Virus record (IMG/VR): IMGVR_UViG_3300017971_000001
Location: 62,001-126,000 of that record
DNA from: a virus
Reading direction: 5' to 3' (one strand)
DNA: 64,000 nt
In this document: piece after piece, positions 1-64,000 of the stretch
Layout of the letters: every line of letters begins with the position of its first letter
Numbering within the stretch: position 1 is the first letter of the stretch
Program-made: the position numbers and the translations under genes
The notes under the pieces: model-generated
The model's input: only the letters and a program-made list of their open reading frames with translations
Database searches by the model: none
What the model was told of the DNA's origin: nothing

Positions 1-564
1 CCTGGACGACTCGACCACGGCGATCAGATCCGTGTTGTTGCACGTCTCCTGCACACACTCGACCGCGACCCCCAGCGACTTGAGGTAGATCTCCAGGCTC
101 GCCCTGTCGTTCGACTTGGGAGCAGCCGAGACGATCTCTCCGGTCGCGACCGGATCCGGCAGGATCGCGGGGAGCACGAAGCGCAAATGGACCCACTGCA
201 ACTTCCCGCTCAGTTCGCTGGCCTCCATGAAGAGGTCGTCTAGCTGAATCCCTTCCTTCCAGGCCTTCTCGTCCTCCCCCTTGTTCCAACCGAGGATCAG
301 GTATCGGCCGCTCTCGTCCATGAGCGCCATGGCCTCCGCCATGGTCCCCGGCCCCTCGACGACCGCGCCTTCGGCCCTCAGTTCCCCAGCGACCCGGATT
401 GCCTCGACGATCGTTGGAGCCTTCTCGCAACGAGGGATCAGATCGACCGGCGCGCGATCAACGGTCGCCTTCGCGTCCTTCAGGTTCATTCCCGTCAGCC
501 TGCGCACGGCCTTGATCACAGCGATCTTACGCAAGCCGGGATTCTTGAGCACCAGAGAGATCAT
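1..564 (-). CDS. Protein with ribosomal L7/L12 C-terminal-like domain (3' end outside window)
   Basis: The frame is open from ATG at 564 to the left edge (188 codons, no stop), so the C-terminus is missing. Residues about 11-65 read KIAVIKAVRRLTGMNLKDAK, then a VDRAP-like turn, and end in AGELRAEGAVVEG. This matches the L7/L12 C-terminal fold (KIxVIKxVRxxTGLxLKEAK...VExAP...LExAGAxVEL). In ribosomes that domain recruits translational GTPases. The N-terminal dimerisation domain of bacterial L7/L12 is absent and the remaining 120 residues (Glu, Trp and Leu rich) match nothing I know. The ATG overlaps the stop of the upstream gene (ATGA). A role in steering host translation is inference from the domain. 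A second copy of the domain lies at 54485-54844. Confidence 0.7.
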   Translation of the reverse strand, partial: MISLVLKNPGLRKIAVIKAVRRLTGMNLKDAKATVDRAPVDLIPRCEKAPTIVEAIRVAGELRAEGAVVEGPGTMAEAMALMDESGRYLILGWNKGEDEKAWKEGIQLDDLFMEASELSGKLQWVHLRFVLPAILPDPVATGEIVSAAPKSNDRASLEIYLKSLGVAVECVQETCNNTDLIAVVESSR

Positions 565-767
565 GGCTTCACCTCTTGTTGCTGTTCTACGCTCGGGGTC
601 GGACATTCCGGGGACGCCGTCTCCATACCTTTGCAGAGCTTGCAGAAGTGCCAGCGCGAGCCGTCGCCTCGAGGTTCCGACCAGACACTCCATTCGTGCG
701 CGCAGCGTTCGTCGAGTGCCCCAGCGGGCCCACAGCGCTTCTTGCGGCGCTTATTCCTCTTCGGCAT
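561..767 (-). CDS. Small basic zinc-ribbon-like protein
   Basis: 68 residues. A strongly basic N-terminus (MPKRNKRRKKR) is followed by Cys/His positions (C-x-H near 22 and HFCKLC near 41-46) that could hold one metal ion. The stop overlaps the next start as ATGA, and the start lies inside the end of the upstream gene. Function unknown. The basic tail suggests nucleic-acid binding, which is inference. Confidence 0.6.
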   Translation of the reverse strand: MPKRNKRRKKRCGPAGALDERCAHEWSVWSEPRGDGSRWHFCKLCKGMETASPECPTPSVEQQQEVKP

Positions 768-1389
768 TTCGCTCCAATTCCTCTACCCTTTTCTTCATGG
801 ACGCGAACTCTCGGTAGAGATCGGCCGTCTCGTTGCTGATCAGGCCCCGGATCGCCTGCTGAAATGGATTGCCGTAAACCCAGTTGTGAGGACTGGACAT
901 GACCTCCGGGACCAGGGCGGCGAACGCCAGCCAGTTCAGCTGCTTCTGGGTGAAATCCCTGCCGGCCTCGAAGGCGTCACGGCGCTCGTGTCGATACAGA
1001 CCCTGATCCCGTTCAGCCCGAACGGGCTGAATGATCCCAGGGTTTACAAGAGGGGGGTTCACGTCGAACGAATCCAGGTTGTAGGTGACGTAGACCTCCT
1101 TCCCGTTTGCCTGCGCCGCCTGGCCGTCGTGCTCCGTGTACATTCCTTCGAAGGTCTCGTGCGTCCCTCCCCCGAGTTCCGGCTCGGGCAGCACCGATTC
1201 GATCGAATCTCCCTTCGGGCCGCAGACGATCCGCGCTAGGTTCGTCCAGCCAATCGCCTGGCCGACGATCGAGATTGCGTCGGCGCCGTTCGATCGCGAC
1301 CAGGAGCGGACGACGCGCTCGGCGAGCTCAGGGTCCGATCGATCCGCGAGCCACTCGTTAACCGCGTTCAAGAGATCGTCGTCGCTCAA
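751..1389 (-). CDS. Hypothetical protein, 212 residues
   Basis: I place the start at TTG 1389 because the stop of the last block-A mini-gene overlaps it exactly (TTGA); an ATG at 1425 would intrude 39 bases into that gene. The protein starts MSDDDLLNAVNEWLADRSDP, ends in a short coiled coil (EFASMKKRVEELERNAEEE) and has normal soluble composition. A central segment rich in Asn, Pro and Val is followed by an Asn/Trp-containing helix. No family recognised. Confidence 0.7.
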   Translation of the reverse strand: MSDDDLLNAVNEWLADRSDPELAERVVRSWSRSNGADAISIVGQAIGWTNLARIVCGPKGDSIESVLPEPELGGGTHETFEGMYTEHDGQAAQANGKEVYVTYNLDSFDVNPPLVNPGIIQPVRAERDQGLYRHERRDAFEAGRDFTQKQLNWLAFAALVPEVMSSPHNWVYGNPFQQAIRGLISNETADLYREFASMKKRVEELERNAEEE

Positions 1390-1667
1390 AACCCCTCCAT
1401 GAGTTCTTCCGTGCGCGTATCCCAAAACAACTGGACCCAGTCGCCCATGTTTCCTTGATTCTTTCGTTGGTAGTCGGCCCAGAGCGTCGCGCTCCCCATG
1501 GTGAAGCTAATGCCAGAGGCGAACGTATAGGACGAAAAGGAGAAGTCGCTGAGCGAAAGGGAGAACCCTTTCCCAAGCCCTGCTGAATATGCAGAAGACA
1601 GCCCCCTGCCGTAGGCCAGAAAGCTGAGCAGGGGCCGGGGGCGAAGCCGGCGCCGTCGCCTCTTCAT
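1386..1667 (-). CDS. Mini-gene A11 (long form)
   Basis: 93 residues, the longest member. MKRRRRRLRPRP opens it, then YGRGLSSAYSAGLGKGFSLS shows the alternating-Gly core. The last 40 residues (Trp/Asp/Glu-rich, ending ELMEGF) are acidic and unlike the family, so the gene may be a fusion of a member with a different C-terminus. Confidence 0.65.
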   Translation of the reverse strand: MKRRRRRLRPRPLLSFLAYGRGLSSAYSAGLGKGFSLSLSDFSFSSYTFASGISFTMGSATLWADYQRKNQGNMGDWVQLFWDTRTEELMEGF

Positions 1668-1885
1668 AGGAAGGCTGATCCCATGCGGTAGTTCAGGCCG
1701 GCACCCACGGGCGCTGATCGCTTCCAACTTTCAGAGCAGTCATAGGGAAAGCGGCCGGGTCTAAGCCTCCAGAACGACATGGAGCGGTTGCCCCCCTTCC
1801 CCCTGACCCGATCCTGACCCCAGCCAAGCGCGAACTGACTCGAGGGCGGGTGGTCACGAAGGTAGGTTCGACGGCGTCGTTTCAA
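1664..1885 (-). CDS. Mini-gene A10
   Basis: 73 residues from TTG (TTGA junction). Starts MKRRRRTYLRDH; contains GWGQDRVRGKGG and ends VGAGLNYRMGSAFL. The middle is less glycine-rich than in its neighbours. Confidence 0.6.
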   Translation of the reverse strand: MKRRRRTYLRDHPPSSQFALGWGQDRVRGKGGNRSMSFWRLRPGRFPYDCSESWKRSAPVGAGLNYRMGSAFL

Positions 1886-2100
1886 GTCGCCAATCCGAAG
1901 AGTCGAGGCCGGCGAACCTGACTGGAACCCAACGCTTGCTCCAGCCCCCGGCCGAACGATAGCCCCCTGCCGCCTGCACTGCCTCGGGCAAAGTATCCGC
2001 CTTCTCCGCGCCGGCACTTACCCCTGCCAACAGGCCTCCAGATCCCGATCCCGCGTTGGGACCAAAAGAGGCAGCGTGCCTTGCTCTTGCGTCGCTTCAT
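1882..2100 (-). CDS. Mini-gene A9
   Basis: 72 residues from ATG (ATGA). Starts MKRRKSKARCLFW; core RGIGIWRPVGRGKCRRGEGG followed by GRGLSFGRGLEQALG. Two Cys. Confidence 0.65.
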   Translation of the reverse strand: MKRRKSKARCLFWSQRGIGIWRPVGRGKCRRGEGGYFARGSAGGRGLSFGRGLEQALGSSQVRRPRLFGLAT

Positions 2101-2303
2101 TGCCAGAAAGACCTCGGGAAGGTCATGGCCCAACTCGCAGCGCGAAGCTGTCCCCTGCCCTGCCTCGAGAACAGGCCAGCCCCGCTGTGATAGATCGACG
2201 GGGTAGGGTCGAGCTCGGAAGAGCGCGTCCATGCCAGAGATTTTCCTATTCCCTTCCCCCTCATTCTGACCTTGGTGATCCGGCACCTATGCCTTCTCTT
2301 CAT
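2097..2303 (-). CDS. Mini-gene A8
   Basis: 68 residues from ATG. Starts MKRRHRCRITKVRMRGKGIG, then a Ser/Trp/Phe-rich second half with GAGLFSRQGRGQ. Confidence 0.65.
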   Translation of the reverse strand: MKRRHRCRITKVRMRGKGIGKSLAWTRSSELDPTPSIYHSGAGLFSRQGRGQLRAASWAMTFPRSFWQ

Positions 2304-2482
2304 GCAGCGAGCCTCTTCGTCCAGGATCCTTCTCGTCCTAGACCAGCGCCCCACTTCATGATCAAGCCGCTGCCGAACCCATACCCCCAGAGAAGCAAGG
2401 AGGACCCACGGCCAAGCGCGGTTGACCTGCGAAGGCCTCGGCCCCGAAGGGAGGCCAGTCTATTTCTTCGGCGCCTGCTCAT
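2300..2482 (-). CDS. Mini-gene A7
   Basis: 60 residues from ATG. Starts MSRRRRNRLASLRGRGLRRS; core LLLWGYGFGSGLIMKWGAGL, one of the clearest alternating-Gly stretches of block A. Confidence 0.7.
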   Translation of the reverse strand: MSRRRRNRLASLRGRGLRRSTALGRGSSLLLWGYGFGSGLIMKWGAGLGREGSWTKRLAA

Positions 2483-2661
2483 GGAAACATTCCAATTCCA
2501 AAAGGGATCCGAAATCCGTTGCCGACCGGGCGGCGCTGACCATGGCCGAGTGAAGAACGGCGGCGGCGGGCCAGGCCGCGCCCGAAACCTCGAGACAAGC
2601 CCTGACCCTTTCCTTTGTTGAGTCCTACGACCATTCGGAACCTTCGATCCCTACGCTTCAT
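2479..2661 (-). CDS. Mini-gene A6
   Basis: 60 residues from ATG. Starts MKRRDRRFRMVVGLNKGKGQ, has a second internal Arg block (ARRRRSS) and ends GNGFRIPFGIGMFP. Confidence 0.7.
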   Translation of the reverse strand: MKRRDRRFRMVVGLNKGKGQGLSRGFGRGLARRRRSSLGHGQRRPVGNGFRIPFGIGMFP

Positions 2662-2837
2662 GCTGACCCATGGGACCGGCCTAGCCCAAAAGAGATCCAG
2701 AGATAGACCCCTGCGCCTACCGAGCACCTAAGTCCAGATCGGATCTCGCTGACGCCAGCGCCGAGCCCAACGTAAAGTCCCCGAGCTCGCTGTCGGTATC
2801 TCGATACGACAACGCTTGGCCTGCGACGACGCCTCAC
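2658..2837 (-). CDS. Mini-gene A5
   Basis: 59 residues from GTG. Starts MRRRRRPSVVVSRYRQRARG; core GLYVGLGAGVSEIRSGLRCS, ending WISFGLGRSHGSA. Confidence 0.7.
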   Translation of the reverse strand: MRRRRRPSVVVSRYRQRARGLYVGLGAGVSEIRSGLRCSVGAGVYLWISFGLGRSHGSA

Positions 2838-3016
2838 CAGATCCTCCTCCCCGGGCCCGCCAGGGAAATGCCGAGGCCGTAACCGAGGCTTCGCCCGACC
2901 CCTCTGTTCGCCCAAGCTCGAAACCTCCCGCGGCGGCGAGAGACGCCCCTCCCCATTCGGCCCCTAATGGCCGTGGCGTAGCGCCAATGAAGACAGCGGG
3001 GTCGACGCCTCTTCAC
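2834..3016 (-). CDS. Mini-gene A4
   Basis: 60 residues from GTG. Starts MKRRRPRCLHWRYATAIRGR; core GVGRSLGYGLGISLAGPG. Confidence 0.7.
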   Translation of the reverse strand: MKRRRPRCLHWRYATAIRGRMGRGVSRRRGRFRAWANRGVGRSLGYGLGISLAGPGRRIW

Positions 3017-3177
3017 TTGAACGGCCCTGCGAGCGCGTATCCAGATCCGTAGCCGGCGCCGCGTTTTGACATGATCATAGACCCCACCCCGACCGCCGTT
3101 CTCATTCCTGCTCCACGTCTGCGCCGGCTGCCCCAGCTAAGCTCCCAATGCACGGTATTCCTTCTGCGGCGCTTCAC
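3013..3177 (-). CDS. Mini-gene A3
   Basis: 54 residues from GTG. Starts MKRRRRNTVHWELSWGSRRR; core GAGMRTAVGVGSMIM then GAGYGSGYALAGPFK. Confidence 0.7.
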   Translation of the reverse strand: MKRRRRNTVHWELSWGSRRRRGAGMRTAVGVGSMIMSKRGAGYGSGYALAGPFK

Positions 3178-3326
3178 GGAAGCGCGCACCAGAATCTTCG
3201 CAGGCCCGAGCCGAAACTTTCCCACTCTCCCCGGCCTCGGTATCGCCGGAAGCCAGCCCCGAACGTCAAGCTCTGGCCGCTTACCGCGCGAATCCAGATC
3301 GACAGGTGGCGCTTCCGTCGCTTCAC
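3174..3326 (-). CDS. Mini-gene A2
   Basis: 50 residues from GTG (GTGA overlaps at both ends). Starts MKRRKRHLSIWIRAVSGQSL; core FGAGFRRYRGRGEWESFGSG. Too short for usual ORF cut-offs and found from the junction pattern. Confidence 0.7.
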   Translation of the reverse strand: MKRRKRHLSIWIRAVSGQSLTFGAGFRRYRGRGEWESFGSGLRRFWCALP

Positions 3327-3508
3327 GGGTAACAGCCAATCCCGACGCCCTTCAGCGTTCCCTGGCCAGTGTTTCTCCAGGAGCCCGCCCCGAATGAACG
3401 CCTGAAAAGCCAGTGCCTCGTTCGAGACCCTCCGCCGGAAAAACAGGCTGTGCCGACGCCCAGGAGGTCCAAAGCGTAATTGAACGGAGGCCTTCTGCGT
3501 CGCTTCAC
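3323..3508 (-). CDS. Mini-gene A1
   Basis: 61 residues from GTG, which overlaps the stop of the SLOG-like gene. Starts MKRRRRPPFNYALDLLGVGT; ends GAGSWRNTGQGTLKGVGIGC-YP. Confidence 0.7.
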   Translation of the reverse strand: MKRRRRPPFNYALDLLGVGTACFSGGGSRTRHWLFRRSFGAGSWRNTGQGTLKGVGIGCYP

Positions 3509-3990
3509 AGGCGCCGCTCGAGCAACTTCGTGATCAGGCGCTCGACGCCGAGCTCGAGCCCGAGGCACACCGACTCTCGGTGGCCGGCGACGTTCAGCGT
3601 CCTGACGTCGTGACGCTCGATCAGGAGCTCGATCACGTCCAGCATTCCACCCGTGTGCCCGATCGCGACCAGATCGGGATCGAGGACGCGGACCGGGCGG
3701 CCCTCTTCGCGGCAGAAGCGCAGAGTCAACTTGCAGCCTCCCGAGAGGGGCATGCGCCCGAAGATCACGGTTGCGTCCCCCAGGCGGACGTTCTCTCGCG
3801 TGCGGGGAGGGTAGCCGCGCACGAGAAGTTCGACGAGCTCGGTGAAGCACGCAGGAACCTCGCCGTCCTCCGCGCGGCGGCCCTTGGGCACGAACCCGCC
3901 GTAAGGGGTTCCGAGCTTGAACGCGGCCGCGATCCCGCCGCGGTCGGCTCCGGTCTGCCCGCCGCTAACGATCTTCAGAAATCTCTTCAC
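3505..3990 (-). CDS. SLOG-superfamily protein (molybdenum-carrier / cpYpsA-like)
   Basis: 161 residues from GTG. The N-terminus KIVSGGQTGADRGGIAAA is the nucleotide-binding loop typical of proteins annotated as putative molybdenum carriers (circularly permuted YpsA, SLOG superfamily). GGFVPKGRRAEDG and the late LNVAGHRES motif also fit. The family is thought to bind nucleotide-like ligands; its reaction is not established, and phage versions may make or sense signalling nucleotides (inference). The stop is coupled to mini-gene A1. Confidence 0.75.
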   Translation of the reverse strand: MKRFLKIVSGGQTGADRGGIAAAFKLGTPYGGFVPKGRRAEDGEVPACFTELVELLVRGYPPRTRENVRLGDATVIFGRMPLSGGCKLTLRFCREEGRPVRVLDPDLVAIGHTGGMLDVIELLIERHDVRTLNVAGHRESVCLGLELGVERLITKLLERRL

Positions 3991-4522
3991 GTTCGTCCCA
4001 GAGGAATCCGTATTTGCGAAGAAGTTTCGGGAGGGCCTTATGTGCCGCTTCGGTCGCCCCCTCGAGCGTGCGGAAGCGGTGCGTTTCGGACCAGCCTTCA
4101 GGGCGACTCGAAGGGAAGTTCTCGTAGTCCCAGTCTCCGTCCTTGCTCAAGGCATGCCTTCCGGTGCGGACTGCCCAGAGGATCGATCCGTCCTCCTGGA
4201 CTGCACGGTCGATCACAATCCGATCGTGATCTCCGAACCGAGCGAGCTCGTACGAAAGCGGCACCGGCTCCGAATGGACGCTCTTGATCATGGACTCAAC
4301 CGTGCCCTCTTCGAAGTCCTTGACGGCGAAGTCGCGCATGGCGCTCTTGTCGGCGTCGTAGGCCCTGAGGAACAACTGCTCTTCCGGGTGCCATTCGGTA
4401 GACCCCGTCCAGAGTTTGATCGGAACGAACCAGCGCCAGTCGGTCTCGCCGCGGTGGTTCGTGTAGCGCCCTTTGTGAAACTGCTTCATGCGGAAGTTGG
4501 GGATCATGTCAGGGCCTTCCAA
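3965..4522 (-). CDS. Hypothetical protein, 185 residues
   Basis: TTG at 4522 has an AAGGAG element 6 bases upstream; an ATG six codons in (MIPNF) is an alternative. Aromatic- and charge-rich soluble protein with a helical C-terminus (GATEAAHKALPKLLRKYG). A 16-codon ORF (GTG 4559 to TGA 4509) bridges it to the upstream gene and preserves stop/start coupling. No family recognised. Confidence 0.65.
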   Translation of the reverse strand: MEGPDMIPNFRMKQFHKGRYTNHRGETDWRWFVPIKLWTGSTEWHPEEQLFLRAYDADKSAMRDFAVKDFEEGTVESMIKSVHSEPVPLSYELARFGDHDRIVIDRAVQEDGSILWAVRTGRHALSKDGDWDYENFPSSRPEGWSETHRFRTLEGATEAAHKALPKLLRKYGFLWDEREEISEDR

Positions 4523-4555
4523 CGTGAACTCCTTGCTGCTCCATGTCGTTCTTGT

Positions 4556-5089
4556 TCACGCCTTCTCCTTCAGGGCCCTGTCCAGCAGGTGTTCAGGGAC
4601 GTGCCAGCCGTGAGCCCAATGCTCAAGGCAGTTGGCGCAGGTGACCGACTCCCCAACGGTGACCCGGTGGGTCCTCCGCATGATCTTTGAGCTCAGGATC
4701 CACGGAGCCTTCGGGTCGACCACGAGAAAACTACGCATGCAAGAACGCATGGCGTCGACCGTCAAAACCTTTTCGCTGGATTGGTAAGGCTTGCAGATCC
4801 TGAACGCAGCGCGGTGGACGATTCTTCCCTTGGAGCTCTTCGCCGAGACGCCGATCAACGTTCTCGTATTTTGGGGGCGAGCGTCCGGATTGATCAATCC
4901 GTCAATCCTGAGCGGAACGCGCCGAAGGTTGAAGAGGAACTTCTCCTGGTCGGCGAGCTTCTTGGCCTCGGCGGCAGCGTGCCAGCGAGCGTTGAGTTCG
5001 TGCTCCACGGCCCCCTTTAGTCGATCAAGGTCTGCCTGAGAGAACGCGCTCAGGTGGCCAATGAACCGCGTGAGGTTGTAGTCCGTCAC
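4556..5089 (-). CDS. Hypothetical protein, 177 residues
   Basis: Starts at GTG 5089, overlapping the DHFR stop (GTGA). The N-terminus MTDYNLTRFIGHLSAFSQAD is related to that of the protein at 29306-29773 (MSDFNLARLLGTFPALTIGE): both pair a short start motif with a helix of type (L/I)xR(L/I)K. A late CANC / H motif may bind zinc. Function unknown. Confidence 0.65.
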   Translation of the reverse strand: MTDYNLTRFIGHLSAFSQADLDRLKGAVEHELNARWHAAAEAKKLADQEKFLFNLRRVPLRIDGLINPDARPQNTRTLIGVSAKSSKGRIVHRAAFRICKPYQSSEKVLTVDAMRSCMRSFLVVDPKAPWILSSKIMRRTHRVTVGESVTCANCLEHWAHGWHVPEHLLDRALKEKA

Positions 5090-5595
5090 TTGGAGCGCAC
5101 CCAGACCTCGAATTCCATATCGTGGTCGTCGTGCTTGCCGGCCGGCTCGCTCTTCCAAACCGTCCTGAACCAGTCGTCGTCGAGGAGTTCGCTGGGGAAG
5201 AAGGAGCCTCCGCCTTCGACCTCGGTCTTCACGACCGTGCGCAGAACCTTCGTCGCATGAGGAAAGGCAGCGCGGTAGATCTGCTCACCGCCGCAGACGA
5301 AGACCTTGCCGTCGCCGAGGACTTCCGCCAGGTCCAGCGCGCTGAGGATATCGGTCGAGACCATGACGCCCTCAGGGACCGGGTATTCGGCCCTGCGCGT
5401 CATGACGATCGTCTCCCGCCCCGGAAGCGGACGCGAGCCGATCGACTCCCAGGTCTTGCGCCCCATGATCAGCGGGCACCCAGCGGTCTTGCGCTTGAAG
5501 TACTTCAGATCGGAGCGCTGGTGCCACGGCATTTTTCCGCCCTTGCCGATCACGTCGTTCAAGGAGGCCGCGACGATCAGAATGACTTCAGACAT
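5086..5595 (-). CDS. folA: Dihydrofolate reductase
   Basis: 169 residues, the usual length of bacterial and phage DHFR. It reduces dihydrofolate to tetrahydrofolate with NADPH, supporting thymidylate synthesis in the infected cell. Diagnostic motifs: IVAASLNDVIGKGGKMPWH near the N-terminus, FKRKTAGCPLIMGRKTWESI with the folate-site Arg, LPGRETIVMTR, and VFVCGGEQIYRAA (NADPH-binding GG). ATG 5595 lies at the end of the upstream gene. With the dNMP kinase at 62750-63304 it suggests phage control of nucleotide pools. Confidence 0.95.
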   Translation of the reverse strand: MSEVILIVAASLNDVIGKGGKMPWHQRSDLKYFKRKTAGCPLIMGRKTWESIGSRPLPGRETIVMTRRAEYPVPEGVMVSTDILSALDLAEVLGDGKVFVCGGEQIYRAAFPHATKVLRTVVKTEVEGGGSFFPSELLDDDWFRTVWKSEPAGKHDDHDMEFEVWVRSK

Positions 5596-5836
5596 TGGGG
5601 TCCGCCTTCGGAACGAACGTGGGGCCGCGGTAGCCGCAGGTGCAATTCGGCCAGGGGTTATGCCCGCAGCGAGCCTGCTTGCGGAGCGTCTTGTTCTCGG
5701 CTTCGAGCTTCGAGATCCGTTCGCGCAGCGCTTCGATCAGCTGCGGAGCGTGGATCGTCGGCCGCTTGTCGCCGCGGGGCGCCTTCTCGCGAAAGTAGCC
5801 GCAGCCGGCGTATTCGCTGTTGTCGAGATCGATCAC
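5588..5836 (-). CDS. Small coiled-coil / Cys-rich protein
   Basis: 82 residues. Residues 33-52 (LIEALRERISKLEAENKTLR) form a leucine-zipper-like coiled coil, followed by CGHNPWPNCTCGYRG, a probable metal site. Coupled on both sides by short overlaps. Function unknown. Confidence 0.65.
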   Translation of the reverse strand: MIDLDNSEYAGCGYFREKAPRGDKRPTIHAPQLIEALRERISKLEAENKTLRKQARCGHNPWPNCTCGYRGPTFVPKADPNV

Positions 5837-6225
5837 TCGCCGATCAACTCCAAGACCTCGACCGCGGCGACGTGGTGCTGCGTCGTCGTCGCCCAGGACC
5901 TGAGCGTGGACTTGAGCGCTCCCTCCTTCGCCTTGAGCGCCGCTTCGAAATCTCTGGCCGCTCGATCGAGTTCGGGCTGCACGAACTTCTTGAACGCCTC
6001 GTCGATCAGAGGGGCAGAGATCTCCTTGACGAACTCCTTATCGTTCAGCTGGAGGATCACCTCGAACGCGAAGAAGGCGAGCTCAGGGTCGATCGCGCGC
6101 TGGGTGCCCCCCCAGATCAAGTCCCGCTCGCGGCGGATCCGCTCGTAGATCTCGCCGTCCTCTCTGCCTTGAAGGATCTCCAGGAAGCCCTTGTCCTTCT
6201 CCTCGCCTTCCTTCTCTTCACTCAC
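5833..6225 (-). CDS. Hypothetical helical protein, 130 residues
   Basis: MSEEKEGEEKDKGFLEILQG opens a highly charged, Ala/Glu-rich, apparently all-helical protein ending VAAVEVLELIGE. No Cys motif, signal or membrane segment. No family recognised. Confidence 0.65.
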   Translation of the reverse strand: MSEEKEGEEKDKGFLEILQGREDGEIYERIRRERDLIWGGTQRAIDPELAFFAFEVILQLNDKEFVKEISAPLIDEAFKKFVQPELDRAARDFEAALKAKEGALKSTLRSWATTTQHHVAAVEVLELIGE

Positions 6226-6649
6226 CCAGGATCTCCTTTAACTGCTTCAGCGCTTCCTCGCAGCGCTCGCGCGCCGGAACGTCGTTGATCAGGCGCGCGT
6301 GGCTCGCGCACCTCTCCATGATTTTCACGCAGCGCTGGCGCTGGCGCTTGCTCGTTCGCTTGATCAGCCAGGCGTTCTCAGCGTTGGCAGCCAGGCAATG
6401 GATCAGCCAGTTGATCGCGTTGCGCAACTGGACGTATTCGTTCTGCTCACAGATCTCCTCGAGCAGCGTCTTGCGCTTGGTCTTGTCGTCCTCGAGCAGC
6501 CTGACCTTCTCGATCAAGTCGTTCCGCTCGTCGAGCATGTGCAGAATCAAGCCCGCGCTGACGCTCAGGTGGCAGGCCCGATCCTCGCCGGCGTCGTTCG
6601 CTTCTTTCCGGAGCTCGGACAGACGCTTCATGTATGCGTCGCTGATCAC
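6218..6649 (-). CDS. Hypothetical helical protein, 143 residues
   Basis: All-helical composition with coiled-coil stretches (MKRLSELRKEANDAGE; LLEDDKTKRKTLLEEI). Three scattered Cys, no clear metal site. Start ATG 6649 overlaps the upstream stop. No family recognised. Confidence 0.65.
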   Translation of the reverse strand: MISDAYMKRLSELRKEANDAGEDRACHLSVSAGLILHMLDERNDLIEKVRLLEDDKTKRKTLLEEICEQNEYVQLRNAINWLIHCLAANAENAWLIKRTSKRQRQRCVKIMERCASHARLINDVPARERCEEALKQLKEILGE

Positions 6650-6903
6650 TCGCCCTCCACCGTCACGAAGACTCCGTAGGTCGGGTCATTGAACACCTGG
6701 CCGAGCCGGCGGTCGTCGTCCTCGGCCCAGGCGTAGATCTGGTAGCGACGGCGCACGATCTCTTCGCGCTGCTCGTCGCTCAGGAGCTTGGCCCAGTAGT
6801 CAGCCTTCGACTCCTGCTCGAGGGCGGCGCGGAGTTCGGAAGCCGAGTCGTATGCCTGGACGTTCATGCCTCCCTCTTCGCTCTCAAAGCGCATGAACTT
6901 CAA
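6646..6903 (-). CDS. Hypothetical protein, 85 residues
   Basis: TTG 6903 is chosen because it overlaps the stop of mini-gene B17 (TTGA). A downstream ATG (MNVQAYDSASEL) preceded by GAGGGAGG is the alternative. Acidic helical protein with EQREEIVRRRYQIYAWAEDD and a C-terminal Phe/Val strand. No family recognised. Confidence 0.6.
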   Translation of the reverse strand: MKFMRFESEEGGMNVQAYDSASELRAALEQESKADYWAKLLSDEQREEIVRRRYQIYAWAEDDDRRLGQVFNDPTYGVFVTVEGE

Positions 6904-7088
6904 CGAACACCTCTGACGCACAAGAACCCTCGATCCGTTCCACGTCCGTGCGTCCTGATTTGCCCTCTGCCGAGGAATCTGGCAGGAATGAATCCGCAGG
7001 AAATGGAGCGCGCTAGACCACGAGACGTTCGCTGACCTCTGAATCCAGAGCTCGCGAACAAGCGGAAGCGTCGGCGGTGCCTGATCAC
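6900..7088 (-). CDS. Mini-gene B17
   Basis: 62 residues from GTG. Starts MIRHRRRFRLFASSGFRGQR; later LGRGQIRTHGRGTDRG. Its stop overlaps the TTG of the next ordinary gene. Confidence 0.65.
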   Translation of the reverse strand: MIRHRRRFRLFASSGFRGQRTSRGLARSISCGFIPARFLGRGQIRTHGRGTDRGFLCVRGVR

Positions 7089-7123
7089 GCGACAACCATA
7101 TCGAATGTCTCGGACATGTTCAC
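7085..7123 (-). CDS. 12-codon bridging ORF
   Basis: GTG-AAC-ATG... encodes MNMSETFDMVVA. Its GTG overlaps the stop of B16 and its TGA overlaps the GTG of B17, so it could carry terminating ribosomes between them. It may act as a translational bridge without a functional peptide. Confidence 0.45.
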   Translation of the reverse strand: MNMSETFDMVVA

Positions 7124-7374
7124 GGAAAACATTGGTTCAACACGATTCCGCGAGACCCGACGATTCCGCGAGACCCGGCGACGCCGTTTCCGATCGAGCG
7201 ACTGAAACCGCACCCCTGACTGGCCCGTATGCTGAATTTCCTGAGAAGGGGATTCAAAGCGGACCCCTGCCCGGCTCCGACATAACGTCTAAGTCCATGC
7301 GATCGGCCCCGCTGTGTCCCAGGGGTCACTTGGACGTGAAACATGAAGTTGATACTCCGCTTCCTGCGATTCAG
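7120..7374 (-). CDS. Mini-gene B16, apparent CTG start
   Basis: 84 residues, reading (L)NRRKRSINFMFHVQV. No ATG/GTG/TTG lies at the expected place: the in-frame codon at the junction is CTG (GCGCTGAATCGC) with GAGGGAG about 7 bases upstream. The C-terminus holds an exact tandem DNA repeat (about 18 bases, near 7141-7178) giving VAGSRGIVGSRGIV. Confidence 0.55.
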   Translation of the reverse strand: MNRRKRSINFMFHVQVTPGTQRGRSHGLRRYVGAGQGSALNPLLRKFSIRASQGCGFSRSIGNGVAGSRGIVGSRGIVLNQCFP

Positions 7375-7384
7375 CGCAACTCCC

Positions 7385-7603
7385 TCACCGTCTTGCTCTG
7401 TCGGCCCTGAGTCCCCGCCCGCGGTTCCGCTGGAAACCGCAGCCATGGCGGGCCGTTCGATACAGCCTCCGGACCGGGTTTCCTGGTATTCCAAAGTCGT
7501 TCGTCGACCCCGATCCGATCGAGCAGCCCAGGCCCCTGGCGCGAACTCTTAGCCGCCTGGGCAGAGGCCCTCTCGTCATGCTTCTACAGCGCCTTCTTCT
7601 CAC
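7385..7603 (-). CDS. Mini-gene B15
   Basis: 72 residues from GTG. Starts MRRRRCRSMTRGPLPRRLRV; core GLGCSIGSGSTNDFGIPG. Ends in an Arg-rich tail (RGRGLRADRARR). Confidence 0.65.
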   Translation of the reverse strand: MRRRRCRSMTRGPLPRRLRVRARGLGCSIGSGSTNDFGIPGNPVRRLYRTARHGCGFQRNRGRGLRADRARR

Positions 7604-7779
7604 ACCCACGAGGAGCACGTCCAACCTGAGGACCGAAGGAGGCCGAGTCCGTAAACTCGATTCTGAGCCCTGCCGAACATGGTGATCTCGATTGGCCAGC
7701 GACCCGTCAGGTCCGCATTCCCGACCGACCGGAGCAATCCGCGACCGCGAGTCCACTTCCTCAGGCGCCTCCTCCTCAA
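7600..7779 (-). CDS. Mini-gene B14
   Basis: 59 residues from TTG (TTGA). Starts MRRRRLRKWTRGRGLLRSVG; ends VYGLGLLRSSGWTCSSWV. Found from the junction pattern. Confidence 0.65.
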   Translation of the reverse strand: MRRRRLRKWTRGRGLLRSVGNADLTGRWPIEITMFGRAQNRVYGLGLLRSSGWTCSSWV

Positions 7780-7943
7780 AACGGATCGAGTCCTAAGCCC
7801 CAGCTGAAGAAGTCGCCTCGGCCCTCAGGGCTTCTCATTCCGCTTCCTTGCGATCGGTGAAGGCCGAACGACCCGCCGAGCCTCAGTCCATACCCCATGA
7901 GCGCGGGGGTCAAGTTGGTCCGCAGGCGCCTGGATCGACTCAT
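7776..7943 (-). CDS. Mini-gene B13
   Basis: 55 residues from ATG. Starts MSRSRRLRTNLTPALMGYGL; then RLGGSFGLHRSQGSGM and a final FSWGLGLDPF. Confidence 0.65.
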   Translation of the reverse strand: MSRSRRLRTNLTPALMGYGLRLGGSFGLHRSQGSGMRSPEGRGDFFSWGLGLDPF

Positions 7944-8131
7944 GTTCGTCCTGACCAGAGGCCAACATTTCTGAACAGGCCCGATCCAAACGACGCCGTC
8001 TGACCCGTCCCCAGAGATCGGTTGAAGAGGAATGTGTATCCAGGCGTTGGGCAGCCCCAGCCGTGACCTAGCTTCAGCCCGAACCCGAAAAAGTCATAGC
8101 GCGCCGCTCCGCGACACCTCCTACGATTCAT
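7940..8131 (-). CDS. Mini-gene B12
   Basis: 63 residues from ATG. Starts MNRRRCRGAARYDFFGFGLK; core LGHGWGCPTPG, ending GSGLFRNVGLWSGRT. Overlaps B11 by 11 bases. Confidence 0.65.
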   Translation of the reverse strand: MNRRRCRGAARYDFFGFGLKLGHGWGCPTPGYTFLFNRSLGTGQTASFGSGLFRNVGLWSGRT

Positions 8132-8309
8132 TGAACAGGCCTCGAAAGCGGTGAGATCCAAAGCCCGAGACTCGACCCAGCCCGAGGCCGGCGGCGATTC
8201 GGACCAGAGTCCCGCCCCAGTTGGAGTAGGTGAAGCCCCATTCGCAGTGCGTGCCGGCGCCGAGGTTTCCCAGGCGTGCCGCGCCCTTATTTCTTCTCCG
8301 GCGCTTCAT
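8121..8309 (-). CDS. Mini-gene B11
   Basis: 62 residues from ATG. Starts MKRRRRNKGAARLGNLGAGT; then GGTLVRIAAGLGLGRVSGFG. One of few members ending in TAG. Confidence 0.65.
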   Translation of the reverse strand: MKRRRRNKGAARLGNLGAGTHCEWGFTYSNWGGTLVRIAAGLGLGRVSGFGSHRFRGLFNES

Positions 8310-8500
8310 TCTGATCCCTGGCCGCACCCGAGGTCGTGATCAAGTCCAATTCCGGAGTGAAAGCCGACTGCCCGCGAGGGGACCTCCATGCACCCAGACC
8401 CGAATCCCCAGGCTCTATCTCGTCCGTAGCCCATGGCGCAGTCGCGTCCGATACCTCCGGGCGACAGTGAGAACCGCGCCCGTCGTCGGCGATTCCTCAT
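8306..8500 (-). CDS. Mini-gene B10
   Basis: 64 residues from ATG. Starts MRNRRRRARFSLSPGGIGRD; core AMGYGRDRAWGFGSGC, ending LGCGQGSE. Confidence 0.7.
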   Translation of the reverse strand: MRNRRRRARFSLSPGGIGRDCAMGYGRDRAWGFGSGCMEVPSRAVGFHSGIGLDHDLGCGQGSE

Positions 8501-8694
8501 TGACCGCGCACCCCTCGCCCATAGTCGCAAAGCAGTCCGAGCCCGTAGAACGTTACCGTCGCCGCGACGCCCGGCGAGAGGGGAAGGCCTTCACCGAAGG
8601 CGACGCGAAGCCCAGTGGCTGCGTGGCGCCTCTGGCCGCGGCCTCTAATTGGCCCCCTGCAGACCACGACTTTTCGCCGGAGCCGCCGCGTCAA
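8497..8694 (-). CDS. Mini-gene B9
   Basis: 65 residues from TTG. Starts MTRRLRRKVVVCRGPIRGRG; ends TFYGLGLLCDYGRGVRGQ. Confidence 0.65.
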   Translation of the reverse strand: MTRRLRRKVVVCRGPIRGRGQRRHAATGLRVAFGEGLPLSPGVAATVTFYGLGLLCDYGRGVRGQ

Positions 8695-8918
8695 CTTTCG
8701 ATCCCCTCGCCGCGGTAGAAAGCCAGTCCGTATCCCCACCACACTTTCTTGGTGCCCCTTGAGACACTTCCTCCCCCGACCGCAATTCTGAAGGGCCCTT
8801 TGATCCCGCCGACTCCCCAGCACTTCCAGGACCCATACCCGCAACGCATTCCATGAATGGAGAATAGATCGTCGGTCTTGGTGAAGAGGCCGCCCTGCGC
8901 TCGCCGTCGTCTTTTCAT
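8691..8918 (-). CDS. Mini-gene B8
   Basis: 75 residues from ATG. Starts MKRRRRAQGGLFTKTDDLFS; core GYGSWKCWGVGGIKG, ending WWGYGLAFYRGEGIES. Confidence 0.7.
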   Translation of the reverse strand: MKRRRRAQGGLFTKTDDLFSIHGMRCGYGSWKCWGVGGIKGPFRIAVGGGSVSRGTKKVWWGYGLAFYRGEGIES

Positions 8919-9157
8919 GGAACAGGAATCTCGAAAGTTAGAGTGATCACGCGCGGAGGCGCGATCCCGTTCGCAATCAGGGTCATGGTCGTCGTGCAGC
9001 GCGCGTTCCCCTGGCCGTTGCCTGCGAAGTATCGCAGTCCGCTCGAACCAGGAGCGAACACAGGGAACTTGCTGAAGCCTAGGCCGACTCTGCGGAGCTC
9101 GAGCCCGAGCGCTCGGAAGTGCCAGCCGGAGTGAATGCGGCGTCGTCTGCGGTTCAT
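8915..9157 (-). CDS. Mini-gene B7
   Basis: 80 residues from ATG. Starts MNRRRRRIHSGWHFRALGLE; GLGFSKFPVF and YFAGNGQGN follow. The C-terminal 25 residues (Thr/Ile/Pro-rich) are atypical. Confidence 0.65.
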   Translation of the reverse strand: MNRRRRRIHSGWHFRALGLELRRVGLGFSKFPVFAPGSSGLRYFAGNGQGNARCTTTMTLIANGIAPPRVITLTFEIPVP

Positions 9158-9312
9158 GGGAGAACGTAGTCTCCGAATCCGTAGTAGCGCGTCGTCTTCC
9201 AGTCAATCAGGGACCCCTTCTCGGACAAGGCGTCCGCGACCGCTGCGGGGGAAGGGTCGCTCGGAACGTAAAAAGTGACGAGCGGGGACTCCGCAGCCGG
9301 CCTCGCAGTCAA
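9154..9312 (-). CDS. 52-residue ORF overlapping B6 out of frame
   Basis: TTG 9312 follows GGGAG; the peptide contains FYVPSDPSPAAVADALSEKG and ends YYGFGDYVLP. It is not a family member but has ordinary protein composition. Its stop, unlike that of B6, makes the ATGA junction with B7. It overlaps B6 by about 110 bases, so one of the two frames may be non-coding. Confidence 0.45.
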   Translation of the reverse strand: MTARPAAESPLVTFYVPSDPSPAAVADALSEKGSLIDWKTTRYYGFGDYVLP

Positions 9313-9439
9313 CTCCCGTTCCTTCAGACTCGCCCTGGCCCGATCCGTCGAAGCTCCTGAGGCCCAGGCCTATGTTTTCCCATAGCCCGTAGCCAGAGGT
9401 CGAATAGGTTGCGTCGAGCCGAACTCGCCGTCGCCTCAC
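9203..9439 (-). CDS. Mini-gene B6
   Basis: 78 residues from GTG (ATG three bases earlier is possible). Starts MRRRRVRLDATYSTSGYGLW; core ENIGLGLRSFDGSGQG. The last third (RHFLRSERPFPRSGRGR) is atypical and overlaps the ORF at 9154-9312. Confidence 0.6.
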   Translation of the reverse strand: MRRRRVRLDATYSTSGYGLWENIGLGLRSFDGSGQGESEGTGVDCEAGCGVPARHFLRSERPFPRSGRGRLVREGVPD

Positions 9440-9663
9440 CATGAGGAATCGCTCACGATCGCCATGCGGAGGTCAACGACACAGCGCTGAAGCCCGCAGC
9501 CCATAGAGAAAGCCCGAGAGGAACCAACAGCCCGCTCGGTGGACCTGCCCAAGAACCCGAGGCAGGTGTATTCCGCGTTCGACAGACCGCGGCCTAGTCC
9601 TTTGCCAATCCCAATGGACCAGCGCCTTTGGACCGCAGCAGCAATTCTGGATCTTCTCTTCAT
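9436..9663 (-). CDS. Mini-gene B5
   Basis: 75 residues from ATG. Starts MKRRSRIAAAVQRRWSIGIG; core KGLGRGLSNAEYTCLGFLGR. The C-terminal 25 residues are Val/Met/Asp-rich. Confidence 0.65.
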   Translation of the reverse strand: MKRRSRIAAAVQRRWSIGIGKGLGRGLSNAEYTCLGFLGRSTERAVGSSRAFSMGCGLQRCVVDLRMAIVSDSSW

Positions 9664-9869
9664 ATCGACCAACACGTTTCGCGCATAAGGCCCCGCCCGA
9701 TCATGGACTCGCAGCCCGAGCTCAACTCGTCGGGGAAAAAGCAGGCGCGTCCGAACGTCAACCCAAATAGACTCCCTCCCGACCCGAAGGAGCTTCGCTG
9801 GCCCGTGGCCGGCTCGAGCTTCCCGCCGCGGTAGTAGAAGAACGTGACCCGGCGCCTCTTGCGGCTCAC
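9660..9869 (-). CDS. Mini-gene B4
   Basis: 69 residues from GTG. Starts MSRKRRRVTFFYYRGGKLEP; then SSFGSGGSLFGLTFGRAC and GRGLMRETCWSI. Confidence 0.7.
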   Translation of the reverse strand: MSRKRRRVTFFYYRGGKLEPATGQRSSFGSGGSLFGLTFGRACFFPDELSSGCESMIGRGLMRETCWSI

Positions 9870-10033
9870 CATGCCCTCGACCGGCTGACGCCGACACCGG
9901 ACGATCTCATGGCCCCGCTGCCGATACATGACCTCATGAACAGACCATGAATTCGAAGTCCATGGCCATACGACGCCCTCAAGCCTCCGCCCGACGACTT
10001 TATGTGAATGAGGTGTCGCTTTCGACGAATCAT
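9866..10033 (-). CDS. Mini-gene B3
   Basis: 55 residues from ATG. Starts MIRRKRHLIHIKSSGGGLRA; core SYGHGLRIHG, then GSGAMRSSGVGVSRSRAW. Found from the junctions. Confidence 0.65.
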   Translation of the reverse strand: MIRRKRHLIHIKSSGGGLRASYGHGLRIHGLFMRSCIGSGAMRSSGVGVSRSRAW

Positions 10034-10236
10034 GGAATTTTGAGCCTGACCCTTCCTAGTCCGCAGTAGAGACCGGTGGCAATGCTGCGACCCAGGGCAA
10101 CGCCTGCTCGATTGGAAACAAAGAAAAAGGGGGTTCGTGTAACCCCTCTCCCAAAGACTCGGCTGCAGCCAAACCCAGACCCAAACCCAGACCCGCGGAG
10201 CCCGAGCGCGCCGCCCTTGTATCTTCGACGCCTCAT
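10030..10236 (-). CDS. Mini-gene B2
   Basis: 68 residues from ATG. Starts MRRRRYKGGALGLRGSGFGS, continuing GFGCSRVFGRGVTRT; ends GLYCGLGRVRLKIP. Confidence 0.7.
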   Translation of the reverse strand: MRRRRYKGGALGLRGSGFGSGFGCSRVFGRGVTRTPFFFVSNRAGVALGRSIATGLYCGLGRVRLKIP

Positions 10237-10439
10237 ACCGGAGTCCTCAGAGCCATGCCACTGCTCGACCTCCAGGCGCCGTGGCCAACCCTGGCACCGC
10301 AGCCGACTCCAGTGTGCGCGCAGCCCGAGAACCTCTTCAGGCCACGGCCGTTCAGGCCTCTGCCCCGGAGGCAATTGAGCCCCCAGCTGACGTTGAGCGC
10401 AGCGCGCGCCTCAATTCGGCTCCTCCTCCTGCGCCTCAC
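10233..10439 (-). CDS. Mini-gene B1
   Basis: 68 residues from GTG, first of the block. Starts MRRRRRSRIEARAALNVSWG; core GRGLNGRGLKRFSGC, then VGCGARVGHGAWRSS. Confidence 0.7.
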   Translation of the reverse strand: MRRRRRSRIEARAALNVSWGLNCLRGRGLNGRGLKRFSGCAHTGVGCGARVGHGAWRSSSGMALRTPV

Positions 10440-10444
10440 CTACC

Positions 10445-10639
10445 TCAGCGCTCCCAGCCGCTCCAGTCGCTCAGCGCCGCCTCGGCCGAGCACTCGCGGA
10501 TCCCGTCCTGGCGGCCCTGGTGGTGACCAGCACTCCAGGCGTCGTGGTAGGCCTCCACCAGGAGCTCCTTGTCTTCGATCTTTTCCCAGAGCTTGCACCA
10601 CGCCGGGTTGCTCTGGGCGACCTTCTCTACGTCCCTCAC
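10445..10639 (-). CDS. Hypothetical helical protein, 64 residues
   Basis: GTG 10639 overlaps the upstream stop. MRDVEKVAQSNPAWCKLWEK opens an acidic helical protein with GHHQGRQDGIRE near the end, a G-x3-G pattern like that of the small proteins at 30356-30750. Function unknown. Confidence 0.6.
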   Translation of the reverse strand: MRDVEKVAQSNPAWCKLWEKIEDKELLVEAYHDAWSAGHHQGRQDGIRECSAEAALSDWSGWER

Positions 10640-10848
10640 GTAACCTTCTCCTTGAAGTCCCTGACCGCTCCCCTCAGGGCGCTGAGTTCCCGCAGGGCGA
10701 GGTAGAGGTCCGACACGAAGTCGCGCTTGATCGCCTCCTCTTCCCAACGAGCCACGCGATCGTCCCAGTTCGACAGTCGCTCCCCGCTCAGCTTGACCAG
10801 GTATTCGAGCTCGGCGTCGTTGATCTTTCTTAGCTTGTGGTTACCCAC
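10636..10848 (-). CDS. Hypothetical coiled-coil protein, 70 residues
   Basis: Amphipathic helical protein (LEYLVKLSGERLSNWDDRVA; LRELSALRGAVRDFKEKVT). No Cys motif. Coupled by GTGA to the next gene. Confidence 0.6.
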   Translation of the reverse strand: MGNHKLRKINDAELEYLVKLSGERLSNWDDRVARWEEEAIKRDFVSDLYLALRELSALRGAVRDFKEKVT

Positions 10849-11017
10849 GCGGCCTCCAGAACTGAGGAGTGTAGTAGACGTAGTGCCCTTCGACGCAGAT
10901 CCAGAGCTTGCCGTTGAGCTCGCCGTCCACTTCGACGGCGTTCGGGCTCAGCCACGTCACCTTCTGTCCCTGCTCGGGCGCACGGGCGCTCGTCGCAATC
11001 CAACTACTCTTCGTCAT
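10841..11017 (-). CDS. DUF551-like small protein
   Basis: 58 residues from ATG 11017, overlapping the upstream gene by 14 bases. SSWIATSARAPEQGQKVTWL followed by a beta-rich middle and YYTPQFWRPRG resembles DUF551 proteins of phages (WIxxxxxxPExxxxV...WxPLP). The role of DUF551 is unknown. Assignment moderate. Confidence 0.5.
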   Translation of the reverse strand: MTKSSWIATSARAPEQGQKVTWLSPNAVEVDGELNGKLWICVEGHYVYYTPQFWRPRG

Positions 11018-11252
11018 GCCTCTCCTTGCCAATCTCCCACTGGCAGTCGTCGCAGATTCTGCGGCGCTTCCCGTCGTAGGTCATTCGGCGCGAGCAGTAT
11101 CGATCCGTGCAGACTGGATCCCCGCAACGGTAGCAGGTCGCTCTCGTCGATCCAGTCCCTTCGCCGATCGCACCGCCGAGGCCTCCGACTTGGATCCCAG
11201 CGGGGGCCTTGCACCCTCCGTTGCTGATCTTGCAGGAGCGGCGCTCCGTCAT
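11004..11252 (-). CDS. Small zinc-ribbon protein
   Basis: 82 residues. Cys pairs CYRCGDPVC, YCSRR and CDDC in the second half form a probable treble-clef or ribbon; the first half is Gly-rich (GIQVGGLGGAIGEGTG) but lacks the Arg block. Likely a metal-binding adaptor; partner unknown. Confidence 0.6.
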   Translation of the reverse strand: MTERRSCKISNGGCKAPAGIQVGGLGGAIGEGTGSTRATCYRCGDPVCTDRYCSRRMTYDGKRRRICDDCQWEIGKERHDEE

Positions 11253-11255
11253 GCC

Positions 11256-11462
11256 CTACCGCTCCTCGGCGATCACGTTCTCGACCTCGAGCGACGAGTC
11301 GCCGGCCTCGTCCGTGCAGCTGTAGCAGAAGCTGGGCCCGTCGATCAAGCCCTCTTCGTCGGCCTTCTCCTTGGCCTCCTCTTCACTGCTCGCGCGGACC
11401 GTGCCGACGAACTTGCAGCCCGAGAAGGTGACGTAGATCGAATACTCTTTCTCGTCGCTCAC
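11256..11462 (-). CDS. Hypothetical protein, 68 residues
   Basis: YSIYVTFSGCKFVGTVRASS then EEEAKEKADEEGL: a beta-beta-alpha arrangement seen in small phage proteins that carry a strand pair and a helix of 'EEEAxExA' type. Two Cys (YSC). Coupled to the upstream gene. Confidence 0.6.
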   Translation of the reverse strand: MSDEKEYSIYVTFSGCKFVGTVRASSEEEAKEKADEEGLIDGPSFCYSCTDEAGDSSLEVENVIAEER

Positions 11463-11737
11463 GCCCCGACTCCTTCCGCGGACTTCACGGAGCCGATCAA
11501 AGCGGCGAGACTGCCCTCGATCCCGGGCACGGCCTCGAGCGCACCCTTGACCGTCTCGTCCCAGCCATTGACGCGCTTCTCGATCTCACCCTCGAGCGCG
11601 AAAATGATCGGGTTCGGCAGGTCGCTGCCGATCTCGATCTTGGTGCGCCGAATGGCGATCGCCGTCAGGGCCTGCATGGCCTTGACCTTCTCCTGCTCAA
11701 GCGACGCCTCAGCGCGCCTGCGTTCCTGTTCGTTCAT
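11459..11737 (-). CDS. Hypothetical helical protein, 92 residues
   Basis: MNEQERRRAEASLEQEKVKA starts a coiled coil; the rest is Ala/Glu-rich helix. ATG 11737 overlaps the stop of mini-gene C6. Confidence 0.6.
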   Translation of the reverse strand: MNEQERRRAEASLEQEKVKAMQALTAIAIRRTKIEIGSDLPNPIIFALEGEIEKRVNGWDETVKGALEAVPGIEGSLAALIGSVKSAEGVGA

Positions 11738-11913
11738 TCTGATCTCCTGTAGCGAGAGATTCCCCGGAGGAGTCCATGCCCTCTCGAGAATCCCGTGGTG
11801 TTTCTTTGAAAGCCCCTAGACAGCCAAGGCCTCGGCCACGCTTTCCCGACTCTGAGCCCGACTCCGAATCGGAAGCCGCCTGCACCCGGAGCCCTTCTCC
11901 TTAGACGCCTCAC
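11734..11913 (-). CDS. Mini-gene C6
   Basis: 59 residues from GTG. Starts MRRLRRRAPGAGGFRFGVGL; ends GHGLLRGISRYRRSE. Found from the junctions. Confidence 0.65.
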   Translation of the reverse strand: MRRLRRRAPGAGGFRFGVGLRVGKAWPRPWLSRGFQRNTTGFSRGHGLLRGISRYRRSE

Positions 11914-12071
11914 CTGACGCCGTACCAGCCGGTGCCGAGATATCGACTTCGGAAGGATCCTACCGAATACCAGCGACCGAACCCCTGGCTGAACTCAAGG
12001 CCGAGGCCGTTTGCGTAATCGAGCCCGAAGCAAACCTCCTGGCAGACGCGTCCGTGGCGAATCCTCCTCAC
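11910..12071 (-). CDS. Mini-gene C5
   Basis: 53 residues from GTG. Starts MRRIRHGRVCQEVCFGLDYA; core NGLGLEFSQGFGRWYSVG, ending LGTGWYGVR. Confidence 0.7.
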   Translation of the reverse strand: MRRIRHGRVCQEVCFGLDYANGLGLEFSQGFGRWYSVGSFRSRYLGTGWYGVR

Positions 12072-12259
12072 CGATAGCCCCAAACATGGCCCTTGCTTCG
12101 ATAGCAACCGAGGCCATACGGTCTGCCGCCCCCGGCGCCCAAGCCAGAGAAGGCCCCGGACCCGAAGTGGTAGCCAACCCCAAACCCAACGAGCACGATC
12201 GATCGATACCTTCGAGGAAAAACGAACGACCTAGACCTCCTGTTTCGCAAACGATTCAA
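12068..12259 (-). CDS. Mini-gene C4
   Basis: 63 residues from TTG. Starts MNRLRNRRSRSFVFPRRYRS; core GFGVGYHFGSGAFSGLGAGG. Confidence 0.65.
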   Translation of the reverse strand: MNRLRNRRSRSFVFPRRYRSIVLVGFGVGYHFGSGAFSGLGAGGGRPYGLGCYRSKGHVWGYR

Positions 12260-12267
12260 TCAAGTCC

Positions 12268-12465
12268 TCAATACGGCGTGTAGTTGCCTTCGTCCCCTCG
12301 GCCCTGAGCCCTCTCTAGCCCAGTTCCCCTCCACCTCGGGTAACGGCCTTCTGGCCGACAGCCCCGCCCAGCAAAAACGCTGAGCAGGCCGCAGCCGAAG
12401 CCGAACATAAGCCCGCAGCAGATCGCGTCCGAAGAGGCATACGAGAACCTTTTCCTGCGCCTCAA
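12268..12465 (-). CDS. Mini-gene C3
   Basis: 65 residues from TTG. Starts MRRRKRFSYASSDAICCGLM, then FGFGCGLLSVFAGRGC. Three Cys in the first 26 residues. Confidence 0.7.
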   Translation of the reverse strand: MRRRKRFSYASSDAICCGLMFGFGCGLLSVFAGRGCRPEGRYPRWRGTGLERAQGRGDEGNYTPY

Positions 12466-12650
12466 GGAACGAGCCTTCCCAGCGCGTATCCGTTTTCCCT
12501 GTCGAGCCCGGTGCCGACCGAGACCGTGGGAAAGTAATGGCCGACGCCTCTAGCAAGGCCGATCGCTTTCCAGCAAGAGAATCGACTCAATCCGTACCCC
12601 TGCCACGTTGTCAAAATGCACACGCACGAAGGCCTTCGCCTGCGCCTCAC
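12462..12650 (-). CDS. Mini-gene C2
   Basis: 62 residues from GTG. Starts MRRRRRPSCVCILTTWQGYG; then GLARGVGHYFPTVSVGTGLD. Confidence 0.7.
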   Translation of the reverse strand: MRRRRRPSCVCILTTWQGYGLSRFSCWKAIGLARGVGHYFPTVSVGTGLDRENGYALGRLVP

Positions 12651-12844
12651 CGGAATGACTTTCCGCCCATGCCCCTGCCTAGACCTCTGCCCCGAAACGA
12701 CGTCACGAACGAGTGAGCATTGAGCAGGCCCATTCCGATCAGGTTCTTGACACCGGACCCAAAGGCTGCTTCGGTCCCGGACCCGTATCCGTGCCCGCTC
12801 GGGAAGTTGTTGAACCTCAGGCGCTTCCTCCCTGCCCTCAGCAC
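12647..12844 (-). CDS. Mini-gene C1
   Basis: 65 residues. The junction reads GTGCTGAGG: GTG 12844 is the canonical start, CTG 12841 would give the usual 4-base overlap. MLRAGRKRLRFNNFPSGHGY is a weaker Arg block; core GSGTEAAFGSGVKNLIGMGL, ending GRGLGRGMGGKSFR. Confidence 0.6.
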   Translation of the reverse strand: MLRAGRKRLRFNNFPSGHGYGSGTEAAFGSGVKNLIGMGLLNAHSFVTSFRGRGLGRGMGGKSFR

Positions 12845-13044
12845 GCTTCGCTCTCTCCGTCCATGACGTTGGGGTAGCCCAGCCTGCGGTGCTGCTCCTC
12901 GAGGTCATGAAGCGCCCTGTCGATTCGCTCAGCGTCCTTGACGGAGACGCCGTCGAAGGTTTTCGGGCTGTCCCCCATGCGCCAATGAAGAATCAAGTTC
13001 GAGGCGATCGCATGCGCAACCTTCTTCGCCTCGCGCCGGTTCAC
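12838..13044 (-). CDS. Hypothetical helical protein, 68 residues
   Basis: MNRREAKKVAHAIASNLILH begins an amphipathic helix; later RIDRALHDLEEQHRRLGYPN. Compact helical fold likely. Coupled on both sides. Confidence 0.6.
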   Translation of the reverse strand: MNRREAKKVAHAIASNLILHWRMGDSPKTFDGVSVKDAERIDRALHDLEEQHRRLGYPNVMDGESEAC

Positions 13045-13448
13045 GGAACGAGCTCAAGGATTTCGTCCACAGTGAACAGCTTGCACGCCGCCATGAGGTC
13101 TGCGACCTCGACTCGATCGCCGCTCTGATTGGCATAGAACTCAGGCTGATCGTCTTCAACTGGCTTCTTGTCGAGGAGTGCCTCGAGCGTCTGGTTCATT
13201 CCCGCCAGGAGCTCGAGGAGGTGCGCGCTGTCCCAGCTGCCCTTGTCGGCGACCTCCTCCACCGAGGGAAGGTCTAGGCCCGCCGGAACGCGGCCGTTCA
13301 TGTGATAGCCGCGCTCCGCGAGCGCCTTGACCAGCTTGTAGTGAGCGTTCCTGCTGACCTGCTTGTTCTTGGAGTAGATCGCCGGAATGAATTGGACTCG
13401 GGCCTCGGCGATCTCGTAGGTCCCGTCGTCGCAGCGGATCATGGTCAT
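13041..13448 (-). CDS. Hypothetical protein, 135 residues
   Basis: ATG 13448 overlaps the upstream stop. The N-terminal half (YEIAEARVQFIPAIYSKNKQ; NAHYKLVKALAERGYHMNGR) could be a small winged or Arc-like DNA-binding unit; the C-terminus is acidic and helical (LFTVDEILELVP). No confident family. Confidence 0.6.
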   Translation of the reverse strand: MTMIRCDDGTYEIAEARVQFIPAIYSKNKQVSRNAHYKLVKALAERGYHMNGRVPAGLDLPSVEEVADKGSWDSAHLLELLAGMNQTLEALLDKKPVEDDQPEFYANQSGDRVEVADLMAACKLFTVDEILELVP

Positions 13449-13882
13449 GCCTCGGACCCCTCGGTGACCACGTCGTTCTCGCTGACCTCGTGCTCCTGGA
13501 CGTCGACCGCGATCCACCAGTTCGGGTGAATGCTCTTCTCCTCGAAGAAATCCATGACCGTCTTCTGGATCCGGTCAGCGAGCTCGTCGTCGAGCTTGCG
13601 GGAGTCACCTCCCTTGTAGCCAGGGGGCCAGTATTCGGACCAGTCTCCGCCGCCGTAGTCGTGGTCGTAGAGGGCCTCTCCGATCTGCTCGAAGGGAGAG
13701 CAGGGCCGCAGGCAGGACGAGAGGTCTTCGAGCGTCACCTGCTTGACACGCGCCGTGAAGAACCGCTCACCCCCTTCGAGGTCCATGCCCACCTTGAAGT
13801 CCTCGATCGCCTCTTCCCGACTGTCGTAGAAGGTGCTCGACCAGACCTCTTCGTTCTGACTGGCTGCGTATTGTTCGCTCAT
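13445..13882 (-). CDS. Hypothetical acidic protein, 145 residues
   Basis: MSEQYAASQNEEVWSSTFYD then a YDSREEAIEDFKVGMDLEGG segment typical of phage proteins of unknown role; GDWSEYWPPGYKGG mid-protein. No catalytic motif seen. Confidence 0.65.
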   Translation of the reverse strand: MSEQYAASQNEEVWSSTFYDSREEAIEDFKVGMDLEGGERFFTARVKQVTLEDLSSCLRPCSPFEQIGEALYDHDYGGGDWSEYWPPGYKGGDSRKLDDELADRIQKTVMDFFEEKSIHPNWWIAVDVQEHEVSENDVVTEGSEA

Positions 13883-14112
13883 GGGATCAGCCTTACCTCT
13901 CCACGCTTCTGATCGATCGCCTTCTTCGTGCAGTCCGGGCAGAGATCTTCCGTCCGGTCGTAATGAGGGAAAGAGCCCCAGCCGCCCGAGGTGCAGTGAC
14001 TCCAGCCCTTAGGCGGCATAGCGCCGGCAAGAGCCGAGCAGAACGTGTAGGGCTCAGACCGGTGGTGACACCAGTCGCAGGTCGCGACCACCGTTTTGAT
14101 TTCTTTGATCAT
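13879..14112 (-). CDS. Small zinc-binding protein
   Basis: 77 residues. CDWCHHRS near the N-terminus and LCPDCTKKA near the C-terminus form a two-knuckle zinc ribbon around a Trp/His-rich loop. One of a run of ten small Cys-rich genes between 13.8 and 16.7 kb. Confidence 0.65.
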   Translation of the reverse strand: MIKEIKTVVATCDWCHHRSEPYTFCSALAGAMPPKGWSHCTSGGWGSFPHYDRTEDLCPDCTKKAIDQKRGEVRLIP

Positions 14113-14388
14113 TCAACTTTCCAGCAAAACGCCGTCAGGGCAGCCGCCTTCTTCCTTGGAACACACTTCACCGGCGCCGCCTTGGTAGTCGAACAAGTCC
14201 CCGTCCACGAAGGGGCGCTTGCACGTCGCGCACCTCCCAACCCGGAGGAACAGGGTGTCCAGGCGGTGATCGCACGCGACGACGATCCGATCGTCCTCAG
14301 GACAGACGCAGCGAGCTCCGCCGCAGTTAGCACAGTACACGCCCTTGTTTTCACAGCGGACGCAGGCCCAGCCCTTCTTGATCTTCAC
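14113..14388 (-). CDS. Small multi-CxxC zinc protein
   Basis: 91 residues from GTG 14388 (GTGA with the upstream gene). CVRCENKGVYCANCGGARCV and CATCKRPF, CSKEEGGC follow one another, enough for two zinc sites. Rubredoxin- or DnaJ-type knuckles in form; function unknown. Confidence 0.65.
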   Translation of the reverse strand: MKIKKGWACVRCENKGVYCANCGGARCVCPEDDRIVVACDHRLDTLFLRVGRCATCKRPFVDGDLFDYQGGAGEVCSKEEGGCPDGVLLES

Positions 14389-14585
14389 GAGCGCTGCTCT
14401 AGCTGGGCCAGGTCCCAGAGCGTCAAGTGGTGGTCGGACCGATCGCGCTCGCGACAGAGCTCGGGCAGCACGCGCCCAGACCCGTCTCGGGGGCACGCGC
14501 CGCAGGTTCCCCAGCAGCCGTTGCGGGACAGCTGGCTGAGCGCCGACCGGATCTTCCCGCTGGGGCGAGTCCAGGGCTCACTCAC
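14385..14585 (-). CDS. Hypothetical protein, 66 residues
   Basis: From GTG 14585 (GTGA). MSEPWTRPSGKIRSALSQLS with CWGTCGAC near the middle, then a helical acidic tail ending WDLAQLEQRS. Confidence 0.6.
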   Translation of the reverse strand: MSEPWTRPSGKIRSALSQLSRNGCWGTCGACPRDGSGRVLPELCRERDRSDHHLTLWDLAQLEQRS

Positions 14586-14800
14586 GATTCCTCCTTCTTC
14601 GGCCTGGGCTTCTTGCTGTCCTTGTAGTCCGTGCAGTAGAAGCCCGAGCCCTTGAAGATCACGCCTCCGCCCGACCCAATCAGCCGCCGAAGTTCGTGCT
14701 CGCTGCACTCCGTGCATTCCGTCAGCGGGTCAGAGCTCATGGGCTGGAAGTGATCAAAGCGGTGACCGCAGTTTCTGCAGACGTAGTCATAGGTCGGCAC
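14582..14800 (-). CDS. FmdB-type zinc ribbon protein
   Basis: 72 residues from GTG 14800. MPTYDYVCRNCGHRFDHFQP with a second pair CTECSEHE and LIGSGGGVIFKGSGFYCTDY is the FmdB/CxxC_CxxC_SSSS regulatory-protein signature, including the characteristic GSGFYxTDY end. FmdB-type proteins are small putative regulators; exact role unknown. Overlaps the upstream membrane peptide by 14 bases. Confidence 0.8.
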   Translation of the reverse strand: MPTYDYVCRNCGHRFDHFQPMSSDPLTECTECSEHELRRLIGSGGGVIFKGSGFYCTDYKDSKKPRPKKEES

Positions 14801-14930
14801 GGTCGTTGCCCTCCTCGAGCTCCCGGGCTCGCTTTTTGATCTGATCCTCGATTCGCTTCCAGCGCTCGTACATTCCGCTGACAAGCAAGCAGGCTCCGAC
14901 GATACCCAGGAATATCGCAGCAAAGCTCAT
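14787..14930 (-). CDS. Single-pass membrane peptide, 47 residues
   Basis: ATG 14930 to TGA 14787. MSFAAIFLGIVGACLLVSGM is a membrane helix; the rest (YERWKRIEDQIKKRAREL...) is a charged coiled coil. Similar helix-plus-coil architecture to the gene at 17612-17842; spanin-like or membrane-anchor roles are possible but unproven. Confidence 0.6.
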   Translation of the reverse strand: MSFAAIFLGIVGACLLVSGMYERWKRIEDQIKKRARELEEGNDRADL

Positions 14931-15161
14931 TCAGCAGGTGTATCCGTCAACCTTGACGAACTTGGTCTTGGCCGGGTGGGCGCGGAACGCTCGCGAAGAG
15001 ACGATCTTCTTCTCGAGCCTGGCTCGGTGATCGTCGTCGGTGTAGCAGGCGATCAACACCCACTCGCCGCCTTCCTTCCGGACGCCAATGTCGTCCTCGG
15101 CTAGAACGCCGTCGCTGAGCAGGCGCGCATGCAACTTAATGGCTGAGGGCTCACTGCTCAC
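14931..15161 (-). CDS. Hypothetical protein, 76 residues
   Basis: GTG 15161. Basic, mixed alpha/beta composition (GGEWVLIACYTDDDHRARLE; FVKVDGYTC). No motif recognised. Confidence 0.55.
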   Translation of the reverse strand: MSSEPSAIKLHARLLSDGVLAEDDIGVRKEGGEWVLIACYTDDDHRARLEKKIVSSRAFRAHPAKTKFVKVDGYTC

Positions 15162-15696
15162 CGCGGCACTCCTTCATGGCCTCGTAGAGATCCTCCCAGC
15201 GCTCCTCTTCGTAGAGCTTCTCGAGCTCGTCCCAGCGATCAATGAGGCCCCTCCACTCAGGGTTTGCGTCGCCGACGCGCTCGAGGTTCTGCCGCCACTC
15301 CTTGGGTGCGACGGCGAGCAGACGGAAACAGCGGCCAATGTCAGCCGGGTCGAGGGGGGTGGCCGGCTTGTAGCTGTAGTTCTTGAACACGCCCCAGATA
15401 ACAAGCGAGCTCAAGCCCGTGTCCCAGCTGTTCCGCCATTCGTACTCGTCCGAATAGTCGAACCTCGATTCGCCGGCTTCGCTGGGCTCGCAGTCCTTGT
15501 GGTCCTCAATGAAGCCATTGCTAGCACCGACGAGGACGTTGATCGAGCAGGGCATGGCGACCTTCTGTTCAATGCCGCAGTGAAGGCAGCGGAAGCTGTT
15601 GGGGCCCATGACGACGTGCTTGGCCTCCTGCTCACCTTCCTCGCACTCGATATCGTGAGATCCGCCCTCTCGATTGAACTCAATCGACCCACTCAC
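15151..15696 (-). CDS. Hypothetical protein with CxxC, 181 residues
   Basis: GTG 15696 overlaps the stop of the upstream Cys-rich gene. FRCLHCGIEQKVAMPC near residue 38 is a probable zinc knuckle and the C-terminal 60 residues are helical (LIDRWDELEKLYEEERWEDL). Function unknown. Confidence 0.65.
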   Translation of the reverse strand: MSGSIEFNREGGSHDIECEEGEQEAKHVVMGPNSFRCLHCGIEQKVAMPCSINVLVGASNGFIEDHKDCEPSEAGESRFDYSDEYEWRNSWDTGLSSLVIWGVFKNYSYKPATPLDPADIGRCFRLLAVAPKEWRQNLERVGDANPEWRGLIDRWDELEKLYEEERWEDLYEAMKECRGEQ

Positions 15697-15866
15697 CGCC
15701 GGCTCCTCGGCCACTTGATATGACCGCACTGCCTCGCCTCGTCCCAGCACCCTGAGCGCTGGCCAATCTCAGCGGGCTCGCTGAACACGGTCGCCCCCTC
15801 GGGCAAGGTATCGAGGCAGTCTTCGCAGACGGCGCCATGACCCGGAGAGTAGAAGACGATCGGCAC
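15693..15866 (-). CDS. Small Cys/His protein, 57 residues
   Basis: From GTG 15866, which overlaps the upstream TAG. MPIVFYSPGHGAVCEDCLDT and SGCWDEARQCGHIKWPRSRR supply a C-x2-C...C-x6-C-x-H set for one zinc. Below usual ORF cut-offs. Confidence 0.6.
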   Translation of the reverse strand: MPIVFYSPGHGAVCEDCLDTLPEGATVFSEPAEIGQRSGCWDEARQCGHIKWPRSRR

Positions 15867-16072
15867 TACTTGACCTCGATCACGCTCAAGGCGCCGTCGC
15901 AGTTGAAGGCCTCCTGGTAGATCTCGTCCAGGTCGCCGAGCTTGCGCCAGCCCCCCGGCAGGACCGGAGGATTGACCGCCTCGATCGCGTCGAGTTCGTT
16001 GGCGGCCTCGACCTGCCTCTGCTCGAGCAGGTTGTCGAAGAAGTTGATCCAGGCGACAACGTAGGTCTTCAT
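15866..16072 (-). CDS. Hypothetical protein, 68 residues
   Basis: MKTYVVAWINFFDNLLEQRQ then VEAANELDAIEAVNPP: the beta-hairpin plus 'EAANELDAI' helix occurs in many small phage proteins of unknown function. No catalytic residues evident. Confidence 0.6.
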   Translation of the reverse strand: MKTYVVAWINFFDNLLEQRQVEAANELDAIEAVNPPVLPGGWRKLGDLDEIYQEAFNCDGALSVIEVK

Positions 16073-16234
16073 TTAGAACCCCGATTCAATCGTTTTGCAG
16101 TTTTCGCAGTCCGAGTCGTCCGTGCATTCTTCGCACGCAAACCATTGATTCCAGCAATCGGCGCAGAGAATGGCAGGGCTATCAAACTCAGCTTCGTTCG
16201 TGCAGCCCGGTCGAGAACATGGCTCGTAGCTCAT
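16073..16234 (-). CDS. Small zinc-finger protein, 53 residues
   Basis: MSYEPCSRPGCTNEAEFDSP, then CADCWNQWFACEECTDDSDC and CENC. The first C-x4-C...C-x2-C group is an LIM/treble-clef-like knuckle that recurs in the proteins at 43963 and 56805. Confidence 0.6.
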   Translation of the reverse strand: MSYEPCSRPGCTNEAEFDSPAILCADCWNQWFACEECTDDSDCENCKTIESGF

Positions 16235-16437
16235 TTCTTGTAGCGAGGGTGGGCCTGCTCGGCCTTCTCGGACGCGAGCTCGGACAGGTCGCGATACTCC
16301 TTCGCGATCTTGTCGTCCCCGTCCACGAAGGCGTCCTTGGCGTAGTCGAGCAGCCACCTGCTCGCCTGATCCCAGCCCGAGGAGATCCCGAGCAGGTAGC
16401 TCTTATTGCAGTTGGGGCATTCTCCGCTCTCGCTCAT
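16231..16437 (-). CDS. Hypothetical protein with N-terminal CxxC, 68 residues
   Basis: MSESGECPNCNKSYLLGISS then an acidic helix (KEYRDLSELASEKAEQAHPR). ATG overlaps the upstream stop. Confidence 0.6.
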   Translation of the reverse strand: MSESGECPNCNKSYLLGISSGWDQASRWLLDYAKDAFVDGDDKIAKEYRDLSELASEKAEQAHPRYKK

Positions 16438-16703
16438 GAGCGATACACCAGAGGGCCGAGCTCCCAGGGCAGCCCCGTCCGCACACCCAACTGCCTGGCC
16501 TTCGGAGCGTTCTGAATCATGGAGCAGAGCTCTTCGACGCGCTCGGCGAGCGAGCAGCCCTCCTCGTGGACGAACTCGGCCTCGAGACACTCGGGGCAGC
16601 GCGTGAGCTCGAAGGCGTGTCGTTCGAGAATGCTGCTGACCGCGTGGTCGTGGATCTGGGCGAGGTTCAGCCTTACGGCTTCCTGGTGGGTCAGTTCCTT
16701 CAC
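16434..16703 (-). CDS. Hypothetical protein, 89 residues
   Basis: GTG 16703. Helical protein (HQEAVRLNLAQIHDHAVSSI) with CPECLEAEFVHEEGC in the middle, possibly one zinc site. Confidence 0.6.
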   Translation of the reverse strand: MKELTHQEAVRLNLAQIHDHAVSSILERHAFELTRCPECLEAEFVHEEGCSLAERVEELCSMIQNAPKARQLGVRTGLPWELGPLVYRS

Positions 16704-16999
16704 AGCGGTCCCTCCATGCTCGAAACGGGATCCCCGAAACTCTCGGCGAGGGACGCGAGAATGCGGCGGGCGTCGGCGACGGCCTCGGGCAGCGTCTTGC
16801 GCTGGACCATGAAACTAGCCTTCGTGGGCTCGCCCTTTCGGTCTCGGCGCACCATGAACATGCGCGCCAGGGAGACCTCGACCTCCCCGTTGCGCCAGCG
16901 GACCTCGGCGCTCTGCTTCTCGCACCAGGCGACCGCCGCGATCAGGGCGAGGGTCGCGTCCAGGTCGATCGTTGCCGGAGCTTGCTCCTGGATCGCCAT
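16700..16999 (-). CDS. Hypothetical protein, 99 residues
   Basis: ATG 16999. An alpha-helical start (TIDLDATLALIAAVAWCEKQ), a basic strand region (MFMVRRDRKGEPTKASFMVQ) and a helix with ADARRILASLAESFG. No family recognised. Confidence 0.6.
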   Translation of the reverse strand: MAIQEQAPATIDLDATLALIAAVAWCEKQSAEVRWRNGEVEVSLARMFMVRRDRKGEPTKASFMVQRKTLPEAVADARRILASLAESFGDPVSSMEGPL

Positions 17000-17001
17000 G
17001 C

Positions 17002-17319
17002 CTAGACCTCGAGCTTCTTGATCTTTGCGTAGCACTTCTTGCCGAGGCGGGTCACGCCCCACAGCTGAATCTGGCTGATCAGGTAGCGGCTCGCGCGGGG
17101 GCCGATAGCGCCCTCGAATCCGTTGAGCCTGACCTCCTCACAGAATCGCCAGACGAAGTCGATCGCGCCTTCAGTGCGCCCGAGCAGCTTGGCGAGCGCA
17201 GCAGCGTTCTCCGGCGTGTTCTTGACCTGCCAGATCAGACAAATCTCGTGATCTTCGTAAGCCTTGCCGCGATTTGCGGCCGACTTGGTCGGAGTGCGCT
17301 TTCCGGTCGTAGCAGCCAT
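17002..17319 (-). CDS. Hypothetical basic protein, possible DNA-binding
   Basis: 105 residues. Start ATG 17319 is preceded by AAGGAG. ENAAALAKLLGRTEGAIDFV resembles a recognition helix of Myb/SANT-like or HTH proteins (spacing LAxLLGRTxxAI), and the C-terminus is Lys-rich. First gene after the transcription gap at 17320-17405. Confidence 0.6.
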   Translation of the reverse strand: MAATTGKRTPTKSAANRGKAYEDHEICLIWQVKNTPENAAALAKLLGRTEGAIDFVWRFCEEVRLNGFEGAIGPRASRYLISQIQLWGVTRLGKKCYAKIKKLEV

Positions 17320-17405
17320 GGACTCTCCTTGCTCGTGAGACTAGTTCTAGCAAAAGGGTCCGACGGATACATCTAGCTTGTTCTAGGAAATCGCAATCTC
17401 TTTAT
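17320..17405 (-). promoter_or_regulatory. Intergenic gap with candidate leftward promoter/operator
   Basis: One of the few non-coding gaps of the leftward half, between mini-gene D1 (which ends in TAA) and the gene starting at 17319. It contains two CTAGAAC elements (within CTAGAACAAGCTAG and GCTAGAACTAG on the minus strand) and an AT-rich start. I infer a promoter with paired operator sites; no good -35/-10 pair is obvious. Confidence 0.35.
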
Positions 17406-17615
17406 TTAGGCGCCGACGCAGGCGTCCCTGTCAAGTCCACGCCCAGCCCAGCGACTAAGGCCCCAGCCTGACTCTCCCCACCATTCCTGCACGGCATAAC
17501 CGTGCGAGCTACCAAGGCCGCACCCCGCCTCATTGGAGCAGAGGCGGGCTGCCTTCCTGCCAAAGATCACGGAACGACAAAGAGGAGCAACGTGAGAGAA
17601 GCGCCGCCGCCTCAC
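17406..17615 (-). CDS. Mini-gene D1
   Basis: 69 residues from GTG. Starts MRRRRFSHVAPLCRSVIFGR; core GCGLGSSHGYAVQEWWGESG, WGLSRWAGRGLDRDACVGA. Confidence 0.7.
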   Translation of the reverse strand: MRRRRFSHVAPLCRSVIFGRKAARLCSNEAGCGLGSSHGYAVQEWWGESGWGLSRWAGRGLDRDACVGA

Positions 17616-17842
17616 TCGCGCTCCCAGAGCTTGCGCGGCCGCGCCGCCTCCTTCTCGGCCTCGATCCGCTCGTGCTCGAGTTGCTTCTCAGCCTCGATCT
17701 TTTCCTGCTGGATCCTGTATTCCAGGTTCGCCTTGGAGGACTTCAGCACCATGACCGCAAAGATCGCCATGCAGACGATCCCGGCCAGAGACGCGATCGC
17801 GACCGCAGCGAACTTCCAGGGACCCCAATCCTCTCGACTCAT
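17612..17842 (-). CDS. Membrane-anchored coiled-coil protein, 76 residues
   Basis: MSREDWGPWKFAAVAIASLA leads into a 22-residue membrane helix (to about residue 34), followed by a long charged coiled coil (IQQEKIEAEKQLEHERIEAE). Topology N-in or N-out cannot be decided. Comparable to phage i-spanins in layout, with no lysis genes nearby. Confidence 0.65.
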   Translation of the reverse strand: MSREDWGPWKFAAVAIASLAGIVCMAIFAVMVLKSSKANLEYRIQQEKIEAEKQLEHERIEAEKEAARPRKLWERE

Positions 17843-18024
17843 TCTTGACTCCAGTTCCAAGCGAACTCTCGGTTCTTCCCTCTTCCGAACCAGCGCCCCG
17901 AGCCTACACCTGAGCACCGACGGACCCCAAATCCTTCGCCGTATTGGTGATCAAGGCCTCTCCTGCTGCCCGGTAGAGCATGAACAGGAACGAACCAGCG
18001 CGCGTTCCTGCGCCTCCGCCTCAC
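17839..18024 (-). CDS. Mini-gene D2
   Basis: 61 residues from GTG. Starts MRRRRRNARWFVPVHALPGS; then YGEGFGVRRCSGVGSGRWFG, ending in Trp-containing EFAWNWSQE. Confidence 0.7.
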   Translation of the reverse strand: MRRRRRNARWFVPVHALPGSRRGLDHQYGEGFGVRRCSGVGSGRWFGRGKNREFAWNWSQE

Positions 18025-18215
18025 CAGCGAAGCCCCATAGCAAGGGCGTAAGGACGCTTGGTGCCGATCCCCCAATGACAACCGAACGCCGTTGCAGCGC
18101 CGGACCACCTAAAAAGTCCCAACTTCCAGACGTAGGACCCGCACCCCCAGTGCCGATCCATGCCGAAGCCGCGGCGGTGAAAGACAGGGGGCCTGCGCTT
18201 CCTCCTTCGCTTCAT
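18021..18215 (-). CDS. Mini-gene D3
   Basis: 64 residues from ATG. Starts MKRRRKRRPPVFHRRGFGMD; core HWGCGSYVWKLGLFRWSGAA, then HWGIGTKRPYALAMGL. Confidence 0.7.
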   Translation of the reverse strand: MKRRRKRRPPVFHRRGFGMDRHWGCGSYVWKLGLFRWSGAATAFGCHWGIGTKRPYALAMGLRW

Positions 18216-18367
18216 TCGCCCCACCCCGCCGCCCGGCAAAGACCCCAGCCGTGCGAACTCCTGTAGTAGTTCAAGCCATTGATCAAAGACGAGCCGACGT
18301 TGCACTCGAGGCCAATGCCCCAGATCGCTGGCGAGTATCCGACCTTCATGCGGCGGCGCCTAATCAC
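18212..18367 (-). CDS. Mini-gene D4
   Basis: 51 residues from GTG. Starts MIRRRRMKVGYSPAIWGIGL; ends SSHGWGLCRAAGWGE. Confidence 0.7.
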   Translation of the reverse strand: MIRRRRMKVGYSPAIWGIGLECNVGSSLINGLNYYRSSHGWGLCRAAGWGE

Positions 18368-18545
18368 AGCCCCCTCCCCCACCAATACAGTCGGAATCCC
18401 GTCCCACAACCTCTTCCGAAGACGGGTCCCGAGTAGCCAATAGATCGGCAGAGCCCAACGCCCCAGGCGATCCTTCCGTTCTGAGCGCCCGCAGCGAACT
18501 CCAGCCCGCGGGCCTGGGGACCACATTTCCCCTACGGCGCTTCAC
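18360..18545 (-). CDS. Mini-gene D5 with apparent -1 frameshift
   Basis: From GTG 18545. The unshifted frame (61 residues, stop TAG 18360) begins MKRRRGNVV but then loses family character. The -1 frame after the GGGAAAT heptamer near codons 5-7 reads IAWGVGLCRSIGYSGPVFGR and ends in TGA 18364, exactly the GTGA junction with D4. So the real product may need one extra G or -1 slippage at G GGA AAT, a canonical slippery sequence. Confidence 0.5.
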   Translation of the reverse strand: MKRRRGNVVPRPAGWSSLRALRTEGSPGALGSADLLATRDPSSEEVVGRDSDCIGGGGGCD

Positions 18546-18736
18546 TGCCAAAACGCTTCCGTGCCGACGCCGACCGCGCGATTGACGCCGGCTCCATAGC
18601 AACGAAAGGTCTCCGAGGTTCCGCAGACAGACCGCAGAGCGAACCTCTGGTACATCCCGCCAAGCGCGTGGTAAAGGCCCCTGGAGGTTGCCCTGTTCTC
18701 ACAGTTGAGGTGTCTGGATCTGCGACGGCGCTTCAC
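18542..18736 (-). CDS. Mini-gene D6
   Basis: 64 residues from GTG. Starts MKRRRRSRHLNCENRATSRG; GLYHALGGMYQRFALRSVCG, ending VGVGTEAFWQ. Confidence 0.65.
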   Translation of the reverse strand: MKRRRRSRHLNCENRATSRGLYHALGGMYQRFALRSVCGTSETFRCYGAGVNRAVGVGTEAFWQ

Positions 18737-18899
18737 GGATAAACCCAGCCGAACGATCTGCGAAGCCCGCGTGCGGGAGGGGGGGGCTTTTGGCCAGGCC
18801 GGCGCCTCCAAAGGAAGAACACAGACCAACGCCCACGTTAAGCGCTCTCCTAATGAACATGAACTTGTGGTGCAGGGCGCGCCTCCCTCTTCTACTCAC
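18733..18899 (-). CDS. Mini-gene D7 with a C8 tract and apparent frameshift
   Basis: GTG 18899. Starts MSRRGRRALHHKFMFIRRAL, then NVGVGLCSSFGGAGLAKS and a run of eight C (18783-18790 on the minus strand). One more C continues into ARGLRRSFGWVYP and the TGA at 18733 that makes the GTGA junction with D6; as given, the frame runs through to 18699 with unrelated sequence. Confidence 0.5.
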
Positions 18900-19261
18900 C
18901 GTCTCCCCTTACCTCGTCCGTGCGACCGCGTCCGCGCGACCACCTGACGACGAGGGTCATGCCCTCTTCCCTGCCTCTGCTTGGGCCGAGACCTCCTCAA
19001 CTCCTTCCTCCGCTCCTTCTCGCGCAGCGCTCGCTCGTCGAGCTCCTTCTTCGCCTTCTTGTAGAGCTCCTCGAGTTCCTCGAGGTCCGAATCGATTGAA
19101 GGCGAACTCGAGGAGCAGTCAACCATGACGACCGCGTCGGTGCTTGCCGACGAAGTCGTGAGGTTCGTATCCCTCGACTGCTCGTGCCCGCTGCAGACCG
19201 TGAACGGACAGCGGTGCTTGGGGTATCCGCAGTCGCCCGGCTTTTCGGTGGACCAGATCAC
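18896..19261 (-). CDS. Hypothetical coiled-coil protein with Cys motif, 121 residues
   Basis: GTG 19261 (GTGA). CGYPKHRCPFTVCSGHEQSR near the N-terminus is a probable zinc finger; a Ser-rich linker leads to a coiled coil (LEELEELYKKAKKELDERAL) and a very basic tail (PKQRQGRGHDPRRQ). Nucleic-acid binding is plausible. Confidence 0.6.
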   Translation of the reverse strand: MIWSTEKPGDCGYPKHRCPFTVCSGHEQSRDTNLTTSSASTDAVVMVDCSSSSPSIDSDLEELEELYKKAKKELDERALREKERRKELRRSRPKQRQGRGHDPRRQVVARTRSHGRGKGRR

Positions 19262-19611
19262 TGCTCGTCAGGTCGGGCGAGTCGCCAAGCGGCGATCGTG
19301 TAGTCCTTTTCGTTCTCTCTCTCTTCATTGAGGTAGCGAACATGATCCGCTCCGGAATCCCAGCCCGTATCTACGAACACGCCCTTGACGCCCGTGAGCT
19401 TATTGATCACCAGGTCGCCGTTCTCGATCTCCTTCGTGCGCGAATGAACAGCGGCGACGCCGCCGACGCAATCGCAGCGCGCTCGAGACGGGCCAATGAC
19501 CACGAAGGCAAAGCAGGCGACGCTGGAAACAGCAGCAATCCAGAGCAGCGTTCCATGATCGTCGCCCTTGACCACTGCGCCGACCGCGCCGACGGATTCC
19601 TTGAGACTCAC
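19258..19611 (-). CDS. Membrane-anchored hypothetical protein, 117 residues
   Basis: One membrane helix at about residues 22-40 (LLWIAAVSSVACFAFVVIG), then a soluble domain with KEIENGDLVINKLTGVKGVF and WRLARPDEQ, an SH3/KOW-like pattern similar to the triplicated segments of the protein at 30963-32471. Confidence 0.6.
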   Translation of the reverse strand: MSLKESVGAVGAVVKGDDHGTLLWIAAVSSVACFAFVVIGPSRARCDCVGGVAAVHSRTKEIENGDLVINKLTGVKGVFVDTGWDSGADHVRYLNEERENEKDYTIAAWRLARPDEQ

Positions 19612-19612
19612 G

Positions 19613-20539
19613 TTACTCCTCCTTGAGAGGCAAGTTCTCGTCCACGAAGCGAAGCAGGCTGATCGCGTCGGTGAAGCTCGGGCGCTTGCCGTTGAGCTTC
19701 TGCACGGCGCCGAAGCCCGGGAGCTCCAGAATGAAGGAGAAGGGCGTGATCGTCACGAGCACGCCGTCTCCGCGCACCCAGGCCGACCGGCCGGCCCGGT
19801 CCCAGTTGGGAACGTCTTCCGGCTGAATCTCCCTCGGGGGATTCTTCAGAGTCAGGGTCGCGCCCTTCGTCTCCAGTTCGTCAACCTGCCCGCAGTCGCA
19901 CACCCGCTCCGGATTCGCCTTGCAGAGCACGCAGGGTCCGACGGAGACGCGAAGGAGGCGATCCTCGGCCCGGTCGCGTTCGTGGTTGCGAATCGCGCTG
20001 AAGACAGCGTGCTTCTTGATCGAGCAGATTGCCGAGTCGCGCGCGCGATCCCGCTCTTTCTTCAACTTCTCGAAATTATGCCGAGCGCTCTCGACTTCCT
20101 TCCAAAGGCGCTGGTTGTGCTCCTCCCACTCGCGCTTGCGGCGCTCCGTCTCGCGTTCGATCTCCATGCGCATGCGCTCCTCGCGCTCGCGGCGCTCCTC
20201 ACGGAGGAGGTGCTCCTGCTTAGCTCGAGCCCTCTTCTCCAGGTTGGACCGGACGAGCTCATGAACCGTAGGCAGGCCGGTCTCGTCCTCGCGCCCGCGA
20301 TCTCGTTCCTTCAGCTTTTCGATCCGCTCCGCCGGCCTCTGCCTCCACTCCTCGACCTGGAGCCTGATCTTTTCGACCGTCCTCAGATACGCCTCCCGCT
20401 TGGCGGCCTGCTCCCGCTTGCGGTCCATTTCCTCGCAGCGCTTACGCAGGCTTTCCAGCGCACTGCTGACCCGCTCATGCCTCACGTAAGCAGGCTCCCA
20501 GAGCGTCCGTCCCTTCTCCCGCTCAGAACTATCACTCAT
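19613..20539 (-). CDS. Long coiled-coil protein, 308 residues
   Basis: ATG 20539 overlaps the upstream stop by 8 bases. Residues about 25-190 are almost continuous charged coiled coil (REEERREREERMRMEIERET-like), followed by a CVLCKANPERVCDCG zinc motif and a mixed C-terminal domain. Resembles structural or scaffold filaments; function unknown. Confidence 0.7.
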   Translation of the reverse strand: MSDSSEREKGRTLWEPAYVRHERVSSALESLRKRCEEMDRKREQAAKREAYLRTVEKIRLQVEEWRQRPAERIEKLKERDRGREDETGLPTVHELVRSNLEKRARAKQEHLLREERREREERMRMEIERETERRKREWEEHNQRLWKEVESARHNFEKLKKERDRARDSAICSIKKHAVFSAIRNHERDRAEDRLLRVSVGPCVLCKANPERVCDCGQVDELETKGATLTLKNPPREIQPEDVPNWDRAGRSAWVRGDGVLVTITPFSFILELPGFGAVQKLNGKRPSFTDAISLLRFVDENLPLKEE

Positions 20540-20819
20540 GCTCTTGACCTCCACCGTTCATGACCTTGTAGACCGTCTTTCCCAAGTGACCCTGGATCAA
20601 CTTGGCCCCGGCCTTCGTTGGGCGCAAGTTGTGGTAGCTGTTCCGATAGATCAGGCCGGAGTCGAGGAGCGCCTCGACTGCCTCCTGTCGATCCGTCACG
20701 TATCCCGCGCCGATCCGCCTGCACTTGTTGCACTTGTAGCGGTAGTAGGACTCGCAGCTGCACGAATCGCATGCGAAGTCGAGGATCTCGAGCTCGGCCT
20801 GCGTGAACTCGACGTTCAC
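20532..20819 (-). CDS. Winged-helix-like protein with zinc knuckles, 95 residues
   Basis: GTG 20819 (GTGA). CDSCSCESYYRYKCNKCRRI binds one or two metals; EAVEALLDSGLIYRNSYHNL then RPTKAGAKLIQGHLGK looks like a winged-helix with a final 'T(K/E)AG' strand. A transcription factor is likely, by composition only. Confidence 0.6.
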   Translation of the reverse strand: MNVEFTQAELEILDFACDSCSCESYYRYKCNKCRRIGAGYVTDRQEAVEALLDSGLIYRNSYHNLRPTKAGAKLIQGHLGKTVYKVMNGGGQEHE

Positions 20820-21046
20820 TTGCCTTTCGCGACCTCAAAGCGGTCCTGCAACGTCGGCGGCACGCTCTCCCAGTTATCCTTCGCGATCCGGAGCAGCAGC
20901 TGATCGATCCCCTTCCTACTCGCCCCGAACACCTCCGGCACGCTTCCGAAGGAGAGCGCGCCGAACGCGATCCGGTAGAGAAACCAGAAGTCGGGCTCGC
21001 TGACCTTGATCTCTTTGGTTTCGACCTTGTTGACCTTCACGCTCAT
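20816..21046 (-). CDS. Hypothetical protein, 76 residues
   Basis: ATG 21046 carries a strong Shine-Dalgarno (AGGAGG 5 bases upstream), unusual here where most genes rely on coupling. VNKVETKEIKVSEPDFWFLY then a helical second half. It restarts translation after mini-gene E1 ends in TAA. Confidence 0.65.
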   Translation of the reverse strand: MSVKVNKVETKEIKVSEPDFWFLYRIAFGALSFGSVPEVFGASRKGIDQLLLRIAKDNWESVPPTLQDRFEVAKGK

Positions 21047-21056
21047 ATCGACCTCC

Positions 21057-21242
21057 TTACGCGACGCATTGTCTAAGATCGCCGGCCCCGATTCCATAAG
21101 ATCTCGAGATCCCCCGAAGAGAAGTCGACTTGGCGCAGGACCAGCCACCTCCGCCCTTGCCGAGCGACCTCCTGAGTCCCCTGGCCCTGAAGGAACCGAC
21201 CGCCGCCCCGCTGCGCCGAAAAACAACTCGCCGCCGCCTCAT
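21057..21242 (-). CDS. Mini-gene E1 (solitary member)
   Basis: 61 residues from ATG (ATGA with the upstream gene). Starts MRRRRVVFRRSGAAVGSFRA; core RGLRRSLGKGGGGWSC, then YGIGAGDLRQCVA. The only member outside a cluster; ends in TAA. Confidence 0.7.
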   Translation of the reverse strand: MRRRRVVFRRSGAAVGSFRARGLRRSLGKGGGGWSCAKSTSLRGISRSYGIGAGDLRQCVA

Positions 21243-21430
21243 AGCTCGCGCTCCATGGCGCGCTTCCCCAGCAGGCTTAGCCCACGTCCGTCCGGGCTGT
21301 AGCCGCGGTCGACTGCTTTCTCGATCAAGATCATGACGAACTCGCGCGGATCCTCGCAGTAGATCGCCTCGGCGAGCAGTTGGCGGTAGTTCTTGGCGTC
21401 CTCTTCGTCGCTCAGGAATCGGTCGGACAC
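21239..21430 (-). CDS. Hypothetical helical protein, 63 residues
   Basis: GTG 21430. MSDRFLSDEEDAKNYRQLLA, then EFVMILIEKAVDRGYSPDGR: two helices with a short basic end. Overlaps the upstream gene by 19 bases. Confidence 0.55.
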   Translation of the reverse strand: MSDRFLSDEEDAKNYRQLLAEAIYCEDPREFVMILIEKAVDRGYSPDGRGLSLLGKRAMEREL

Positions 21431-21660
21431 GAGTCCACCCTTCTCAGTTCGCTCGCCTTGCAACTCACCGTCGTGAACTCCAGGTCGCCGACGAGCTCGG
21501 TGTTCGTTCTCCAGATCTCGACGATCAAGTCGCGTCCGTCGGGGGAGACCCAGACGACGCTTCCCTCTTGACCTTGCTCAACGCGCCCGCCGTCAGAAGC
21601 GGGGCGGTCAGGGTCGAGGTAGACCAAGACCGAATCGAGCTCTTCGTAGGCCGCGCTCAC
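21412..21660 (-). CDS. Hypothetical protein, 82 residues
   Basis: GTG 21660 overlaps the upstream stop. Small beta-rich protein (VVWVSPDGRDLIVEIWRTNT), SH3-like in pattern. No motif. Confidence 0.6.
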   Translation of the reverse strand: MSAAYEELDSVLVYLDPDRPASDGGRVEQGQEGSVVWVSPDGRDLIVEIWRTNTELVGDLEFTTVSCKASELRRVDSCPTDS

Positions 21661-22028
21661 AGAGGGACCTCGAACACGAATTCCCTGGGCCCGGCGGCAA
21701 AACAAACAGAGACCGAGCGACCGCTGTAGCTGGTCATGTTGACCGGAACTTCCTTCTCTACAGTGATTCTGGGGAGGTAGGTGCCGCAGATCATGCACAT
21801 GCTTGGGCGCAAGGAAATATGGTGGTCAGTCGGAAGACCGAGCTCAGCTTTCAGCTTCTCGTGAATGAGCTCTGTGAAACGAGGCGCGGAGACCTGAACG
21901 CTCAGGCGGAAAGCTTCTGGGTGCTCGCCCCGCCTGCACATGTCGCGCAGGCGACTGGCTACCTCTTCAGGGGTGGGTAGCTCGGCCGAGGACCTGGCGC
22001 GCTTCCTGGACGTTGAGTCGGTTGTCAT
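21657..22028 (-). CDS. Hypothetical protein, 123 residues
   Basis: ATG 22028 lies 5 bases after a solitary CRISPR-like repeat. An N-terminal helical part (TPEEVASRLRDMCRRGEHPE) precedes MCMICGTYLPRITVEKEVPV and a beta-rich end. Function unknown; the repeat in its leader is the notable feature. Confidence 0.65.
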   Translation of the reverse strand: MTTDSTSRKRARSSAELPTPEEVASRLRDMCRRGEHPEAFRLSVQVSAPRFTELIHEKLKAELGLPTDHHISLRPSMCMICGTYLPRITVEKEVPVNMTSYSGRSVSVCFAAGPREFVFEVPL

Positions 22029-22033
22029 GCCTA

Positions 22034-22069
22034 TGGGCAGGTAAATGGGCCCCCGCCGGGACCTGTTAG
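22034..22069 (-). repeat. Solitary CRISPR-like repeat in a gene leader
   Basis: Matches the array repeat at 28 of 32 central positions, about 29 kb from the array. On the minus strand the hairpin arms become GGCGGG and CCTGCC, so pairing survives through a G-T wobble. It fills most of the gap between the genes at 22066-22524 and 21657-22028. Confidence 0.7.
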
Positions 22070-22524
22070 AACTTCTCGGGGACCTCAGGATCGTAGGGAG
22101 GAATGTGGAGGCCTCGCCTACGGAGCTCCTCTTTCGCTCGGTCAAACTGCTCGACCTCGACGTTGGACTTCGACTCGACAAGGGCAATGCCCGAGGTCCG
22201 GGCGATCAGGCCATTGCGAGCGCTCAGCGGATCCTCGACGCGAGCGTACGCCCAGCGATCGGCTAGGAAGATCTTGTTCCCGTTCTCGTCGGTGAACCCT
22301 AGCACGCCATGCATGCTGCGAGTGGGTCCGCTCTTCGTCCACCAGGTCGCAGCAGCGCTCCCTCGGTCGTCGTATCGAACGACGAGCCAAAGATCGCCCT
22401 GAAGAGACCCGCTCTCAGAGGCGGCTTTTCCTTCGTTCACGCAAGCAAGCGTGATCACGTAAACGCAGGTCAAGAACACGAGGAGCGCAAAGGCAGAGAG
22501 AACGATTCGATCGTTCTTGCTCAC
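22066..22524 (-). CDS. Membrane-anchored hypothetical protein, 152 residues
   Basis: Membrane helix at residues 8-28 (VLSAFALLVFLTCVYVITLA). The periplasm- or cytoplasm-facing domain has LWLVVRYDDRGSAAATWWTK and FTDENGNKIFLADRWAYARV, matching VVRYSDSGRPLASWETKTVY of the gene at 22853-23308: the two are paralogues. Function unknown. Confidence 0.65.
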   Translation of the reverse strand: MSKNDRIVLSAFALLVFLTCVYVITLACVNEGKAASESGSLQGDLWLVVRYDDRGSAAATWWTKSGPTRSMHGVLGFTDENGNKIFLADRWAYARVEDPLSARNGLIARTSGIALVESKSNVEVEQFDRAKEELRRRGLHIPPYDPEVPEKF

Positions 22525-22835
22525 GATACCTCCCCCATGACCGTCACCTTCGTGTTCGGGGGCACTTCGAGGCGCAGGGCCTCGCTGTAACCCTCCCAGG
22601 ACCGCTTCTGAGGAAACAGGTCGCCGTCCTCTTCGTCGACCTTGCTGACTGCGAACGACCAGCAGCCGTCGTAGACCGCGTAGACGTTGCAGCGTCCCTT
22701 GTTGCTGTGAACGAGGAAGTGCGACGTCTTATCGGAGTTGACGTAAGCCTCCTCCGACAAGACCACGTCCTTGTTGTGGGTCGTGTATTCGTAGCTGACG
22801 ATATCGTCGCTGTGGCCAATGAACGTCAGGAACAT
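22521..22835 (-). CDS. Hypothetical protein, 104 residues
   Basis: MFLTFIGHSDDIVSYEYTTH; Asp/Tyr/Val-rich beta protein placed between two membrane-anchored paralogues. ATG has GGAG upstream (AAAGGAGAATTC). No family. Confidence 0.6.
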   Translation of the reverse strand: MFLTFIGHSDDIVSYEYTTHNKDVVLSEEAYVNSDKTSHFLVHSNKGRCNVYAVYDGCWSFAVSKVDEEDGDLFPQKRSWEGYSEALRLEVPPNTKVTVMGEVS

Positions 22836-22852
22836 GAATTCTCCTTTTTGGC

Positions 22853-23308
22853 CTAATCGGCCGCGGCGGCCTCGAGGAGACGGGCGAGCTCAAGCGAGTC
22901 CGCCCAGGACTGCGACTTAACAGCCTCTTCTCGATTCATTCGGTGGACGATCTCAAGCGCCATTCGAAGTGCTTCCTTGCGCCGGCTGGTTGAAGCCGAA
23001 GATACAGCCACGACCCTTGAGCTCAATGCGCTCGGGTCGTCCGTCACGACGTATTTGATCGAAGGCGAGAGGAGGACAAAGCGACCCCGTAGGTCCGTGA
23101 AATAGAGCGAGCCCCCTGACTCATAGACGGTCTTTGTTTCCCAGGAAGCAAGGGGTCGGCCCGAGTCGCTGTAACGGACAACGTATCTCGTGCTCTCGCC
23201 CCCGGTCTCCGCGGACGTCTCGCCCGAATCGCCGTGACTGTAGAGAAAGGCGAGGACGATCACCAAAACTATGATCCCTACCAGGGGCGGTCGGTTCTCT
23301 TGATTCAT
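22853..23308 (-). CDS. Membrane-anchored hypothetical protein, paralogue of 22066-22524
   Basis: 151 residues. Membrane helix PLVGIIVLVIVLAFLYSHG at residues 8-26, then the shared domain (RYVVRYSDSGRPLASWETK; LYFTDLRGRFVLLSPSIKYV). The helical C-terminus (RRKEALRMALEIVHRMNREE) is not shared. Confidence 0.65.
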   Translation of the reverse strand: MNQENRPPLVGIIVLVIVLAFLYSHGDSGETSAETGGESTRYVVRYSDSGRPLASWETKTVYESGGSLYFTDLRGRFVLLSPSIKYVVTDDPSALSSRVVAVSSASTSRRKEALRMALEIVHRMNREEAVKSQSWADSLELARLLEAAAAD

Positions 23309-23535
23309 TCAACTTCCTCAGGCCAGCGCTCAAGGTTCCGGCACAGCACGAACTCGTTCCCGTTCTCGTCGGGCTCCGCGCCGCCGAAGCGCGGACAGGT
23401 TTTCGTGAGCCCGTCGCAGAGGTAGCGCTCTTCCGGACACTTGACCGGGCGCACGGTGCCGAAAGCGATCGAGCACGGACGAAGGTCGTGCAGCGCCACG
23501 TATTCTTCGTGGCTGTTCCAAGGGACTTGGCTCAT
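23305..23535 (-). CDS. Small Cys-containing hypothetical protein, 76 residues
   Basis: CSIAF...VKCPEERYLCDGLTKTCP...LCRNLE gives five Cys, possibly one zinc site. ATG overlaps the upstream stop. Confidence 0.6.
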   Translation of the reverse strand: MSQVPWNSHEEYVALHDLRPCSIAFGTVRPVKCPEERYLCDGLTKTCPRFGGAEPDENGNEFVLCRNLERWPEEVE

Positions 23536-24035
23536 ATCGTCCTCATGAGGTATCCCGTCCCTTCGAACGGATCGGGGAGAAACTCAACCTTCAGAACCTG
23601 GAGGCGGACCCCTTCGTGGCGCAGGGCCGGAATTCCGCTGTGGACGAGGTCCGCGCAATGTCCGCAGAAGATAGGGTTCCTGCGGTTCCTGTGAATCCTT
23701 CGCTCGGGCTCGCGATTCATGTCGGCAATGCAGAGCTCGAACCTGCGCCAGTCGCTGTAATGAACGCGCTGGATCTTGCGGCACAACGACCAGCCGCCGT
23801 CCATTTCCGCGACCGGCTTCCTTCCAGTGACGAACTTCGTGATCCTGTATTGGAAGACGCAGGGCTGCCACGCATGGAGCTTGAAGGCGTTCGCAGTCTT
23901 TCCTTCGAGCCAGGCGACAGGGCCCTCATTGTTCAGCAGGCCCAAGCGCTCCCGCTCGAGCAGGTAGTTGAACTCGTCCTCCTTGGAGCCGGTGAGGGCG
24001 GCGCGCTCGAGTCGTAGCAGGCGTGCGTCGCTCAC
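23532..24035 (-). CDS. Hypothetical protein with LERAA motif, 167 residues
   Basis: The N-terminus SDARLLRLERAALTGSKEDE matches those of the proteins at 34347 (DKRIRELEKAAAGGDTDA) and 62163 (DERIRRLERAAKEGDYEA): a helix-turn-helix hairpin of unknown role. The rest is basic with FCGHCADLVHSG. Confidence 0.65.
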   Translation of the reverse strand: MSDARLLRLERAALTGSKEDEFNYLLERERLGLLNNEGPVAWLEGKTANAFKLHAWQPCVFQYRITKFVTGRKPVAEMDGGWSLCRKIQRVHYSDWRRFELCIADMNREPERRIHRNRRNPIFCGHCADLVHSGIPALRHEGVRLQVLKVEFLPDPFEGTGYLMRTI

Positions 24036-24229
24036 TCGGACCTCGCCTCGATCGCGCGGATCACGCCGCGCAATCGGCGCACCTCCTTCAGCAGCGCCTC
24101 CTTCTCGAAGTTGAGCAGGTCGAGCTCGCGGATCGTGCCTGCATACTTTGGGTTGACGATCTCCCGCTCAGGCAGCTGCCCTTCTGCCCAGGCGCGCAAC
24201 TCGACCGTGTTGTCCGGGACTCTATCCAC
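24032..24229 (-). CDS. Small coiled-coil protein, 65 residues
   Basis: MDRVPDNTVELRAWAEGQLP, then IRELDLLNFEKEALLKEVRR, a leucine-zipper-like helix. Coupled on both sides. Confidence 0.6.
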   Translation of the reverse strand: MDRVPDNTVELRAWAEGQLPEREIVNPKYAGTIRELDLLNFEKEALLKEVRRLRGVIRAIEARSE

Positions 24230-24485
24230 GACCGGGCTCCGTCTCTTCGATCAGAGACTCTTCCCAGAGGTAGGAATCAGGCCCGCCGGTCTCAAGGCGG
24301 TAACGAAGGATCCTTGGGTCGAGCGAAGAGGGGTGGATCCCGCCTCCGTTGCCAGCAGCCCGGAAGACAGCAGGAGGCTCCACCTCCTCGAGGGCTTCTT
24401 GCTCGGTCTCGGTGAACACGTCGTAAACCAGTTCGATCCGAACCGGAACCCGAACCGTCCGGACGACCCGCTTCTCTTTGCTCAT
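24222..24485 (-). CDS. Hypothetical protein, 87 residues
   Basis: ATG 24485. VVRTVRVPVRIELVYDVFTE then TEQEALEEVEPPAVF: beta strand plus helix, and a proline/glycine-rich end. No motif. Confidence 0.55.
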   Translation of the reverse strand: MSKEKRVVRTVRVPVRIELVYDVFTETEQEALEEVEPPAVFRAAGNGGGIHPSSLDPRILRYRLETGGPDSYLWEESLIEETEPGRG

Positions 24486-24865
24486 GAGCACTCTGCCCGC
24501 AGCATGGCGGCGAGCTCCTGGACCTTCTCTGCGCGCCTCATGTTCTCGACCCCCTCCTTCCAGTAATTGAGGGGCATGGATACGCCCGAGTGGACCGCCT
24601 CCATGGCCGAGATCATGCACCAGTGGCTCAGGTCGTAATCGATCCCGAGCTCCTCGCAGACGATCCATTCGACGGCGCGCGCCTCGACCTCCTGGCGGAC
24701 TCGATACGGGCGGTCGAGCTCCATGATCGCGGCGTGAATCTCTTCTCGGTCCCAGTTGCTCACTCCGAGCGACCAGCCGTGATATCCCTCGTGCGCCGCG
24801 TCGCGCGGCTCCTTGGCGTCGGACCCGTGCGCCTGGGCCCATTGGACGATCAGTTCGCTGTTCAT
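24482..24865 (-). CDS. Hypothetical protein, 127 residues
   Basis: ATG 24865. Mixed helical protein rich in Glu, Trp and His (AVEWIVCEELGIDYDLSHWC). No catalytic pattern recognised. Confidence 0.6.
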   Translation of the reverse strand: MNSELIVQWAQAHGSDAKEPRDAAHEGYHGWSLGVSNWDREEIHAAIMELDRPYRVRQEVEARAVEWIVCEELGIDYDLSHWCMISAMEAVHSGVSMPLNYWKEGVENMRRAEKVQELAAMLRAECS

Positions 24866-25176
24866 TCGGGGATCTCGTAGACGGTCTTGACCTGCTTCGC
24901 CACGGGAACGATCACCGAATCGGCCTTGAAAATGATCATGCCCCTCGGCCCGGTGTTCGCGAAGTCCCAGGACCCGGCTCGGCTCTCGCATTCGCCGCGG
25001 ATATCCCGCTCGCTGAGCGCGCGAGGATCGACCTCGTCGTCCGAGAACTCGGCGAGCAGGTCGAGCAGGCCCTCGCGGGTGACATGGGTCAAGCGCACGT
25101 CGCCGTCCTCGGAGTTCTCGAGAATGAAGTAACCGGACTCCACCGGCTTCACCTTGCGCGGATTCTTCTTGGCCAC
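24862..25176 (-). CDS. Hypothetical protein, 104 residues
   Basis: Lys-rich start (MAKKNPRKVKPVESGYFILE), then DDEVDPRALSERDIRGECES and a beta-rich end. No family. Confidence 0.6.
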   Translation of the reverse strand: MAKKNPRKVKPVESGYFILENSEDGDVRLTHVTREGLLDLLAEFSDDEVDPRALSERDIRGECESRAGSWDFANTGPRGMIIFKADSVIVPVAKQVKTVYEIPE

Positions 25177-25179
25177 GAC

Positions 25180-25401
25180 CTAAGCTCCCACGTAGAGAAC
25201 TTCGACCCTGGGGCCCATGTCCTTCTCGAACTTCTTGCCGCCGTACTCGCCGAACTCGGGCGAGCCAGGGCGCTGATCGTGGGCTTCGCAGGTGTAGAAG
25301 ATCGCCTTGTGGAAGTTGTGATCGTGCGCCGCGACCACCACCGGCATGCTCTTGTCCTTGATCCCGGACAAATACTTCTCCAAGTCTCCAACGGTGTGCA
25401 T
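25180..25401 (-). CDS. Hypothetical protein, 73 residues
   Basis: ATG 25401 has AAGGAG about 10 bases upstream; upstream codons up to 25548 would overlap mini-gene F14 and are excluded. MHTVGDLEKYLSGIKDKSMP then VVVAAHDHNFHKAIFYTCEA and a Lys/Glu-rich end. First conventional gene after block F. Confidence 0.6.
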   Translation of the reverse strand: MHTVGDLEKYLSGIKDKSMPVVVAAHDHNFHKAIFYTCEAHDQRPGSPEFGEYGGKKFEKDMGPRVEVLYVGA

Positions 25402-25429
25402 ATCCTCGATCTCCTTGCTGGGTCGAATC

Positions 25430-25687
25430 CTATCCAGGAACTCCGACAGGTTCAATGAAATCCCATAAGAGCCTGCCTGTCGCTCGACCGCGCCCTTCGC
25501 CAACAGCGCCGCCGACGCCCCAGCCATTTCTCGGGAACGTGGTTCCAATGCAGTTCGAGCCCTGACCTCTTCCCGACCAGTTCCCGCGGAACGAACTGGA
25601 GACGCAGCCGAAGGCGTAAGCGGTTCCGGTCGATAGCCAGAATGGAACGCTGCCCTTAGCGCACCCCCGGCGCCTTCTTACCACCAT
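25430..25687 (-). CDS. Mini-gene F14
   Basis: 85 residues from ATG 25687 (GTG 25684 also possible). Starts MVVRRRRGCAKGSVPFWLST; then SGRGQGSNCIGTTFPRNGWG and VGGAVGEGRGRATGR. Ends TAG. Confidence 0.65.
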   Translation of the reverse strand: MVVRRRRGCAKGSVPFWLSTGTAYAFGCVSSSFRGNWSGRGQGSNCIGTTFPRNGWGVGGAVGEGRGRATGRLLWDFIEPVGVPG

Positions 25688-25908
25688 TGAGGCAATCCCG
25701 ATTCGTGCTCCTTGTACCGCTCGAGCGGGCCACTTCTTCCCATGCCCGCCGTGAGCCCGCAGCCCAAAGAGAACCACTCCGCCCCGCGAAAGGTGCGAAG
25801 AACGCAGCCACGCGCGATCGCGAATCTGAGCGCGAGTCCGTAGGGGCTGCCGGCGCCCGATCCACACGACCCCTCCAGGCGGGAGTTTCTGGATCTTCGA
25901 CGCTTCAC
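25678..25908 (-). CDS. Mini-gene F13
   Basis: 76 residues from GTG. Starts MKRRRSRNSRLEGSCGSGAG; GLALRFAIARGC, then SLGCGLTAGMGRSG. Stop TAA, overlapped by the start of F14. Confidence 0.65.
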   Translation of the reverse strand: MKRRRSRNSRLEGSCGSGAGSPYGLALRFAIARGCVLRTFRGAEWFSLGCGLTAGMGRSGPLERYKEHESGLPQWW

Positions 25909-26087
25909 GGAGAGCCGCTACCTTGCATAGACGACATGCCCCAGCCAAGCCCTCTTTTGAAGTAGAAGTTGGCAGGGCCTGGGCCGCGGATTTGCCAGAT
26001 CCTGCCGGAGACGTAGCCCCGCCTACAAAAGAGCCCGCTTGACATACAGCCCCAGTGGAGGGCGGCACTCCTTCTTCTGCGCCTCAC
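25905..26087 (-). CDS. Mini-gene F12
   Basis: 60 residues from GTG. Starts MRRRRRSAALHWGCMSSGLF; then YFKRGLGWGMSSMQGSGSP. Confidence 0.7.
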   Translation of the reverse strand: MRRRRRSAALHWGCMSSGLFCRRGYVSGRIWQIRGPGPANFYFKRGLGWGMSSMQGSGSP

Positions 26088-26350
26088 CAGTCGGACCCCA
26101 TTCCGATCCTTCGCTTGAGGCCGCGGCCCGTTGAGTAGGTGTCGGCCCAGGGCTTCGATCGGTTTGCAATCGAGGCGCTCCCGCTGGCCCGCATGCGCGT
26201 CATGGTTGACGTCCAGCGGGCAAGGAGGAACTCGTTCCCACAGGGGGATCCGCGCCCCCGGTCACCCGATCGATACGGCCGGTCGCTGCGGTGGGCGGTG
26301 TCGAGCATGATCCCGAAGCAGAGGCCGGTAAATCTTCGACGACGTTTCAC
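26084..26350 (-). CDS. Mini-gene F11
   Basis: 88 residues from GTG. Starts MKRRRRFTGLCFGIMLDTAH; the middle (DRGRGSPCGNEFLLARWT) and late GRGLKRRIGMGSDW are weaker in Gly than in most members. Confidence 0.6.
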   Translation of the reverse strand: MKRRRRFTGLCFGIMLDTAHRSDRPYRSGDRGRGSPCGNEFLLARWTSTMTRMRASGSASIANRSKPWADTYSTGRGLKRRIGMGSDW

Positions 26351-26351
26351 G

Positions 26352-26540
26352 TCAACCTCGGCGGGGGTAGAAAATTGAATAGAACCTTCTGAGTCCTGAT
26401 CCGACCGCGCAGTAGTTGGACCCTCGGCCTCTGAAGCAGCCATGCCTGAACATGGCGAAGTCGCGCAACCCGCTCCCAGCGCCCCTTGAAAGCCCTCTTC
26501 TCCACATGCTCTTGCTGGAAGGCCTCCTTCGCCGTCTCAT
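26352..26540 (-). CDS. Mini-gene F10
   Basis: 62 residues from ATG. Starts MRRRRRPSSKSMWRRGLSRG; core GAGSGLRDFAMFRHGCFRGR, then GSGLRRFYSIFYPRRG. Confidence 0.7.
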   Translation of the reverse strand: MRRRRRPSSKSMWRRGLSRGAGSGLRDFAMFRHGCFRGRGSNYCAVGSGLRRFYSIFYPRRG

Positions 26541-26583
26541 GACGACCTCCGAACTCGGAACCACTTCGCAGAACGACTCAGAG

Positions 26584-26754
26584 CTAGACCGAACGGGCGG
26601 CCGAGGCCATGCCCGAGCACAACCCTTGCGCGCTTCCAGCGTGTATATGAAACCAAGGACACCCGAATCCGATACTCCTGCGGAGGCCATAGCCATAGTC
26701 GTGGTGGTTGCTGTGACTATGAGTGACCAAGCCAATCCTGCGTCGACGCCTCAT
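26584..26754 (-). CDS. Mini-gene F9 with apparent -1 frameshift
   Basis: 56 residues from ATG to TAG 26584 (MRRRRRIGLVTHSHSNHHDY, then GYGLRRSIGFGCPW). The -1 frame continues GHGLGRPFGLALSRSAKWFR to TGA 26537, which makes the ATGA junction with F10 and matches the C-terminus of F8 (FGRGLSRSAKWFRRRSS). So the gene appears to have lost one base near the FGCPW codons. Confidence 0.5.
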   Translation of the reverse strand: MRRRRRIGLVTHSHSNHHDYGYGLRRSIGFGCPWFHIHAGSAQGLCSGMASAARSV

Positions 26755-26981
26755 GAAGACCTCCGACGGAACCACTTCGCAGAGCGGCTTAAGCCTCGGC
26801 CGAACGAACGAAAGAGCCCGTAGCCCAGAACCCCCCTTGTAATCTTCCACCCCGGAAGGTCGGTGACCGGGTTACCGAAGCCGCGCTGCCTGTAGAGGCC
26901 GCAGCCGCGCTCACGAGGGTGAGTGCTGTGACCCCGGCCCTTGAGTTGAGTGATCAAGCCGGCCCTGCGTCGACGCCTCAT
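26751..26981 (-). CDS. Mini-gene F8
   Basis: 76 residues from ATG. Starts MRRRRRAGLITQLKGRGHST; ends YGLFRSFGRGLSRSAKWFRR. Near-duplicate of F9 at both ends. Confidence 0.7.
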   Translation of the reverse strand: MRRRRRAGLITQLKGRGHSTHPRERGCGLYRQRGFGNPVTDLPGWKITRGVLGYGLFRSFGRGLSRSAKWFRRRSS

Positions 26982-27205
26982 GCAGACACTTGGATCCGCC
27001 GGACGTTTCCGGCCACCTTCCTCAGGCCGCGTCCCCAGCTGTTCGATTGGCCGTGCCCGCGCCGCCGTCTGTATCCACCAAGGTTCCTCCACCACCGAAT
27101 GCCGGCGCGGCTTGACCCGCCTCCCATTTCGCTTCGCAGTCCTGCCCCCGTCGACTTGCCGCTGCGTCGCCGAAAGACGGCTCCATGTCTTCTCCTGCGC
27201 TTCAT
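26978..27205 (-). CDS. Mini-gene F7
   Basis: 75 residues from ATG. Starts MKRRRRHGAVFRRRSGKSTG; then AGIRWWRNLGGYRRRRGHGQ and WGRGLRKVAGNVRR. Several internal Arg runs. Confidence 0.65.
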   Translation of the reverse strand: MKRRRRHGAVFRRRSGKSTGAGLRSEMGGGSSRAGIRWWRNLGGYRRRRGHGQSNSWGRGLRKVAGNVRRIQVSA

Positions 27206-27369
27206 AGGACCCAATAGGGTCCGGCGACGGACCTTCCAAAGCCGTGGCCCTTTGCCGTGCTCCACGGACCGTAGTCCCTGCCTCCGCCAAAGCTGCGAGA
27301 CTTCCCCCTCCCGAGCGCCGCCTTGGTCAAGCGCCTCCAGTTGGAAGCTGGTCTCCTCCTTCGCCTCAT
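27202..27369 (-). CDS. Mini-gene F6
   Basis: 55 residues from ATG. Starts MRRRRRPASNWRRLTKAALG; then GHGFGRSVAGPYWVL. Confidence 0.7.
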   Translation of the reverse strand: MRRRRRPASNWRRLTKAALGRGKSRSFGGGRDYGPWSTAKGHGFGRSVAGPYWVL

Positions 27370-27569
27370 TGCCCGTATCCCAACCCGCCGAACAAACTCA
27401 CAAAGACGTACGGGTGGAACGGGCTCGGCACGTATCGACTGATCGCGCCGGACTTCATTGCATACCCCCTCGTCGACCAGAGCCCGCCGCCGCGGCCGAT
27501 CTTGTTCACAATCAACGCCTCGCCCCAGCGCATGCTCCAGTTGCGTGCTGTTCTTCTCCTTCGCTTCAT
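27366..27569 (-). CDS. Mini-gene F5
   Basis: 67 residues from ATG. Starts MKRRRRTARNWSMRWGEALI; GRGGGLWSTRGYA, ending VSLFGGLGYGQ. Confidence 0.7.
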   Translation of the reverse strand: MKRRRRTARNWSMRWGEALIVNKIGRGGGLWSTRGYAMKSGAISRYVPSPFHPYVFVSLFGGLGYGQ

Positions 27570-27748
27570 TGAGAACGCCCGCGGAAGTGAAAAAAGGAGT
27601 GACGAATCCCTCGGCCGTACGACCGATTGGAGCCGCAGCCAGACAGTCGGATTCCATGACCAGGAACGACCAAGCACGACATGGCGAACCCCAGCCCGTA
27701 TCCACCTGCGCCGCCTCGAACCCAGACCTGCCTTCGTCTTCTGATCAA
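27566..27748 (-). CDS. Mini-gene F4
   Basis: 60 residues from TTG. Starts MIRRRRQVWVRGGAGGYGLG, then GHGIRLSGCGSNRSYGRGIR. Confidence 0.7.
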   Translation of the reverse strand: MIRRRRQVWVRGGAGGYGLGFAMSCLVVPGHGIRLSGCGSNRSYGRGIRHSFFHFRGRSQ

Positions 27749-27984
27749 GAGAACACCCTTAGAGAGAACACCGAGCTCGAGTAGCCGCCGCAACCTCCGC
27801 CGCAGCCGAGCGCGTGGCCAATCCCAGCGCCGCACCTCGATTTCATTGAGACCAAGAGCTTGTCGCCCCACGTTGGATTGCCTCGCCCCATGTTCCGCCT
27901 TAGCCCGCTCCCGAGCCTGAGGATCTCTACGCCCTGGCCGTAGAGGCCCTGGAATCCCTTCCGGTGCCGGTGACGTCGCCTCAT
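27745..27984 (-). CDS. Mini-gene F3
   Basis: 79 residues from ATG. Starts MRRRHRHRKGFQGLYGQGVE; core RLGSGLRRNMGRGN and GAGIGHALGCGGGCGGYSSS. Confidence 0.7.
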   Translation of the reverse strand: MRRRHRHRKGFQGLYGQGVEILRLGSGLRRNMGRGNPTWGDKLLVSMKSRCGAGIGHALGCGGGCGGYSSSVFSLRVFS

Positions 27985-28172
27985 TGCCCGATTGGCCACC
28001 AGGCTGCCCTGTACCGCCTGAGCCCGTGTCCGCACTTCACCTTTGAGGAAATGAACGTGTCTGAACTAGGTGGCTGCCCCCTGCTGATCGAACGGCGAAT
28101 CCCGGACCCGAGGACGCGTGAAAGCGCAGGTACGAACGTGAACTTCAAGACTGAACTCCGGCGCCTCTTCAT
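27981..28172 (-). CDS. Mini-gene F2
   Basis: 63 residues from ATG. Starts MKRRRSSVLKFTFVPALSRV; LGSGIRRSISRGQ, then CGHGLRRYRAAWWPIGQ. Confidence 0.65.
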   Translation of the reverse strand: MKRRRSSVLKFTFVPALSRVLGSGIRRSISRGQPPSSDTFISSKVKCGHGLRRYRAAWWPIGQ

Positions 28173-28354
28173 GACGGAAGCGTCTCCGGCTCCCTGAGCG
28201 AGTGACCACGGTAGACGCCTAGCCCTCGCCCGACGCTTGGCGCGTATCCGTAGCAAGAGCTCAAGCCGTAGCCGATCATGCTAAAGAGGCAGAGCGGCAG
28301 GCCGCTGATTTTCATAGTCCTTCGAAAGTAGACTTTTCGCCGAAGCCTCCTCAT
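28169..28354 (-). CDS. Mini-gene F1
   Basis: 61 residues from ATG. Starts MRRLRRKVYFRRTMKISGLP; core MIGYGLSSCYGYAPSVGRGL, GVYRGHSL. In the sequence as given it is in frame with the broken gene upstream, giving an artefactual 119-codon ORF. Confidence 0.65.
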   Translation of the reverse strand: MRRLRRKVYFRRTMKISGLPLCLFSMIGYGLSSCYGYAPSVGRGLGVYRGHSLREPETLPS

Positions 28355-28358
28355 GCTC

Positions 28359-28528
28359 TCAGTCCCACTCCTCGTCCCGAAAGACGCCGGCGTCGTGCAG
28401 CCAGCGGTGGTGACGATCGCGCGCGGCGGCGCCTTCTCCGGGATCGGCATGACCGTCTCGGCGCGGATCTTGTCGTTGAACGCCAGCGACAGGCAGCGCT
28501 GGCAGGGCTCGAGAGCGGTCGTCTTCAT
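28359..28528 (-). pseudogene. Small CxxC protein with apparent frameshift
   Basis: ATG 28528 (ATGA with the upstream gene) opens MKTTALEPCQRCLSLAFNDK...PIPEKAPPRA in one frame. The natural-looking end, HHRWLHDAGVFRDEEWD, lies in the -1 frame and stops at TGA 28359, just before F1. The break falls in a CCGCCGCGCGCG stretch. A one-base deletion, sequencing error or slippage would each explain it. Intact length would be about 56 residues. Confidence 0.55.
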
Positions 28529-29064
28529 TCAGGTGCTTCCGTGTAGGGAACGAGCTCGACGTCGTAAGGAACGTAGAGCGGGTGCTTGGGGAAGCCGGCC
28601 TTCGTGACGGCCAGCGCGCAGATCTTCTTGTGCTGCGCCTCGGGCAAGTTCTGCTTGAGACAGCGAAGGGCGCGCTTGTCCCCGAGCACCTTGTCGTCCC
28701 CGCGCCCCCAGCGACACTTCGTGCCCCAGCCGAGCACGATCCGGTCCAGGTTGGGCTGGCGCGCCGTCGTCGAGAGCACGTATTCGTTCTCGGGCCCGAA
28801 GGGGTTCTCGGCGTCCTTGAGCTCGGACGGATCGGTCGCGCGAAAGGCGAAGGCGTTGACGACGACGATCTCGCCGTAGCCCCAGCGCTTCGCGAACCCG
28901 ACGCACTTGCGGATCGTGGGGTCGTCCTTACTCGCGTCAGCCGTGCTCGGATTGAGCATGACGAACACGCAGGACGGTCGATCGAGGTCCCAGGTTCGAG
29001 AGAGTCGGTAGCGATACGTCTCGCAGCTGCTGATCCAGGCGTCCGAGGCAACGGCAGTGGTCAT
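28525..29064 (-). CDS. DUF1643-family protein
   Basis: 179 residues from ATG 29064. CVFVMLNPSTADASKDDPTI, RKCVGFAKRWGYGEIVVVNA and FAFRATDPSELKDAENPFGP are the DUF1643 signature (LNPSxAD...DPT...A...G...vvNLfa.RatdP). The domain is common in phages and bacteria; its biochemical activity is not established. Coupled downstream to the frameshifted gene and block F. Confidence 0.85.
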   Translation of the reverse strand: MTTAVASDAWISSCETYRYRLSRTWDLDRPSCVFVMLNPSTADASKDDPTIRKCVGFAKRWGYGEIVVVNAFAFRATDPSELKDAENPFGPENEYVLSTTARQPNLDRIVLGWGTKCRWGRGDDKVLGDKRALRCLKQNLPEAQHKKICALAVTKAGFPKHPLYVPYDVELVPYTEAPE

Positions 29065-29309
29065 TCTTCCTCCTTGCAGGGGGTCGGGTAGTAGTTGGGG
29101 GTGTAGTCCACGGTGATATCGAAGGCTTTGACCTCGCCTTCGGGGGAGCGGATCCAGACCTTGAATCCGCGCCACTCTTCCTCGACGTCCCACGAGTGGC
29201 ATGAGGCCGCCCACTCGTGGTCAAGGAACTCGCCTTCGATCTCCTCCCACTCGCTTTCGTATTCGGGTTCGTAGTGACAGGCGCCGTACCAGCCGGGTCG
29301 AGACTTCAT
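29061..29309 (-). CDS. Hypothetical acidic protein, 82 residues
   Basis: ATG 29309. Very rich in Glu, Trp and Tyr (YEPEYESEWEEIEGEFLDHE); a DNA-mimic-like charge is suggestive, but nothing specific is seen. Confidence 0.6.
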   Translation of the reverse strand: MKSRPGWYGACHYEPEYESEWEEIEGEFLDHEWAASCHSWDVEEEWRGFKVWIRSPEGEVKAFDITVDYTPNYYPTPCKEEE

Positions 29310-29773
29310 GCTTGAACCGCCTTTTCCCGCTCTCTCAGCAGATAGCACGCGTATTCCAGGCCCTCGGCCCATGAAAACTCCCAGTGACCGACCTTGTTCT
29401 TCCTCGCGTGGGGGAGCGCGGCGACGATCTCGCGCGCGAACGTGCCAGTGAGCCCGAGAATGGTTTCGAGGTCGCGCGTCTTCGCGTTGTAGAGCACCGA
29501 CTCCTCGTTGATCTTCTGGCCTGAAAACTCCTCGATCGTCATGCGGACGCAGGTCGGGCAGTCGAACACATACCCCGGATCGAACTCACTGTTCAGCAGG
29601 TCGGCCTCGGCCATGGATCCGCACAGCGGGTTGCCTTCGTGATCGCGGTGAACGACCGCGCGCTTGACCTTCTCCATGATCTCCTTGCTGGCCGCGTTCT
29701 TGATCCGCCGCAACTCGCCGATCGTGAGAGCAGGAAAGGTTCCGAGCAGGCGCGCGAGGTTGAAGTCGCTCAT
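29306..29773 (-). CDS. Hypothetical protein, 155 residues
   Basis: MSDFNLARLLGTFPALTIGE parallels the start of 4556-5089. FDCPTCVRMTIEEFSG supplies a CxxC; helical C-terminal half. Function unknown. Confidence 0.65.
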   Translation of the reverse strand: MSDFNLARLLGTFPALTIGELRRIKNAASKEIMEKVKRAVVHRDHEGNPLCGSMAEADLLNSEFDPGYVFDCPTCVRMTIEEFSGQKINEESVLYNAKTRDLETILGLTGTFAREIVAALPHARKNKVGHWEFSWAEGLEYACYLLREREKAVQA

Positions 29774-30051
29774 GCCTGACTCTGACCCTCGCCGGCGTCC
29801 ATGGGAGCCCGGTCTCCGTATTCGTCTTTGAACACGACCTTGTGGCCTTCGTGCTCGATCAGGAACCGGGCGACCAGGTCGACGTAGTTCCCCCAGCCGT
29901 TGCAGAATTCGTCCCAGCCCGCGTCAATCAAAGGTCGAAGGTGCGGAAGAAAGCGAGCGACCTCGCGGAACTGCTCTTCTCCGTGATTGATTCCGTCGGT
30001 CTCGTCCTGCTCGCCGCAATCGACGCACCACAAGTTCACGTAGCGACTCAC
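29770..30051 (-). CDS. Hypothetical protein with N-terminal CxxC, 93 residues
   Basis: MSRYVNLWCVDCGEQDETDG, then REVARFLPHLRPLIDAGWDE and YVDLVARFLIEHEGHKVVFK: a zinc-knuckle start with a helical body. No family. Confidence 0.6.
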   Translation of the reverse strand: MSRYVNLWCVDCGEQDETDGINHGEEQFREVARFLPHLRPLIDAGWDEFCNGWGNYVDLVARFLIEHEGHKVVFKDEYGDRAPMDAGEGQSQA

Positions 30052-30359
30052 CGAAGCTTCGCCTCGCGTTCGATCGCCTGGATCAACGTCTCCCTTGCCT
30101 CTACGTGCCGCGTGCAGCCCGTGCCAAACGTTTGCGCGACCGCCTTGCTCATGGCAGCGATCAACCGCTCCGATCGTGCGCGCTCTCGAAGGTAGTCCGA
30201 CTCCGCAGCCTTCACGATCCTCGTCGCTTCTTCGAACCGGCCTTGCGACTGGGCGTAGAAGCGATCCAGGTTGGCGCGCTGCTCGTTAACGATTTCCTCG
30301 AGACCGTCTCGCTGCTTTTCGACGAGCTTGATCTTCTCGAGTGCCTCTTCGAGGTTCAT
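30048..30359 (-). CDS. Coiled-coil hypothetical protein, 103 residues
   Basis: MNLEEALEKIKLVEKQRDGL continuing as charged helix; HVEARETLIQAIEREAKLR at the end. No motif. Confidence 0.6.
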   Translation of the reverse strand: MNLEEALEKIKLVEKQRDGLEEIVNEQRANLDRFYAQSQGRFEEATRIVKAAESDYLRERARSERLIAAMSKAVAQTFGTGCTRHVEARETLIQAIEREAKLR

Positions 30360-30472
30360 GGGCGATACGCCTCCTTGCCGTCTTCGTATCCGCAGCGGTA
30401 GCCGAGGCCGAAGAAGACGCCCGCGACCATGAACAACGCGATCATGCCGAAGACGTAGGGAAGCGCGGTCAC
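30356..30472 (-). CDS. Small membrane protein with G-x3-G tail, 38 residues
   Basis: GTG 30472 (GTGA). Membrane helix LPYVFGMIALFMVAGVFFGL, then GYRCGYEDGKEAYRP. The tail is a short version of the G(Y/F)xxG repeats in the next gene upstream. Confidence 0.6.
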   Translation of the reverse strand: MTALPYVFGMIALFMVAGVFFGLGYRCGYEDGKEAYRP

Positions 30473-30750
30473 GACGCTTCCTTCAGGCCGGCCGAGTAGC
30501 CGTCCTCGTAACCGTCGGCGAAGCCTTCGTTGCGGCCGCGGTTGAACGTCTCTTCGTCCGCTTCCTCTCGGCCGTCCTCGAACCCTCGTTCGTAACCGCA
30601 TTCGATCCCTCGAGTGAAGGCCTTGACGGCAATCAACTCAAGCTCGCGCTGCCGGGGCAGCAACTCGGCGTCGATTCCGAGCTCCTTGAGGAGGCGGGTG
30701 AAGGCCGGCTTGTAGCTCTGGCTCGTGGGGGGTTTCGCGTCGGTCGTCAT
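30469..30750 (-). CDS. Protein with G-x3-G repeats (Yae1-like pattern), 93 residues
   Basis: After a helical start (FTRLLKELGIDAELLPRQRE), residues about 50-90 carry repeated GYERGFEDGREE, NEGFADGYEDGYSAG units, the deca-GX3 pattern known from Yae1/Lto1-type proteins and many phage proteins. First gene of its transcription unit. Confidence 0.6.
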   Translation of the reverse strand: MTTDAKPPTSQSYKPAFTRLLKELGIDAELLPRQRELELIAVKAFTRGIECGYERGFEDGREEADEETFNRGRNEGFADGYEDGYSAGLKEAS

Positions 30751-30962
30751 GTGGCGCTCGTGTGGCTCGTGTGGGGTCGAAACGGGGCAAAATGGGAGGC
30801 CCCTTAGATTATGCGTAACTTACCGAAAATAAAGGACTTATGAGAGGCACATAATGGTGTTTAAGACGCTCCCCAGATATCCGAGAAGACTACCAGGGCG
30901 CCACGACACGGCGCGCTCACAGGGGGCTCAGCGAACGATCGCGCGGGAGCTCGTGGGGGGGG
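30751..30962 (-). promoter_or_regulatory. Intergenic gap, probable leftward promoter and possible terminator
   Basis: 212 bases between two leftward genes. The right part holds a GCGCC(N7)GGCGC hairpin near 30900-30917 (minus strand) after the stop of 30963-32471; the left part (about 30790-30860) is AT-rich with CATAAT on the minus strand, 40 bases before the gene at 30750. A + strand ORF here (30854-31084) has no support. Confidence 0.4.
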
Positions 30963-32471
30963 TTACCGACACCGAGGGTAGTGCCTCCAGCCCGCCTTGC
31001 CCTTGCGGGAGCAGGCGCGCTCCCCCGGAGGGATCCGCCCCTTGCAGTGAATGCAGCGAATGCCGTAGTTGCCGCCGAGCGTGATCACGTTGTGATCGTC
31101 TTCGGGCGCCCCGCCAACCTCCCGGACCAACTTGCCGACGTCGTCCATGGGCTCGGTGCCGAGCGTATTCGCCTCGCTGCTGCGAACAGCGTCGTACAGC
31201 TGATCGATCAGATCAACAGCAGCCTCGAAGGAAAGCGGCAGGCTGTAGTTCTCGCCGACCAGTCGAGCGACGCCCGCAGACGATTGCACCCTGATCTTTC
31301 CCGGCTGCACGACGAAGAACGAGCCGCGGGGAGTCTTGAACTCCCTGTCTTCGTTCGCGACCTTTTCCAGGTGCAGGTTTGCCGCGTGCAGCTGCTCCTG
31401 CAGCTTGACGATCTCCGCGTTCCGGGCCTCGACCTTAGCGCTCCACTCGAGCGCGGCGTCCGCCCACTCCTTCGCGCCGAGCTCGAGCTCGCTCTTCCAC
31501 TTCAGAGCCTGGCTCGCCCAGTGCTGCTCGTCCCTGACGTAGTCTTCCCGGATCTTCGCATTCTGAGAGAGCAGGCGGCGCACTTCGTCGACGTGCTTCT
31601 CGTTACTGGTCTCGTGACCAACGGCGCACAGCCGACGTTCGAGGGCCCGAGTGCGTTCAAGCTGCCACCGCTGATTCGCTACTGCGCGCTTCCTCTCGCG
31701 GTCCAGCTGCTTGAGGGCAGCGTCGCGGTCGCCGCGCGCCTCCTCGAGGAGCGCCTTGAACATGTCGCGGCGGGACTCGGCGTGAGCGAGCTTGGCCTTG
31801 AGATTTTCGATCTCGCTCTTGGGCTCTTCTCCGGCCAGCGCGGCAGCCAGAGCGTTCCAATCGTCCCCGATAGCGCGGACCATTTCGTCCCACTGATCCT
31901 CGTGAACGTACAGCTTCCGCGGCGTTCCGAGTCCCCGCCCCCGCTCCTCGAGCCAAGCGCCGATCTTGCGCTTTCCCGACGGAAAGGCCTCTTTGTGAAT
32001 TCCAGTCACGGCCGCGGGGCACCAGTCCGACCCCGGAAAGCGGCAGAGCAAGTGGTCGCCAATCGAAACGTCCTGAAGAGGCGGCGCGCCGCAACCGCGA
32101 ACGATCAGCGGGTTCTCCCACTGCTCTTGAGCGACGGAGGTCATGACATTGTCGAAGGAGCGGAGCTCGAAGCTCACGTCGGTGTATCCGTTCACGCGGA
32201 ACAGCTTCCACTGACCCAAGACGTTGTATTCGACGACGTCGCCGACCTTGACGTCTTCCCACTTCGGAGGCTCGATCCTCTTAGGAAGGAGAACGAACCT
32301 TTCCTCAGTCGAGTGCCACCGCTTCGACTTGTCGATCGGGTCGATCAGCGTCAGGTCGCTGTTCCGCACGGTGTCCACGACCGCGATCCGCCAGCTTCTC
32401 TCCTCGGTTCGATACTTGACCCGATCGCCCGCCTTCAGGTCCCTGCCCTTGACCGTGCTCATTTGACTCAT
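30963..32471 (-). CDS. Large protein with three SH3/KOW-like repeats and a coiled coil
   Basis: 502 residues from ATG 32471 (ATGA with mini-gene G3). Three N-terminal repeats of the type GDRVKYRTEERSWRIAVVDT, GDVVEYNVLGQWKLFRVNGY and GDHLLCRFPGSDWCPAAVTG look like tandem SH3/KOW barrels (about residues 10-180). Then a long coiled coil (about 215-400) and a C-terminal domain with CIHCKGRIPPGERACSRKGK. Largest gene of the leftward half. KOW-type repeats can bind RNA or protein; role unknown. Confidence 0.75.
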   Translation of the reverse strand: MSQMSTVKGRDLKAGDRVKYRTEERSWRIAVVDTVRNSDLTLIDPIDKSKRWHSTEERFVLLPKRIEPPKWEDVKVGDVVEYNVLGQWKLFRVNGYTDVSFELRSFDNVMTSVAQEQWENPLIVRGCGAPPLQDVSIGDHLLCRFPGSDWCPAAVTGIHKEAFPSGKRKIGAWLEERGRGLGTPRKLYVHEDQWDEMVRAIGDDWNALAAALAGEEPKSEIENLKAKLAHAESRRDMFKALLEEARGDRDAALKQLDRERKRAVANQRWQLERTRALERRLCAVGHETSNEKHVDEVRRLLSQNAKIREDYVRDEQHWASQALKWKSELELGAKEWADAALEWSAKVEARNAEIVKLQEQLHAANLHLEKVANEDREFKTPRGSFFVVQPGKIRVQSSAGVARLVGENYSLPLSFEAAVDLIDQLYDAVRSSEANTLGTEPMDDVGKLVREVGGAPEDDHNVITLGGNYGIRCIHCKGRIPPGERACSRKGKAGWRHYPRCR

Positions 32472-32665
32472 ACCCCGAATCCTCTCTCGAGGAACTGCCC
32501 GCGACCAAATTCGCGGCGTGTCCACCTGTTACCCCACCTGTCGGAAAACCTAACAACCGACAGCGACCCAAATCCAAAACGGAGACCCTCGCCGTAGCGA
32601 AAGCCTTGTCCGAACCCATTGGTCCGAACCCCCCAGCACGCCTGGTAACGCCGGCGCCTGATCAC
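32468..32665 (-). CDS. Mini-gene G3
   Basis: 65 residues from GTG. Starts MIRRRRYQACWGVRTNGFGQ, GFRYGEGLRFGFGSLSV; ends FGRGQFLERGFGV. Confidence 0.7.
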   Translation of the reverse strand: MIRRRRYQACWGVRTNGFGQGFRYGEGLRFGFGSLSVVRFSDRWGNRWTRREFGRGQFLERGFGV

Positions 32666-32847
32666 CGATTCCCGCCCGCAGCGCTGCCGACACCGACGCC
32701 GCATGCCTTGCCAAGTCCCCCCCGAGACGGAAGCGAGTTGCTGCCGCTGCCGGAGATCCTGCTCTGAGCGACTCCGAACCTCGCTCCGTTGCCAGCCGAG
32801 AACTCGACTGCGACCAAGGCCAGCCTCCTCCTCCGCGTTCTCTTCAT
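32662..32847 (-). CDS. Mini-gene G2
   Basis: 61 residues from ATG. Starts MKRTRRRRLALVAVEFSAGN; then ISGSGSNSLPSRGGLGKACG, VGVGSAAGGNR. Confidence 0.7.
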   Translation of the reverse strand: MKRTRRRRLALVAVEFSAGNGARFGVAQSRISGSGSNSLPSRGGLGKACGVGVGSAAGGNR

Positions 32848-33005
32848 GCGTCCTCGAAGTGCCGAATGACGAAGTGGAATCCGAGGACCCCGAAGAGGAA
32901 GCCGAACGATCGGACCGAGGCCGGAAGCACGCAGAGCATGAGCACGCACCACCAGGCTCCGATCGTGCAGATCGTGTTCACCGCTTGTTTCTGCTGAGCG
33001 GTCAC
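32844..33005 (-). CDS. Small membrane protein, 53 residues
   Basis: GTG 33005 overlaps the stop of G1; its TGA overlaps the ATG of G2. Two hydrophobic stretches (ICTIGAWWCVLMLCVLPA; FGFLFGVLGFHFVI) suggest a hairpin of two membrane helices. Confidence 0.6.
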   Translation of the reverse strand: MTAQQKQAVNTICTIGAWWCVLMLCVLPASVRSFGFLFGVLGFHFVIRHFEDA

Positions 33006-33232
33006 GGCGAAGACCACTGCGACGAGAATTGACGGTGAACAAGGCCGCCGCCGTCGCGATAACGAAAGCTCGTGATCCCCAGGGTCCGGTACATGCCCCT
33101 GCCTCGAATGCGCGGGAAGGCCAGCTTGGCGAAGCGCCGCCCTCCAGAAGAAAAGTTGAGTCCAGATCCAATCCTCCGCCGGTGGTCCAGGGAGTACCAG
33201 AAGAAAAGCATTCGGCGCCGCCTCCTCAGCAT
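33002..33232 (-). CDS. Mini-gene G1
   Basis: 76 residues. Junction ATGCTGA as at C1: ATG 33232 or CTG 33229. Starts MLRRRRRMLFFWYSLDHRRR; core IGSGLNFSSGGRRF and GRGMYRTLGITSFRYRDGGG. Confidence 0.65.
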   Translation of the reverse strand: MLRRRRRMLFFWYSLDHRRRIGSGLNFSSGGRRFAKLAFPRIRGRGMYRTLGITSFRYRDGGGLVHRQFSSQWSSP

Positions 33233-33693
33233 TCGTCGAACGCGAATCCTCGCTCGGCTGCCCGCGCGCAGCGATCGCACTGGTAGCCGCGCTCGAGGTC
33301 CTGTCCCGTCAGGACGCCAGGGTCCTTGCACGTCGGGCAGGCGTAGACCCGCGGATTGCCGGGCCCTGCAGCACGAAGCGCCGATTCGCTGCCCGGGTCC
33401 GCAAACTCGCAGCGGTCGGCCGTGTAGTGGTTATAGGCGAGCGCGTTGTAGCAGGCCCAGCAGACCGCCTGCTCCATGAAGACGGTCACGGGCTCCTGAA
33501 CCTTGCAGCCGTAGCACCCGCCGTCGCCGAGCTCCTCGCCCGCGAAGCACTCGGGGCACTCCTCGAGCCGGATCGAATAGAGCCGGCCGCAGGCAGAGCA
33601 CTGGCTCAGCCCGCCCTCGGTAAGGGACTCGCTGTAGCCGGCGTCGTGAGCCGAGCGAAGATCGCCGGCGTCTTCGTTGTCGTAGTAGCTCAC
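33226..33693 (-). CDS. Multi-zinc-ribbon protein, 155 residues
   Basis: Six Cys pairs: CSACGRLYS, CPECFAGEE, CYGC, CWACYNA, CPTCKDPG and CDRCARAAE, spaced for at least three ribbons. The acidic N-terminus (MSYYDNEDAGDLRSAHDAGY) has no clear fold. Adaptor or nucleic-acid-binding role likely. Confidence 0.7.
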   Translation of the reverse strand: MSYYDNEDAGDLRSAHDAGYSESLTEGGLSQCSACGRLYSIRLEECPECFAGEELGDGGCYGCKVQEPVTVFMEQAVCWACYNALAYNHYTADRCEFADPGSESALRAAGPGNPRVYACPTCKDPGVLTGQDLERGYQCDRCARAAERGFAFDEC

Positions 33694-33956
33694 TCTTCTT
33701 CTTCCGTGGGAACCATGAACAGCACCTGACTCTTGTTCAGGACGAAGTTGGTCCCCCCCTCGAGGGTCGTGACGTTGTCTCGCTGCCCGCGGCTGCTGTG
33801 CGTCAGGAGCGGCTCGAAGACCCCGTGCATGCCGTTCGTCCGATTCGTCGTCTCCAGGACCTGGACCTCAAGGAATCCCGAAAACTCCTTGCTGTCCCAG
33901 ACCTCCATGAGCCCGCAGAACTGAATGTGATCCCAGTTCAAAAGCTTGACGCGCAT
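33690..33956 (-). CDS. Hypothetical protein, 88 residues
   Basis: Beta-rich (MRVKLLNWDHIQFCGLMEVW; FSGFLEVQVLETTNRTNGMH). Small sandwich-type fold plausible. Stop coupled to the next gene. Confidence 0.6.
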   Translation of the reverse strand: MRVKLLNWDHIQFCGLMEVWDSKEFSGFLEVQVLETTNRTNGMHGVFEPLLTHSSRGQRDNVTTLEGGTNFVLNKSQVLFMVPTEEEE

Positions 33957-34138
33957 TATTCGACTCCCTCTTCGTCGAGTTGCTTGATCGTGAGATTGAG
34001 AATGGCGCTGGATCTCGTCCAGTTGCCGCCGGGGTTCTCTGCCCTCAGACGCTCGAGATAGCGGTCGATCCGATCCGCGAGCTCGGGAGAGCAGCGAAAG
34101 CTACAGACGACCCGCTTGCCGTCCTCGTCTTCGCTCAT
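33956..34138 (-). CDS. Ribbon-helix-helix-like regulator
   Basis: 60 residues. RVVCSFRCSPELADRIDRYL followed by a helix and NWTRSSAILNLTIKQLDEEG has the strand-helix-helix pattern of Arc/MetJ-type repressors (polar strand, then ELADRIDRYLERLR and TRSSAILNLTIKQL). First gene of the leftward unit, directly beside the divergent promoters, so it may regulate them. Assignment from pattern only. Confidence 0.65.
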   Translation of the reverse strand: MSEDEDGKRVVCSFRCSPELADRIDRYLERLRAENPGGNWTRSSAILNLTIKQLDEEGVE

Positions 34139-34205
34139 TTTCGAATTCCTTTGCGTTTACCTGATCCGCCAAAGAGGACCGCACCCCTTGCGATCACGAG
34201 AGATA

Positions 34206-34234
34206 TGTATACACGAAGAATCTCTTGTAGACAA
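34206..34234 (-). promoter_or_regulatory. Leftward sigma70-like promoter
   Basis: On the minus strand TTGTCT (34234-34229), a 17-base spacer and TATACA (34211-34206). Good match to -35/-10 with ideal spacing, about 70 bases before the regulator gene at 34138. Probably drives much of the leftward half. Confidence 0.65.
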
Positions 34235-34254
34235 CGTCAGACTTCGCTGATATT
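34225..34254 (+). promoter_or_regulatory. Rightward promoter overlapping the leftward one
   Basis: TTGTAG (34225-34230), 18 bases, GATATT (34249-34254), about 90 bases before ATG 34347. The -35 boxes of the two promoters overlap, so use of one may exclude the other. Confidence 0.45.
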
Positions 34255-34346
34255 GTTCTGCCTCGCAAGTCAAGGGGCGTCGTGTCCGGCTCCGGTGTGG
34301 TGTCGATCCTTCGCCCTCTTTCAAACGCTCAAGCAAGGAGAAAGCA

Positions 34347-34748
34347 ATGAGCGACAAGCGGATTCGGGAACTGGAAAAGGCCGCGGCCGGCGGCGATACG
34401 GACGCGGCGGCTGAGCTCGAGCGCGTGCGCAGCAGGTCCTTCCAGGACCCCATGACGGCCTACTTCTCCAAGTTCATTGGGAAGGAGATCTATATCGAGG
34501 GAGCTCGCATGAACTACCTCGGCAAGCTCCTCGGCGTCGCCCAGGCGCCCGACGGCCAGCCGACCGGCCTGCTCATGTCGCCGATCCAGCGCGTCGGTGA
34601 CTGGAGCCGCACCGGCCCCGACCACGAGCACGTCATGGAAATGCCCTCGAGCGAGGAGCTCCCCGGGCTGATCCCGACGGCCGCGATCGACCAGTTCAGC
34701 GAGGCTCCGAAGGGCTGGCTGCGCCCCGTCGAGAACAACTTCGGCTAG
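34347..34748 (+). CDS. Hypothetical protein with LEKAA motif, 133 residues
   Basis: AAGGAG six to seven bases upstream of ATG. N-terminal DKRIRELEKAAAGGDTDAAA belongs with the proteins at 23532 and 62163. The body (FIGKEIYIEGARMNYLGKLL, then PIQRVGDWSRTG) suggests a small Sm-like or beta-barrel domain. First rightward gene; followed by a strong terminator, so it may be expressed alone. Confidence 0.7.
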   Translation: MSDKRIRELEKAAAGGDTDAAAELERVRSRSFQDPMTAYFSKFIGKEIYIEGARMNYLGKLLGVAQAPDGQPTGLLMSPIQRVGDWSRTGPDHEHVMEMPSSEELPGLIPTAAIDQFSEAPKGWLRPVENNFG

Positions 34749-34788
34749 GCCGAGAACACAGCTTCGGTTGTCCCCCGAGGTGTCCCCT

Positions 34789-34838
34789 GAAGCGCCCGCC
34801 GGCCACGCTCCCCCTCGTGCCGGCGGGCGCTTCTCTTT
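34789..34838 (+). terminator. Rho-independent terminator or attenuator
   Basis: 15-base perfect arms (34789-34803 and 34819-34833) around a 15-base loop, followed by TCTTT. It separates the gene at 34347-34748 from block H, which has no evident promoter of its own; readthrough could set block H expression. Confidence 0.8.
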
Positions 34839-34850
34839 AGAAGGTATCGC

Positions 34851-35078
34851 ATGAATCGCCGACGCAGGAACAATGCCGCCTTCGATTTCTCGCCTAAGAA
34901 TTGGCGCTGGTGTGAAGGTCTAGGCTGGGGGCTCGGACGGTCGCTGGGATCCGGAGTGAATGATTCGCGGGGAGTCGGGCAAGGATTCGCTGCATTCGAC
35001 AAACTCGAGTTCGACTACTGGCGCTGGGAGTCCATGTCCGACGAGTGTCTGGCCGGCTTTCTTGAAAGCGTTGAGTGA
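34851..35078 (+). CDS. Mini-gene H1
   Basis: 75 residues; AGAAGG precedes ATG. Starts MNRRRRNNAAFDFSPKNWRW; core CEGLGWGLGRSLGSGVNDSR, GVGQGF; acidic end SDECLAGFLESVE. Shares core and acidic end with H4. Confidence 0.75.
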   Translation: MNRRRRNNAAFDFSPKNWRWCEGLGWGLGRSLGSGVNDSRGVGQGFAAFDKLEFDYWRWESMSDECLAGFLESVE

Positions 35079-35293
35079 CCCGACGCAGAAGACGAATGAT
35101 CTACTACAGCAGCGGAGTCGGCCTTATGTCCCCGCGCCGGCGAGGTGAAGGTGAACCCTGCGGCGCCGGCCTCGGCCTCGGCAGAGGAAGAGCTCTTCTT
35201 CAGGGCGGGTACGCACTCTTGCTGTTTCCACACCGACCTGAGAGCGGCTGGGGGTTGGGTGCCGACTGCGGCTGGGGTGTGGAGTATCTGTGA
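35075..35293 (+). CDS. Mini-gene H2
   Basis: 72 residues from GTG. Starts MTRRRRRMIYYSSGVGLMSP; GAGLGLGRGRALLQGG, ending ESGWGLGADCGWGVEYL. Paralogue of H8. Confidence 0.75.
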   Translation: MTRRRRRMIYYSSGVGLMSPRRRGEGEPCGAGLGLGRGRALLQGGYALLLFPHRPESGWGLGADCGWGVEYL

Positions 35294-35448
35294 GGCGACG
35301 CAGGCGCGCTTATGGACGGGTTTTTAGCACCTGGCTCGGAATCGGACAGACCAGGTTCGCAGGATCTGCTCAACGCCTGGCCGTTGGGATCGGCCGGAGT
35401 GAATACATAGGGCACGGCATGGGAATCGGAATCGGGAGGGGGTCATGA
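35290..35448 (+). CDS. Mini-gene H3
   Basis: 52 residues from GTG. Starts MRRRRRAYGRVFSTWLGIGQ; ends IGHGMGIGIGRGS, an almost pure Gly-x repeat. Confidence 0.7.
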   Translation: MRRRRRAYGRVFSTWLGIGQTRFAGSAQRLAVGIGRSEYIGHGMGIGIGRGS

Positions 35449-35708
35449 AGCGAATCAGGCGACGCGGCGGCCTCTCGATCGACTTCTCGCCCAAGCGCCC
35501 GCTGGATTGTGAAGGGTGGGGCGTAAAGAGAGCGCTCGGCGCAGGGTCGGCCAGCGTCCGCGGAGTCGGTCTCATGGTCGCTGACTTCGGTTGCATTGAG
35601 TCGCTTGGGCCCTCTGTTCTTGGAGATAACTTCGAATGGCTTGGCTGGGAAGGGCTCTCAGACGAAGTGCTCCAAGCAGAGATCGAATCACTGGAGGAAT
35701 CCACTTGA
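35445..35708 (+). CDS. Mini-gene H4
   Basis: 87 residues from ATG. Starts MKRIRRRGGLSIDFSPKRPL; DCEGWGVKRALGAGSASVRG, then EGLSDEVLQAEIESLEEST. DFSPK and the acidic C-terminus match H1. Confidence 0.75.
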   Translation: MKRIRRRGGLSIDFSPKRPLDCEGWGVKRALGAGSASVRGVGLMVADFGCIESLGPSVLGDNFEWLGWEGLSDEVLQAEIESLEEST

Positions 35709-35857
35709 GGCGGATCCGCCATGCAAGGCTTATCGGGCAGACTGGTATCGGCGTCGACTTCGGCGTGGGGACGGGCGTCGAGGACTGGCAGGAGCTCCAA
35801 ATTGGAGTCGGGGCCGGGATCTACCATTGGTGCTCCTGGCTCAGGTGGACCCAATGA
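35705..35857 (+). CDS. Mini-gene H5
   Basis: 50 residues from TTG. Starts MRRIRHARLIGQTGIGVDFG, VGTGVEDWQELQIGVGAGIY. Confidence 0.7.
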   Translation: MRRIRHARLIGQTGIGVDFGVGTGVEDWQELQIGVGAGIYHWCSWLRWTQ

Positions 35858-36012
35858 AGCGAAGGAGGCGAGTCTTTTTCTTGAACACCCGGCTCGCAGG
35901 GCAGTGGAGGAGAGTCGGCGCTGGCTGTGCGAGCCTCTTCGGCAGCGGGACGCCAGGTCGGTATCAAGTCGTGCGTGGCTGGGGCCTCGGCTATGCAGAC
36001 GGTTCGAGGTAG
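35854..36012 (+). CDS. Mini-gene H6
   Basis: 52 residues from ATG. Starts MKRRRRVFFLNTRLAGQWRR; VGAGCASLFGSGT, GWGLGYADGSR. Stop TAG. Confidence 0.7.
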   Translation: MKRRRRVFFLNTRLAGQWRRVGAGCASLFGSGTPGRYQVVRGWGLGYADGSR

Positions 36013-36014
36013 TC

Positions 36015-36155
36015 ATGACCAGACGGCGAAGAAGAAACGTTGGCCAAGTTGGCTGGGGGTTAGAGATCGCAGAAGGGATAGGGACGGGAGAATTCCCGCC
36101 TAATTATTCATGCGGGAGAGGACTCGACTTCGAGCATGGCTACTTCCTCCTCTAG
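36015..36155 (+). CDS. Mini-gene H7
   Basis: 46 residues, the shortest member; ATG follows the TAG of H6 by two bases. Starts MTRRRRRNVGQVGWGLEIAE; GIGTGEF, then GRGLDFEHGYFLL. Confidence 0.7.
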   Translation: MTRRRRRNVGQVGWGLEIAEGIGTGEFPPNYSCGRGLDFEHGYFLL

Positions 36156-36190
36156 GCGGGGCCGGGTTTCTTCCGAGGAGCGCAACTGTA

Positions 36191-36382
36191 ATGCGTCGGC
36201 GAAGAAGGCGGGTTGTCTACTATGCAGGCGCGTCGGGCTGCATGATCGTGACCGGAAGGGCAGAGGCAAGGCCGAGAGGGTCCGGCCTTGGCTTCAATCG
36301 ATCTCCGCCCCAGCAAGGACAGCTAACGAGCGGGGGCTGGGGACTGAATGCCGACTGCGGCTGGGGACTGGAGTACCCATGA
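36191..36382 (+). CDS. Mini-gene H8
   Basis: 63 residues from ATG after a 35-base gap with GAGGAG. Starts MRRRRRRVVYYAGASGCMIV; ends GGWGLNADCGWGLEYP, nearly the same as H2. Confidence 0.7.
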   Translation: MRRRRRRVVYYAGASGCMIVTGRAEARPRGSGLGFNRSPPQQGQLTSGGWGLNADCGWGLEYP

Positions 36383-36591
36383 GTATCAAGAAAGCCAGAC
36401 TCGATCACGCGGCGCGGAACGATCACAGTTGCTGCACCCGGCTTCCGGGCGAGAACTTCCACACAGAAGAGTGCCCGGTCTGCGGACGGCTCATGCTGGT
36501 CAGCAGGGCGCTCGTCTTCAAGTGCATGGGGATTGGGTTCTTCCTCGGCGCGTTCGCGGGCAGCGCGGTCATGGAATGGGCGACTTCGTGA
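36379..36591 (+). CDS. Zinc-knuckle membrane protein, 70 residues
   Basis: Not a family member but coupled on both sides (ATGA, GTGA). HTEECPVCGRLMLVSRALVF, then a C-terminal membrane helix (GIGFFLGAFAGSAVMEWA). An ordinary gene carried inside the mini-gene chain. Confidence 0.65.
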   Translation: MSIKKARLDHAARNDHSCCTRLPGENFHTEECPVCGRLMLVSRALVFKCMGIGFFLGAFAGSAVMEWATS

Positions 36592-36767
36592 CCCGAAGAA
36601 GGAGGAGGCTTATCAGCAGCGCGGCTGGCTGGTGTTGCGGAGAATTCTGCAAGCCGTTCGGCGTCGGTGTCTACACGGACATTGGAGTCGGGGCGACTAC
36701 GGACGCGGTCGGTCGAGGAACTCGATCCGCATACGGTCACGGACAGCGCAGAAAGGGCTGGTCGTGA
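36588..36767 (+). CDS. Mini-gene H9
   Basis: 59 residues from GTG. Starts MTRRRRRLISSAAGWCCGEF; GVGVYTDIGVGATTDAVGRG. Confidence 0.7.
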   Translation: MTRRRRRLISSAAGWCCGEFCKPFGVGVYTDIGVGATTDAVGRGTRSAYGHGQRRKGWS

Positions 36768-36952
36768 AGCGGCGTCGGCGCATGATCAGCTGCTACAAGA
36801 TCTCAGAGCGAGGGCTCGATCGGTTCAACGGGGCGGTCAGGCACCGAAAAGGTGAGTGGGGTGGGCTGCGGTCTGCAGTAACCGCGTTCGGAAGGCTGTC
36901 GATCGTAGGCATGGGGTTCGGCCTCGGTCGAAGGAACGGATTTTTTTGGTAA
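36764..36952 (+). CDS. Mini-gene H10
   Basis: 62 residues from GTG. Starts MKRRRRMISCYKISERGLDR; ends IVGMGFGLGRRNGFFW. Stop TAA within TGGTAAGGCG. Confidence 0.7.
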   Translation: MKRRRRMISCYKISERGLDRFNGAVRHRKGEWGGLRSAVTAFGRLSIVGMGFGLGRRNGFFW

Positions 36953-37152
36953 GGCGAAGGAGACACTCGAGGGGTGAATGGAGATCTCGCGGAAGGGGGC
37001 TCGGACGCTACTCGATCCAGGGTCGGTGGCGTTTCTACTACCCGCCCATTTACCCCTACCGCGCCCTCCCCAGGGGAGTCGAAATCGCCGCAGCCGTTGG
37101 CTGGGGCGCGGGTCACGCCAATGGATACGGTGGACGCAGGCGGTCGCATTGA
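36946..37152 (+). CDS. Mini-gene H11
   Basis: 68 residues from TTG overlapping TGGTAA. Starts MVRRRRHSRGEWRSRGRGLG; IYPYRALPRGVEIAAAVGWG, then AGHANGYGG. Confidence 0.65.
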   Translation: MVRRRRHSRGEWRSRGRGLGRYSIQGRWRFYYPPIYPYRALPRGVEIAAAVGWGAGHANGYGGRRRSH

Positions 37153-37397
37153 AGAGGAAGAGGCACAACCGATCGCTTGGATTCTACCTCGGGTCGTCTG
37201 GGGCCGGCGGTCCACGCCACAGACGGCGCCGCCCGAAGGGCCGAGTCTACGGAGCCGGTTTCAGAATCTCCATTGCGTGGGGCAGTCTGGGAGGCGCTCC
37301 CTGCGTAGTGTCCGGAGGGCTCGGTTACTCGGTCGGCACCGCAGGAAACAGGCACCCTTCCTGCGAATTTGGGTTCGGTTTGAACTGCTTGTCATGA
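37149..37397 (+). CDS. Mini-gene H12
   Basis: 82 residues from TTG. Starts MKRKRHNRSLGFYLGSSGAG, an internal Arg run (RHRRRRPKG), then GGLGYSVGTAGN and FGFGLNCLS. Confidence 0.7.
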   Translation: MKRKRHNRSLGFYLGSSGAGGPRHRRRRPKGRVYGAGFRISIAWGSLGGAPCVVSGGLGYSVGTAGNRHPSCEFGFGLNCLS

Positions 37398-37627
37398 AGC
37401 GACCGCGACGACGATACCGAGTCCCCGACGTTCACCTCCCGCTCGAGCTCGACGCGTTCGGCTGGGGACTGCGCTGCTTCGGGCAAACTCGCTGGGACTG
37501 GTTCGACGAGCTCGTGGTTGGAGGGCTGGGCTTGAGGCGAAAGACAGGCGCCGGTCAACGGCGCTGCGCAGGCGTTCACCACAGGCCAGACGAGTGGCCG
37601 CCGAGATCGCACGAGGTCATTTTCTAA
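37394..37627 (+). CDS. Mini-gene H13
   Basis: 77 residues from ATG. Starts MKRPRRRYRVPDVHLPLELD; AFGWGLRCFGQTRWDWFDEL, GGLGLRRKTGAG. Paralogue of H14. Stop TAA. Confidence 0.7.
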   Translation: MKRPRRRYRVPDVHLPLELDAFGWGLRCFGQTRWDWFDELVVGGLGLRRKTGAGQRRCAGVHHRPDEWPPRSHEVIF

Positions 37628-37858
37628 ATGAAGAGATCGAGGCGGAGGTATCGCGTTCACGACGCAAACTCGTTCGGCCAGCCTGACTCCTACGGCTGGG
37701 CCATGGACGGATTCGGTCAGCTGGACTGGCGCTGGTACGACCCCATGTATGTCGAGGGGAGGGGCCTCGGGCGGAAGTTGGGAGACGGGCTGTGGTATGG
37801 AGCGGGGGCGTCTCGACTCAACCGGCGCTACACGCTCATGTACGAGGGGCCTGAATGA
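37628..37858 (+). CDS. Mini-gene H14
   Basis: 76 residues from ATG directly after the TAA of H13. Starts MKRSRRRYRVHDANSFGQPD; YGWAMDGFGQLDWRWYDPMY, GRGLGRKLGDGLWYG. Confidence 0.7.
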   Translation: MKRSRRRYRVHDANSFGQPDSYGWAMDGFGQLDWRWYDPMYVEGRGLGRKLGDGLWYGAGASRLNRRYTLMYEGPE

Positions 37859-38010
37859 GAAGGCGGCGCAGAATGCCCCAGATTCGATTCAACTGCCCTG
37901 AGTCCGCAGGGTTCGGGCTGAATGAATCGGGCTTGAATTCGTGGTGGTCTCGTCAGCCTCCGCGGGGAAGCGGGCTATGGCTGCCGGTAGGGCTGGCGTG
38001 CTGGTCATGA
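37855..38010 (+). CDS. Mini-gene H15
   Basis: 51 residues from ATG. Starts MRRRRRMPQIRFNCPESAGF; GLNESGLNSWWS, GSGLWLPVGLACWS. Confidence 0.7.
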   Translation: MRRRRRMPQIRFNCPESAGFGLNESGLNSWWSRQPPRGSGLWLPVGLACWS

Positions 38011-38171
38011 AGCGTCGTCGACGGATCGGCAACCCCTGCTGCAGCCACATGCGTGGATACGGCCTGAGGAAAACGCTGAGCGTTGGGCTCTGTCCTTTGG
38101 TCTGGGATCGATTGAAGTCCCTTGAATCGGGGCGAGGTTTGGTCCACGCGTTCGGCTGGGGGATCGAATGA
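38007..38171 (+). CDS. Mini-gene H16
   Basis: 54 residues from ATG. Starts MKRRRRIGNPCCSHMRGYGL; ends GRGLVHAFGWGIE. Confidence 0.7.
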   Translation: MKRRRRIGNPCCSHMRGYGLRKTLSVGLCPLVWDRLKSLESGRGLVHAFGWGIE

Positions 38172-38338
38172 AGCGCAGGCGGAAATGCAGGCGGCCGAAG
38201 AGGTTCGTCTCGACGGGGCTCACTCCCTATCACTGGATCAACCTCGAGCGAGGCGTTGGGCTAAGGTGTTTTGTTGGGTCCGGGGTCATATCCTCTTGGG
38301 GTGACTATGTGATCGGCAGGAACCCCTCTCAAGCATGA
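38168..38338 (+). CDS. Mini-gene H17
   Basis: 56 residues from ATG. Starts MKRRRKCRRPKRFVSTGLTP; ERGVGLRCFVGSGVISSWGD. Confidence 0.7.
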   Translation: MKRRRKCRRPKRFVSTGLTPYHWINLERGVGLRCFVGSGVISSWGDYVIGRNPSQA

Positions 38339-38372
38339 AGTGAAACGCACAAACAAGGAGGAACTGGAATGA
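38335..38372 (+). CDS. Two minimal bridging ORFs
   Basis: ATG-AAG-TGA (38335-38343) overlaps GTG 38340, which opens a 10-codon ORF (MKRTNKEELE, 38340-38372). Its TGA overlaps ATG 38369. Both keep the stop/start chain and the MK(R) beginning, as if remnants of a mini-gene. Confidence 0.4.
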
Positions 38373-38791
38373 CGAAAGCGAACAAAGAGGTCCCCGGGGA
38401 TCTCGCGAAATTGATCCACTGCTACACCGGGCCGGGGGTCGCCCTCTACGCTCAGACGCAGCGAGGCGAGAAGAGCCGGCTGCCGAGGGAGCGCCTGGAG
38501 GAACTCGTCGAGGAGGGTTGGCTCTCGGCTCACGATCGATCGTTCGCTGAAGGCTGGGACGGGGAAGAGGAAGAGATCGCTCCCGAGTTCGAAGACGGGA
38601 GGTGGTGGAACCCCGGCACCGGCGACGAGATCCCCGCCGAGAAAGTCTACCGCTCCTACCTGACTCTTCCGGCGGCCCACGAAACGCACGCAGCAAAGCT
38701 GGCTCGACTCGAGCGCCTGCGGAGCCGAGTCCGCGAGACGCTCGACGAGATCGCCGCCCTGGAGCAAGAACTCGGAATTCAGGGCGAGTGA
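38369..38791 (+). CDS. Hypothetical acidic protein inside block H, 140 residues
   Basis: AAGGAGG upstream and coupled on both sides, yet unrelated to the mini-genes. RYSYL-type core (VALYAQTQRGEKSRLPRERL; ERLEELVEEGWLSA), an acidic middle, and a coiled coil at the end (LARLERLRSRVRETLDEIAA). Function unknown. Confidence 0.7.
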   Translation: MTKANKEVPGDLAKLIHCYTGPGVALYAQTQRGEKSRLPRERLEELVEEGWLSAHDRSFAEGWDGEEEEIAPEFEDGRWWNPGTGDEIPAEKVYRSYLTLPAAHETHAAKLARLERLRSRVRETLDEIAALEQELGIQGE

Positions 38792-38994
38792 GGCGGCACA
38801 GACTGCGATTCTGCAGACGGAAAGACGCTGGCGTCGGACTGCGCTACGCCATGAGCGGCATGCAGCACTTCGCGCCGCACCCATTCATGCTCGTGAGGTT
38901 GCACGTCATTGGACGAGGGGTCGGACGAGGCTATGTGGGCCAGGACGCGTCCCTGCGGCCCGATCCGAGCCGCGCCCTGAGGCGGGGCGTATGA
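38788..38994 (+). CDS. Mini-gene H18
   Basis: 68 residues from GTG. Starts MRRHRLRFCRRKDAGVGLRY; IGRGVGRGYVG, ending ALRRGV. Confidence 0.65.
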   Translation: MRRHRLRFCRRKDAGVGLRYAMSGMQHFAPHPFMLVRLHVIGRGVGRGYVGQDASLRPDPSRALRRGV

Positions 38995-39188
38995 GCCGTC
39001 GTCGCAGAACCTTCTGGCTCTTTGTGGACGGAGGTCTGGGCAAGGGCCTGGGCGACAACCACGCCGCCGGCGCCGAGTGCGACGCGTGGGAGCTCGGCGA
39101 ACTCGGGTTCGACATTGACCTCCCCTTCGAGGGAAGCGGGCTGCGCCGATCGTGCGGCTGGGGAATCGAGGGGCTGGGTCCGTGGTGA
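38991..39188 (+). CDS. Mini-gene H19
   Basis: 65 residues from ATG. Starts MSRRRRTFWLFVDGGLGKGL; GSGLRRSCGWGIEGLGPW. Confidence 0.7.
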   Translation: MSRRRRTFWLFVDGGLGKGLGDNHAAGAECDAWELGELGFDIDLPFEGSGLRRSCGWGIEGLGPW

Positions 39189-39333
39189 GGCGGCGCAAGC
39201 GAAGGAAGTGGTTCTTCACGGACGCCGGCGTCGGGCGCGGGGCTCAGGCCCGCCACGGAATTGGACTTGAGTACATGCCCTCGTCCATGGAAGGGTGCGG
39301 GCTGTGGCGCCCTTGGGCTGGGGGAACGAATGA
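39185..39333 (+). CDS. Mini-gene H20 with apparent -1 frameshift
   Basis: From GTG 39185: MRRRKRRKWFFTDAGVGRGA, then GIGLEYMPSSMEGCGLWRP. One extra C in the CCC run near 39310 would continue into LGWGNE and the TGA at 39331-39333 that overlaps H21, the usual family ending. As given, the frame runs on through H21 and fuses with H22 at 39679. Confidence 0.5.
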
Positions 39334-39500
39334 GGCGGAGAAGAAGGCCGGCGGGCGTCATTTCGGACGAACTCATGATCGGACTCGGGCTGGGCGACGA
39401 GATCGGCGGCGGTCAGTTCTGGGGAGCCGGGATCGGTTTGCGCCGTGGCTGGGGATCGTGGCGATCCAAGTCGGTCGCCCTGGAGGCCTTTGCTCTATGA
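39330..39500 (+). CDS. Mini-gene H21
   Basis: 56 residues from ATG. Starts MRRRRRPAGVISDELMIGLG, then LGDEIGGGQFWGAGIGLRRG. Confidence 0.7.
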   Translation: MRRRRRPAGVISDELMIGLGLGDEIGGGQFWGAGIGLRRGWGSWRSKSVALEAFAL

Positions 39501-39679
39501 GGCGACGCAGGAGAGTGAAGACCGGCATGCTTTGGGACTGGGAGATTGGAGTCGGGCTCGAGGGGACGGGCGGATTGCTCAATTACGCGCACGGCCTGCT
39601 GAGTTACATGTCGACCGCTTGGATCAGCTACAGCGGGCGAGGTGATTGCCGCGGGCTCGGTGAAGGAGATCCGCGTTGA
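39497..39679 (+). CDS. Mini-gene H22
   Basis: 60 residues from ATG. Starts MRRRRRVKTGMLWDWEIGVG; ends SGRGDCRGLGEGDPR. Shares RRVKTG(M/I)L with H23. Confidence 0.7.
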   Translation: MRRRRRVKTGMLWDWEIGVGLEGTGGLLNYAHGLLSYMSTAWISYSGRGDCRGLGEGDPR

Positions 39680-39837
39680 AGCGAGGAAGGCGAGTGAAGA
39701 CCGGGATCCTCCATTCGAAGGAAATCTCCGCGGGAATGATCAGTTACCAATGTATCCATTACGGAAGAGGGCTTAGGAACCACCTATCCCCTTGGCGCAC
39801 ATTCTTCTATCGAAGCCGTGGGCTTGGTAAATGGTGA
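39676..39837 (+). CDS. Mini-gene H23
   Basis: 53 residues from TTG. Starts MKRGRRVKTGILHSKEISAG; YGRGLRNHLSPW, then SRGLGKW. Confidence 0.7.
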   Translation: MKRGRRVKTGILHSKEISAGMISYQCIHYGRGLRNHLSPWRTFFYRSRGLGKW

Positions 39838-40061
39838 GGCGCAGGCGACTGGCAATCCTCGGCCTCGATAGCATGGAGGCCGTCGCCCTCATGACGGGAG
39901 AGGGCAAGATTGCGCCAGCCGACGAGCTCGGCGGCGAGGTCGGATACGGTCTGCTGGTCGAGGCTGGCTACGGTCACGCGACGACCAAAGGGAATAGCTA
40001 TCTGCGCTGCACGGGACGAGGTTTGAGGAAGAGCGTGTCTGGAGGCATTCGATCATGGTAA
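39834..40061 (+). CDS. Mini-gene H24
   Basis: 75 residues from GTG (ATG 39831 possible). Starts MRRRRLAILGLDSMEAVALM; EVGYGLLVEAGYGHAT, GRGLRKSVSGGIRSW. Stop TAA in TGGTAAGGCG. Confidence 0.7.
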   Translation: MRRRRLAILGLDSMEAVALMTGEGKIAPADELGGEVGYGLLVEAGYGHATTKGNSYLRCTGRGLRKSVSGGIRSW

Positions 40062-40246
40062 GGCGGAGGCGAAGGCTGAACTCCGGTTACTACTGGGGCG
40101 TCGCCGGGGCCGGGTTCGGCCGGCTGGTTGGCTGGGGGGCCTCTATCGCAATTGGGGAATCCGCAGAGCGCAACGTGGGAATCGGTGTCGGCGGTGGCGT
40201 CATGCCTTCCGGCGCTGCTTTGATCGACGCGGGGTGGCGGTGGTAA
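40055..40246 (+). CDS. Mini-gene H25
   Basis: 63 residues from ATG overlapping TGGTAA. Starts MVRRRRRLNSGYYWGVAGAG; FGRLVGWGASIAIGES, NVGIGVGGGV. Confidence 0.7.
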   Translation: MVRRRRRLNSGYYWGVAGAGFGRLVGWGASIAIGESAERNVGIGVGGGVMPSGAALIDAGWRW

Positions 40247-40485
40247 AGAGGCGTCGGCGCAGGCCGTTACCTGCGATCATTTTCTGCGCCGCTGGCGCAG
40301 GAGCGAACACCCACTCGGAATTCAATCGGCGGGACTTTGGCCTGGGGCAGCAGTCAGAGATCGGGTTCGCAAGAACGGGTCGAGACTCGTGCCTGGGCGG
40401 GGCCGGTTTCTCGGTATCGATCGGAGCAGGGATCGTCTCCGGGGCCGGGAAGGCCCTCACCGGTCACTACTGGGGGTACCTGTGA
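40240..40485 (+). CDS. Mini-gene H26
   Basis: 81 residues from GTG overlapping TGGTAA. Starts MVKRRRRRPLPAIIFCAAGA; GAGANTHSEFN, LGGAGFSVSIGAGIVSGAG. Confidence 0.7.
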   Translation: MVKRRRRRPLPAIIFCAAGAGANTHSEFNRRDFGLGQQSEIGFARTGRDSCLGGAGFSVSIGAGIVSGAGKALTGHYWGYL

Positions 40486-40691
40486 AAAGGCGGCGCAGGA
40501 CCATTCTCTCGAGCTTCTGCAGCTGGTTCTATCCGAAGCGGCGGGTCATGGGGCGAGGCCGCAGGCGGTACGTTGGAACCGGCCGGAACAAGCGGCCTGG
40601 GGTGCCTACGGCCTGGGGCGACGGGCAGTATCAGTGCCTCGCGATCGGCGTCGATCGAGCCACGGGCTTCGGGCGGGGGTCCTTTCATTGA
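40482..40691 (+). CDS. Mini-gene H27
   Basis: 69 residues from GTG. Starts MKRRRRTILSSFCSWFYPKR; MGRGRRRYVGTGRNK, IGVDRATGFGRGSFH. Confidence 0.7.
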   Translation: MKRRRRTILSSFCSWFYPKRRVMGRGRRRYVGTGRNKRPGVPTAWGDGQYQCLAIGVDRATGFGRGSFH

Positions 40692-40876
40692 GACGGCGCC
40701 GCTACCGCATTCACTACACTCGCTACCTCCAGCGCGGAGGGCCCTACCGCGGCTGCGGTCAAACGTTCTGCGTCGGCGTCTCGAACCTCGACTTCTTCAG
40801 GATCGGATCTGGAATGGGCTGCGGTAGAGAGTCGGGTCGCGCACAGCAGCGAGACGTCGGCGGGTCGTTCCAATGA
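40688..40876 (+). CDS. Mini-gene H28
   Basis: 62 residues from TTG. Starts MRRRRYRIHYTRYLQRGGPY; FRIGSGMGCGRESGR. Confidence 0.7.
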   Translation: MRRRRYRIHYTRYLQRGGPYRGCGQTFCVGVSNLDFFRIGSGMGCGRESGRAQQRDVGGSFQ

Positions 40877-41085
40877 ATCGGCGCCGTAGGCGGCGGGCGG
40901 TTCAAACTCCGTTCTTTGGTCCCTGCTCTTCAGGGCTGCGGCGAATCACAGGAGCCGCCATTACCGGGAGGTTTCATTACCGATACGTTGCTGGCTGCGG
41001 AGTTGGTGTATGCTTCGCGCGCCCTCCGAACCTAAGATCCTTCCAATTCACCCCCTGGCCGATCTCTGGCCGCCGCCCTAGTTAG
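40873..41085 (+). CDS. Mini-gene H29
   Basis: 70 residues from ATG, last of the block. Starts MNRRRRRRAVQTPFFGPCSS; AAITGRFHYRYVAGCGVGVC. Less Gly at the end; stop TAG, then AGGAG for the next gene. Confidence 0.65.
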   Translation: MNRRRRRRAVQTPFFGPCSSGLRRITGAAITGRFHYRYVAGCGVGVCFARPPNLRSFQFTPWPISGRRPS

Positions 41086-41094
41086 GAGAGCCGC

Positions 41095-41601
41095 ATGGCT
41101 GACGAAGGATTCCGCGAACTTCACCGAGACCTGGCACGCGCCGTGCCGAGCATGTCCCTCGACAAACTCGCTTACATGGCGATCACGATCAACGACGCTC
41201 TGATCGAAGCCTACCTCGAAGGGCATTCCTGGGAGTCCGTCTTGGGCCACCTCTCGCAAGGGAATCAGGATCGGACGCGGGCGGGGTGCGCTTCGATCTG
41301 GCAGATTCCCGAGGAAGAGGTTCGCTTCAGGCATGTGATCGTTCCTGGACCCGGGCACCTCGGCCTCGCGAGCGGAATCGGGCCTGCGACCATGACCAAC
41401 CTGTTCAGCGCGATCGAAAAAGCCGGGCTCATGGACGTCCGCTGGGAAGAGTGGGCCTCCCGGCTATACAGCCGGATCGACCGCGAGCGAAGGCTTGAGG
41501 CGCGAAAGAACGTGGCCAAAGAAGGGTTCACGGGTGATTGCTACCACCTGCTCGGACAGCCCTTGTGGTGGGTCGTCGCGCGCAAGTCGGGGGTCGTGTG
41601 A
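41095..41601 (+). CDS. Hypothetical protein, 168 residues
   Basis: AGGAGAG before ATG restarts translation after block H. Helical start (LDKLAYMAITINDALIEAYL), central Gly-rich turn (GPGHLGLASGIGPATMTNLF), Trp-rich end. GTGA couples it to the next gene. No family. Confidence 0.65.
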   Translation: MADEGFRELHRDLARAVPSMSLDKLAYMAITINDALIEAYLEGHSWESVLGHLSQGNQDRTRAGCASIWQIPEEEVRFRHVIVPGPGHLGLASGIGPATMTNLFSAIEKAGLMDVRWEEWASRLYSRIDRERRLEARKNVAKEGFTGDCYHLLGQPLWWVVARKSGVV

Positions 41602-42116
41602 TCCTTCCGCAAGCCGTCAACCAGTTGGACTGGGGCCCCGTAGAGGTGGTCGCCAATCTCCTGTTCGTCGAGGTCGAGCGCAGCGTCGATTTCGACAAGG
41701 CACGCTGGGACGGCCGCGTGATCCGCACGGACTATCCGGTCGACGCCCTGCACGACCTTGCCCATTTCCAGGTCGCACCCGCCTGGCGCCGAAAGCGCGT
41801 CGGGTTTGGGCTTGGCCTCGAGCCGACCGGGGGGAACGCCTATGCACCTTCCCTCGCCAGCAACGACCGCGCGATCGCCGAAGAAGAACTCGCGTCCATG
41901 CTCGGATTGATCTGGGCCTGCGAGCTCGGTTACGAGTGGAAGAAAGAGGCCTGCGAGCACTCATGGTGCGTCGAGGGCGTAGAGCACCCGGCCGCGCTCA
42001 GCCTCGGCCACAGCGACAAGCTGGACGCAATCGGCGTCACCAAGGACGGCGGAATCAACTGGCCGCCTCGCTGCGCCCGGCCCTGGCGATCCTCGGACTT
42101 CTGGCAGGCCGGCTAG
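41598..42116 (+). CDS. Hypothetical protein, 172 residues
   Basis: GTG 41598. LDWGPVEVVANLLFVEVERS, then FQVAPAWRRKRVGFGLGLEP and AEEELASMLGLIWACELGYE. Its stop shares bases with the stop of the convergent leftward gene at 42113. No family. Confidence 0.65.
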   Translation: MILPQAVNQLDWGPVEVVANLLFVEVERSVDFDKARWDGRVIRTDYPVDALHDLAHFQVAPAWRRKRVGFGLGLEPTGGNAYAPSLASNDRAIAEEELASMLGLIWACELGYEWKKEACEHSWCVEGVEHPAALSLGHSDKLDAIGVTKDGGINWPPRCARPWRSSDFWQAG

Positions 42117-42280
42117 TCGAGCTCGTCTTCGGGCTCTTCTTCAGAGGCCGTCAGCTTGTCTAGCTCCCTCTTGATCCTCCAGAACCAGTAGAGGTGCTTG
42201 ACCTTGGCGTAGAGGAGCTTGATCGCGGTGAGAGCGATCAGCGAACTCGCGGCCAGGAGAATCCAGTGCCTCAATTCCAC
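42113..42280 (-). CDS. Small membrane-anchored protein, 55 residues
   Basis: GTG 42280 (or TTG 42274, which overlaps a TGA of another frame as TTGA). LRHWILLAASSLIALTAIKL is a membrane helix; the tail is charged and acidic (KRELDKLTASEEEPEDELD). Confidence 0.6.
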   Translation of the reverse strand: MELRHWILLAASSLIALTAIKLLYAKVKHLYWFWRIKRELDKLTASEEEPEDELD

Positions 42281-42533
42281 AGCTGCGCCCCTTGGTTCGC
42301 TTGTGGTGAATCTTCATTCCGGTCATGCAGCCCAGACCGTACCCCAGGCCAACCGGCAAGAACGACCATACGCCGTGCTCGACAACGGAAGAAATGACGA
42401 AGACGTCGACGAATGAAACCGCGAGCGAGGTCGGCAGGATCGGAAGGTAGTTGCAAGAGACCGCGTTAAGCGAGTTCAGGGTGCGCAGAAGCGCGCTGGA
42501 GAACACAGCGACGGCGATCAGGAGGAACGTCAC
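42141..42533 (-). CDS. Polytopic membrane protein, C-terminus uncertain
   Basis: GTG 42533 overlaps the upstream stop. Hydrophobic helices at residues 1-20 (MTFLLIAVAVFSSALLRTLN) and about 33-65. From about residue 75 the frame becomes unlike protein and overlaps the next gene by 140 bases; the -1 frame would end at QGAQLWN with TGA exactly at the next TTG. A lost base near 42300 is likely. Confidence 0.55.
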   Translation of the reverse strand: MTFLLIAVAVFSSALLRTLNSLNAVSCNYLPILPTSLAVSFVDVFVISSVVEHGVWSFLPVGLGYGLGCMTGMKIHHKRTKGRSCGIEALDSPGREFADRSHRDQAPLRQGQAPLLVLEDQEGARQADGL

Positions 42534-43312
42534 CGACGCAAGCGCTCGCTCAGAGAAACGAAGACGTCAGCGTCTTCAAAGCGGGGGACCTCGAGCTCGG
42601 GGATCATGGCGATCCAGCGGTCGCTCAGGATCCGGTTCGGGCACGCTGTAATCAGCGCGACGCCGCCCTCTCGAACAGTAACTTGAAAGTTGATCGAGTC
42701 GTTGCTCATGAGCACGAAATCGCCGAGCACTTTTTCCGCTATCTCTGGACGGGTCTTCACGTAAAGGCTCGACCGCAGCGGATCGATCGGCCGAAACGAG
42801 CAGAAGGGAGACAACGTCAACGTCGCCCGTCCGTCCCAGCCCTCAACGGTGATCGAGTAGTCCCAGGGCGGCTGCTGAGTTTCTAGATAGAAACCGACTG
42901 AATCCCCCTCCGAATCCGCGAAGGGCCTGGCCGGGCCGCCCCTTCGGAAAAGCTCCGCCGGAAGATCGGAGAACTCGCCGCGCAAGAACGTAAGCACCTT
43001 CCCGAAATCCCATTGAGGTCGAGAGTAGCCATGAACCTTCCGGGTCAACTGGTCATACTCCTCGGCGGAGATCTCGACCTCGTACCGCCTGCGCCAAGGG
43101 AGCTCAGCCTCGAAGAGATCGCGCCAGGCGCGAACCTGCGGAAACAACAAGGGCTTGACCGAATTCTCGGCCTGGTCGTCTGCCTCGAGCAGCTGCTCGA
43201 CGTAGGGATCTCCGTAGCGCTGTCCCAAGCGAATCCAGCGCTCGCGATCTTCTTCTAGACCGCTCTCCTTATATCGCAGAAACGCGCGGCGGAGTCGTTC
43301 GTCAGGCGTCAT
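42530..43312 (-). CDS. Hypothetical protein, 260 residues
   Basis: Helical N-terminus (DERLRRAFLRYKESGLEEDR), then a beta-rich body rich in Phe, Leu and Asp with no visible catalytic set. Neighbour of a same-direction 214-residue protein of similar beta character. Unknown. Confidence 0.7.
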   Translation of the reverse strand: MTPDERLRRAFLRYKESGLEEDRERWIRLGQRYGDPYVEQLLEADDQAENSVKPLLFPQVRAWRDLFEAELPWRRRYEVEISAEEYDQLTRKVHGYSRPQWDFGKVLTFLRGEFSDLPAELFRRGGPARPFADSEGDSVGFYLETQQPPWDYSITVEGWDGRATLTLSPFCSFRPIDPLRSSLYVKTRPEIAEKVLGDFVLMSNDSINFQVTVREGGVALITACPNRILSDRWIAMIPELEVPRFEDADVFVSLSERLRR

Positions 43313-43953
43313 TCCTCGTACTCCAACATGCCGGGACCGAGGCTGGGGTTCTGGTGACTCTGCGGCATGTCAAGAATGTGCGGCTGCTCGCTGTAGGCGA
43401 ACTCGAACTGCTCGCCCGTGCTGTAGGGCGAAAGCGTGAATCCTCCGCCGTGCGAGCGCGGCAGGAAGAACAGGTTATGCGACTGCAACTCCTGGTTCTC
43501 CCAAATCGTGAGGTAGGGCAAGCCACCAGCGTTCTCAAAAGAAAGCAGTTGATTCGTCCAGGCCTCGTCGCTGCCGAGGCCGCCGAAGGACACGTCCCCA
43601 AACACATAGCCCGGGTAGTCCGACTCCTCGCGCGTGGCCAGCGTGATCGCGCCCGAGCCCTCAAAGTTGACGCCGGGCAGTGAAACGTATCCCCTGAGCT
43701 CGGGCGGGGCCGGGAGGACTTGCGGAGAACTGACCGGCCCGCCGAACTCGCTGAGGCTGAAGGGAATGTCAATGTAGCCCTCGACCTCTCGGGTCATGAT
43801 CGGCCAGACGCGATCCGGGTCCGCGGCCAGGTCCCGGCCCGCGCGCTCGTAGCAATACTCGACGCCGTAAACCGAGTCGTGGAACTCGTCCGCCAGGCCG
43901 GGCGTATTGCGCAGGATCGCCGCGGCGCGGCTGAGGATCTCGTCGGGGCTCAT
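43309..43953 (-). CDS. Hypothetical protein, 214 residues
   Basis: Helical start (DEILSRAAAILRNTPGLADE), then REVEGYIDIPFSLSEFGGPV and a Gly/Phe/Tyr-rich beta region ending HILDMPQSHQNPS. SMI1/KNR4-like arrangement is possible but not certain. Confidence 0.65.
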   Translation of the reverse strand: MSPDEILSRAAAILRNTPGLADEFHDSVYGVEYCYERAGRDLAADPDRVWPIMTREVEGYIDIPFSLSEFGGPVSSPQVLPAPPELRGYVSLPGVNFEGSGAITLATREESDYPGYVFGDVSFGGLGSDEAWTNQLLSFENAGGLPYLTIWENQELQSHNLFFLPRSHGGGFTLSPYSTGEQFEFAYSEQPHILDMPQSHQNPSLGPGMLEYEE

Positions 43954-43962
43954 ACCTTCAGT

Positions 43963-44418
43963 TTAGCCCGGACGACGATCCAAGACCTCCTCGCCCTCGG
44001 GGAGCAGGCGATAGATCGGGCGGTATTTCCTCCGCGGGCAGCAGAAGCGCTTAACAAGCCCGCCGCGCTGAAGTGCCTCCAGGTAATGCTTCACCAGGGA
44101 ACTCTCGAGCAAGAGGCACTTGCGGATCGCGCCGATCCCCTTGGGTTGCTCGAGCGCGAGCAGCACGTCATACGCGATCGATCCATTCAGGTCGACCTGG
44201 GTCCAGCCACGCTTCTTGACGCGCTCGATCTCCTCTTCTCGGGAGGCAATCTCCTGGATCACCTTCGCCGCATAGTCGTTTCCCTCGAGGTGGTCCGAGC
44301 AAAAGGCCTTGTAACCGTAGGTTCGGTTGAAGCAGCCCGGGTGCTCGCAAGGACGAGCTCCGCGCCGCTCGCTCTCCTCCCAATGGCTTTCGCGGGTGTC
44401 CCGGTGCCCTTCACTCAT
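43963..44418 (-). CDS. Zinc-finger winged-helix protein
   Basis: 151 residues from ATG 44418. CEHPGCFNRTYGYKAFCSDH is a C-x4-C...C-x2-H finger; SIAYDVLLALEQPKGIGAIR, LLESSLVKHYLEALQRGGLV then RFC is a winged-helix with ArsR/MarR-like spacing. Same two-domain layout as the protein at 56805-57344, so the two are paralogues. Probable DNA- or RNA-binding regulator. Confidence 0.65.
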   Translation of the reverse strand: MSEGHRDTRESHWEESERRGARPCEHPGCFNRTYGYKAFCSDHLEGNDYAAKVIQEIASREEEIERVKKRGWTQVDLNGSIAYDVLLALEQPKGIGAIRKCLLLESSLVKHYLEALQRGGLVKRFCCPRRKYRPIYRLLPEGEEVLDRRPG

Positions 44419-44752
44419 GCGCTTGATCCTGACCGGACGATCGCAGGTCCTGCAACTCGCTGTCAGCGAGCTCGTCAAGGAGGCGCGAAGCCTCGGCGTC
44501 GCAGCCGCCGTAGAGGTGCATGAGAACGAAGGTCATGCTCTCAGCGATCCCGCCCCAGACCACCAAGTCGGCGCTGAAGTCCCAAACGTCCTCCAGCAAC
44601 TCTCTGCGCTCTTGCTGCTCCTCCAGCGCCTCGGTCCGCGGGAGCTCGCGTGCCCGACGGGCGAACCGTCGGAGGGTGAGGCAGAACTCGTACTCGAGCT
44701 CGCCCGGCTTGGGGCCGTTTGTGTCGCGATCAGGATTCGGCGCCTTCCCCAC
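44411..44752 (-). CDS. Hypothetical helical protein, 113 residues
   Basis: Start uncertain: GTG 44752 with GAGG upstream, inside the 3' end of the integrase gene; TTG 44767 is another option. Helical (RTEALEEQQERRELLEDVWD; ADLVVWGGIAESMTFVLMHL). ATGA-type coupling to the next gene. Confidence 0.55.
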   Translation of the reverse strand: MGKAPNPDRDTNGPKPGELEYEFCLTLRRFARRARELPRTEALEEQQERRELLEDVWDFSADLVVWGGIAESMTFVLMHLYGGCDAEASRLLDELADSELQDLRSSGQDQAHE

Positions 44753-45740
44753 GCTCACCCTCGTCAATCTCGTCTGCCAACATGTTTCCGATCGCGCCCG
44801 CCTCGTCTCGGCGGTTGTCGTCGTATCGAATGAGCGTCTCGACGCTCTTGTGACGTGAGAACTTCTGGACGCGACGGACGTCGCCGTTGAGCCGGTCGAG
44901 CGCGCGCGTGATCGCAGCGTGTCGCAAGCCGTGCGGCCAGGTGTCGAGACCAGCGTTCTTGCCGATCTTCTTGACGATTTTGTGGACCGATCGCCCAGTG
45001 AGCCGCCCGTCGGAGCGGCGGCCGGCGCGATCGTAGGATTCGAACAGGGCGCCCGGGTGACTGCCGCGGCGCGCGATCCAGTCCCGCAGCGCCTCTGCCG
45101 TGCTCTCGGGGATCGTGACCTTGCGGCGCGCCTTGTCCCGCTTACCCAAGATCATGACGGTCTTCCGCTTGAGGTCAACGTGCTTCATGTCGAGGCCGAC
45201 GACCTCAAACCGACGCAGAGCCATGTCGTAGAGCATGCGCAGGATCGCGTAGTTGCGCCGGTCGAGATTGGAGTCGCCGAGCGTGCCGAGCATTTTGAGG
45301 AACCCGTCGTGGCCGGGGCCGCGGGTGTCCTTGTAGGTGTCGTTGCTGACGTTGGTGACGTCCAGCTGGTAGTTGCAGATCCCGAGCGTGTTGGCGAGCT
45401 TGATCATGCTGCGCAGCGCGGCGATCCGCCGGTTGACGGTGCCGGGTGCGTAGCTCTTCTCGTCGACCATGTATTGCTGGAACTCGAGGACGAGGTAGTT
45501 CGCGTCGCCGCGTCCCACGCTGAGCAGGGAGGCCGCGGCTTCGTCTACGGTCTCCACGCCCAGCCACTCGCAGAACACGCGAAGGTCACGCTGATAAGCG
45601 TCGACGGTGTTCTTGGACTTGTTGCGGAAGAAGGCCTGGATCAACTTTTCACTGTCTGATCCGGCCAACTTGTCGCGCACGGCGGGAGGCTGCGCGGCGC
45701 GTTTGGAGAGTTGCGTCTTCGGCTTGGCAGGCAGATCCAT
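44730..45740 (-). CDS. Tyrosine recombinase (phage integrase)
   Basis: 336 residues, normal for the family. N-terminal SAM-like core-binding domain (SKNTVDAYQRDLRVFCEWLG; APGTVNRRIAALRSMIKLAN), catalytic domain with MALRRFEVVGL (Arg I), GKRDKARRKVTIP (Lys), HGLRHAAITRAL (His-x-x-Arg) and SRHKSVETLIRYDDN (His and the nucleophilic Tyr). Catalyses site-specific strand exchange: integration, excision or dimer resolution. No attachment site recognised nearby. Confidence 0.9.
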   Translation of the reverse strand: MDLPAKPKTQLSKRAAQPPAVRDKLAGSDSEKLIQAFFRNKSKNTVDAYQRDLRVFCEWLGVETVDEAAASLLSVGRGDANYLVLEFQQYMVDEKSYAPGTVNRRIAALRSMIKLANTLGICNYQLDVTNVSNDTYKDTRGPGHDGFLKMLGTLGDSNLDRRNYAILRMLYDMALRRFEVVGLDMKHVDLKRKTVMILGKRDKARRKVTIPESTAEALRDWIARRGSHPGALFESYDRAGRRSDGRLTGRSVHKIVKKIGKNAGLDTWPHGLRHAAITRALDRLNGDVRRVQKFSRHKSVETLIRYDDNRRDEAGAIGNMLADEIDEGERGEGAES

Positions 45741-45767
45741 ACTGCCAGTTTAGCGCGAGCTCTCCAT

Positions 45768-46541
45768 TTACGATCCGAGCAAGACCTCTGCGATCCCGTC
45801 CGAGTCGATCACGACGCCCTCGAAGTAGAGGTCGTCGAGCGCATGACCCCACACTCCAAAATGCTCATGCCGCGCGTAAATGTCCCGATAGGTACGCGCA
45901 ATCGTCCAGAGAAAGTAGCCGGCCGTCATGATATTCGACCGCTTCCACGACTCTTCACCGCGGGTGAACTCGATTTCGTAAGGCTGAATCGTCAGCTTGA
46001 CCGATCGCATGAACGGATAGCTGAGCGTGGTCTCGATCGACCGCGGCTGGAAATCCGTCCAGTTCGTGTTGGGGTCCTTGATCTCCTCCTCCTCGACGTG
46101 GACCAGCGTGGTCATGCGATCCGCCTGCTCGAGCGTGAGAGACGCGAGCGTGTCCAGGTGCAAGTAGCAGAAGAAATTCCCGCACAAAGGCTCCGGACGC
46201 TGCGCCCTGACGCGGCGAATGTAGACGACGTCGTCCCGATCGAACTCCGGGATCTCGCCGTCCTTGAGGACGGAGATCCGCTTGCCCTGGTCTTCCTCGT
46301 CCAGGCTCAAGTCGTCCAGCGGCTTGTCGTCAGGAAGCAGGTAGACCGAGCGCGTGCGAAACCGATCCTCCAGCGTGCCGTCGATCAGGGCTTCGATCAT
46401 GGCTCGCTCCTGGGCGTCGCCTTCGTCCTGCTCCGAGTAGACCTCTTCCCGCTCCACGGCGGGCAGGTTCACCTTCTTGGTCACTTCCGGCCGCGGGCCT
46501 CGCGAGGGCGGCCAGTGCTCGGGATAGTCGTAGTTCTCCAT
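45768..46541 (-). CDS. Hypothetical protein, 257 residues
   Basis: ATG 46541 directly follows a hairpin whose 3' arm holds GGAGG. Acidic, beta-rich protein (FFCYLHLDTLASLTLEQADR; SVKLTIQPYEIEFTRGEESW) ending LYFEGVVIDSDGIAEVLLGS. Repeated Pro/Asp segments at the start. No family. Confidence 0.65.
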   Translation of the reverse strand: MENYDYPEHWPPSRGPRPEVTKKVNLPAVEREEVYSEQDEGDAQERAMIEALIDGTLEDRFRTRSVYLLPDDKPLDDLSLDEEDQGKRISVLKDGEIPEFDRDDVVYIRRVRAQRPEPLCGNFFCYLHLDTLASLTLEQADRMTTLVHVEEEEIKDPNTNWTDFQPRSIETTLSYPFMRSVKLTIQPYEIEFTRGEESWKRSNIMTAGYFLWTIARTYRDIYARHEHFGVWGHALDDLYFEGVVIDSDGIAEVLLGS

Positions 46542-46548
46542 AAGAAAA

Positions 46549-46570
46549 GCCTCCGCCTTTCAGCGGAGGC
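46549..46570 (-). terminator. Leftward terminator doubling as ribosome-site hairpin
   Basis: 8-base perfect arms (46549-46556, 46563-46570), 6-base loop, then TTTTCTT on the minus strand after the gene at 46607-47563. The GGAGG of its 3' arm is the only Shine-Dalgarno for ATG 46541, so folding may block initiation as well as end transcription. Confidence 0.75.
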
Positions 46571-46606
46571 CAATCTATCAGCGGGTGGCGATCGAGGAAG
46601 TCGGGG

Positions 46607-47563
46607 CTAGGCGCCGGCTTCCTCCAGCTGGACCACGACGATCTTCAGATCGCTGAGGTAGGGCTTGTAGCTCGAGGGCGAGCGAATGAAGGCCGCCTCC
46701 TTGCCCTCGGCGTGGAGGTTCCACGCCTTGGCGAGGATCACGGACTTCATTTCGTTCGAGCGGCGCTTGGCGTTGGCGAACCAGGACTTGGCGATCGAGA
46801 TCGGCGAGCGGACGTTGCCGTCGTTCCCGCGCGCGACCTGATTCAGGAACTCCTCGACCTCGGACGCGGGGTTGCCGCAGGAAATGAGCCAGTAGTGCGC
46901 CGCGGCGTAGGAGACCGCCGTGTGCCCCCGGATCCCGTTGGTCGCCTTGTAGGCGAAGTTGACCGACTTCTGGATCTGGGCGTCCTTGCGGATCAGGTCG
47001 ATCTTCTCCTTGTGCGGGATCTTGCTGCGCGTGCGCTCCCGCTCCTGGATCAGCGTGCGAGCGAGGGCCATGGCCTCCTTGCCGTTCTTGAGGCCCTCGA
47101 TCTTGGCGACGTCGAAGGCGCTGCGGACCTTGCCGAGGTCGTAGTTGTAGACCTCGTCCACGGGGCGGTTGAGCAGGATCTCGACGCAGGCCGTCTTGCC
47201 AGACTTGATCACGGCGCGACAAACGTGCTGACCGTCAGCGAGCTCACCCTTCACGTTGAACTTGATCGGGTCCGTGCGGACGTGGTCGCCCTCGTTGAGC
47301 GAGCGAGCGATCTTGTCGACGTGCGCCTTCTGGAACTTGCGCTGCGCCGAAGCCATGAGCTCCAAGAACGCCGTAGCCCGGTCGACCGTGAGCGGGAAGT
47401 TGCTGACCCGGTCGCCCTCCGGGTCGATCGAGGGCATGCCGTTGACGACGTTGTAGCGCGGAGCGCTGTACTGCTGCAGCAGTTCACCGATCCGGTTGGG
47501 GTTGATCACCTTGGGGGTGTCTTCGGCCTTCTTCTTGACGACCTTGACCTTCTTCTTAGCCAT
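46607..47563 (-). CDS. ParB/sulfiredoxin-like protein with DGQH motif
   Basis: 318 residues. Lys-rich N-terminus (MAKKKVKVVKKKAED); IKFNVKGELADGQHVCRAVI is the DGQHR-type motif of ParB-like nuclease and DndB-related proteins, here with V-C-R spacing. A long helical C-terminus follows. The family binds nucleotides or DNA; function here is unknown. A second DGQHR protein is encoded at 48978. Confidence 0.7.
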   Translation of the reverse strand: MAKKKVKVVKKKAEDTPKVINPNRIGELLQQYSAPRYNVVNGMPSIDPEGDRVSNFPLTVDRATAFLELMASAQRKFQKAHVDKIARSLNEGDHVRTDPIKFNVKGELADGQHVCRAVIKSGKTACVEILLNRPVDEVYNYDLGKVRSAFDVAKIEGLKNGKEAMALARTLIQERERTRSKIPHKEKIDLIRKDAQIQKSVNFAYKATNGIRGHTAVSYAAAHYWLISCGNPASEVEEFLNQVARGNDGNVRSPISIAKSWFANAKRRSNEMKSVILAKAWNLHAEGKEAAFIRSPSSYKPYLSDLKIVVVQLEEAGA

Positions 47564-47590
47564 GAGCTTCTCTTCTCTTCTCCGGCGGTT

Positions 47591-48220
47591 CTAGGAAACA
47601 GTCTTCCACACGTCCTTGCGCGCAGCGAGGTAACCCTCCCACCACTCTCGGTCGACCTTCTTGCGGGTGAAATCGCTGGGAGCGGGGGGAATGTAGTGCG
47701 CGTGGTTCAAGTGAGCCAGCGCGTAAGGCTTGGGGGCCACCTGGCCGTAGTGGTCGTAGTAGGCCACTTCGTGCCAGTGGCTGAGGAAGAGCTTGCCGAC
47801 CCAGCGCAGCGCGCGGGCCTCGATCTGGCCCGGCGGCAGCTGACCCTCGGCCAAGATCTTCTTCTGCTTGTGGTTCGGAACGTCCTTGAGCGTCTGGGCC
47901 GCCTGGTCGCTGAAGTCACCAGCTTCGTTGCGCACGACGAGGCGCGCCTTGTATTCGCGGTAGAGCGGGCCGTAGTAGCTCTTCTCCTTGTTGGAGAAGA
48001 CGCGGATCCGATCCCCGATCTTCCAGATCAGCACCTTGGCCCGCGCGTTCCAGGGCCGCATGGCGACCGCCTTGCGCAGCAGTTCCTTGGTCAGCCGGAT
48101 CTCGTCCTCGCCCTCGTCCTGGAGCAGAAAGCGCATGCGCTGCTGCAGTTGCTGCGGCTTGATCCCGACCTTGATCGCGATCTTGTCCACTTCGGCCTGG
48201 GTCGGCTTCTTGCCCTTCAC
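47591..48220 (-). CDS. C-terminal part of HhH (IS110-transposase-C-like) phage protein, split by TAG
   Basis: 209 residues from GTG 48220, the only usual start codon after the TAG at 48293-48295. The frame is open for 24 more codons upstream (RFCGVDGKVNWQSSAKAERI) and in frame with the preceding gene. MRPWNARAKVLIWKIGDRIR and YREYKARLVVRNEAGDFSDQ match the second half of phage proteins that carry an IS116/IS110/IS902-like HhH region. Expressed as a separate product only if it initiates internally. Confidence 0.65.
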   Translation of the reverse strand: MKGKKPTQAEVDKIAIKVGIKPQQLQQRMRFLLQDEGEDEIRLTKELLRKAVAMRPWNARAKVLIWKIGDRIRVFSNKEKSYYGPLYREYKARLVVRNEAGDFSDQAAQTLKDVPNHKQKKILAEGQLPPGQIEARALRWVGKLFLSHWHEVAYYDHYGQVAPKPYALAHLNHAHYIPPAPSDFTRKKVDREWWEGYLAARKDVWKTVS

Positions 48221-48292
48221 GTTCTGGCTGACGATCCGCTCCGCCTTGGCCGAGCTCTGCCAGTTGACCTTGCCGTCTACGCCGCAGAAGCG

Positions 48293-48742
48293 CTAGAGCG
48301 ACCCGGCAGTCGGGGCGCGCGTAATGTCGAGGTAGGCGATCAGGCCGCCAGCGAACACTTCGCCGAACCCGAAGAGGCCCAGCGTCCAGCGCCCCGTGTG
48401 CGACTGGCTGGCGTAAGCCTTCATGGCCATTTTGATCTTGGCCTCGAGCTCGACGTAGCGCCCGCCGACCCAGGACATGAACAGGTTGGGCTCCTGGTCC
48501 TCGGCCGCGGCGCGCTCGCGGTTCTTGTGGCTCTTGCGGTCCTCCTGGATCTGGTAGTAGGTGTCCACCAGGTAGCGCGCCTCGTCGCGCTCGAGCGTGG
48601 CCGCAGCCTTGCGCAAGTCTCCGTTGAGCCGGCGCGAGAACATGCGCAGTTCGCGGAGTTCTCCAGGCAGCGTCGACTTGTCGTCTTCGTCGGGGAGAGG
48701 GAGCGTCGCGCTCCCCGCCGTGAACTTGCTCTTCTTGGCCAT
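48293..48742 (-). CDS. N-terminal part of HhH (IS110-transposase-C-like) phage protein, split by TAG
   Basis: 149 residues from ATG 48742. WTLGLFGFGEVFAGGLIAYL and DITRAPTAGSL end at TAG. In homologues the next residue is Trp (IDIxxAPTxGHIWRFAGLDP), and the reading after TAG is RFCGVDG: TAG therefore stands where TGG is expected. No transposon ends or catalytic DEDD domain are seen, so it is not called an insertion sequence. Confidence 0.65.
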   Translation of the reverse strand: MAKKSKFTAGSATLPLPDEDDKSTLPGELRELRMFSRRLNGDLRKAAATLERDEARYLVDTYYQIQEDRKSHKNRERAAAEDQEPNLFMSWVGGRYVELEAKIKMAMKAYASQSHTGRWTLGLFGFGEVFAGGLIAYLDITRAPTAGSL

Positions 48743-48848
48743 GTTGTCCCTTGCTTTGGGCTTCCCGTTGTTCGCGGAAAAGGAAAGTATCAGGCCGCTC
48801 CGACAAGTTGTGGAGATCTGAGATAAGTCCAATACTCCGAACAAGAAG

Positions 48849-48880
48849 CGAGCCCGAGAAGATCGCTCTTCTCGGGCTCG
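48849..48880 (-). terminator. Leftward terminator
   Basis: 14-base perfect arms (48849-48862, 48867-48880) around a 4-base loop; the minus strand continues CTTCTTGTT. It ends the unit of the DGQHR gene at 48978 and precedes the promoter region of the gene at 48742. Confidence 0.75.
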
Positions 48881-48977
48881 CCGTGGAGGTCCTGCCCCGG
48901 CATTCTGCCGGCTCGGATCTCTATGCCCGCCAGTGCTGATCGCTCAGGACGGCGGGCAACATTGTCTGCTGGCTGGT

Positions 48978-49736
48978 CTACTCGATCTTGAGGTTGTCCA
49001 GAAGGTAGGTGCGAACGGCGTCGCGGAGCCTGCTCGAGTCGTTGATCCGGGATCCGAACCTCCCCTTGTCACCGAAGGCGGCACGGTCCTTGTAGAGGAC
49101 CATGACGAACTCCCTGCACTGGTCAGGAGTCAGAGGCCTTCCGCCGAAACCTTCGCGGCACGCCTTGCCGAGCGCCGCGAGCATTTTCGTCCCGAAGGCG
49201 ACCTTGCTGCGGCGCGAAGCGCTGGACTTGGAGGTGTTGCCGTGGTACGAGAACCAGCCCCTGAGGCTGACGAGCGAGGCGATAATCGCCTTCGCCTGGC
49301 TGAACACCCTCTCCTCGAGAACGACTCCGTTGTTGCTGTATCCGCGCTTCGAGCGCCCCTTGGTGAGGCCGGCGAACAGGTTGTGGATCTGCGCACCGCC
49401 GATATCGTAGGGTCCGCCATGGGAGCGCATGAGCGCCTTGATCCGCATGGCACAGTTGGTGTGACTCGCCTCGAGCGTCTCGATCTTGGTGACCAGAGTC
49501 GCCTTGCTGTTGAGCTTCAGGAAGAGGTGGCGGGCATACTCCAGCGGCATGCCCTTCACGACATGGCAGTAAAGAGACACGTCGGCGACGGCGAACCCAG
49601 CGATCCGGTGCTGGCCGTCAGAGATCACCAGGACGTAGAGCCGCCACACGCCGTCAGCGTCCCTGAGCTTCACGGTCGGAACGTTCTTGACGGGGAACTC
49701 GTCGAAGGGGATCGCGACGATCAACGGCGCGGGCAT
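48978..49736 (-). CDS. ParB-like DGQHR protein
   Basis: 252 residues from ATG 49736. VLVISDGQHRIAGFAVADVS carries the intact DGQHR motif; YARHLFLKLNSKATLVTKIE follows, as in DGQHR-domain (DndB/ParB-like) proteins. In-frame sequence upstream of the ATG (FPGLGFQRGLKDHKIKDIAR) looks coding and starts at a CTG that overlaps the stop of the HTH gene. So the true product may begin at CTG 49790 or be fused to the HTH gene through a -1 shift. Confidence 0.7.
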   Translation of the reverse strand: MPAPLIVAIPFDEFPVKNVPTVKLRDADGVWRLYVLVISDGQHRIAGFAVADVSLYCHVVKGMPLEYARHLFLKLNSKATLVTKIETLEASHTNCAMRIKALMRSHGGPYDIGGAQIHNLFAGLTKGRSKRGYSNNGVVLEERVFSQAKAIIASLVSLRGWFSYHGNTSKSSASRRSKVAFGTKMLAALGKACREGFGGRPLTPDQCREFVMVLYKDRAAFGDKGRFGSRINDSSRLRDAVRTYLLDNLKIE

Positions 49737-49786
49737 GAGTTCCCCGGCCAGGGCGTCGCGAGCGATATCCTTGATCTTGTGATCCT

Positions 49787-50191
49787 TCAGGCCGCGCTGA
49801 AAGCCCAGCCCCGGGAACCTGTCCGGCTGAAGCTGACGCAGCTGCGAAGCTGATCGGGGTTGAGCTCGACGCGTTCCTCGACCTTGTCGCGCAGGTCGAA
49901 GGTCACGTTGCTCGTTCCGAAGCCGGGGATCGAAGGGCTTGCGTCGGGATTGGCGGCTCCGACGGGGCCTTCGTTCGCCGGGCTCCCTCCGTTCCAGCCC
50001 AGATCCTCGGCATGCCGAAGGATCTTCCGCTGGTTCTCTTCCTTGGGGGTCGTCTTACCGGCCAGGTAACGAGAGACGGAGCTCTGGTCGAGACCAATCG
50101 CCCGAGCGACGCCGGACTTGCTCTCGCCGTTCTGGCTGAGAATCCATTGAAGGGCCGACTTCCAGTCGTCCTTGAAAGGGGTGCAGTTCAT
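49787..50191 (-). CDS. HTH DNA-binding protein, C-terminus uncertain
   Basis: 134 residues. ALQWILSQNGESKSGVARAI, then GLDQSSVSRYLAGKTTPKEE is a Xre/Cro-type helix-turn-helix. After NPDQLR the frame turns Ser/Arg-rich (CVSFSRTGSRG) while the -1 frame reads LRQLQPDRFPGLGFQRG and runs into the DGQHR gene. The two genes may be one HTH-ParB-like protein with a missing base. Direct repeats upstream could be its operator. Confidence 0.65.
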   Translation of the reverse strand: MNCTPFKDDWKSALQWILSQNGESKSGVARAIGLDQSSVSRYLAGKTTPKEENQRKILRHAEDLGWNGGSPANEGPVGAANPDASPSIPGFGTSNVTFDLRDKVEERVELNPDQLRSCVSFSRTGSRGWAFSAA

Positions 50192-50210
50192 ACAAAACCT
50201 AACGTCGATT

Positions 50211-50253
50211 GCTTTCGCTGTGACGGTTGTGCCGATAGCTTTCGCTGTGGCGG
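50211..50253. promoter_or_regulatory. Candidate operator: two direct repeats
   Basis: GCTTTCGCTGTGACGG (50211-50226) and GCTTTCGCTGTGGCGG (50238-50253) lie 20 to 60 bases upstream of the HTH gene start, 27 bases apart. Autoregulation by the HTH protein is inference. Confidence 0.45.
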
Positions 50254-50328
50254 CTGCTTTCTGATCGAAATGATTCTCAGCAGCAATGGCGGGCTTATTG
50301 ATCGCAGTGATACTCGCCCTGGAATTTC

Positions 50329-50347
50329 ACCGAACCACGTGTTCGGC
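50329..50347 (-). terminator. Weak hairpin after the methyltransferase gene
   Basis: CCGAAC/GTTCGG arms around a 5- to 7-base loop, 10 bases beyond the MT-A70 stop in the leftward direction. No T-run follows, so termination may be partial. Confidence 0.35.
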
Positions 50348-50356
50348 GAAGGGACT

Positions 50357-51160
50357 CTAACTAACTTCGGCCCCCCATGAAACCCATCCCTTCCTTTTTT
50401 TTCTGGAAAATAGCTCGAGCCTTCGCTCCATGTGAGGCCAGAGCTCTTCAATCTTCTCGTAAATGCTTTCCGGTTTCTCGCTGTGCGCGCCGACAGGGCC
50501 CTCAAGCTCAGCGCTCACGGACGTCGCCCCCTTTGCCCGGGGCGCGCTCCCCTTGATCGCCAGGGCTACAGGCTCGTAGCAACTCCTGCTATAGAAGCCC
50601 ATGCCGACGTAAAGCTTCCCGCTCTTGTAGGTCTTCCTCCAATTGAAAAGCTGGCCGGTCTTGAACTGGAAACCCCAGCTTTCAATCACCTTGATCGCTT
50701 CGGGGGTCTTGGGGCCGGTGTACCACATGATCAGCACGCAGTTTTCAGCGGCCAGAGAGTCCACAGGAAGCGCGGCGATCTCCTCCACCGTCATGCAGTA
50801 GTACTGGTCCTGGGCCTTACCCTGCTCCCCCACGCGCTTGTATTTCCAAGGCGGGTCAACAAGGATCAGATTGAACAGGCCCTTCCTGACATGCTTCTTC
50901 CTGAGGGCTCGCAGGCTATCGACAGTCTCCAGGAACGAGATAGGCTCGATCTTCTTGGTCCCGAAGTTCTTGGAGTCCTTCGGTTTCTTACGAGCCTTGC
51001 CCTTGACCTCGCCTTCCTTGGGCTCCCCCTTTGCCTTCTTGCGAGACTTGGAGGCGCTCTTCTTAGGAGGTTCGGAGGCGGACGGCTCCCCCTCGGAGCA
51101 CGTCCTGCGATTGTGTCCCTCCCCGCCGCACTTGCCGCACCTGACGATTCGCTTCTTCAT
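50357..51160 (-). CDS. MT-A70-family adenine methyltransferase with zinc knuckle
   Basis: 267 residues from ATG 51160; earlier codons come from the CRISPR array and are excluded. KKRIVRCGKCGGEGHNRRTC is a CCHC zinc knuckle, then a Lys/Glu/Ser-rich linker, and the MT-A70 domain with FNLILVDPPWKYK (DPPW catalytic motif), IMWYTGPKTPEAIKVIESWG, FNWRKTYKSG and HSEKPESIYEKIEELWPHME. Transfers a methyl group from SAM to N6 of adenine in DNA or RNA. The truncated CRISPR repeat lies in its leader. Confidence 0.85.
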   Translation of the reverse strand: MKKRIVRCGKCGGEGHNRRTCSEGEPSASEPPKKSASKSRKKAKGEPKEGEVKGKARKKPKDSKNFGTKKIEPISFLETVDSLRALRKKHVRKGLFNLILVDPPWKYKRVGEQGKAQDQYYCMTVEEIAALPVDSLAAENCVLIMWYTGPKTPEAIKVIESWGFQFKTGQLFNWRKTYKSGKLYVGMGFYSRSCYEPVALAIKGSAPRAKGATSVSAELEGPVGAHSEKPESIYEKIEELWPHMERRLELFSRKKRKGWVSWGAEVS

Positions 51161-51194
51161 GCCGGAAGGATAGCTACTGGCTCCGACAAGGGCC

Positions 51195-51216
51195 GTGGCA
51201 GGTAAATAGGCCCCTG
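51195..51216 (-). repeat. Truncated CRISPR repeat in the MT-A70 leader
   Basis: Matches the first 22 bases of the + strand repeat (GTGGCAGG to CCCCTG) and then diverges. It keeps the hairpin except its outer pairs, 35 bases before ATG 51160. It is either the decayed leader-distal repeat or a regulatory copy. Confidence 0.7.
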
Positions 51217-51248
51217 TCATGAAGGCCGCATGGCGGAGCGAAAGCAGC

Positions 51249-51937
51249 GTGACAGGTAAATAGGCCCCTGCCAGGACTTGTTGCTCGAGTCCGCCGCCGA
51301 CCAAGCCCTCGGGCTGCTCAGTGTGACAGGTAAATAGGCCCCTGCCAGGACTTGTTGCTTGGGGTCAGCCGCGGAGCAAAGGGAGTCTGCTGTCGTAGCA
51401 GGTAAATAGGCCCCTGCCAGGACTTGTTGCGACCTCGCCCCTCGTCGAGGTCGTCGGCGAGGTGGCAGGTAAATAGGCCCCTGCCAGGACTTGTTGCCAC
51501 CCGCCGCCTCAAGGGCGGCTCTCGGTATCAGAAGTGGCAGGTAAATAGGCCCCTGCCAGGACTTGTTGCCAGAAAAATCGCCTCCTACATATAGGGGGTC
51601 GCCCTCAAGTGGCAGGTAAATAGGCCCCTGCCAGGACTTGGTGTGTCATGCAGCACTTCTTGGACGCGATCAAGGTTGCCCGCGTGGCAGGTAAATAGGC
51701 CCCTGCCAGGACTTGTTGCCGGCACGATCCCGCTCGCGACGCTGGAGTCGTGGCAGGTAAATAGGCCCCTGCCAGGACTTGTTGCCCGCTGGGCAGAGGA
51801 GGCAAAGGTGGCCTCGGGTCTCGTGGCAGGTAAATAGGCCCCTGCCAGGACTTGTTGCGGCGCTCAATCGCGATCGCAACGCGCCGCCCACCGACCCCTC
51901 TGTGGCAGATAAATAGACCCCTGCCAGGACTTGTTGC
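51249..51937 (-). CRISPR. CRISPR array, ten 36-base repeats
   Basis: Repeats begin at 51249, 51323, 51395, 51462, 51534, 51609, 51684, 51750, 51823 and 51902; nine spacers are 38, 36, 31, 36, 39, 39, 30, 37 and 43 bases. On the minus strand the repeat reads GCAACAAGTCCT then hairpin GGCAGG-loop-CCTGCC then AC, so the hairpin sits at the 3' end before the spacer, as in type V crRNAs. This is the cas12 strand and the array starts 11 bases after cas12. The cas-proximal repeat has two substitutions; the one at 51609 has a degenerate end. Orientation is inferred from the hairpin. Confidence 0.95.
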
Positions 51938-51947
51938 GCCGTGCCTC

Positions 51948-54032
51948 CTAAGCCTCTTCGCCGCCTTCGTTTTTGCGCTTCATTTCGAGCGCTCGCTTTT
52001 TCGCAATCGTCTTCCTCCTTCGCTTGTTGGGCTTTTCGCTGTAAGTCCACACCTCGTCCGGCTCGAGCGCCGGTCGATCCCAGTTCACCTTCGCGCCGCT
52101 CGCGGCGAGGAGGTTGCGAGACGCGTTCACGTCTCGATTCCAGGTCTCTCCACAAGAGCAGGTGAACACCTGCGCAGAGCCGAGGCTGCGGTTCCGCTTC
52201 CCGCAAGACCAGCAGGTCTGGCTCGTGTAGGCCGGGTTCAGCGTGTCGATATCCTCGAAGAAGACGTTCTGAAGCGACTTCTTGAGAACGCTCAGCGCCG
52301 CGTGCCTCTTGTTCTTGTTGATCCGGTCCTGCTTCTTGTTGTCGCCCGCCTTGTTTCGCTCTTGCATGTGCGCGAGGTTCATTTCCTCGATCACGCAGTT
52401 CTTGTAGCGCCTCCCCATGTCGCGGGCGAATCGACGGTAAAGGTCCCGCCTGCTCCCCTGCAGCTGGCCGCGGAGAGGATCGCGCCAATCGGGCCCGAGG
52501 TGGAGTTGGCGGCCACGCCAGTGCCAGAGCCAGTCGAGGCAGCTGTCCTCGTCCTGGTCGCGCCACTTCTTGACGAGCTTGGACAGCTTCTTCGGGCTCC
52601 TGAACTGGTGAAGGTTCTTGAACTCCTTCCGGAGGCCTTTCGGAATACAGCCCCGCCCTTCGACCTTGAAGTAAGCGATCAGGTTATCGACCGCTTCGTT
52701 GAAGTCCTTCTTCACGAGGCTCTGGAGGTTCTCCACCTGCTTGGCCTCTCGAAGCCACCAGCAAGGCAAAGCGACCTTGCCCTCCCTGCCGTCGCTCCCG
52801 GAGAACGTCGCGACGACGATCGAGCCGTTGTCGTAGCGCCAGCCGACGTCGATCGCGACGGTGCCTTCCTTCGCTCGGTCCGGACGGGGTCCGACGTCAG
52901 CAAGGCTCAGCTGAACCGACCACTTCAGGCGACGCCCCTCCTTCTTTCGAACGACCTTGGCGTGAGTGATTCGGACTCCCTCAGGGATCTCGCGCTTCAT
53001 GAAGAACGGGATTCGAGCCCAGACGGGCTTCTTCCCCTCACTCCTTACGCGGAGGTAGAGGATCGCGTCACCCCTCTTGGCCGCGCGGTCCCTTCCCGCC
53101 ACCCAGACGCCAGTCGGATACCGAACGATTCGGGCATGGCCCTGGCCCAGGTCGCCGCTGAAGATTACCTCAGGGGCCTGCTTCTCCCGCGACTGGTAAG
53201 TCTGGCCACCAATAATTCCAGAGCCGTCCCAACTCTTGAACTTCGGCGGGGGGCCCTTCCGGTGTTGACGGAGTGCCTCGTGACGCGTGTTCCTGGTGTT
53301 CCAGTGTAGTTCAGGAAACCGCTCGCGTCCCTCCTTGGCGGCGTCGCTCTTCGCGTCGTCGAAAGCCTTCTTGTCGTAGGAGTCCAACTCGCGCGCCTCT
53401 TTGCATATTTTTTGCCGATCCTCCCAGGCATTCTTGAGCTTTTTGTGAAGCGCGGAGATCTCCGCCCTCTCTTCCGGGGTGAGCGTATCGTCTCGATTCT
53501 TCGAGTTGCGCTTGCGCTGCTCTTCGTGAACAGCATGAAGCGCCTTCTTGATCGCTGCGTACTTCGCGTCGGCCTCAAGGATCTCGTCCTTCAACTCGGT
53601 CTTGAGCATGAACTTCATGTCAAGGTCGCGCATGCTGTGGTCGATCTCCACAGTGTCGTTGCGCATGCGCTGACTGTGGAAGAAGTGATCGTCGACGAAC
53701 TCGACGCCCTCGAGGAGCAGACCTTCTTCATGCGCACGCCGCCGCATTTCGGCGGAGATCAGGTCTTTGTTGACGCGGTCGCCTTGCTCAGCAAGCTGGC
53801 CCAGGAATCGGTGCTCATTCTCGAACCCGAGGGGAAGGGTTCGGTTCGCCGGGTACTTGTAGACCCGAACCCCCGTGTCCTTGTACTTGATACCCTTTTC
53901 CTTGTCCTTCTCCTTGGCCTTCTTCTTGGCCTTGTTCCGCTTGCGCATGCGCGCACGCTGGGCCTCGCGCAACTCTTCCTTGCTGCGCTTCTTGCGCCCG
54001 CCACGCTTCTTGGTCTTGCTCTGAGTCGTCAC
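51948..54032 (-). CDS. cas12: Cas12-family (type V) CRISPR effector nuclease
   Basis: 694 residues from GTG 54032, which has GGAGG upstream; GTG 54071 or ATG 54065 would add 11-13 residues. An N-terminal Lys-rich extension (KTKKRGGRKKRSKEELREAQ) precedes a helical recognition region. Split RuvC: I, GTVAIDVGWRYDNG (Asp); II, NCVIEEMNLAHM (Glu); a zinc finger (CWSCGKRN...FTCSCG); III, WNRDVNASRNLL (Asp). All three acidic residues are present, so an active crRNA-guided DNA nuclease is likely. No cas1, cas2, cas4 or tracrRNA seen. Subtype not assigned: it lacks CasPhi motifs and IDVGWR recalls V-U1/V-M effectors. Upstream coupling suggests co-transcription with 54105-56645. Confidence 0.9.
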   Translation of the reverse strand: MTTQSKTKKRGGRKKRSKEELREAQRARMRKRNKAKKKAKEKDKEKGIKYKDTGVRVYKYPANRTLPLGFENEHRFLGQLAEQGDRVNKDLISAEMRRRAHEEGLLLEGVEFVDDHFFHSQRMRNDTVEIDHSMRDLDMKFMLKTELKDEILEADAKYAAIKKALHAVHEEQRKRNSKNRDDTLTPEERAEISALHKKLKNAWEDRQKICKEARELDSYDKKAFDDAKSDAAKEGRERFPELHWNTRNTRHEALRQHRKGPPPKFKSWDGSGIIGGQTYQSREKQAPEVIFSGDLGQGHARIVRYPTGVWVAGRDRAAKRGDAILYLRVRSEGKKPVWARIPFFMKREIPEGVRITHAKVVRKKEGRRLKWSVQLSLADVGPRPDRAKEGTVAIDVGWRYDNGSIVVATFSGSDGREGKVALPCWWLREAKQVENLQSLVKKDFNEAVDNLIAYFKVEGRGCIPKGLRKEFKNLHQFRSPKKLSKLVKKWRDQDEDSCLDWLWHWRGRQLHLGPDWRDPLRGQLQGSRRDLYRRFARDMGRRYKNCVIEEMNLAHMQERNKAGDNKKQDRINKNKRHAALSVLKKSLQNVFFEDIDTLNPAYTSQTCWSCGKRNRSLGSAQVFTCSCGETWNRDVNASRNLLAASGAKVNWDRPALEPDEVWTYSEKPNKRRRKTIAKKRALEMKRKNEGGEEA

Positions 54033-54104
54033 GACCCCCCCCCTCCTCACTTGAGCTCCCATCATACTCACACCCCTCCGACAGGTAGCGTAAGCCTTTG
54101 CCAG

Positions 54105-54488
54105 CTAAGACGCTTCGAGCTTCGCCAGCCCCTCGCGGAGCATGGCGCGAAACTCGTCCTCGAGCTTCATGGCGCGGTGAGCCTGGCCGAGCATGCTGCG
54201 CACGGACGTCAGGTCCTTCGGCTTGGGGTAGTCGCCCTGGCGGTTCATGAAGCTGTAGGCCTCCTCGATCACGGAGAGCGACTTCTGCTCCTTCTCGGTC
54301 AGCGGAAGAGGCTCGACGCCTTCGACCAGGTTGTGGCCGCGGACGACCTGGCGCACGTACTGGTTGCCGGTCCACACGTAGGCAGCCACGATCGTCTGGT
54401 TGCCCTCGACGCGCAGGCGCTCGATCTCGTCACGAACGGCCTGCTGCTTGCGGGCCTTGTTGGCCAACTTGTTCCTCTTCGCGCTCAA
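54105..54488 (-). CDS. Hypothetical helical protein upstream of cas12
   Basis: 127 residues from TTG 54488 (TTGA with the L7/L12-like gene). KLANKARKQQAVRDEIERLR opens a basic helical region; AAYVWTGNQYVRQVVRGHNL is beta-like; the rest is helical. 33 bases separate it from the longest cas12 start. Relation to CRISPR function is unknown. Confidence 0.6.
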   Translation of the reverse strand: MSAKRNKLANKARKQQAVRDEIERLRVEGNQTIVAAYVWTGNQYVRQVVRGHNLVEGVEPLPLTEKEQKSLSVIEEAYSFMNRQGDYPKPKDLTSVRSMLGQAHRAMKLEDEFRAMLREGLAKLEAS

Positions 54489-54844
54489 CGGGGCGCCTCC
54501 TTCTTGGTCACGATCTTTCGGTAAAGGCCCCCGGCTCCGGGTTCCTTGCTGCAGTAAAGGTGAGAGGCGATCTCGCCCCAGAGGCTCGCCTGAACGCGAA
54601 CCCAGCCCGGCTGACTCTCCTCGTCGACGAGCGCCTGCCCCGTCTCCGCTCCGTCCACGACGACCCTCGCGCCGGACTCTTCGAGGTCGCGGATCAACTC
54701 GTGGATCGTGTCGCAGGGAGGGATCTCGACAGGCGCTTGGTCCGCCAACTTCTTCGCCAGGACGAGCGAGAGGCCGAGGTGCTGGCGTAGGTCCTTGATC
54801 ACCGAGATCTTTCGGTGGCCCGTGCTCTCGAGGACAACTTTCAT
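54485..54844 (-). CDS. Protein with ribosomal L7/L12 C-terminal-like domain
   Basis: 119 residues from ATG 54844. HRKISVIKDLRQHLGLSLVL then AKKLADQAPVEIP and LIRDLEESGARVVV is the L7/L12 C-terminal pattern, placed at the N-terminus; the second half (PGWVRVQASLWGEIASHLYC) is unrelated. Huge phages are known to carry L7/L12-like genes; this differs from cellular L7/L12 in lacking the dimerisation domain and hinge. Confidence 0.7.
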   Translation of the reverse strand: MKVVLESTGHRKISVIKDLRQHLGLSLVLAKKLADQAPVEIPPCDTIHELIRDLEESGARVVVDGAETGQALVDEESQPGWVRVQASLWGEIASHLYCSKEPGAGGLYRKIVTKKEAPR

Positions 54845-54933
54845 AGGGACAACACTCCGATCAGGAGGATCAAACCAAGGCAGGCGGCCTGGAACAACCG
54901 CCACTCTTCCTCAGGCGTCAAATCGCGGCCCAC
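54841..54933 (-). CDS. 30-residue membrane peptide
   Basis: GTG 54933 to TGA 54841. MGRDLTPEEEWRLFQAACLG, then LILLIGVLSL: short acidic head and one hydrophobic helix. Stop overlaps ATG of the L7/L12-like gene (ATGA); start overlaps the end of the upstream gene. Confidence 0.55.
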   Translation of the reverse strand: MGRDLTPEEEWRLFQAACLGLILLIGVLSL

Positions 54934-55439
54934 CTAGGAGCACGCGGAGCTCGCAGGCGCGGGCAGGTCGCCATGGGAGACAGCGCCGACTGGGGAACGA
55001 AGAACGCCGGACGACCGGTGCCAGGATCCCTCCAGAACTTCTGCCGCTTGCCGTGCTCTCCGTAGATCCAGCCACGCAGCTGGAGGTAGGGAGCCCGGCC
55101 CGTGACGAGCACGAAGGGCCGGTGATCGGGCGAGGTCGCGTGGAGGATCAGACTTCCGTCCAAGCGAGGCGTCGTACGAACCTCGATCTCCCCCACGTCG
55201 CCGGCGCCGAACTCTCCGAACGACCCGCTCCAGAACATGTCCATGTAGCGCGCGACCGCGAGCTCGCCGGCGGCGCCTTCGACGTGAATCGACCAGCCGT
55301 TCGACGACCCGTTGGTGAGGCCGTGCTTATGCTGAAGTCCGTTCATGACGTTAGTGGCTTGGCGCTGAATTCCGACCTGCGCAGCAAGGCGGAACTCGCT
55401 CGGAGTGAGCGTAATCGGCACGGGGGCAGGGGCGGTCAT
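54918..55439 (-). CDS. Putative PD-(D/E)xK-like nuclease fold protein
   Basis: 173 residues from ATG 55439. EGAAGELAVARYMDMFWSGS, then DVGEIEVRTTPRLDGSLILH and PFVLVTGRAPYLQLRGWIYG have the E...(D)-x(n)-E-x-R strand order seen in phage restriction-like endonucleases (GxxGExAVA helix, GxxEVRTT strand). The canonical Lys is replaced by Arg, so activity is uncertain. Confidence 0.5.
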   Translation of the reverse strand: MTAPAPVPITLTPSEFRLAAQVGIQRQATNVMNGLQHKHGLTNGSSNGWSIHVEGAAGELAVARYMDMFWSGSFGEFGAGDVGEIEVRTTPRLDGSLILHATSPDHRPFVLVTGRAPYLQLRGWIYGEHGKRQKFWRDPGTGRPAFFVPQSALSPMATCPRLRAPRAPRWAAI

Positions 55440-55441
55440 TC

Positions 55442-55705
55442 TTAGCTCCGCTTCTCTAGAGCAGCCCGGCCAGGCAGGCTGAGGGCAGCGATCTTTTCCC
55501 AGCCCAACTCCCTGAAAAGGGCCTCGAAGGTCGCTCTGTAGCAGGTGTCGTAAGTGCCTTCGTGGCTTGCCGTCGAGGTGCCCGTTCGGAGGCACTCGTC
55601 CCGCTGCCGGATCGCGCGCTCGCCCTCCCAGATCGCCAGGAAGGAGAGCGCGTCAAGGACCGTATCCTCTTCGAGCGCGCGGTCGAGTGCCTCCTTGAGG
55701 TTCAC
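55442..55705 (-). CDS. Hypothetical helical protein, 87 residues
   Basis: MNLKEALDRALEEDTVLDAL, then REL-type helices ending LSLPGRAALEKRS. Acidic. Coupled to the MazG-like gene by overlap. Confidence 0.6.
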   Translation of the reverse strand: MNLKEALDRALEEDTVLDALSFLAIWEGERAIRQRDECLRTGTSTASHEGTYDTCYRATFEALFRELGWEKIAALSLPGRAALEKRS

Positions 55706-56436
55706 GCGTAAGCCTGTCGCTGTCGCTCGATCTCGCCAGCCACGTCAGGAGTCGGGTGACCCGGCGCCTTAATGAACTTGCCCGTCACGGGGTCCTTGCT
55801 GGCCGTTGCGATCTTGAGCAGGTTGTTCTCGTCCACGAGCTCGAGCAGCGGGCGGTTCTTCAGGCCGCAGGCGCTCATGGTCCCGATCGTCACGACCGAG
55901 ATATCGACGCAACCGTCCGCGATCTCGGTCAGGTCGGGATCGTGGGTGGCTGCGAACTCGAGACCGTCGAACTCGACCTTCGTCCCCTCGGCCCGCACCG
56001 TCACGCCGAGGGCCTCGATCGTCTCCAGGCACTCCTCGAGAATCAGGCGCGCCCGAAGCGTCCGCGTGTGGGCGTCGGGGACCGTCGGCACCTGAGGCAC
56101 TTCTTGGCCGAACCCGTACATCATGTGTTCGACGCGAATCTGGTGATTCGTCTGGTCGCGGTGCTTCGTTTCGACCTCGACGGGCGCGGCCTCAGCGATC
56201 GCGTCGTTGTAGGTGTCCTCACCGAGCCCGTCGAGCTCAGCCAAGCGACGGAGGCCATACCAGACCGCCTTGCCGACCTGCTCACGCAGGACACCCTTCT
56301 TGTTCCAGCGCGAGAGGTATTTGCCCACGTTCCACAGCAGCGCGTCCCGCTCGAGTCCCCAGGCCTTCAGGACCTTGATCGTCTCGTAGGCGTTCTCCTT
56401 GCCGCCGTAGTGATCCGGGTGATCGACCGAGCTCAC
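55702..56436 (-). CDS. DUF3310 / MazG-like NTP pyrophosphohydrolase fusion
   Basis: 244 residues from GTG 56436 (GTGA). N-terminal DUF3310: VDHPDHYGGKENAYETIKVL, then LWNVGKYLSRWNKKG. C-terminal all-alpha NTP-PPase (HisE/MazG-like): RARLILEECLETIEALG (EExxE), EIADGCVDISVVTIG (ExxD-type), LLKIATASKDPVTGKFIKAP. Such enzymes hydrolyse (d)NTPs to monophosphates and can prevent incorporation of altered nucleotides or blunt alarmone responses. Fusions of DUF3310 to MazG-like domains occur in phages; fits with DHFR and dNMP kinase here. Confidence 0.8.
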   Translation of the reverse strand: MSSVDHPDHYGGKENAYETIKVLKAWGLERDALLWNVGKYLSRWNKKGVLREQVGKAVWYGLRRLAELDGLGEDTYNDAIAEAAPVEVETKHRDQTNHQIRVEHMMYGFGQEVPQVPTVPDAHTRTLRARLILEECLETIEALGVTVRAEGTKVEFDGLEFAATHDPDLTEIADGCVDISVVTIGTMSACGLKNRPLLELVDENNLLKIATASKDPVTGKFIKAPGHPTPDVAGEIERQRQAYA

Positions 56437-56645
56437 AGGCCCTCCTTCACGTTGTTGATCAGGACCGAGGTCGCCTGCGGCCACTGCTCACGCGCCTGGT
56501 AGCTGGCGTGCGCCGCCGCGGCCTTGGAGTCGTCGGCGAAGACGTCGTAAGACTGCCACCAGCGGGAGTCGCGACTCAGCCGACCCTTCTCGCCCATTTC
56601 CTGGTGGCGGCACTCGACACGGACACGAAACATGGATCCAGACAC
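56433..56645 (-). CDS. Hypothetical protein, 70 residues
   Basis: GTG 56645 with AAGGAGG five bases upstream; ATG 56633 is an alternative. Beta-beta-alpha pattern (FRVRVECRHQEMGEKGRLSR; YDVFADDSKAAAAHASYQAR). First gene of the CRISPR-containing leftward unit; two degenerate CRISPR-like repeats lie in its leader. Confidence 0.6.
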   Translation of the reverse strand: MSGSMFRVRVECRHQEMGEKGRLSRDSRWWQSYDVFADDSKAAAAHASYQAREQWPQATSVLINNVKEGL

Positions 56646-56667
56646 AGCGACCTCCTTGTTGAGGAAA

Positions 56668-56743
56668 GTGGCAGGTAATAGGCCCCTGCCAGGAATTGTT
56701 GCCGAGAATGGCAGGCAAATAGGCCCTTGTTGGACTTACTGCC
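56668..56743 (-). repeat. Two degenerate CRISPR-like repeats in a divergent promoter region
   Basis: First copy 56668-56702 (35 bases, one A fewer, otherwise one substitution); second 56708-56743, with about nine differences; they are separated by 5 bases, too short for a spacer. They sit in the 158-base gap between leftward 56645 and rightward 56805, where promoters for both units must lie. Confidence 0.75.
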
Positions 56744-56804
56744 ACCCGCCGCACCAACCTAACAACCCCAGCCGACAAGTTCACGGAAAACTAAAGGTGG
56801 CAAG

Positions 56805-57344
56805 GTGAAAACCTGGATCTTGTCCGACCGGAGTCGTATCCTGGCCCCAGCAACGGAACGGGACTGGCAAGGGAGGACCGTGGACGGAATCGGAACGATC
56901 AATCACCTTTTGCAGCCGCCCCCGAAGCGAACTCGCCCCCGCCGTTGCAGCGTCGAAGGGTGCTCGAAGCCGACGAGGGAGAACAAGCCGGTCTGTACCG
57001 ACCATGTGCTTGAGCTCCCCTATGCACGCCGGGTTGCAGAAATGGCCCAGCGGATCGAGAAAGAGCACAAAATGCTCCTCCGGGGCCGGCGCCCGAACCA
57101 AGAATGGCTCCTGGTTGAGGACGCGCTGATCTCGATCGCCTTCCAGGAAGAGGAGGAGGTCCCGACGGTCAAGATCTGCAGGACGTGCGACGTCCCTCCC
57201 AAGCTTGCGCTCAAGCTGGCGCGGGCCGGCGGGCTTAGCTACCGAGCTCGGAGGCGGAGTCACGTCTTCAACGTGAAGGACGCGCGCAAGATCGTGATCG
57301 CGCGAATCATTGGCCGTGACGGGCCCAGGGCGCGCAGGTCGTAA
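56805..57344 (+). CDS. Zinc-finger winged-helix-like protein, paralogue of 43963
   Basis: 179 residues from GTG 56805. CSVEGCSKPTRENKPVCTDH repeats the C-x4-C...C-x2-H finger of 43963-44418; the same order of coiled helix (ARRVAEMAQRIEKEHKMLLR) and a C-terminal domain (VPTVKICRTCDVPPKLALKL) follows. First gene of a rightward unit; probable regulator. Confidence 0.65.
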   Translation: MKTWILSDRSRILAPATERDWQGRTVDGIGTINHLLQPPPKRTRPRRCSVEGCSKPTRENKPVCTDHVLELPYARRVAEMAQRIEKEHKMLLRGRRPNQEWLLVEDALISIAFQEEEEVPTVKICRTCDVPPKLALKLARAGGLSYRARRRSHVFNVKDARKIVIARIIGRDGPRARRS

Positions 57345-57835
57345 TGGACGACAGCATTCGGCCGCACGAACTCGAGATCATTGAGGAATACGAGGACGAC
57401 GACTACGAGGTCTTCCGACGCCACCTCCATTGGACCAGGAAAGAGGGTCGGCGAACCCCCTTCAATCAGCGGGCCTTCGAGGAGGCATGGAGGGGCTTCG
57501 TCGAGAATATCGGCTGGCGGGGCAGCGGGTCCAAGGTGACGGCCATGGTTCGAATGCTCAACTGGCTCCCCTCCCTGAAACAGCATGCTGAAAAGGGAAG
57601 CCTGCGACTCGGGCGCCCAGGTCGCTACTGGAGCGCCTCCGAGCTCGAGCGCTGGGCCGCGACGACTTGCGCCTCGCCGCGGGCGATTCACTCCGCCCGC
57701 TTCCTGCTCTACATTTGGGACCCTGACCAAGAGTGGGCCTGCGGCAACTTCAACCTCAAGCAGGCCTTCAACGCATGGGACGAGGAGCACCGCAGCGTCT
57801 TCGTGCGCTGGGCCGCGGATCCCTGGTGGGGATAG
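57344..57835 (+). CDS. Hypothetical protein, 163 residues
   Basis: The ATG overlaps the TAA of the upstream gene by one base. Helical with acidic N-terminus (LEIIEEYEDDDYEVFRRHLH), Trp-rich C-terminus (FVRWAADPWWG). RAIHSARFLLYIWDPDQEWA in the middle. No family. Confidence 0.65.
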   Translation: MDDSIRPHELEIIEEYEDDDYEVFRRHLHWTRKEGRRTPFNQRAFEEAWRGFVENIGWRGSGSKVTAMVRMLNWLPSLKQHAEKGSLRLGRPGRYWSASELERWAATTCASPRAIHSARFLLYIWDPDQEWACGNFNLKQAFNAWDEEHRSVFVRWAADPWWG

Positions 57836-57842
57836 GAGCGAC

Positions 57843-58082
57843 ATGATCGACGAGATTGTTGAATACGGAGACTTTATCGACGGCGACGCGAGCTCGATCA
57901 GCTTCGCCGCGATCACCTTCAAGAAGGACTTCGGGCCTTGGAAGAAGGGTCAGAAAATCGACAGTCTCACGCTCCAGTTTTGCCAACTGGGCGAGGACAA
58001 CGCCCCCTGCCCCACCCTTCAGGAGTGGAGTTTCGACGGTGACCTGATCCGCGAATGCAGGGTCAAGCTGGTGCCGGCATGA
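57843..58082 (+). CDS. Hypothetical protein, 79 residues
   Basis: ATG 57843 with GGAG upstream. Acidic start (MIDEIVEYGDFIDGDASSIS), beta-rich rest (KIDSLTLQFCQLGED; EWSFDGDLIRECRVKLVPA). Stop overlaps the next ATG. Confidence 0.6.
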   Translation: MIDEIVEYGDFIDGDASSISFAAITFKKDFGPWKKGQKIDSLTLQFCQLGEDNAPCPTLQEWSFDGDLIRECRVKLVPA

Positions 58083-58345
58083 GCGAGCTCTCCTCCGCCC
58101 AAGAACGCGTTCTCAAGGCCTTCCCGCCGGGATCTCGGTGCTGGACCTGCGGCGGCCCCAACTCGGCGCACCGGATCATGGACGAGATCCGCGGCCGGCA
58201 TGAAGCCGGCGACTCCGCCCGCAGGCTCGCCGAGGAGTTCGGCAAGCCCAAGATCGCGATCAACTGCCTGCTCCGCATGTCCGAAAAGGACTACGAGGCC
58301 ATGCTCTTGGCGTCTGCCCTGCCCGAGCACGAAGAGGTAGACTGA
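58079..58345 (+). CDS. Small HTH-like protein with zinc knuckle, 88 residues
   Basis: ATG 58079. SRCWTCGGPNSAHRIMDEIR, then AGDSARRLAEEFGKPKIAIN is a resolvase-type helix-turn-helix (SxxxLAxxFGxxxxAI). Last protein gene before the tRNA pair. Confidence 0.65.
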   Translation: MSELSSAQERVLKAFPPGSRCWTCGGPNSAHRIMDEIRGRHEAGDSARRLAEEFGKPKIAINCLLRMSEKDYEAMLLASALPEHEEVD

Positions 58346-58353
58346 ACAAAATT

Positions 58354-58425
58354 GCTGGAGTAGCTCAACCGGCAGAGCACTCGCCTTGTAAGCGAACGGC
58401 TGCGGGTTCGACCCCCGCCTCCAGC
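58354..58425 (+). tRNA. tRNA-Thr (anticodon UGU)
   Basis: 72 bases. Acceptor arms GCTGGAG/CTCCAGC pair fully; D-arm AGCTCAACCGGCAGAGC; anticodon loop CTTGTAA with TGT; T-arm GCGGGTTCGACCCCCGC. CCA not encoded. Complements codons common in GC-poor hosts or supplies translation demand; inference. Confidence 0.9.
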
Positions 58426-58584
58426 TTGCGCAGCCCGCGACGGTCGCGGTGCGTCGCGCGTTCAAGTGGTTACGTTTTTAAAGTGAGTCAGGAACGATCA
58501 GCGAGAATCGTTAAGCGCGCGCTTCGGATACGGGGAGTCCTGCACGGCTCAACACCGACCCCCTGCAAAGCGCGCTCTCGTCAT
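58426..58584 (+). ncRNA. Structured spacer between two tRNAs, possible small RNA
   Basis: 159 bases without ORF support. Two strong inverted repeats: AACGAT/ATCGTT near 58492-58512 and GCGCGCTT/AAGCGCGC (outer arms near 58516-58575), enclosing GGGG...CCCC. No T-arm (GGTTCGA) is present, so it is not a third tRNA. Confidence 0.35.
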
Positions 58585-58655
58585 GGCCCCGTCGACTAGT
58601 GGTTAGGTCACCAGCCTTTCAAGCTGGCTGCGCGGGTTCGAGTCCCGTCGGGGTC
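58585..58655 (+). tRNA. tRNA-Glu (anticodon UUC)
   Basis: 71 bases. Acceptor GGCCCCG/CGGGGTC (one G-T pair), anticodon loop CTTTCAA with TTC between CCAGC and GCTGG, T-arm GCGGGTTCGAGTCCCGT. Typical of tRNA-Glu; CCA not encoded. Confidence 0.9.
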
Positions 58656-58669
58656 AAAGGAGAAGAGAA

Positions 58670-58906
58670 ATGCAGAATCCCAGTCTCGGCCGAATCGTGA
58701 TCGTCAGGGAACGCATGGGCCCGGAGCCTGCGATCGTGATCAACGTCCGCAGTCCCACCTGCGTTGACGTGCGCCTGCTTGGCGCAGACCCGACCTGCCT
58801 GACTACGGGCGGAGCGACGAACGTCAAGAAGTGCCTCGACTTCGAGAGCCAGTCTGACTACAAGTCGATCAACCCGGGGACGTGGACGTGGCCGGCTCGC
58901 GTCTGA
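58670..58906 (+). CDS. Hypothetical protein, 78 residues
   Basis: AAGGAG upstream of ATG 58670, shortly after tRNA-Glu. Beta-rich (LGRIVIVRERMGPEPAIVIN; VDVRLLGADPTCLTTGGATN), SH3/OB-like in pattern. No family. Confidence 0.65.
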   Translation: MQNPSLGRIVIVRERMGPEPAIVINVRSPTCVDVRLLGADPTCLTTGGATNVKKCLDFESQSDYKSINPGTWTWPARV

Positions 58907-59091
58907 TCGTTCCCGAGGACCCGCTTGCCCAGAAGGCGGAGACCTGGCTCAAGGATAAGTCTGGAGCCGCCTGTCGGCGGTGCGGCGTCAACATAGACCT
59001 CGGTCACCGCTACTACGCCGAGGCGAACGGTCTGATCCACTACGCCTGCAAGGCAAGAGAAGAGGTTGACCTCCGCGCGATCGGATTCTAG
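58882..59091 (+). CDS. Small zinc-binding protein, 69 residues
   Basis: GTG 58882, inside the end of the upstream gene; start uncertain. AACRRCGVNIDLGHRYYAEA then GLIHYACKA gives a C-x2-C...H-x3-C treble-clef-like site. Convergent with the leftward unit at 59088. Confidence 0.6.
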   Translation: MDVAGSRLIVPEDPLAQKAETWLKDKSGAACRRCGVNIDLGHRYYAEANGLIHYACKAREEVDLRAIGF

Positions 59092-59312
59092 GCCAGTCGG
59101 AACTCCTCGAGCGTGTCCTCGATCACGTAGACCGTGACCTCTCGGTAGTCCCAAATGCCTGGAGAACTCGGCGCTGGATCCTTGCGGCGGAAGACTCGAC
59201 TTCCCCACACGCAGCACTCAGCAACGTGCTCGACCGGAACGATCGCGACCTCGTAGCCCATGCTGTCGAACAAGCGGACCCGAGGTTTGGAGCTTGGGGT
59301 CAGGTCAGCCAC
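59088..59312 (-). CDS. Hypothetical protein, 74 residues
   Basis: VRLFDSMGYEVAIVPVEHVA then VTVYVIEDTLEEFRLA: beta-rich. Overlaps the upstream gene by 13 bases. Confidence 0.6.
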   Translation of the reverse strand: MADLTPSSKPRVRLFDSMGYEVAIVPVEHVAECCVWGSRVFRRKDPAPSSPGIWDYREVTVYVIEDTLEEFRLA

Positions 59313-59524
59313 TCGAACTCCAACTCGTCGTCTGAGTCCTCGAGCGCGTCAACGCCCGTCTTGCTGCCGGCCGCCCTCCCCTCCAGTCGGTGCTCGTGGC
59401 TGAAGTCCGTCTTGCGGAGGTGCTCGAGGAGCTCGATCGCCTCGGCCCGATCTCGACAGAATCGCTCTTTGACGACCCGTCCAATCAAGTCCAGAGACAC
59501 GACGTAGTAAGCGATCGAACTCAC
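59300..59524 (-). CDS. Hypothetical protein, 74 residues
   Basis: GTG 59524. IAYYVVSLDLIGRVVKERFC then EAIELLEHLRKTDFSHEHRL and an acidic end (ALEDSDDELEFEWLT). Follows a terminator, so it needs its own promoter or readthrough. Confidence 0.6.
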   Translation of the reverse strand: MSSIAYYVVSLDLIGRVVKERFCRDRAEAIELLEHLRKTDFSHEHRLEGRAAGSKTGVDALEDSDDELEFEWLT

Positions 59525-59540
59525 CCGTTCAGTCTAAGAG

Positions 59541-59566
59541 AAAAGCCCGGCGAACGCTCGCCGGGC
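59541..59566 (-). terminator. Leftward terminator
   Basis: 8-base perfect arms GCCCGGCG/CGCCGGGC (59545-59552, 59559-59566) with 6-base loop; the minus strand continues TTTTCTCTT. Ends the unit of 59615-59947. Confidence 0.8.
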
Positions 59567-59614
59567 CCCTCCCCCTATGACGGCCTCGCGGCCTAAGCCG
59601 CTTGGTGACTTCGT

Positions 59615-59947
59615 TTACTTGCGACTGCGGACCAACTGCATGACCGCGTTGTAGCTGAGGATCAACCCCAGCGCCCCGCCCGCAATACCCAGAAAGGTGT
59701 TGACCTTGTTCCAGGTCTCGGCGCGGGCCACTCGCTTGAGCTCGTCCTCGCTCGGCTGCAGGTCCCAGGGCAGCGGCTTGATATCCGGCGTCTCGGTCGC
59801 GCCGAGCTCGCGGTAAAGGTCCGTGAATCCCGAACCAACCCGCCCATAGATCGGGTGAACAACACCGCTGCTGGCGAGGACCTTCCTTCCGCGGTCGGTC
59901 AGCCCGCTGCCAAGTGGGTCATTGGAAGTGAGTTCGAGATACGACAC
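59615..59947 (-). CDS. Tail-anchored membrane protein, 110 residues
   Basis: Soluble N-terminal part (LTSNDPLGSGLTDRGRKVLA) and one C-terminal membrane helix (VNTFLGIAGGALGLILSYNA) ending MQLVRSRK. Function unknown. Confidence 0.65.
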   Translation of the reverse strand: MSYLELTSNDPLGSGLTDRGRKVLASSGVVHPIYGRVGSGFTDLYRELGATETPDIKPLPWDLQPSEDELKRVARAETWNKVNTFLGIAGGALGLILSYNAVMQLVRSRK

Positions 59948-59966
59948 GGCGCGCCCCTGCTGGACT

Positions 59967-60521
59967 CTAGAAAGAGTATTTCTTCAGCGAGTGGTCGGCC
60001 ATGACCTTCGTGAACGTGCTGCGGACCGACCACTCGCTTCCGTCGGTCCGCTTGAGCGCCTTGCAGAGATCGCGCACGAGCGGGCTCGGGAACTCGCCCT
60101 GGGTCTTGCTGCTGGCCCGCTTCTTCTTCGTCCTGCGTCGTGAAGTCGTCAAGAGAGCTCCTCTCAGTGAGCCCAAAGGCTCCTTCTTCTTGGATTCGGG
60201 GCGCGGCGGCGTCGAGAAGAAGCTGCTCGCACGGCGCTTCTTGGTCTTCTTCCGAGGCTTGCGAGGCCTCATGATCTCCTCGGACGCCTCTTGCTGCTCC
60301 GGGTGGGAAACGATCGGCGTCTCGTCGTCCGGCTTGAGCGCGCGGGCGCCACGGACCAGCGAGCGACCGCTGACGTTCCCCTGGGCGTCGACCCGACGGA
60401 CCTTGAACTCCGTGCCGCCACCCTCCTTGGACTGCTTGGCGATCACCTTGACTCGAGTCGGGGTGCCCTGGATCGAAATCTTCCAGGTCGAACCGATCTT
60501 GACTTTGCTTGCGCTTGCCAT
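59967..60521 (-). CDS. Basic protein with SH3-like N-terminus, 184 residues
   Basis: KIGSTWKISIQGTPTRVKVI, then FKVRRVDAQGNVSGRSLVRG suggests an SH3/KOW barrel; a Lys/Arg/Ser-rich linker (RKPRKKTKKRRASSFF) and a helical tail follow. Nucleic-acid binding likely. Its Shine-Dalgarno lies in a hairpin. Confidence 0.65.
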   Translation of the reverse strand: MASASKVKIGSTWKISIQGTPTRVKVIAKQSKEGGGTEFKVRRVDAQGNVSGRSLVRGARALKPDDETPIVSHPEQQEASEEIMRPRKPRKKTKKRRASSFFSTPPRPESKKKEPLGSLRGALLTTSRRRTKKKRASSKTQGEFPSPLVRDLCKALKRTDGSEWSVRSTFTKVMADHSLKKYSF

Positions 60522-60528
60522 GTAAGAC

Positions 60529-60578
60529 TCCTGGCCGGGCTGTGGGGGGGGCTTGAGTGAAAGAAGGCCCGGCCAGGA
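60529..60578 (-). promoter_or_regulatory. Large hairpin covering the ribosome site of 59967-60521
   Basis: 12-base perfect arms (60529-60540, 60567-60578) with a 26-base loop. On the minus strand the AGGA of the Shine-Dalgarno AGGAG is in the 3' arm, 8 bases before ATG 60521, so folding would hide it. On the + strand it is followed by TTTCTTTCATTTT and could terminate rightward transcripts. Confidence 0.6.
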
Positions 60579-60602
60579 TTTCTTTCATTTTAGCAGCCAG
60601 GG

Positions 60603-60761
60603 TCACCCCTGCTCCGGCGCGCCTTCGCGGTGAAAGCGCGATCCGCAACTACATTCCGAGCTCAGGGTCGCTAGAGCGCGCTTGACGGATCGCTCGCCTG
60701 ATACCTGTTTGCGTTCAGGATCCTGGTCGTTAAACTGGATAACGTTCAGAATCGTGAACAT
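60603..60761 (-). CDS. Hypothetical protein, 52 residues
   Basis: ATG 60761. MFTILNVIQFNDQDPERKQV then SVKRALATLSSECSCGSRFH; a CxC-H metal motif is possible. More A/T-rich than its neighbours. A solitary CRISPR-like repeat lies 58 bases upstream. Confidence 0.55.
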   Translation of the reverse strand: MFTILNVIQFNDQDPERKQVSGERSVKRALATLSSECSCGSRFHREGAPEQG

Positions 60762-60815
60762 TATGGTTCGGTCGCTCTGTCTGGGTTGCATGAGGTGGAG
60801 ATCCAATAACGATCA

Positions 60816-61010
60816 CTAGCGGCAGGTAAATAGGCCCCTGCTAGGACTTGCTGCTTCACGAATTTCCGCCGGCGCGACCTCGTTCGCCCGAGCACGCTTC
60901 CTTGATTCTCGATCCGAACGAACCTTGGTCAACGCACAGATCCGGTCCATGATCTGCGAGCCCGATTCCTCAGCACCGAGCCCATGGAAGCAATCGAGCT
61001 CGGCGCTCAG
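60816..61010 (-). CDS. Hypothetical protein, 64 residues, apparent CTG start, CRISPR repeat as its end
   Basis: The frame begins at CTG 61010, which overlaps the TGA of the upstream gene (CTGA), and reads (L)SAELDCFHGLGAEESGSQIM...RANEVAPAEIREA. Its last 12 codons (ASPSRGLFTCR) are the solitary CRISPR-like repeat. No ATG/GTG/TTG start of similar quality exists. Confidence 0.5.
   Translation of the reverse strand: MSAELDCFHGLGAEESGSQIMDRICALTKVRSDRESRKRARANEVAPAEIREAASPSRGLFTCR
60819..60854 (-). repeat. Solitary CRISPR-like repeat, 33 of 36 identical
   Basis: Differs from the array repeat at positions 2, 24 and 33. Hairpin kept except the base pair at its foot. About 9 kb from the array, upstream of the gene at 60603-60761 and overlapping the end of 60816-61010. 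Confidence 0.8.
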
Positions 61011-61411
61011 AACGACTGCGGCCCGGTCGGGGGCGGCGGGGGAGCATGGCCGCGGGACCAGCCCGCGCTGCGACGGTGGTGCTGGTAGGCCTGCTGAGCC
61101 TGAGCCTGAGCTTGAGCCTGAGCCTCCAACTGCTTCTGCATGTTGCGCTCGTCCGCCCACTGCTGAGCCATTCGCGCCAGCTTGGGGATCAGCAGAGGCA
61201 AGGCCGCGGTCGCGCCGACGCCGATCACCTCTTGACTCTTGCAGCGAAAGCAAACCTCTTCGGCGCCGCAGCCCTTGCAGGCGAACTGCTTTTCGATTCG
61301 AGTCGCTCCGTCAGCGCTGACCTCGCGCTCAAAGTCGCGCAGAACCTGCTCCGGGTCGTGCTCGCCGTCAAACAGCTTCGCCAGCGTCTTGTGGATCCGA
61401 TCCTCGCTCAC
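61007..61411 (-). CDS. Zinc-ribbon protein with hydrophobic segment and Gln-rich coil, 134 residues
   Basis: GTG 61411. Helical start (HKTLAKLFDGEHDPEQVLRD), CKGCGAEEVCFRCKSQ zinc ribbon, hydrophobic VIGVGATAALPLLIPKLARM, then LEAQAQAQAQAQQAYQ, a simple repeat at DNA level (CAGGCTCAGG units) and a Pro-rich tail. Confidence 0.65.
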   Translation of the reverse strand: MSEDRIHKTLAKLFDGEHDPEQVLRDFEREVSADGATRIEKQFACKGCGAEEVCFRCKSQEVIGVGATAALPLLIPKLARMAQQWADERNMQKQLEAQAQAQAQAQQAYQHHRRSAGWSRGHAPPPPPTGPQSF

Positions 61412-61709
61412 GCTCGGCCTCCTCTCGTTGCTTCTGCAGGTGTATCTGGACGGCGCGGGCATTGATCAGCGCGATCTGGTCCTTCTCGGAGAGGGACTCG
61501 AACTCGTCACGATCGACGAACACGAGCTTGAGCGCCCCGCCCTCGCCGGCGACGGCCGAGAAGCGAAGGTAGGAGAGGCAGCTGCTGCATACCGACAAGT
61601 CGTTCTCGCGAGGCTTGCGCGCCCGGCTCTCGTCCGCACAGCCGCTGACCGGAATCGGCGTGAAGCAGGAAGGGCACTTCAGGTCGTTGTGAACCCAGTA
61701 TTCAGTCAC
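61368..61709 (-). CDS. Zinc-ribbon hypothetical protein, 113 residues
   Basis: GTG 61709. DLKCPSCFTPIPVSGC and SVCSSCLSYLRF form a four-Cys ribbon; the C-terminus is helical (INARAVQIHLQKQREEAERE). Overlaps the next gene by 44 bases. Confidence 0.65.
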   Translation of the reverse strand: MTEYWVHNDLKCPSCFTPIPVSGCADESRARKPRENDLSVCSSCLSYLRFSAVAGEGGALKLVFVDRDEFESLSEKDQIALINARAVQIHLQKQREEAERERGSDPQDAGEAV

Positions 61710-61939
61710 AAGGCCCCCTGAATCGGAATCTCGCCGACCGGCTTATTGCTGTAGAGCGTGCAGTCCTCAGCGAACTGCTTCATGGCCCCGCCCGGGTGAT
61801 AGTAAGCATAGCAGGCCCAGCACTCCAAGCAGCAGGCGTAAGACCCAAGCGTGATCGAACCCGGCCAAACTTGAAGTTCGAGCGGGCGCGAACACATGCC
61901 ACAGCGATCTGCTTCAGGCCCATGACTGCGGTCGTTCAT
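61706..61939 (-). CDS. Cys-rich hypothetical protein, 77 residues
   Basis: ATG 61939 (ATGA). DRCGMCSRPLELQVWPGSIT, then YACCLECWACYAYYHPGGAM: up to seven Cys, two zinc sites likely. Confidence 0.6.
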   Translation of the reverse strand: MNDRSHGPEADRCGMCSRPLELQVWPGSITLGSYACCLECWACYAYYHPGGAMKQFAEDCTLYSNKPVGEIPIQGAL

Positions 61940-62166
61940 GGCTTCCACCTCTTCACCTTGGACCTTAGCTCGCGAGCGCGATTCTCATGACCCTCGGCGA
62001 GCTTCAAGAGCCTCTCTGCCCAGGCCTCCCACGCCTCTTCGACCGTGGGGTAGAACTTCGTCGACGGGCTCGCGTTGGGAAACGTTTCCTTTTCCGACTC
62101 CTCAAAAGGAACGAAACCCCCGGAGGCGGAATAGGTAATTGCCCAGCGACGGACCTTGCCGCTCAT
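61936..62166 (-). CDS. Hypothetical protein, 76 residues
   Basis: ATG 62166. WAITYSASGGFVPFEESEKE then TVEEAWEAWAERLLKLAEGH, the beta-strand plus 'EEAWxAW' helix of small phage proteins. Ends basic. Confidence 0.6.
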   Translation of the reverse strand: MSGKVRRWAITYSASGGFVPFEESEKETFPNASPSTKFYPTVEEAWEAWAERLLKLAEGHENRARELRSKVKRWKP

Positions 62167-62753
62167 GCTCCACCCACTCCACGCTCGATCCGAACGCAGT
62201 TCCACTTGATCGAGGTGCGGTCGGAAAACGGGTTCGAGACGAGCTCGCTTCGATACACCCCGTTGTTGTCGAGCACGAGGCACGAGGCACCCGATCGAAC
62301 GTTGAGGGCGTCTCGCTCGGCCAGGGTCTTGACGACCATGAAGGGATAGCCGGGGGGAGACGAGGACAGGCGGGCAACCGCATGCCAGCGGTGATCTTCG
62401 CCGTAGCGGAACACGCGGCGTTGCTGCTGGGCGTAGATCGTCAGACCCGGCTCGCGGATCTCGCGCGGGACCGTGTGCAAACTGTCCGCGTCCGCGACCT
62501 CCCGAAAGAGCGCGCGGAGCGAGGTCAGCTGCTCCTCGCTCAACGACCTTCCCTCCTGGCGCAGCCAGTTGATCTTGTCCCAGACCCCAGGAATGCGCCC
62601 GTCCTGCTGAATCGTCAAGACGGCCTCGAGCAAGCGGTCGATCACCTCGCCGCCGTCATTGAGGCGCAGCAGCGACCAGTAGAGCTCTTCGGTGGCCTCG
62701 TAGTCGCCCTCCTTGGCGGCGCGCTCGAGTCGCCGAATTCGCTCGTCGCTCAC
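62163..62753 (-). CDS. Hypothetical protein with LERAA motif, 196 residues
   Basis: GTG 62753. SDERIRRLERAAKEGDYEAT is shared with 23532 and 34347. A helical body (LLEAVLTIQQDGRIPGVWDK), then LTIYAQQQRRVFRYGEDHRW, close to VALYAQTQRGEK of the gene at 38369, suggesting common ancestry of parts. Confidence 0.65.
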   Translation of the reverse strand: MSDERIRRLERAAKEGDYEATEELYWSLLRLNDGGEVIDRLLEAVLTIQQDGRIPGVWDKINWLRQEGRSLSEEQLTSLRALFREVADADSLHTVPREIREPGLTIYAQQQRRVFRYGEDHRWHAVARLSSSPPGYPFMVVKTLAERDALNVRSGASCLVLDNNGVYRSELVSNPFSDRTSIKWNCVRIERGVGGA

Positions 62754-63304
62754 AGCAAGAGGAACCGCTTGACCGCTTCCGCGGCCTTCGCCCCTAACTC
62801 CTGAGGCGTTCCGTCGTTGACGAGGACTTCGTGCCAGGGGTAGTCCTCGGGGATCATGTGATCGAGGGCCTGGGTCGAAGGTGCGTCGGGGCGGACGATC
62901 TTCAACAAGAGGCCGCCACGCTCGCGAATGGCCTCGGCTTCGTTCACTCCACGGACGTCGGTGAAGATACAGAGCCCCTTGTCGGGCAGATCGTCGAGGG
63001 CCTGATCGCGCCATACGTGCTCGTGAATCTCGCGCCCCTTGCCGCCAACTTCGATCATGAGCTCGAGCGGCGTCTTACCGATCCCGGGGAGCGGCTTGGA
63101 TCGCTCTTCTCTGTGCTGCTCGTAGTAGTCCGGCGGCTGCATGCCGTAGCACTTGAACATGAGGTAGGTGATGTACTTCAGGTCGTAGGCGAACTTGCGC
63201 ACCTCGACGCTGATCCAGGGGAGGTAGGCGCGGATCCCGCGCGCGGCGGTGTCCTTGCCTACCCCCGTCTGGTGCCCCATTCCGATCAGGACGAGCTTGG
63301 ACAC
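62750..63304 (-). CDS. Deoxynucleoside monophosphate kinase-like P-loop protein
   Basis: 184 residues from GTG 63304. LVLIGMGHQTGVGKDTAARG is the Walker A loop of phage dNMP kinases (T4 gp1-type; GxxGVGKDT). FTDVRGVNEAEAIRERGGLL and KIVRPDAPSTQALDHMIPED are the following conserved blocks. Phosphorylates dNMPs with ATP for phage DNA synthesis; partner of DHFR and the MazG-like enzyme in nucleotide metabolism. Confidence 0.85.
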   Translation of the reverse strand: MSKLVLIGMGHQTGVGKDTAARGIRAYLPWISVEVRKFAYDLKYITYLMFKCYGMQPPDYYEQHREERSKPLPGIGKTPLELMIEVGGKGREIHEHVWRDQALDDLPDKGLCIFTDVRGVNEAEAIRERGGLLLKIVRPDAPSTQALDHMIPEDYPWHEVLVNDGTPQELGAKAAEAVKRFLLL

Positions 63305-63305
63305 G

Positions 63306-63743
63306 CTACCGCCGGGGCGTCTTGGGGAGGACGTCCTTCTCGCAGCCAGCGACCCGCTTCTTGGCGGGGTTCGCGACCTCGCACATGTAGTGGTAGCTGT
63401 CGGGGTCGTAGTTGGAGTGCTTCTTGAGCGCCGTCGAGAAGACCCCGTCGTAGTTCTCCTCGCCGTCCTGGAAGTTGTCGTAGACCGCGATCACGTTGGC
63501 GAGCGTCTTGCCGCCCTGACCAGGAATCCAGATCTGGTCGCCGACCTTGTAGAGGGGCTTGGGCTTCACCGGGCGGATCGGCTTGGGGGGCTTCGGAGGG
63601 CTGACCGGCTTCGGCAGATCGGCGACGGTGGGCGTCTCGGCCGCAGGAGCAGGGGCGTCCGCCGGAGCAGGAGGGGAAGCGTCGATCACCTCGCCCTCGA
63701 TCTCCTCGGGGTCAATGGGGGTCGGATCGTTTTCGTTCGTCAT
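63306..63743 (-). CDS. Pro/Lys-rich linker protein, 145 residues
   Basis: ATG 63743. Acidic then Pro/Ala-rich stretch (DASPPAPADAPAPAAETPTV; KPVSPPKPPKPIRPVKPKPL), then KVGDQIWIPGQGGKTLANVI, an SH3/hinge-like domain. Possibly a structural or scaffolding protein. Confidence 0.6.
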   Translation of the reverse strand: MTNENDPTPIDPEEIEGEVIDASPPAPADAPAPAAETPTVADLPKPVSPPKPPKPIRPVKPKPLYKVGDQIWIPGQGGKTLANVIAVYDNFQDGEENYDGVFSTALKKHSNYDPDSYHYMCEVANPAKKRVAGCEKDVLPKTPRR

Positions 63744-63751
63744 GACGGGTC

Positions 63752-63997
63752 CTAGCAGTTGAATGTGCAGCTGGCACGGTTGGCGTTCCAGAGCATGCAC
63801 TTCTCGCGCACGCAGGGAACCTTGATCGTATCCGCTACGAGCGGCGGATTTGGGTTTTCCTTGGTCGGCTGGGTCTTGGCGTTGTAGCCGAGACCACCCT
63901 GAACCTCGTAGACCGGGACCTCGCGCCCGCCCGCCTGGGGTAGCTGGAGCGCCGACTTGAGATCCGCTGTGTTCAGCTGGGGCCCCATTTGTGCCAT
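63752..63997 (-). CDS. Hypothetical protein, 81 residues
   Basis: ATG 63997 near the right edge; a further upstream start outside the window is possible. Soluble start (LNTADLKSALQLPQAGGREV), C-terminal CVREKCMLWNANRASCTFNC with four Cys. Confidence 0.6.
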   Translation of the reverse strand: MAQMGPQLNTADLKSALQLPQAGGREVPVYEVQGGLGYNAKTQPTKENPNPPLVADTIKVPCVREKCMLWNANRASCTFNC

Positions 63998-64000
63998 GCC

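Follow-up and report, generated by a model that had tools for sequence, protein, structure and literature searches.

A CRISPR repeat copy between two co-directional phage genes as a candidate leader element for the phage's own Cas12m

The window analyzed here is a stretch of 64,000 nucleotides (bases 62001-126000) from a virus record that is 245,276 bases long, the phage that we refer to as G000. It encodes a Cas12m-like effector with a CRISPR array directly 3' of the effector gene, and it also contains an off-array copy of the array repeat between two open reading frames, P0003 and P0002 (Table 1). The relevant strand of this copy is the minus strand, which is also the direction of the flanking genes. 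Since the stop codon of P0003 (22066-22068) lies in the 5' tail of the repeat and an ATG of P0002 (22028) lies 5 nt past its end, the repeat fills the gap between the two genes. No Shine-Dalgarno sequence is evident before the ATG at 22028, and a codon-usage gene caller (a custom program rather than a published gene finder, which misplaces some starts) favors the ATG at 21941, so the start of P0002 is uncertain. The spacing of 5 bases between repeat and gene given by an earlier sequence-only reading of this DNA is thus correct for the ATG at 22028 but does not agree with the start that the caller prefers.

Table 1. Features of the window and of the G000 contig (window positions, except where a contig position is given)
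Feature	Position	Strand	Remarks
Off-array (ectopic) V-M repeat	22034..22069	-	28/36 to array repeat
Stem 1, 5' strand, GGUCC	22059..22063	-	by analogy to the Cas12m2 crRNA (PMC10442227) and pair counts
Stem 1, 3' strand, GGCCC	22047..22051	-	last pair G-C (array A-U); middle U-C mismatch as in array
Pseudoknot helix, 5' strand, GGCGGG	22052..22057	-	
Pseudoknot helix, 3' strand, CCUGCC	22036..22041	-	one G-U for the array's A-U
Would-be guide if the site gave a crRNA	22008..22033	-	contains ATG 22028
Upstream ORF P0003, 152 aa	22066..22524	-	stop codon within the repeat's 5' tail
Downstream ORF P0002, 123 aa	21657..22028	-	start 22028 or 21941
CRISPR array, 11 repeats	51195..51937	-	51195 repeat degenerate in 5' half
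Cas12m-like effector, 707 aa	51948..54071	-	RuvC residues DED-type by alignment
Off-array repeat	56668..56702	-	22 nt before GTG start, AAGGAGGT between
Off-array repeat, degenerate	56708..56743	-	paired with the 56668-56702 copy, 5-nt gap
Off-array repeat	60819..60854	-	leader of small ORFs
Off-array repeat	contig position 241870-241905	+	fifth off-array G000 copy

Read on the minus strand, positions 22069-22034 give CTAACAGGTCCCGGCGGGGGCCCATTTACCTGCCCA, and the array repeat on the same strand is GCAACAAGTCCTGGCAGGGGCCTATTTACCTGCCAC. All of the identities between the two fall inside the central 32 positions, where 28 of 32 match, in agreement with the sequence-only reading. The best chance match to the array repeat in shuffled windows is 20-22/36, base composition predicts approximately 1e-5 sites with 28/36 identities in the window, and a covariance model built with the array repeats as its only input recovers the site with E=1.4e-6. 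The relation of this site to its cognate array repeat therefore exceeds chance.

Searches around the site returned little else. We found no promoter-like site near 22034, no relatives of P0002 in IMG/VR or INPHARED, and no DNA similarity to the region in INPHARED, and these searches yielded no diverged relative in which the copy is conserved. Pattern scans with the G000 repeat matched only a near-identical contig, IMGVR_UViG_3300017991_004323 (L009, L010), which has the same cas12m and breaks off within the array, probably because the assembly broke at the repeat. An Rfam search of the window returned only two tRNAs, namely the tRNA-Thr(tgt) and tRNA-Glu(ttc) genes at 58354-58657 on the plus strand.

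The effector is a Cas12m homolog that matches the PADLOC Cas12u1 model at 3.2e-74 and a solved Cas12m structure (PDB 23vw) at 3.5e-43 over residues 122-658; judged by this homology, it is a type V-M Cas12m. Its adjacent array is built of repeats that are predicted to form the Cas12m stem and pseudoknot and that end in AC, and the same plan is seen in other V-M loci, so that by sequence and scaffold features the effector and array together are type V-M. Systems of this type bind DNA in a guide-directed manner without cleaving it and recognize a TTN PAM; for the G000 system, the searches described below yielded no protospacers. The RuvC residues of Cas12m2 are HDD, a difference from those of the G000 effector. 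At the end of the array (51195-51284), the degenerate last repeat is preceded by a spacer of just 18 nt.

The copy at 22034 had been described as solitary, and it is not: four more off-array copies are present in the 245-kb contig, and the next match after those listed in Table 1, in the whole record, has an E value of only 1.3. In the pair at 56668-56743, read on the minus strand, the first copy is degenerate and has an alternative fold, and the second is short of one loop base. Elsewhere, at 60535-60585 on the minus strand, a long inverted repeat (AATCCTGGCCGGGCC ... GCCCGGCCAGGAGT) that contains AGGAG lies a few bases before an ATG at 60521; its first arm matches the CRISPR repeat at 23/36 positions, which is near chance.

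The crRNA scaffold of Cas12m2 consists of a stem and a pseudoknot, with protein contacts to A(-2) and C(-1) and with its first seven nucleotides disordered (PMC10442227). Both helices can be formed at 22034-22069. All six pairs of the pseudoknot helix are retained, one of them by a change from A-U to G-U (A16 to G, opposite U31), which bears out the earlier suggestion that the hairpin is kept by wobble pairing; one stem-1 pair changes from A-U to G-C, and the U-C mismatch in stem 1 is common to the array. The copy otherwise differs at its 5' end (two bases), at one base of the linker, and in its final two bases, which are CA for AC. The A(-2) C(-1) 3' end is thus absent, and the copy ends in CA (or without the A). 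This changed end is a real weakness, given that Cas12m2 reads the AC base-specifically (PMC10442227). Moreover, the pair counts of the G000 copies alone are no better than those of shuffles (229/500). For the 22034 copy by itself, the evidence is weaker on account of this 3' end and of the uncertain downstream start codon, and we interpret it in part by analogy with the more numerous copies of other Cas12m phages.

We sought such phages by scanning IMG/VR with Cas12m alignments and by a protein search of INPHARED. Those considered here are Rctr197k (KX853510) and the IMG/VR contigs G001 (193,006 bases), G002 (175,906 bases, to which G003 is nearly identical), G004 (105,713 bases), and G005 (177,773 bases). 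The compared Cas12m proteins are 27-35% identical, and the repeats of these phages differ in sequence and have a common plan. Copies of a phage's own repeat are scattered genome-wide in G001 (~33), G002 (~20), and G005 (~36), approximate counts obtained from BLAST matches and thresholds for ungapped matching. Rctr197k contains a single clear off-array copy, which lies 23 nt 5' of a tRNA-Met gene, and G004 has no dispersed copies beyond its array region. We saw no regular array beside the cas12m gene of G005, where unevenly spaced copies lie before and after the gene. A model of the G000 repeat has no matches in the other loci, so each phage has its own specific set of scattered copies. The additional contigs that carry the G002 repeat are near-identical to G002 and therefore offer no usable divergence.

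Dispersal is not seen for every repeat. The repeat of a second CRISPR array in Rctr197k, which adjoins a transposase-like gene, is not dispersed in that genome, and in plasmid pMESIL02 of Allomeiothermus silvanus, copies of the V-M repeat are confined to the array region. The first spacer of the second Rctr197k array (L034 4190-4455, KX853510) resembles position 93556 of the same genome (83% over 33 nt, E=0.002), a possible self-match. Two off-array repeats in G002 (62486-62597, L088) are inverted with respect to one another, such that their would-be guides are one 40-nt stretch read on opposite strands. G002 also has a second array, with the variant AAAAGAT/ATCTTT, that spans both contig ends (1-420 and 175767-175880), which suggests that the genome is circular or terminally repeated. 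Five G005 copies (1838, 16879, 142152, 156323, and 157768) have an extra 30 nt upstream in common (TAAGCTCTGATCAGGATTTGCTAATGC), and the four of these with callable flanking genes are antisense to them.

The larger sets allow the scaffold to be followed across copies. Among 32 distinct copies in G001, standard pairs make up 97.8% of pair cells, and three pairs have changes on both sides; unpaired positions of the 5' tail differ in 24-55% of copies as compared with 0-18% for paired positions. None of 500 shuffles reaches the G001 pairing values, and slid versions of the pairing drop to 18-40%; the shuffles overstate significance because copies within one genome are related, a fault from which the slid controls are free. 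In G005, the pseudoknot helix changes from G-C to A-U in 9 copies and from U-A to C-G in 3, and stem 1 is paired in 104/108 cells. Judged by these substitutions, the G001 and G005 copies maintain the pseudoknot of the Cas12m crRNA through compensatory changes, and the conserved part of the scattered copies is the scaffold that Cas12m would hold, with its structure apparently under selection.

With genes called by codon usage, 84 of the 94 off-array copies in four phages are intergenic, as compared with 18-20% of random sites: 52/58 in G000, G001, and G002 combined (20% for random positions within those loci) and 32/36 in G005 (18%). We had dropped raw counts of ORF cover and next starts, which are too blunt in a GC-rich genome, and used the codon-usage caller instead. 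Copies between co-directional genes are in the sense orientation by 65:6 overall, a total that comprises 38:2 for G000, G001, and G002 (28:2 when clusters are counted once, p=9e-7) and 27:4 for G005. In G000, G001, and G002, the next start follows a copy at a shorter median distance than it does a random intergenic window. In G001, the motif TGnTAnnnT, which has a background rate of 0.003 in the scanned range, starts exactly 17 nt upstream of 7 of the 23 copies that come first in a cluster, the first repeat of the array included. It resembles an extended -10 element and would start a transcript near the repeat.

Copies also lie ahead of cas12m itself. One G001 copy is located 125 nt before the predicted cas12m start. 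In G005, five copies precede the gene, the last of them separated from an ATG by 24 nt that include AAAGGAG; the caller puts this start farther upstream, and an N-terminus at the ATG agrees with those of the other phage proteins. These arrangements suggest that Cas12m meets its own mRNA in both phages.

One reading of the 22034 site, also raised by the sequence-only reading, is that the repeat and its adjoining sequence serve as a small crRNA with full or partial complementarity to DNA of a rival phage, the host, or the phage itself, in the manner of CreR or scaRNA. Any transcript that bears the scaffold could yield a crRNA, the G001 copies with the promoter-like element would start at the repeat, and ectopic repeats that act through guides are known (PMC9458426). 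The guides themselves argue against this. The 26 nt at 22008-22033 have no second BLAST-level match in the 245-kb record, and the rest of the window contains no exact 9-mer seed. At BLAST level, the 26 nt after each off-array copy in G000 and G001 likewise show no match in their own genome beyond chance level or repeat sequence, with one exception in G001, the guide of copy 74134, which has one 22-nt near match (E=0.002). The G000 guides and spacers have no match among INPHARED phages, collections from which most wild phages and hosts are absent. The flank of the 22034 guide in cis is the repeat end CCA rather than the TTN PAM of Cas12m2, and neighboring G005 copies have near-identical 'spacers', as might be left by tandem duplication and unlike acquired spacers. 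A crRNA source, acting perhaps through short or mismatched pairing, is possible in principle, finds no support in these comparisons, and is in our estimation unlikely.

The main alternative for the 22034 copy is a decaying relic, that is, a leftover array unit or a repeat that has spread through the genome and is tolerated between genes. Its 8 changes in 36 positions, its altered 3' end, the non-significant pair counts in G000, and the clear degeneracy of the copies at 56708 and 51195 all fit such a history, and intergenic placement by itself could be explained by selection against insertion in genes. Decay does not account for the sense bias of 65:6, the compensatory changes in G001 and G005, or the fixed distance to the -10-like element in G001, and the core changes at 22034 leave the pseudoknot intact and give stem 1 an additional G-C pair. 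We consider a relic somewhat improbable, and a third reading far more so, in which the copy is an RNA anti-CRISPR that sequesters a V-M effector belonging to the host. Phage solitary repeats can act in this way and are often intergenic (PMC10651486), but here the matching effector and array are encoded by the phage itself. Because the copies, which number in the dozens, fit each phage's own Cas12m system and differ in sequence between phages, the earlier suggestion of a decoy for host Cas proteins is unlikely.

The sequence, position, and orientation of the 22034 copy, the structural conservation of its class, and the recurrence of that class in other Cas12m phages are observed directly. Of the roles proposed earlier, a Cas12 site in an mRNA fits these observations best, at least in part: the copy is sense-oriented between co-directional genes, and three further Cas12m phages show this arrangement dozens of times, in some cases before cas12m. 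We therefore lean, with a little less than even confidence and partly by analogy, toward a leader element that is bound, and perhaps processed, in cis by the phage's own Cas12m. On this reading, 22034-22069 would be a copy of the Cas12m crRNA scaffold that stands outside the array, between two phage genes of the same direction, and that belongs to a class of scattered scaffold copies in several Cas12m phages. Its sense transcript would fold into the Cas12m pseudoknot, and the phage's Cas12m would bind the folded leader and perhaps cut on its 5' side; Cas12m proteins do cut pre-crRNA within repeats (PMC11013384). The effect would be exerted in cis on the transcript, either by blocking or tuning translation of the next gene or by splitting two messages, and the copy would supply no guide to a distant DNA target. 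The same action on the copies before cas12m in G001 and G005 would give autoregulation of Cas12m.

Autoregulation by RNA-binding proteins is well known for ribosomal proteins. The likeness lies in the recurrence of the protein's natural RNA ligand ahead of its own gene in G001 and G005; the differences are that the protein here is a CRISPR effector and that the regulation is a proposal from sequence. With type V-M CRISPR-Cas, the G000 system shares a 36-nt repeat, the stem and pseudoknot, and a Cas12m-like effector directly beside the array, and it differs in that copies lie outside the array, between genes and in the sense direction, and in that the 22034 copy is without the AC ending. Racr RNAs, or phage solitary repeat units, are defined as single repeats whose element contains no associated repeats or cas genes (PMC10651486). 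Like the 22034 copy, they resemble one CRISPR repeat and lie in intergenic phage DNA, in some cases just past a promoter-like element (PMC10651486), but the 22034 copy falls outside the solitary-repeat-unit definition because an array, cas12m, and four other copies are in the same contig. Here, cas12m and repeats of the same family occur in one genome, the copies are numerous and precede phage genes, and the presumed partner is the phage's own effector. The nearest regulatory precedents are CreA and scaRNA, regulatory ectopic repeats that act via guides (PMC9458426). Those of the CreTA and scaRNA systems are degenerate, off-array, and tied to a co-encoded effector, and they are thought to regulate genes (PMC9458426); the 22034 copy is likewise a degenerate off-array repeat linked to a co-encoded effector. 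There, a guide acts on one target, whereas here we found no target, the copies occupy different leaders by the dozen, and the system is phage-hosted and type V-M. In the open-licence literature, we came across no account of V-M repeats being dispersed in phages, most subscription papers and preprints being beyond our reach.

A broader proposal, which we regard as possible but doubtful, is that in a group of phages Cas12m is a largely guide-independent RNA-binding regulator of dozens of leader scaffolds, its own included. The array would then be secondary or dispensable; no regular array is seen beside cas12m in G005. A comparative set of four phages and ~94 copies is already at hand. If Cas12m binds leader scaffolds without a guide, a CRISPR effector would be a genome-wide regulator of the virus's own genes, which would differ from the CreA and scaRNA precedents in that these need a guide, and phages would have grounds besides defence for retaining Cas12m.
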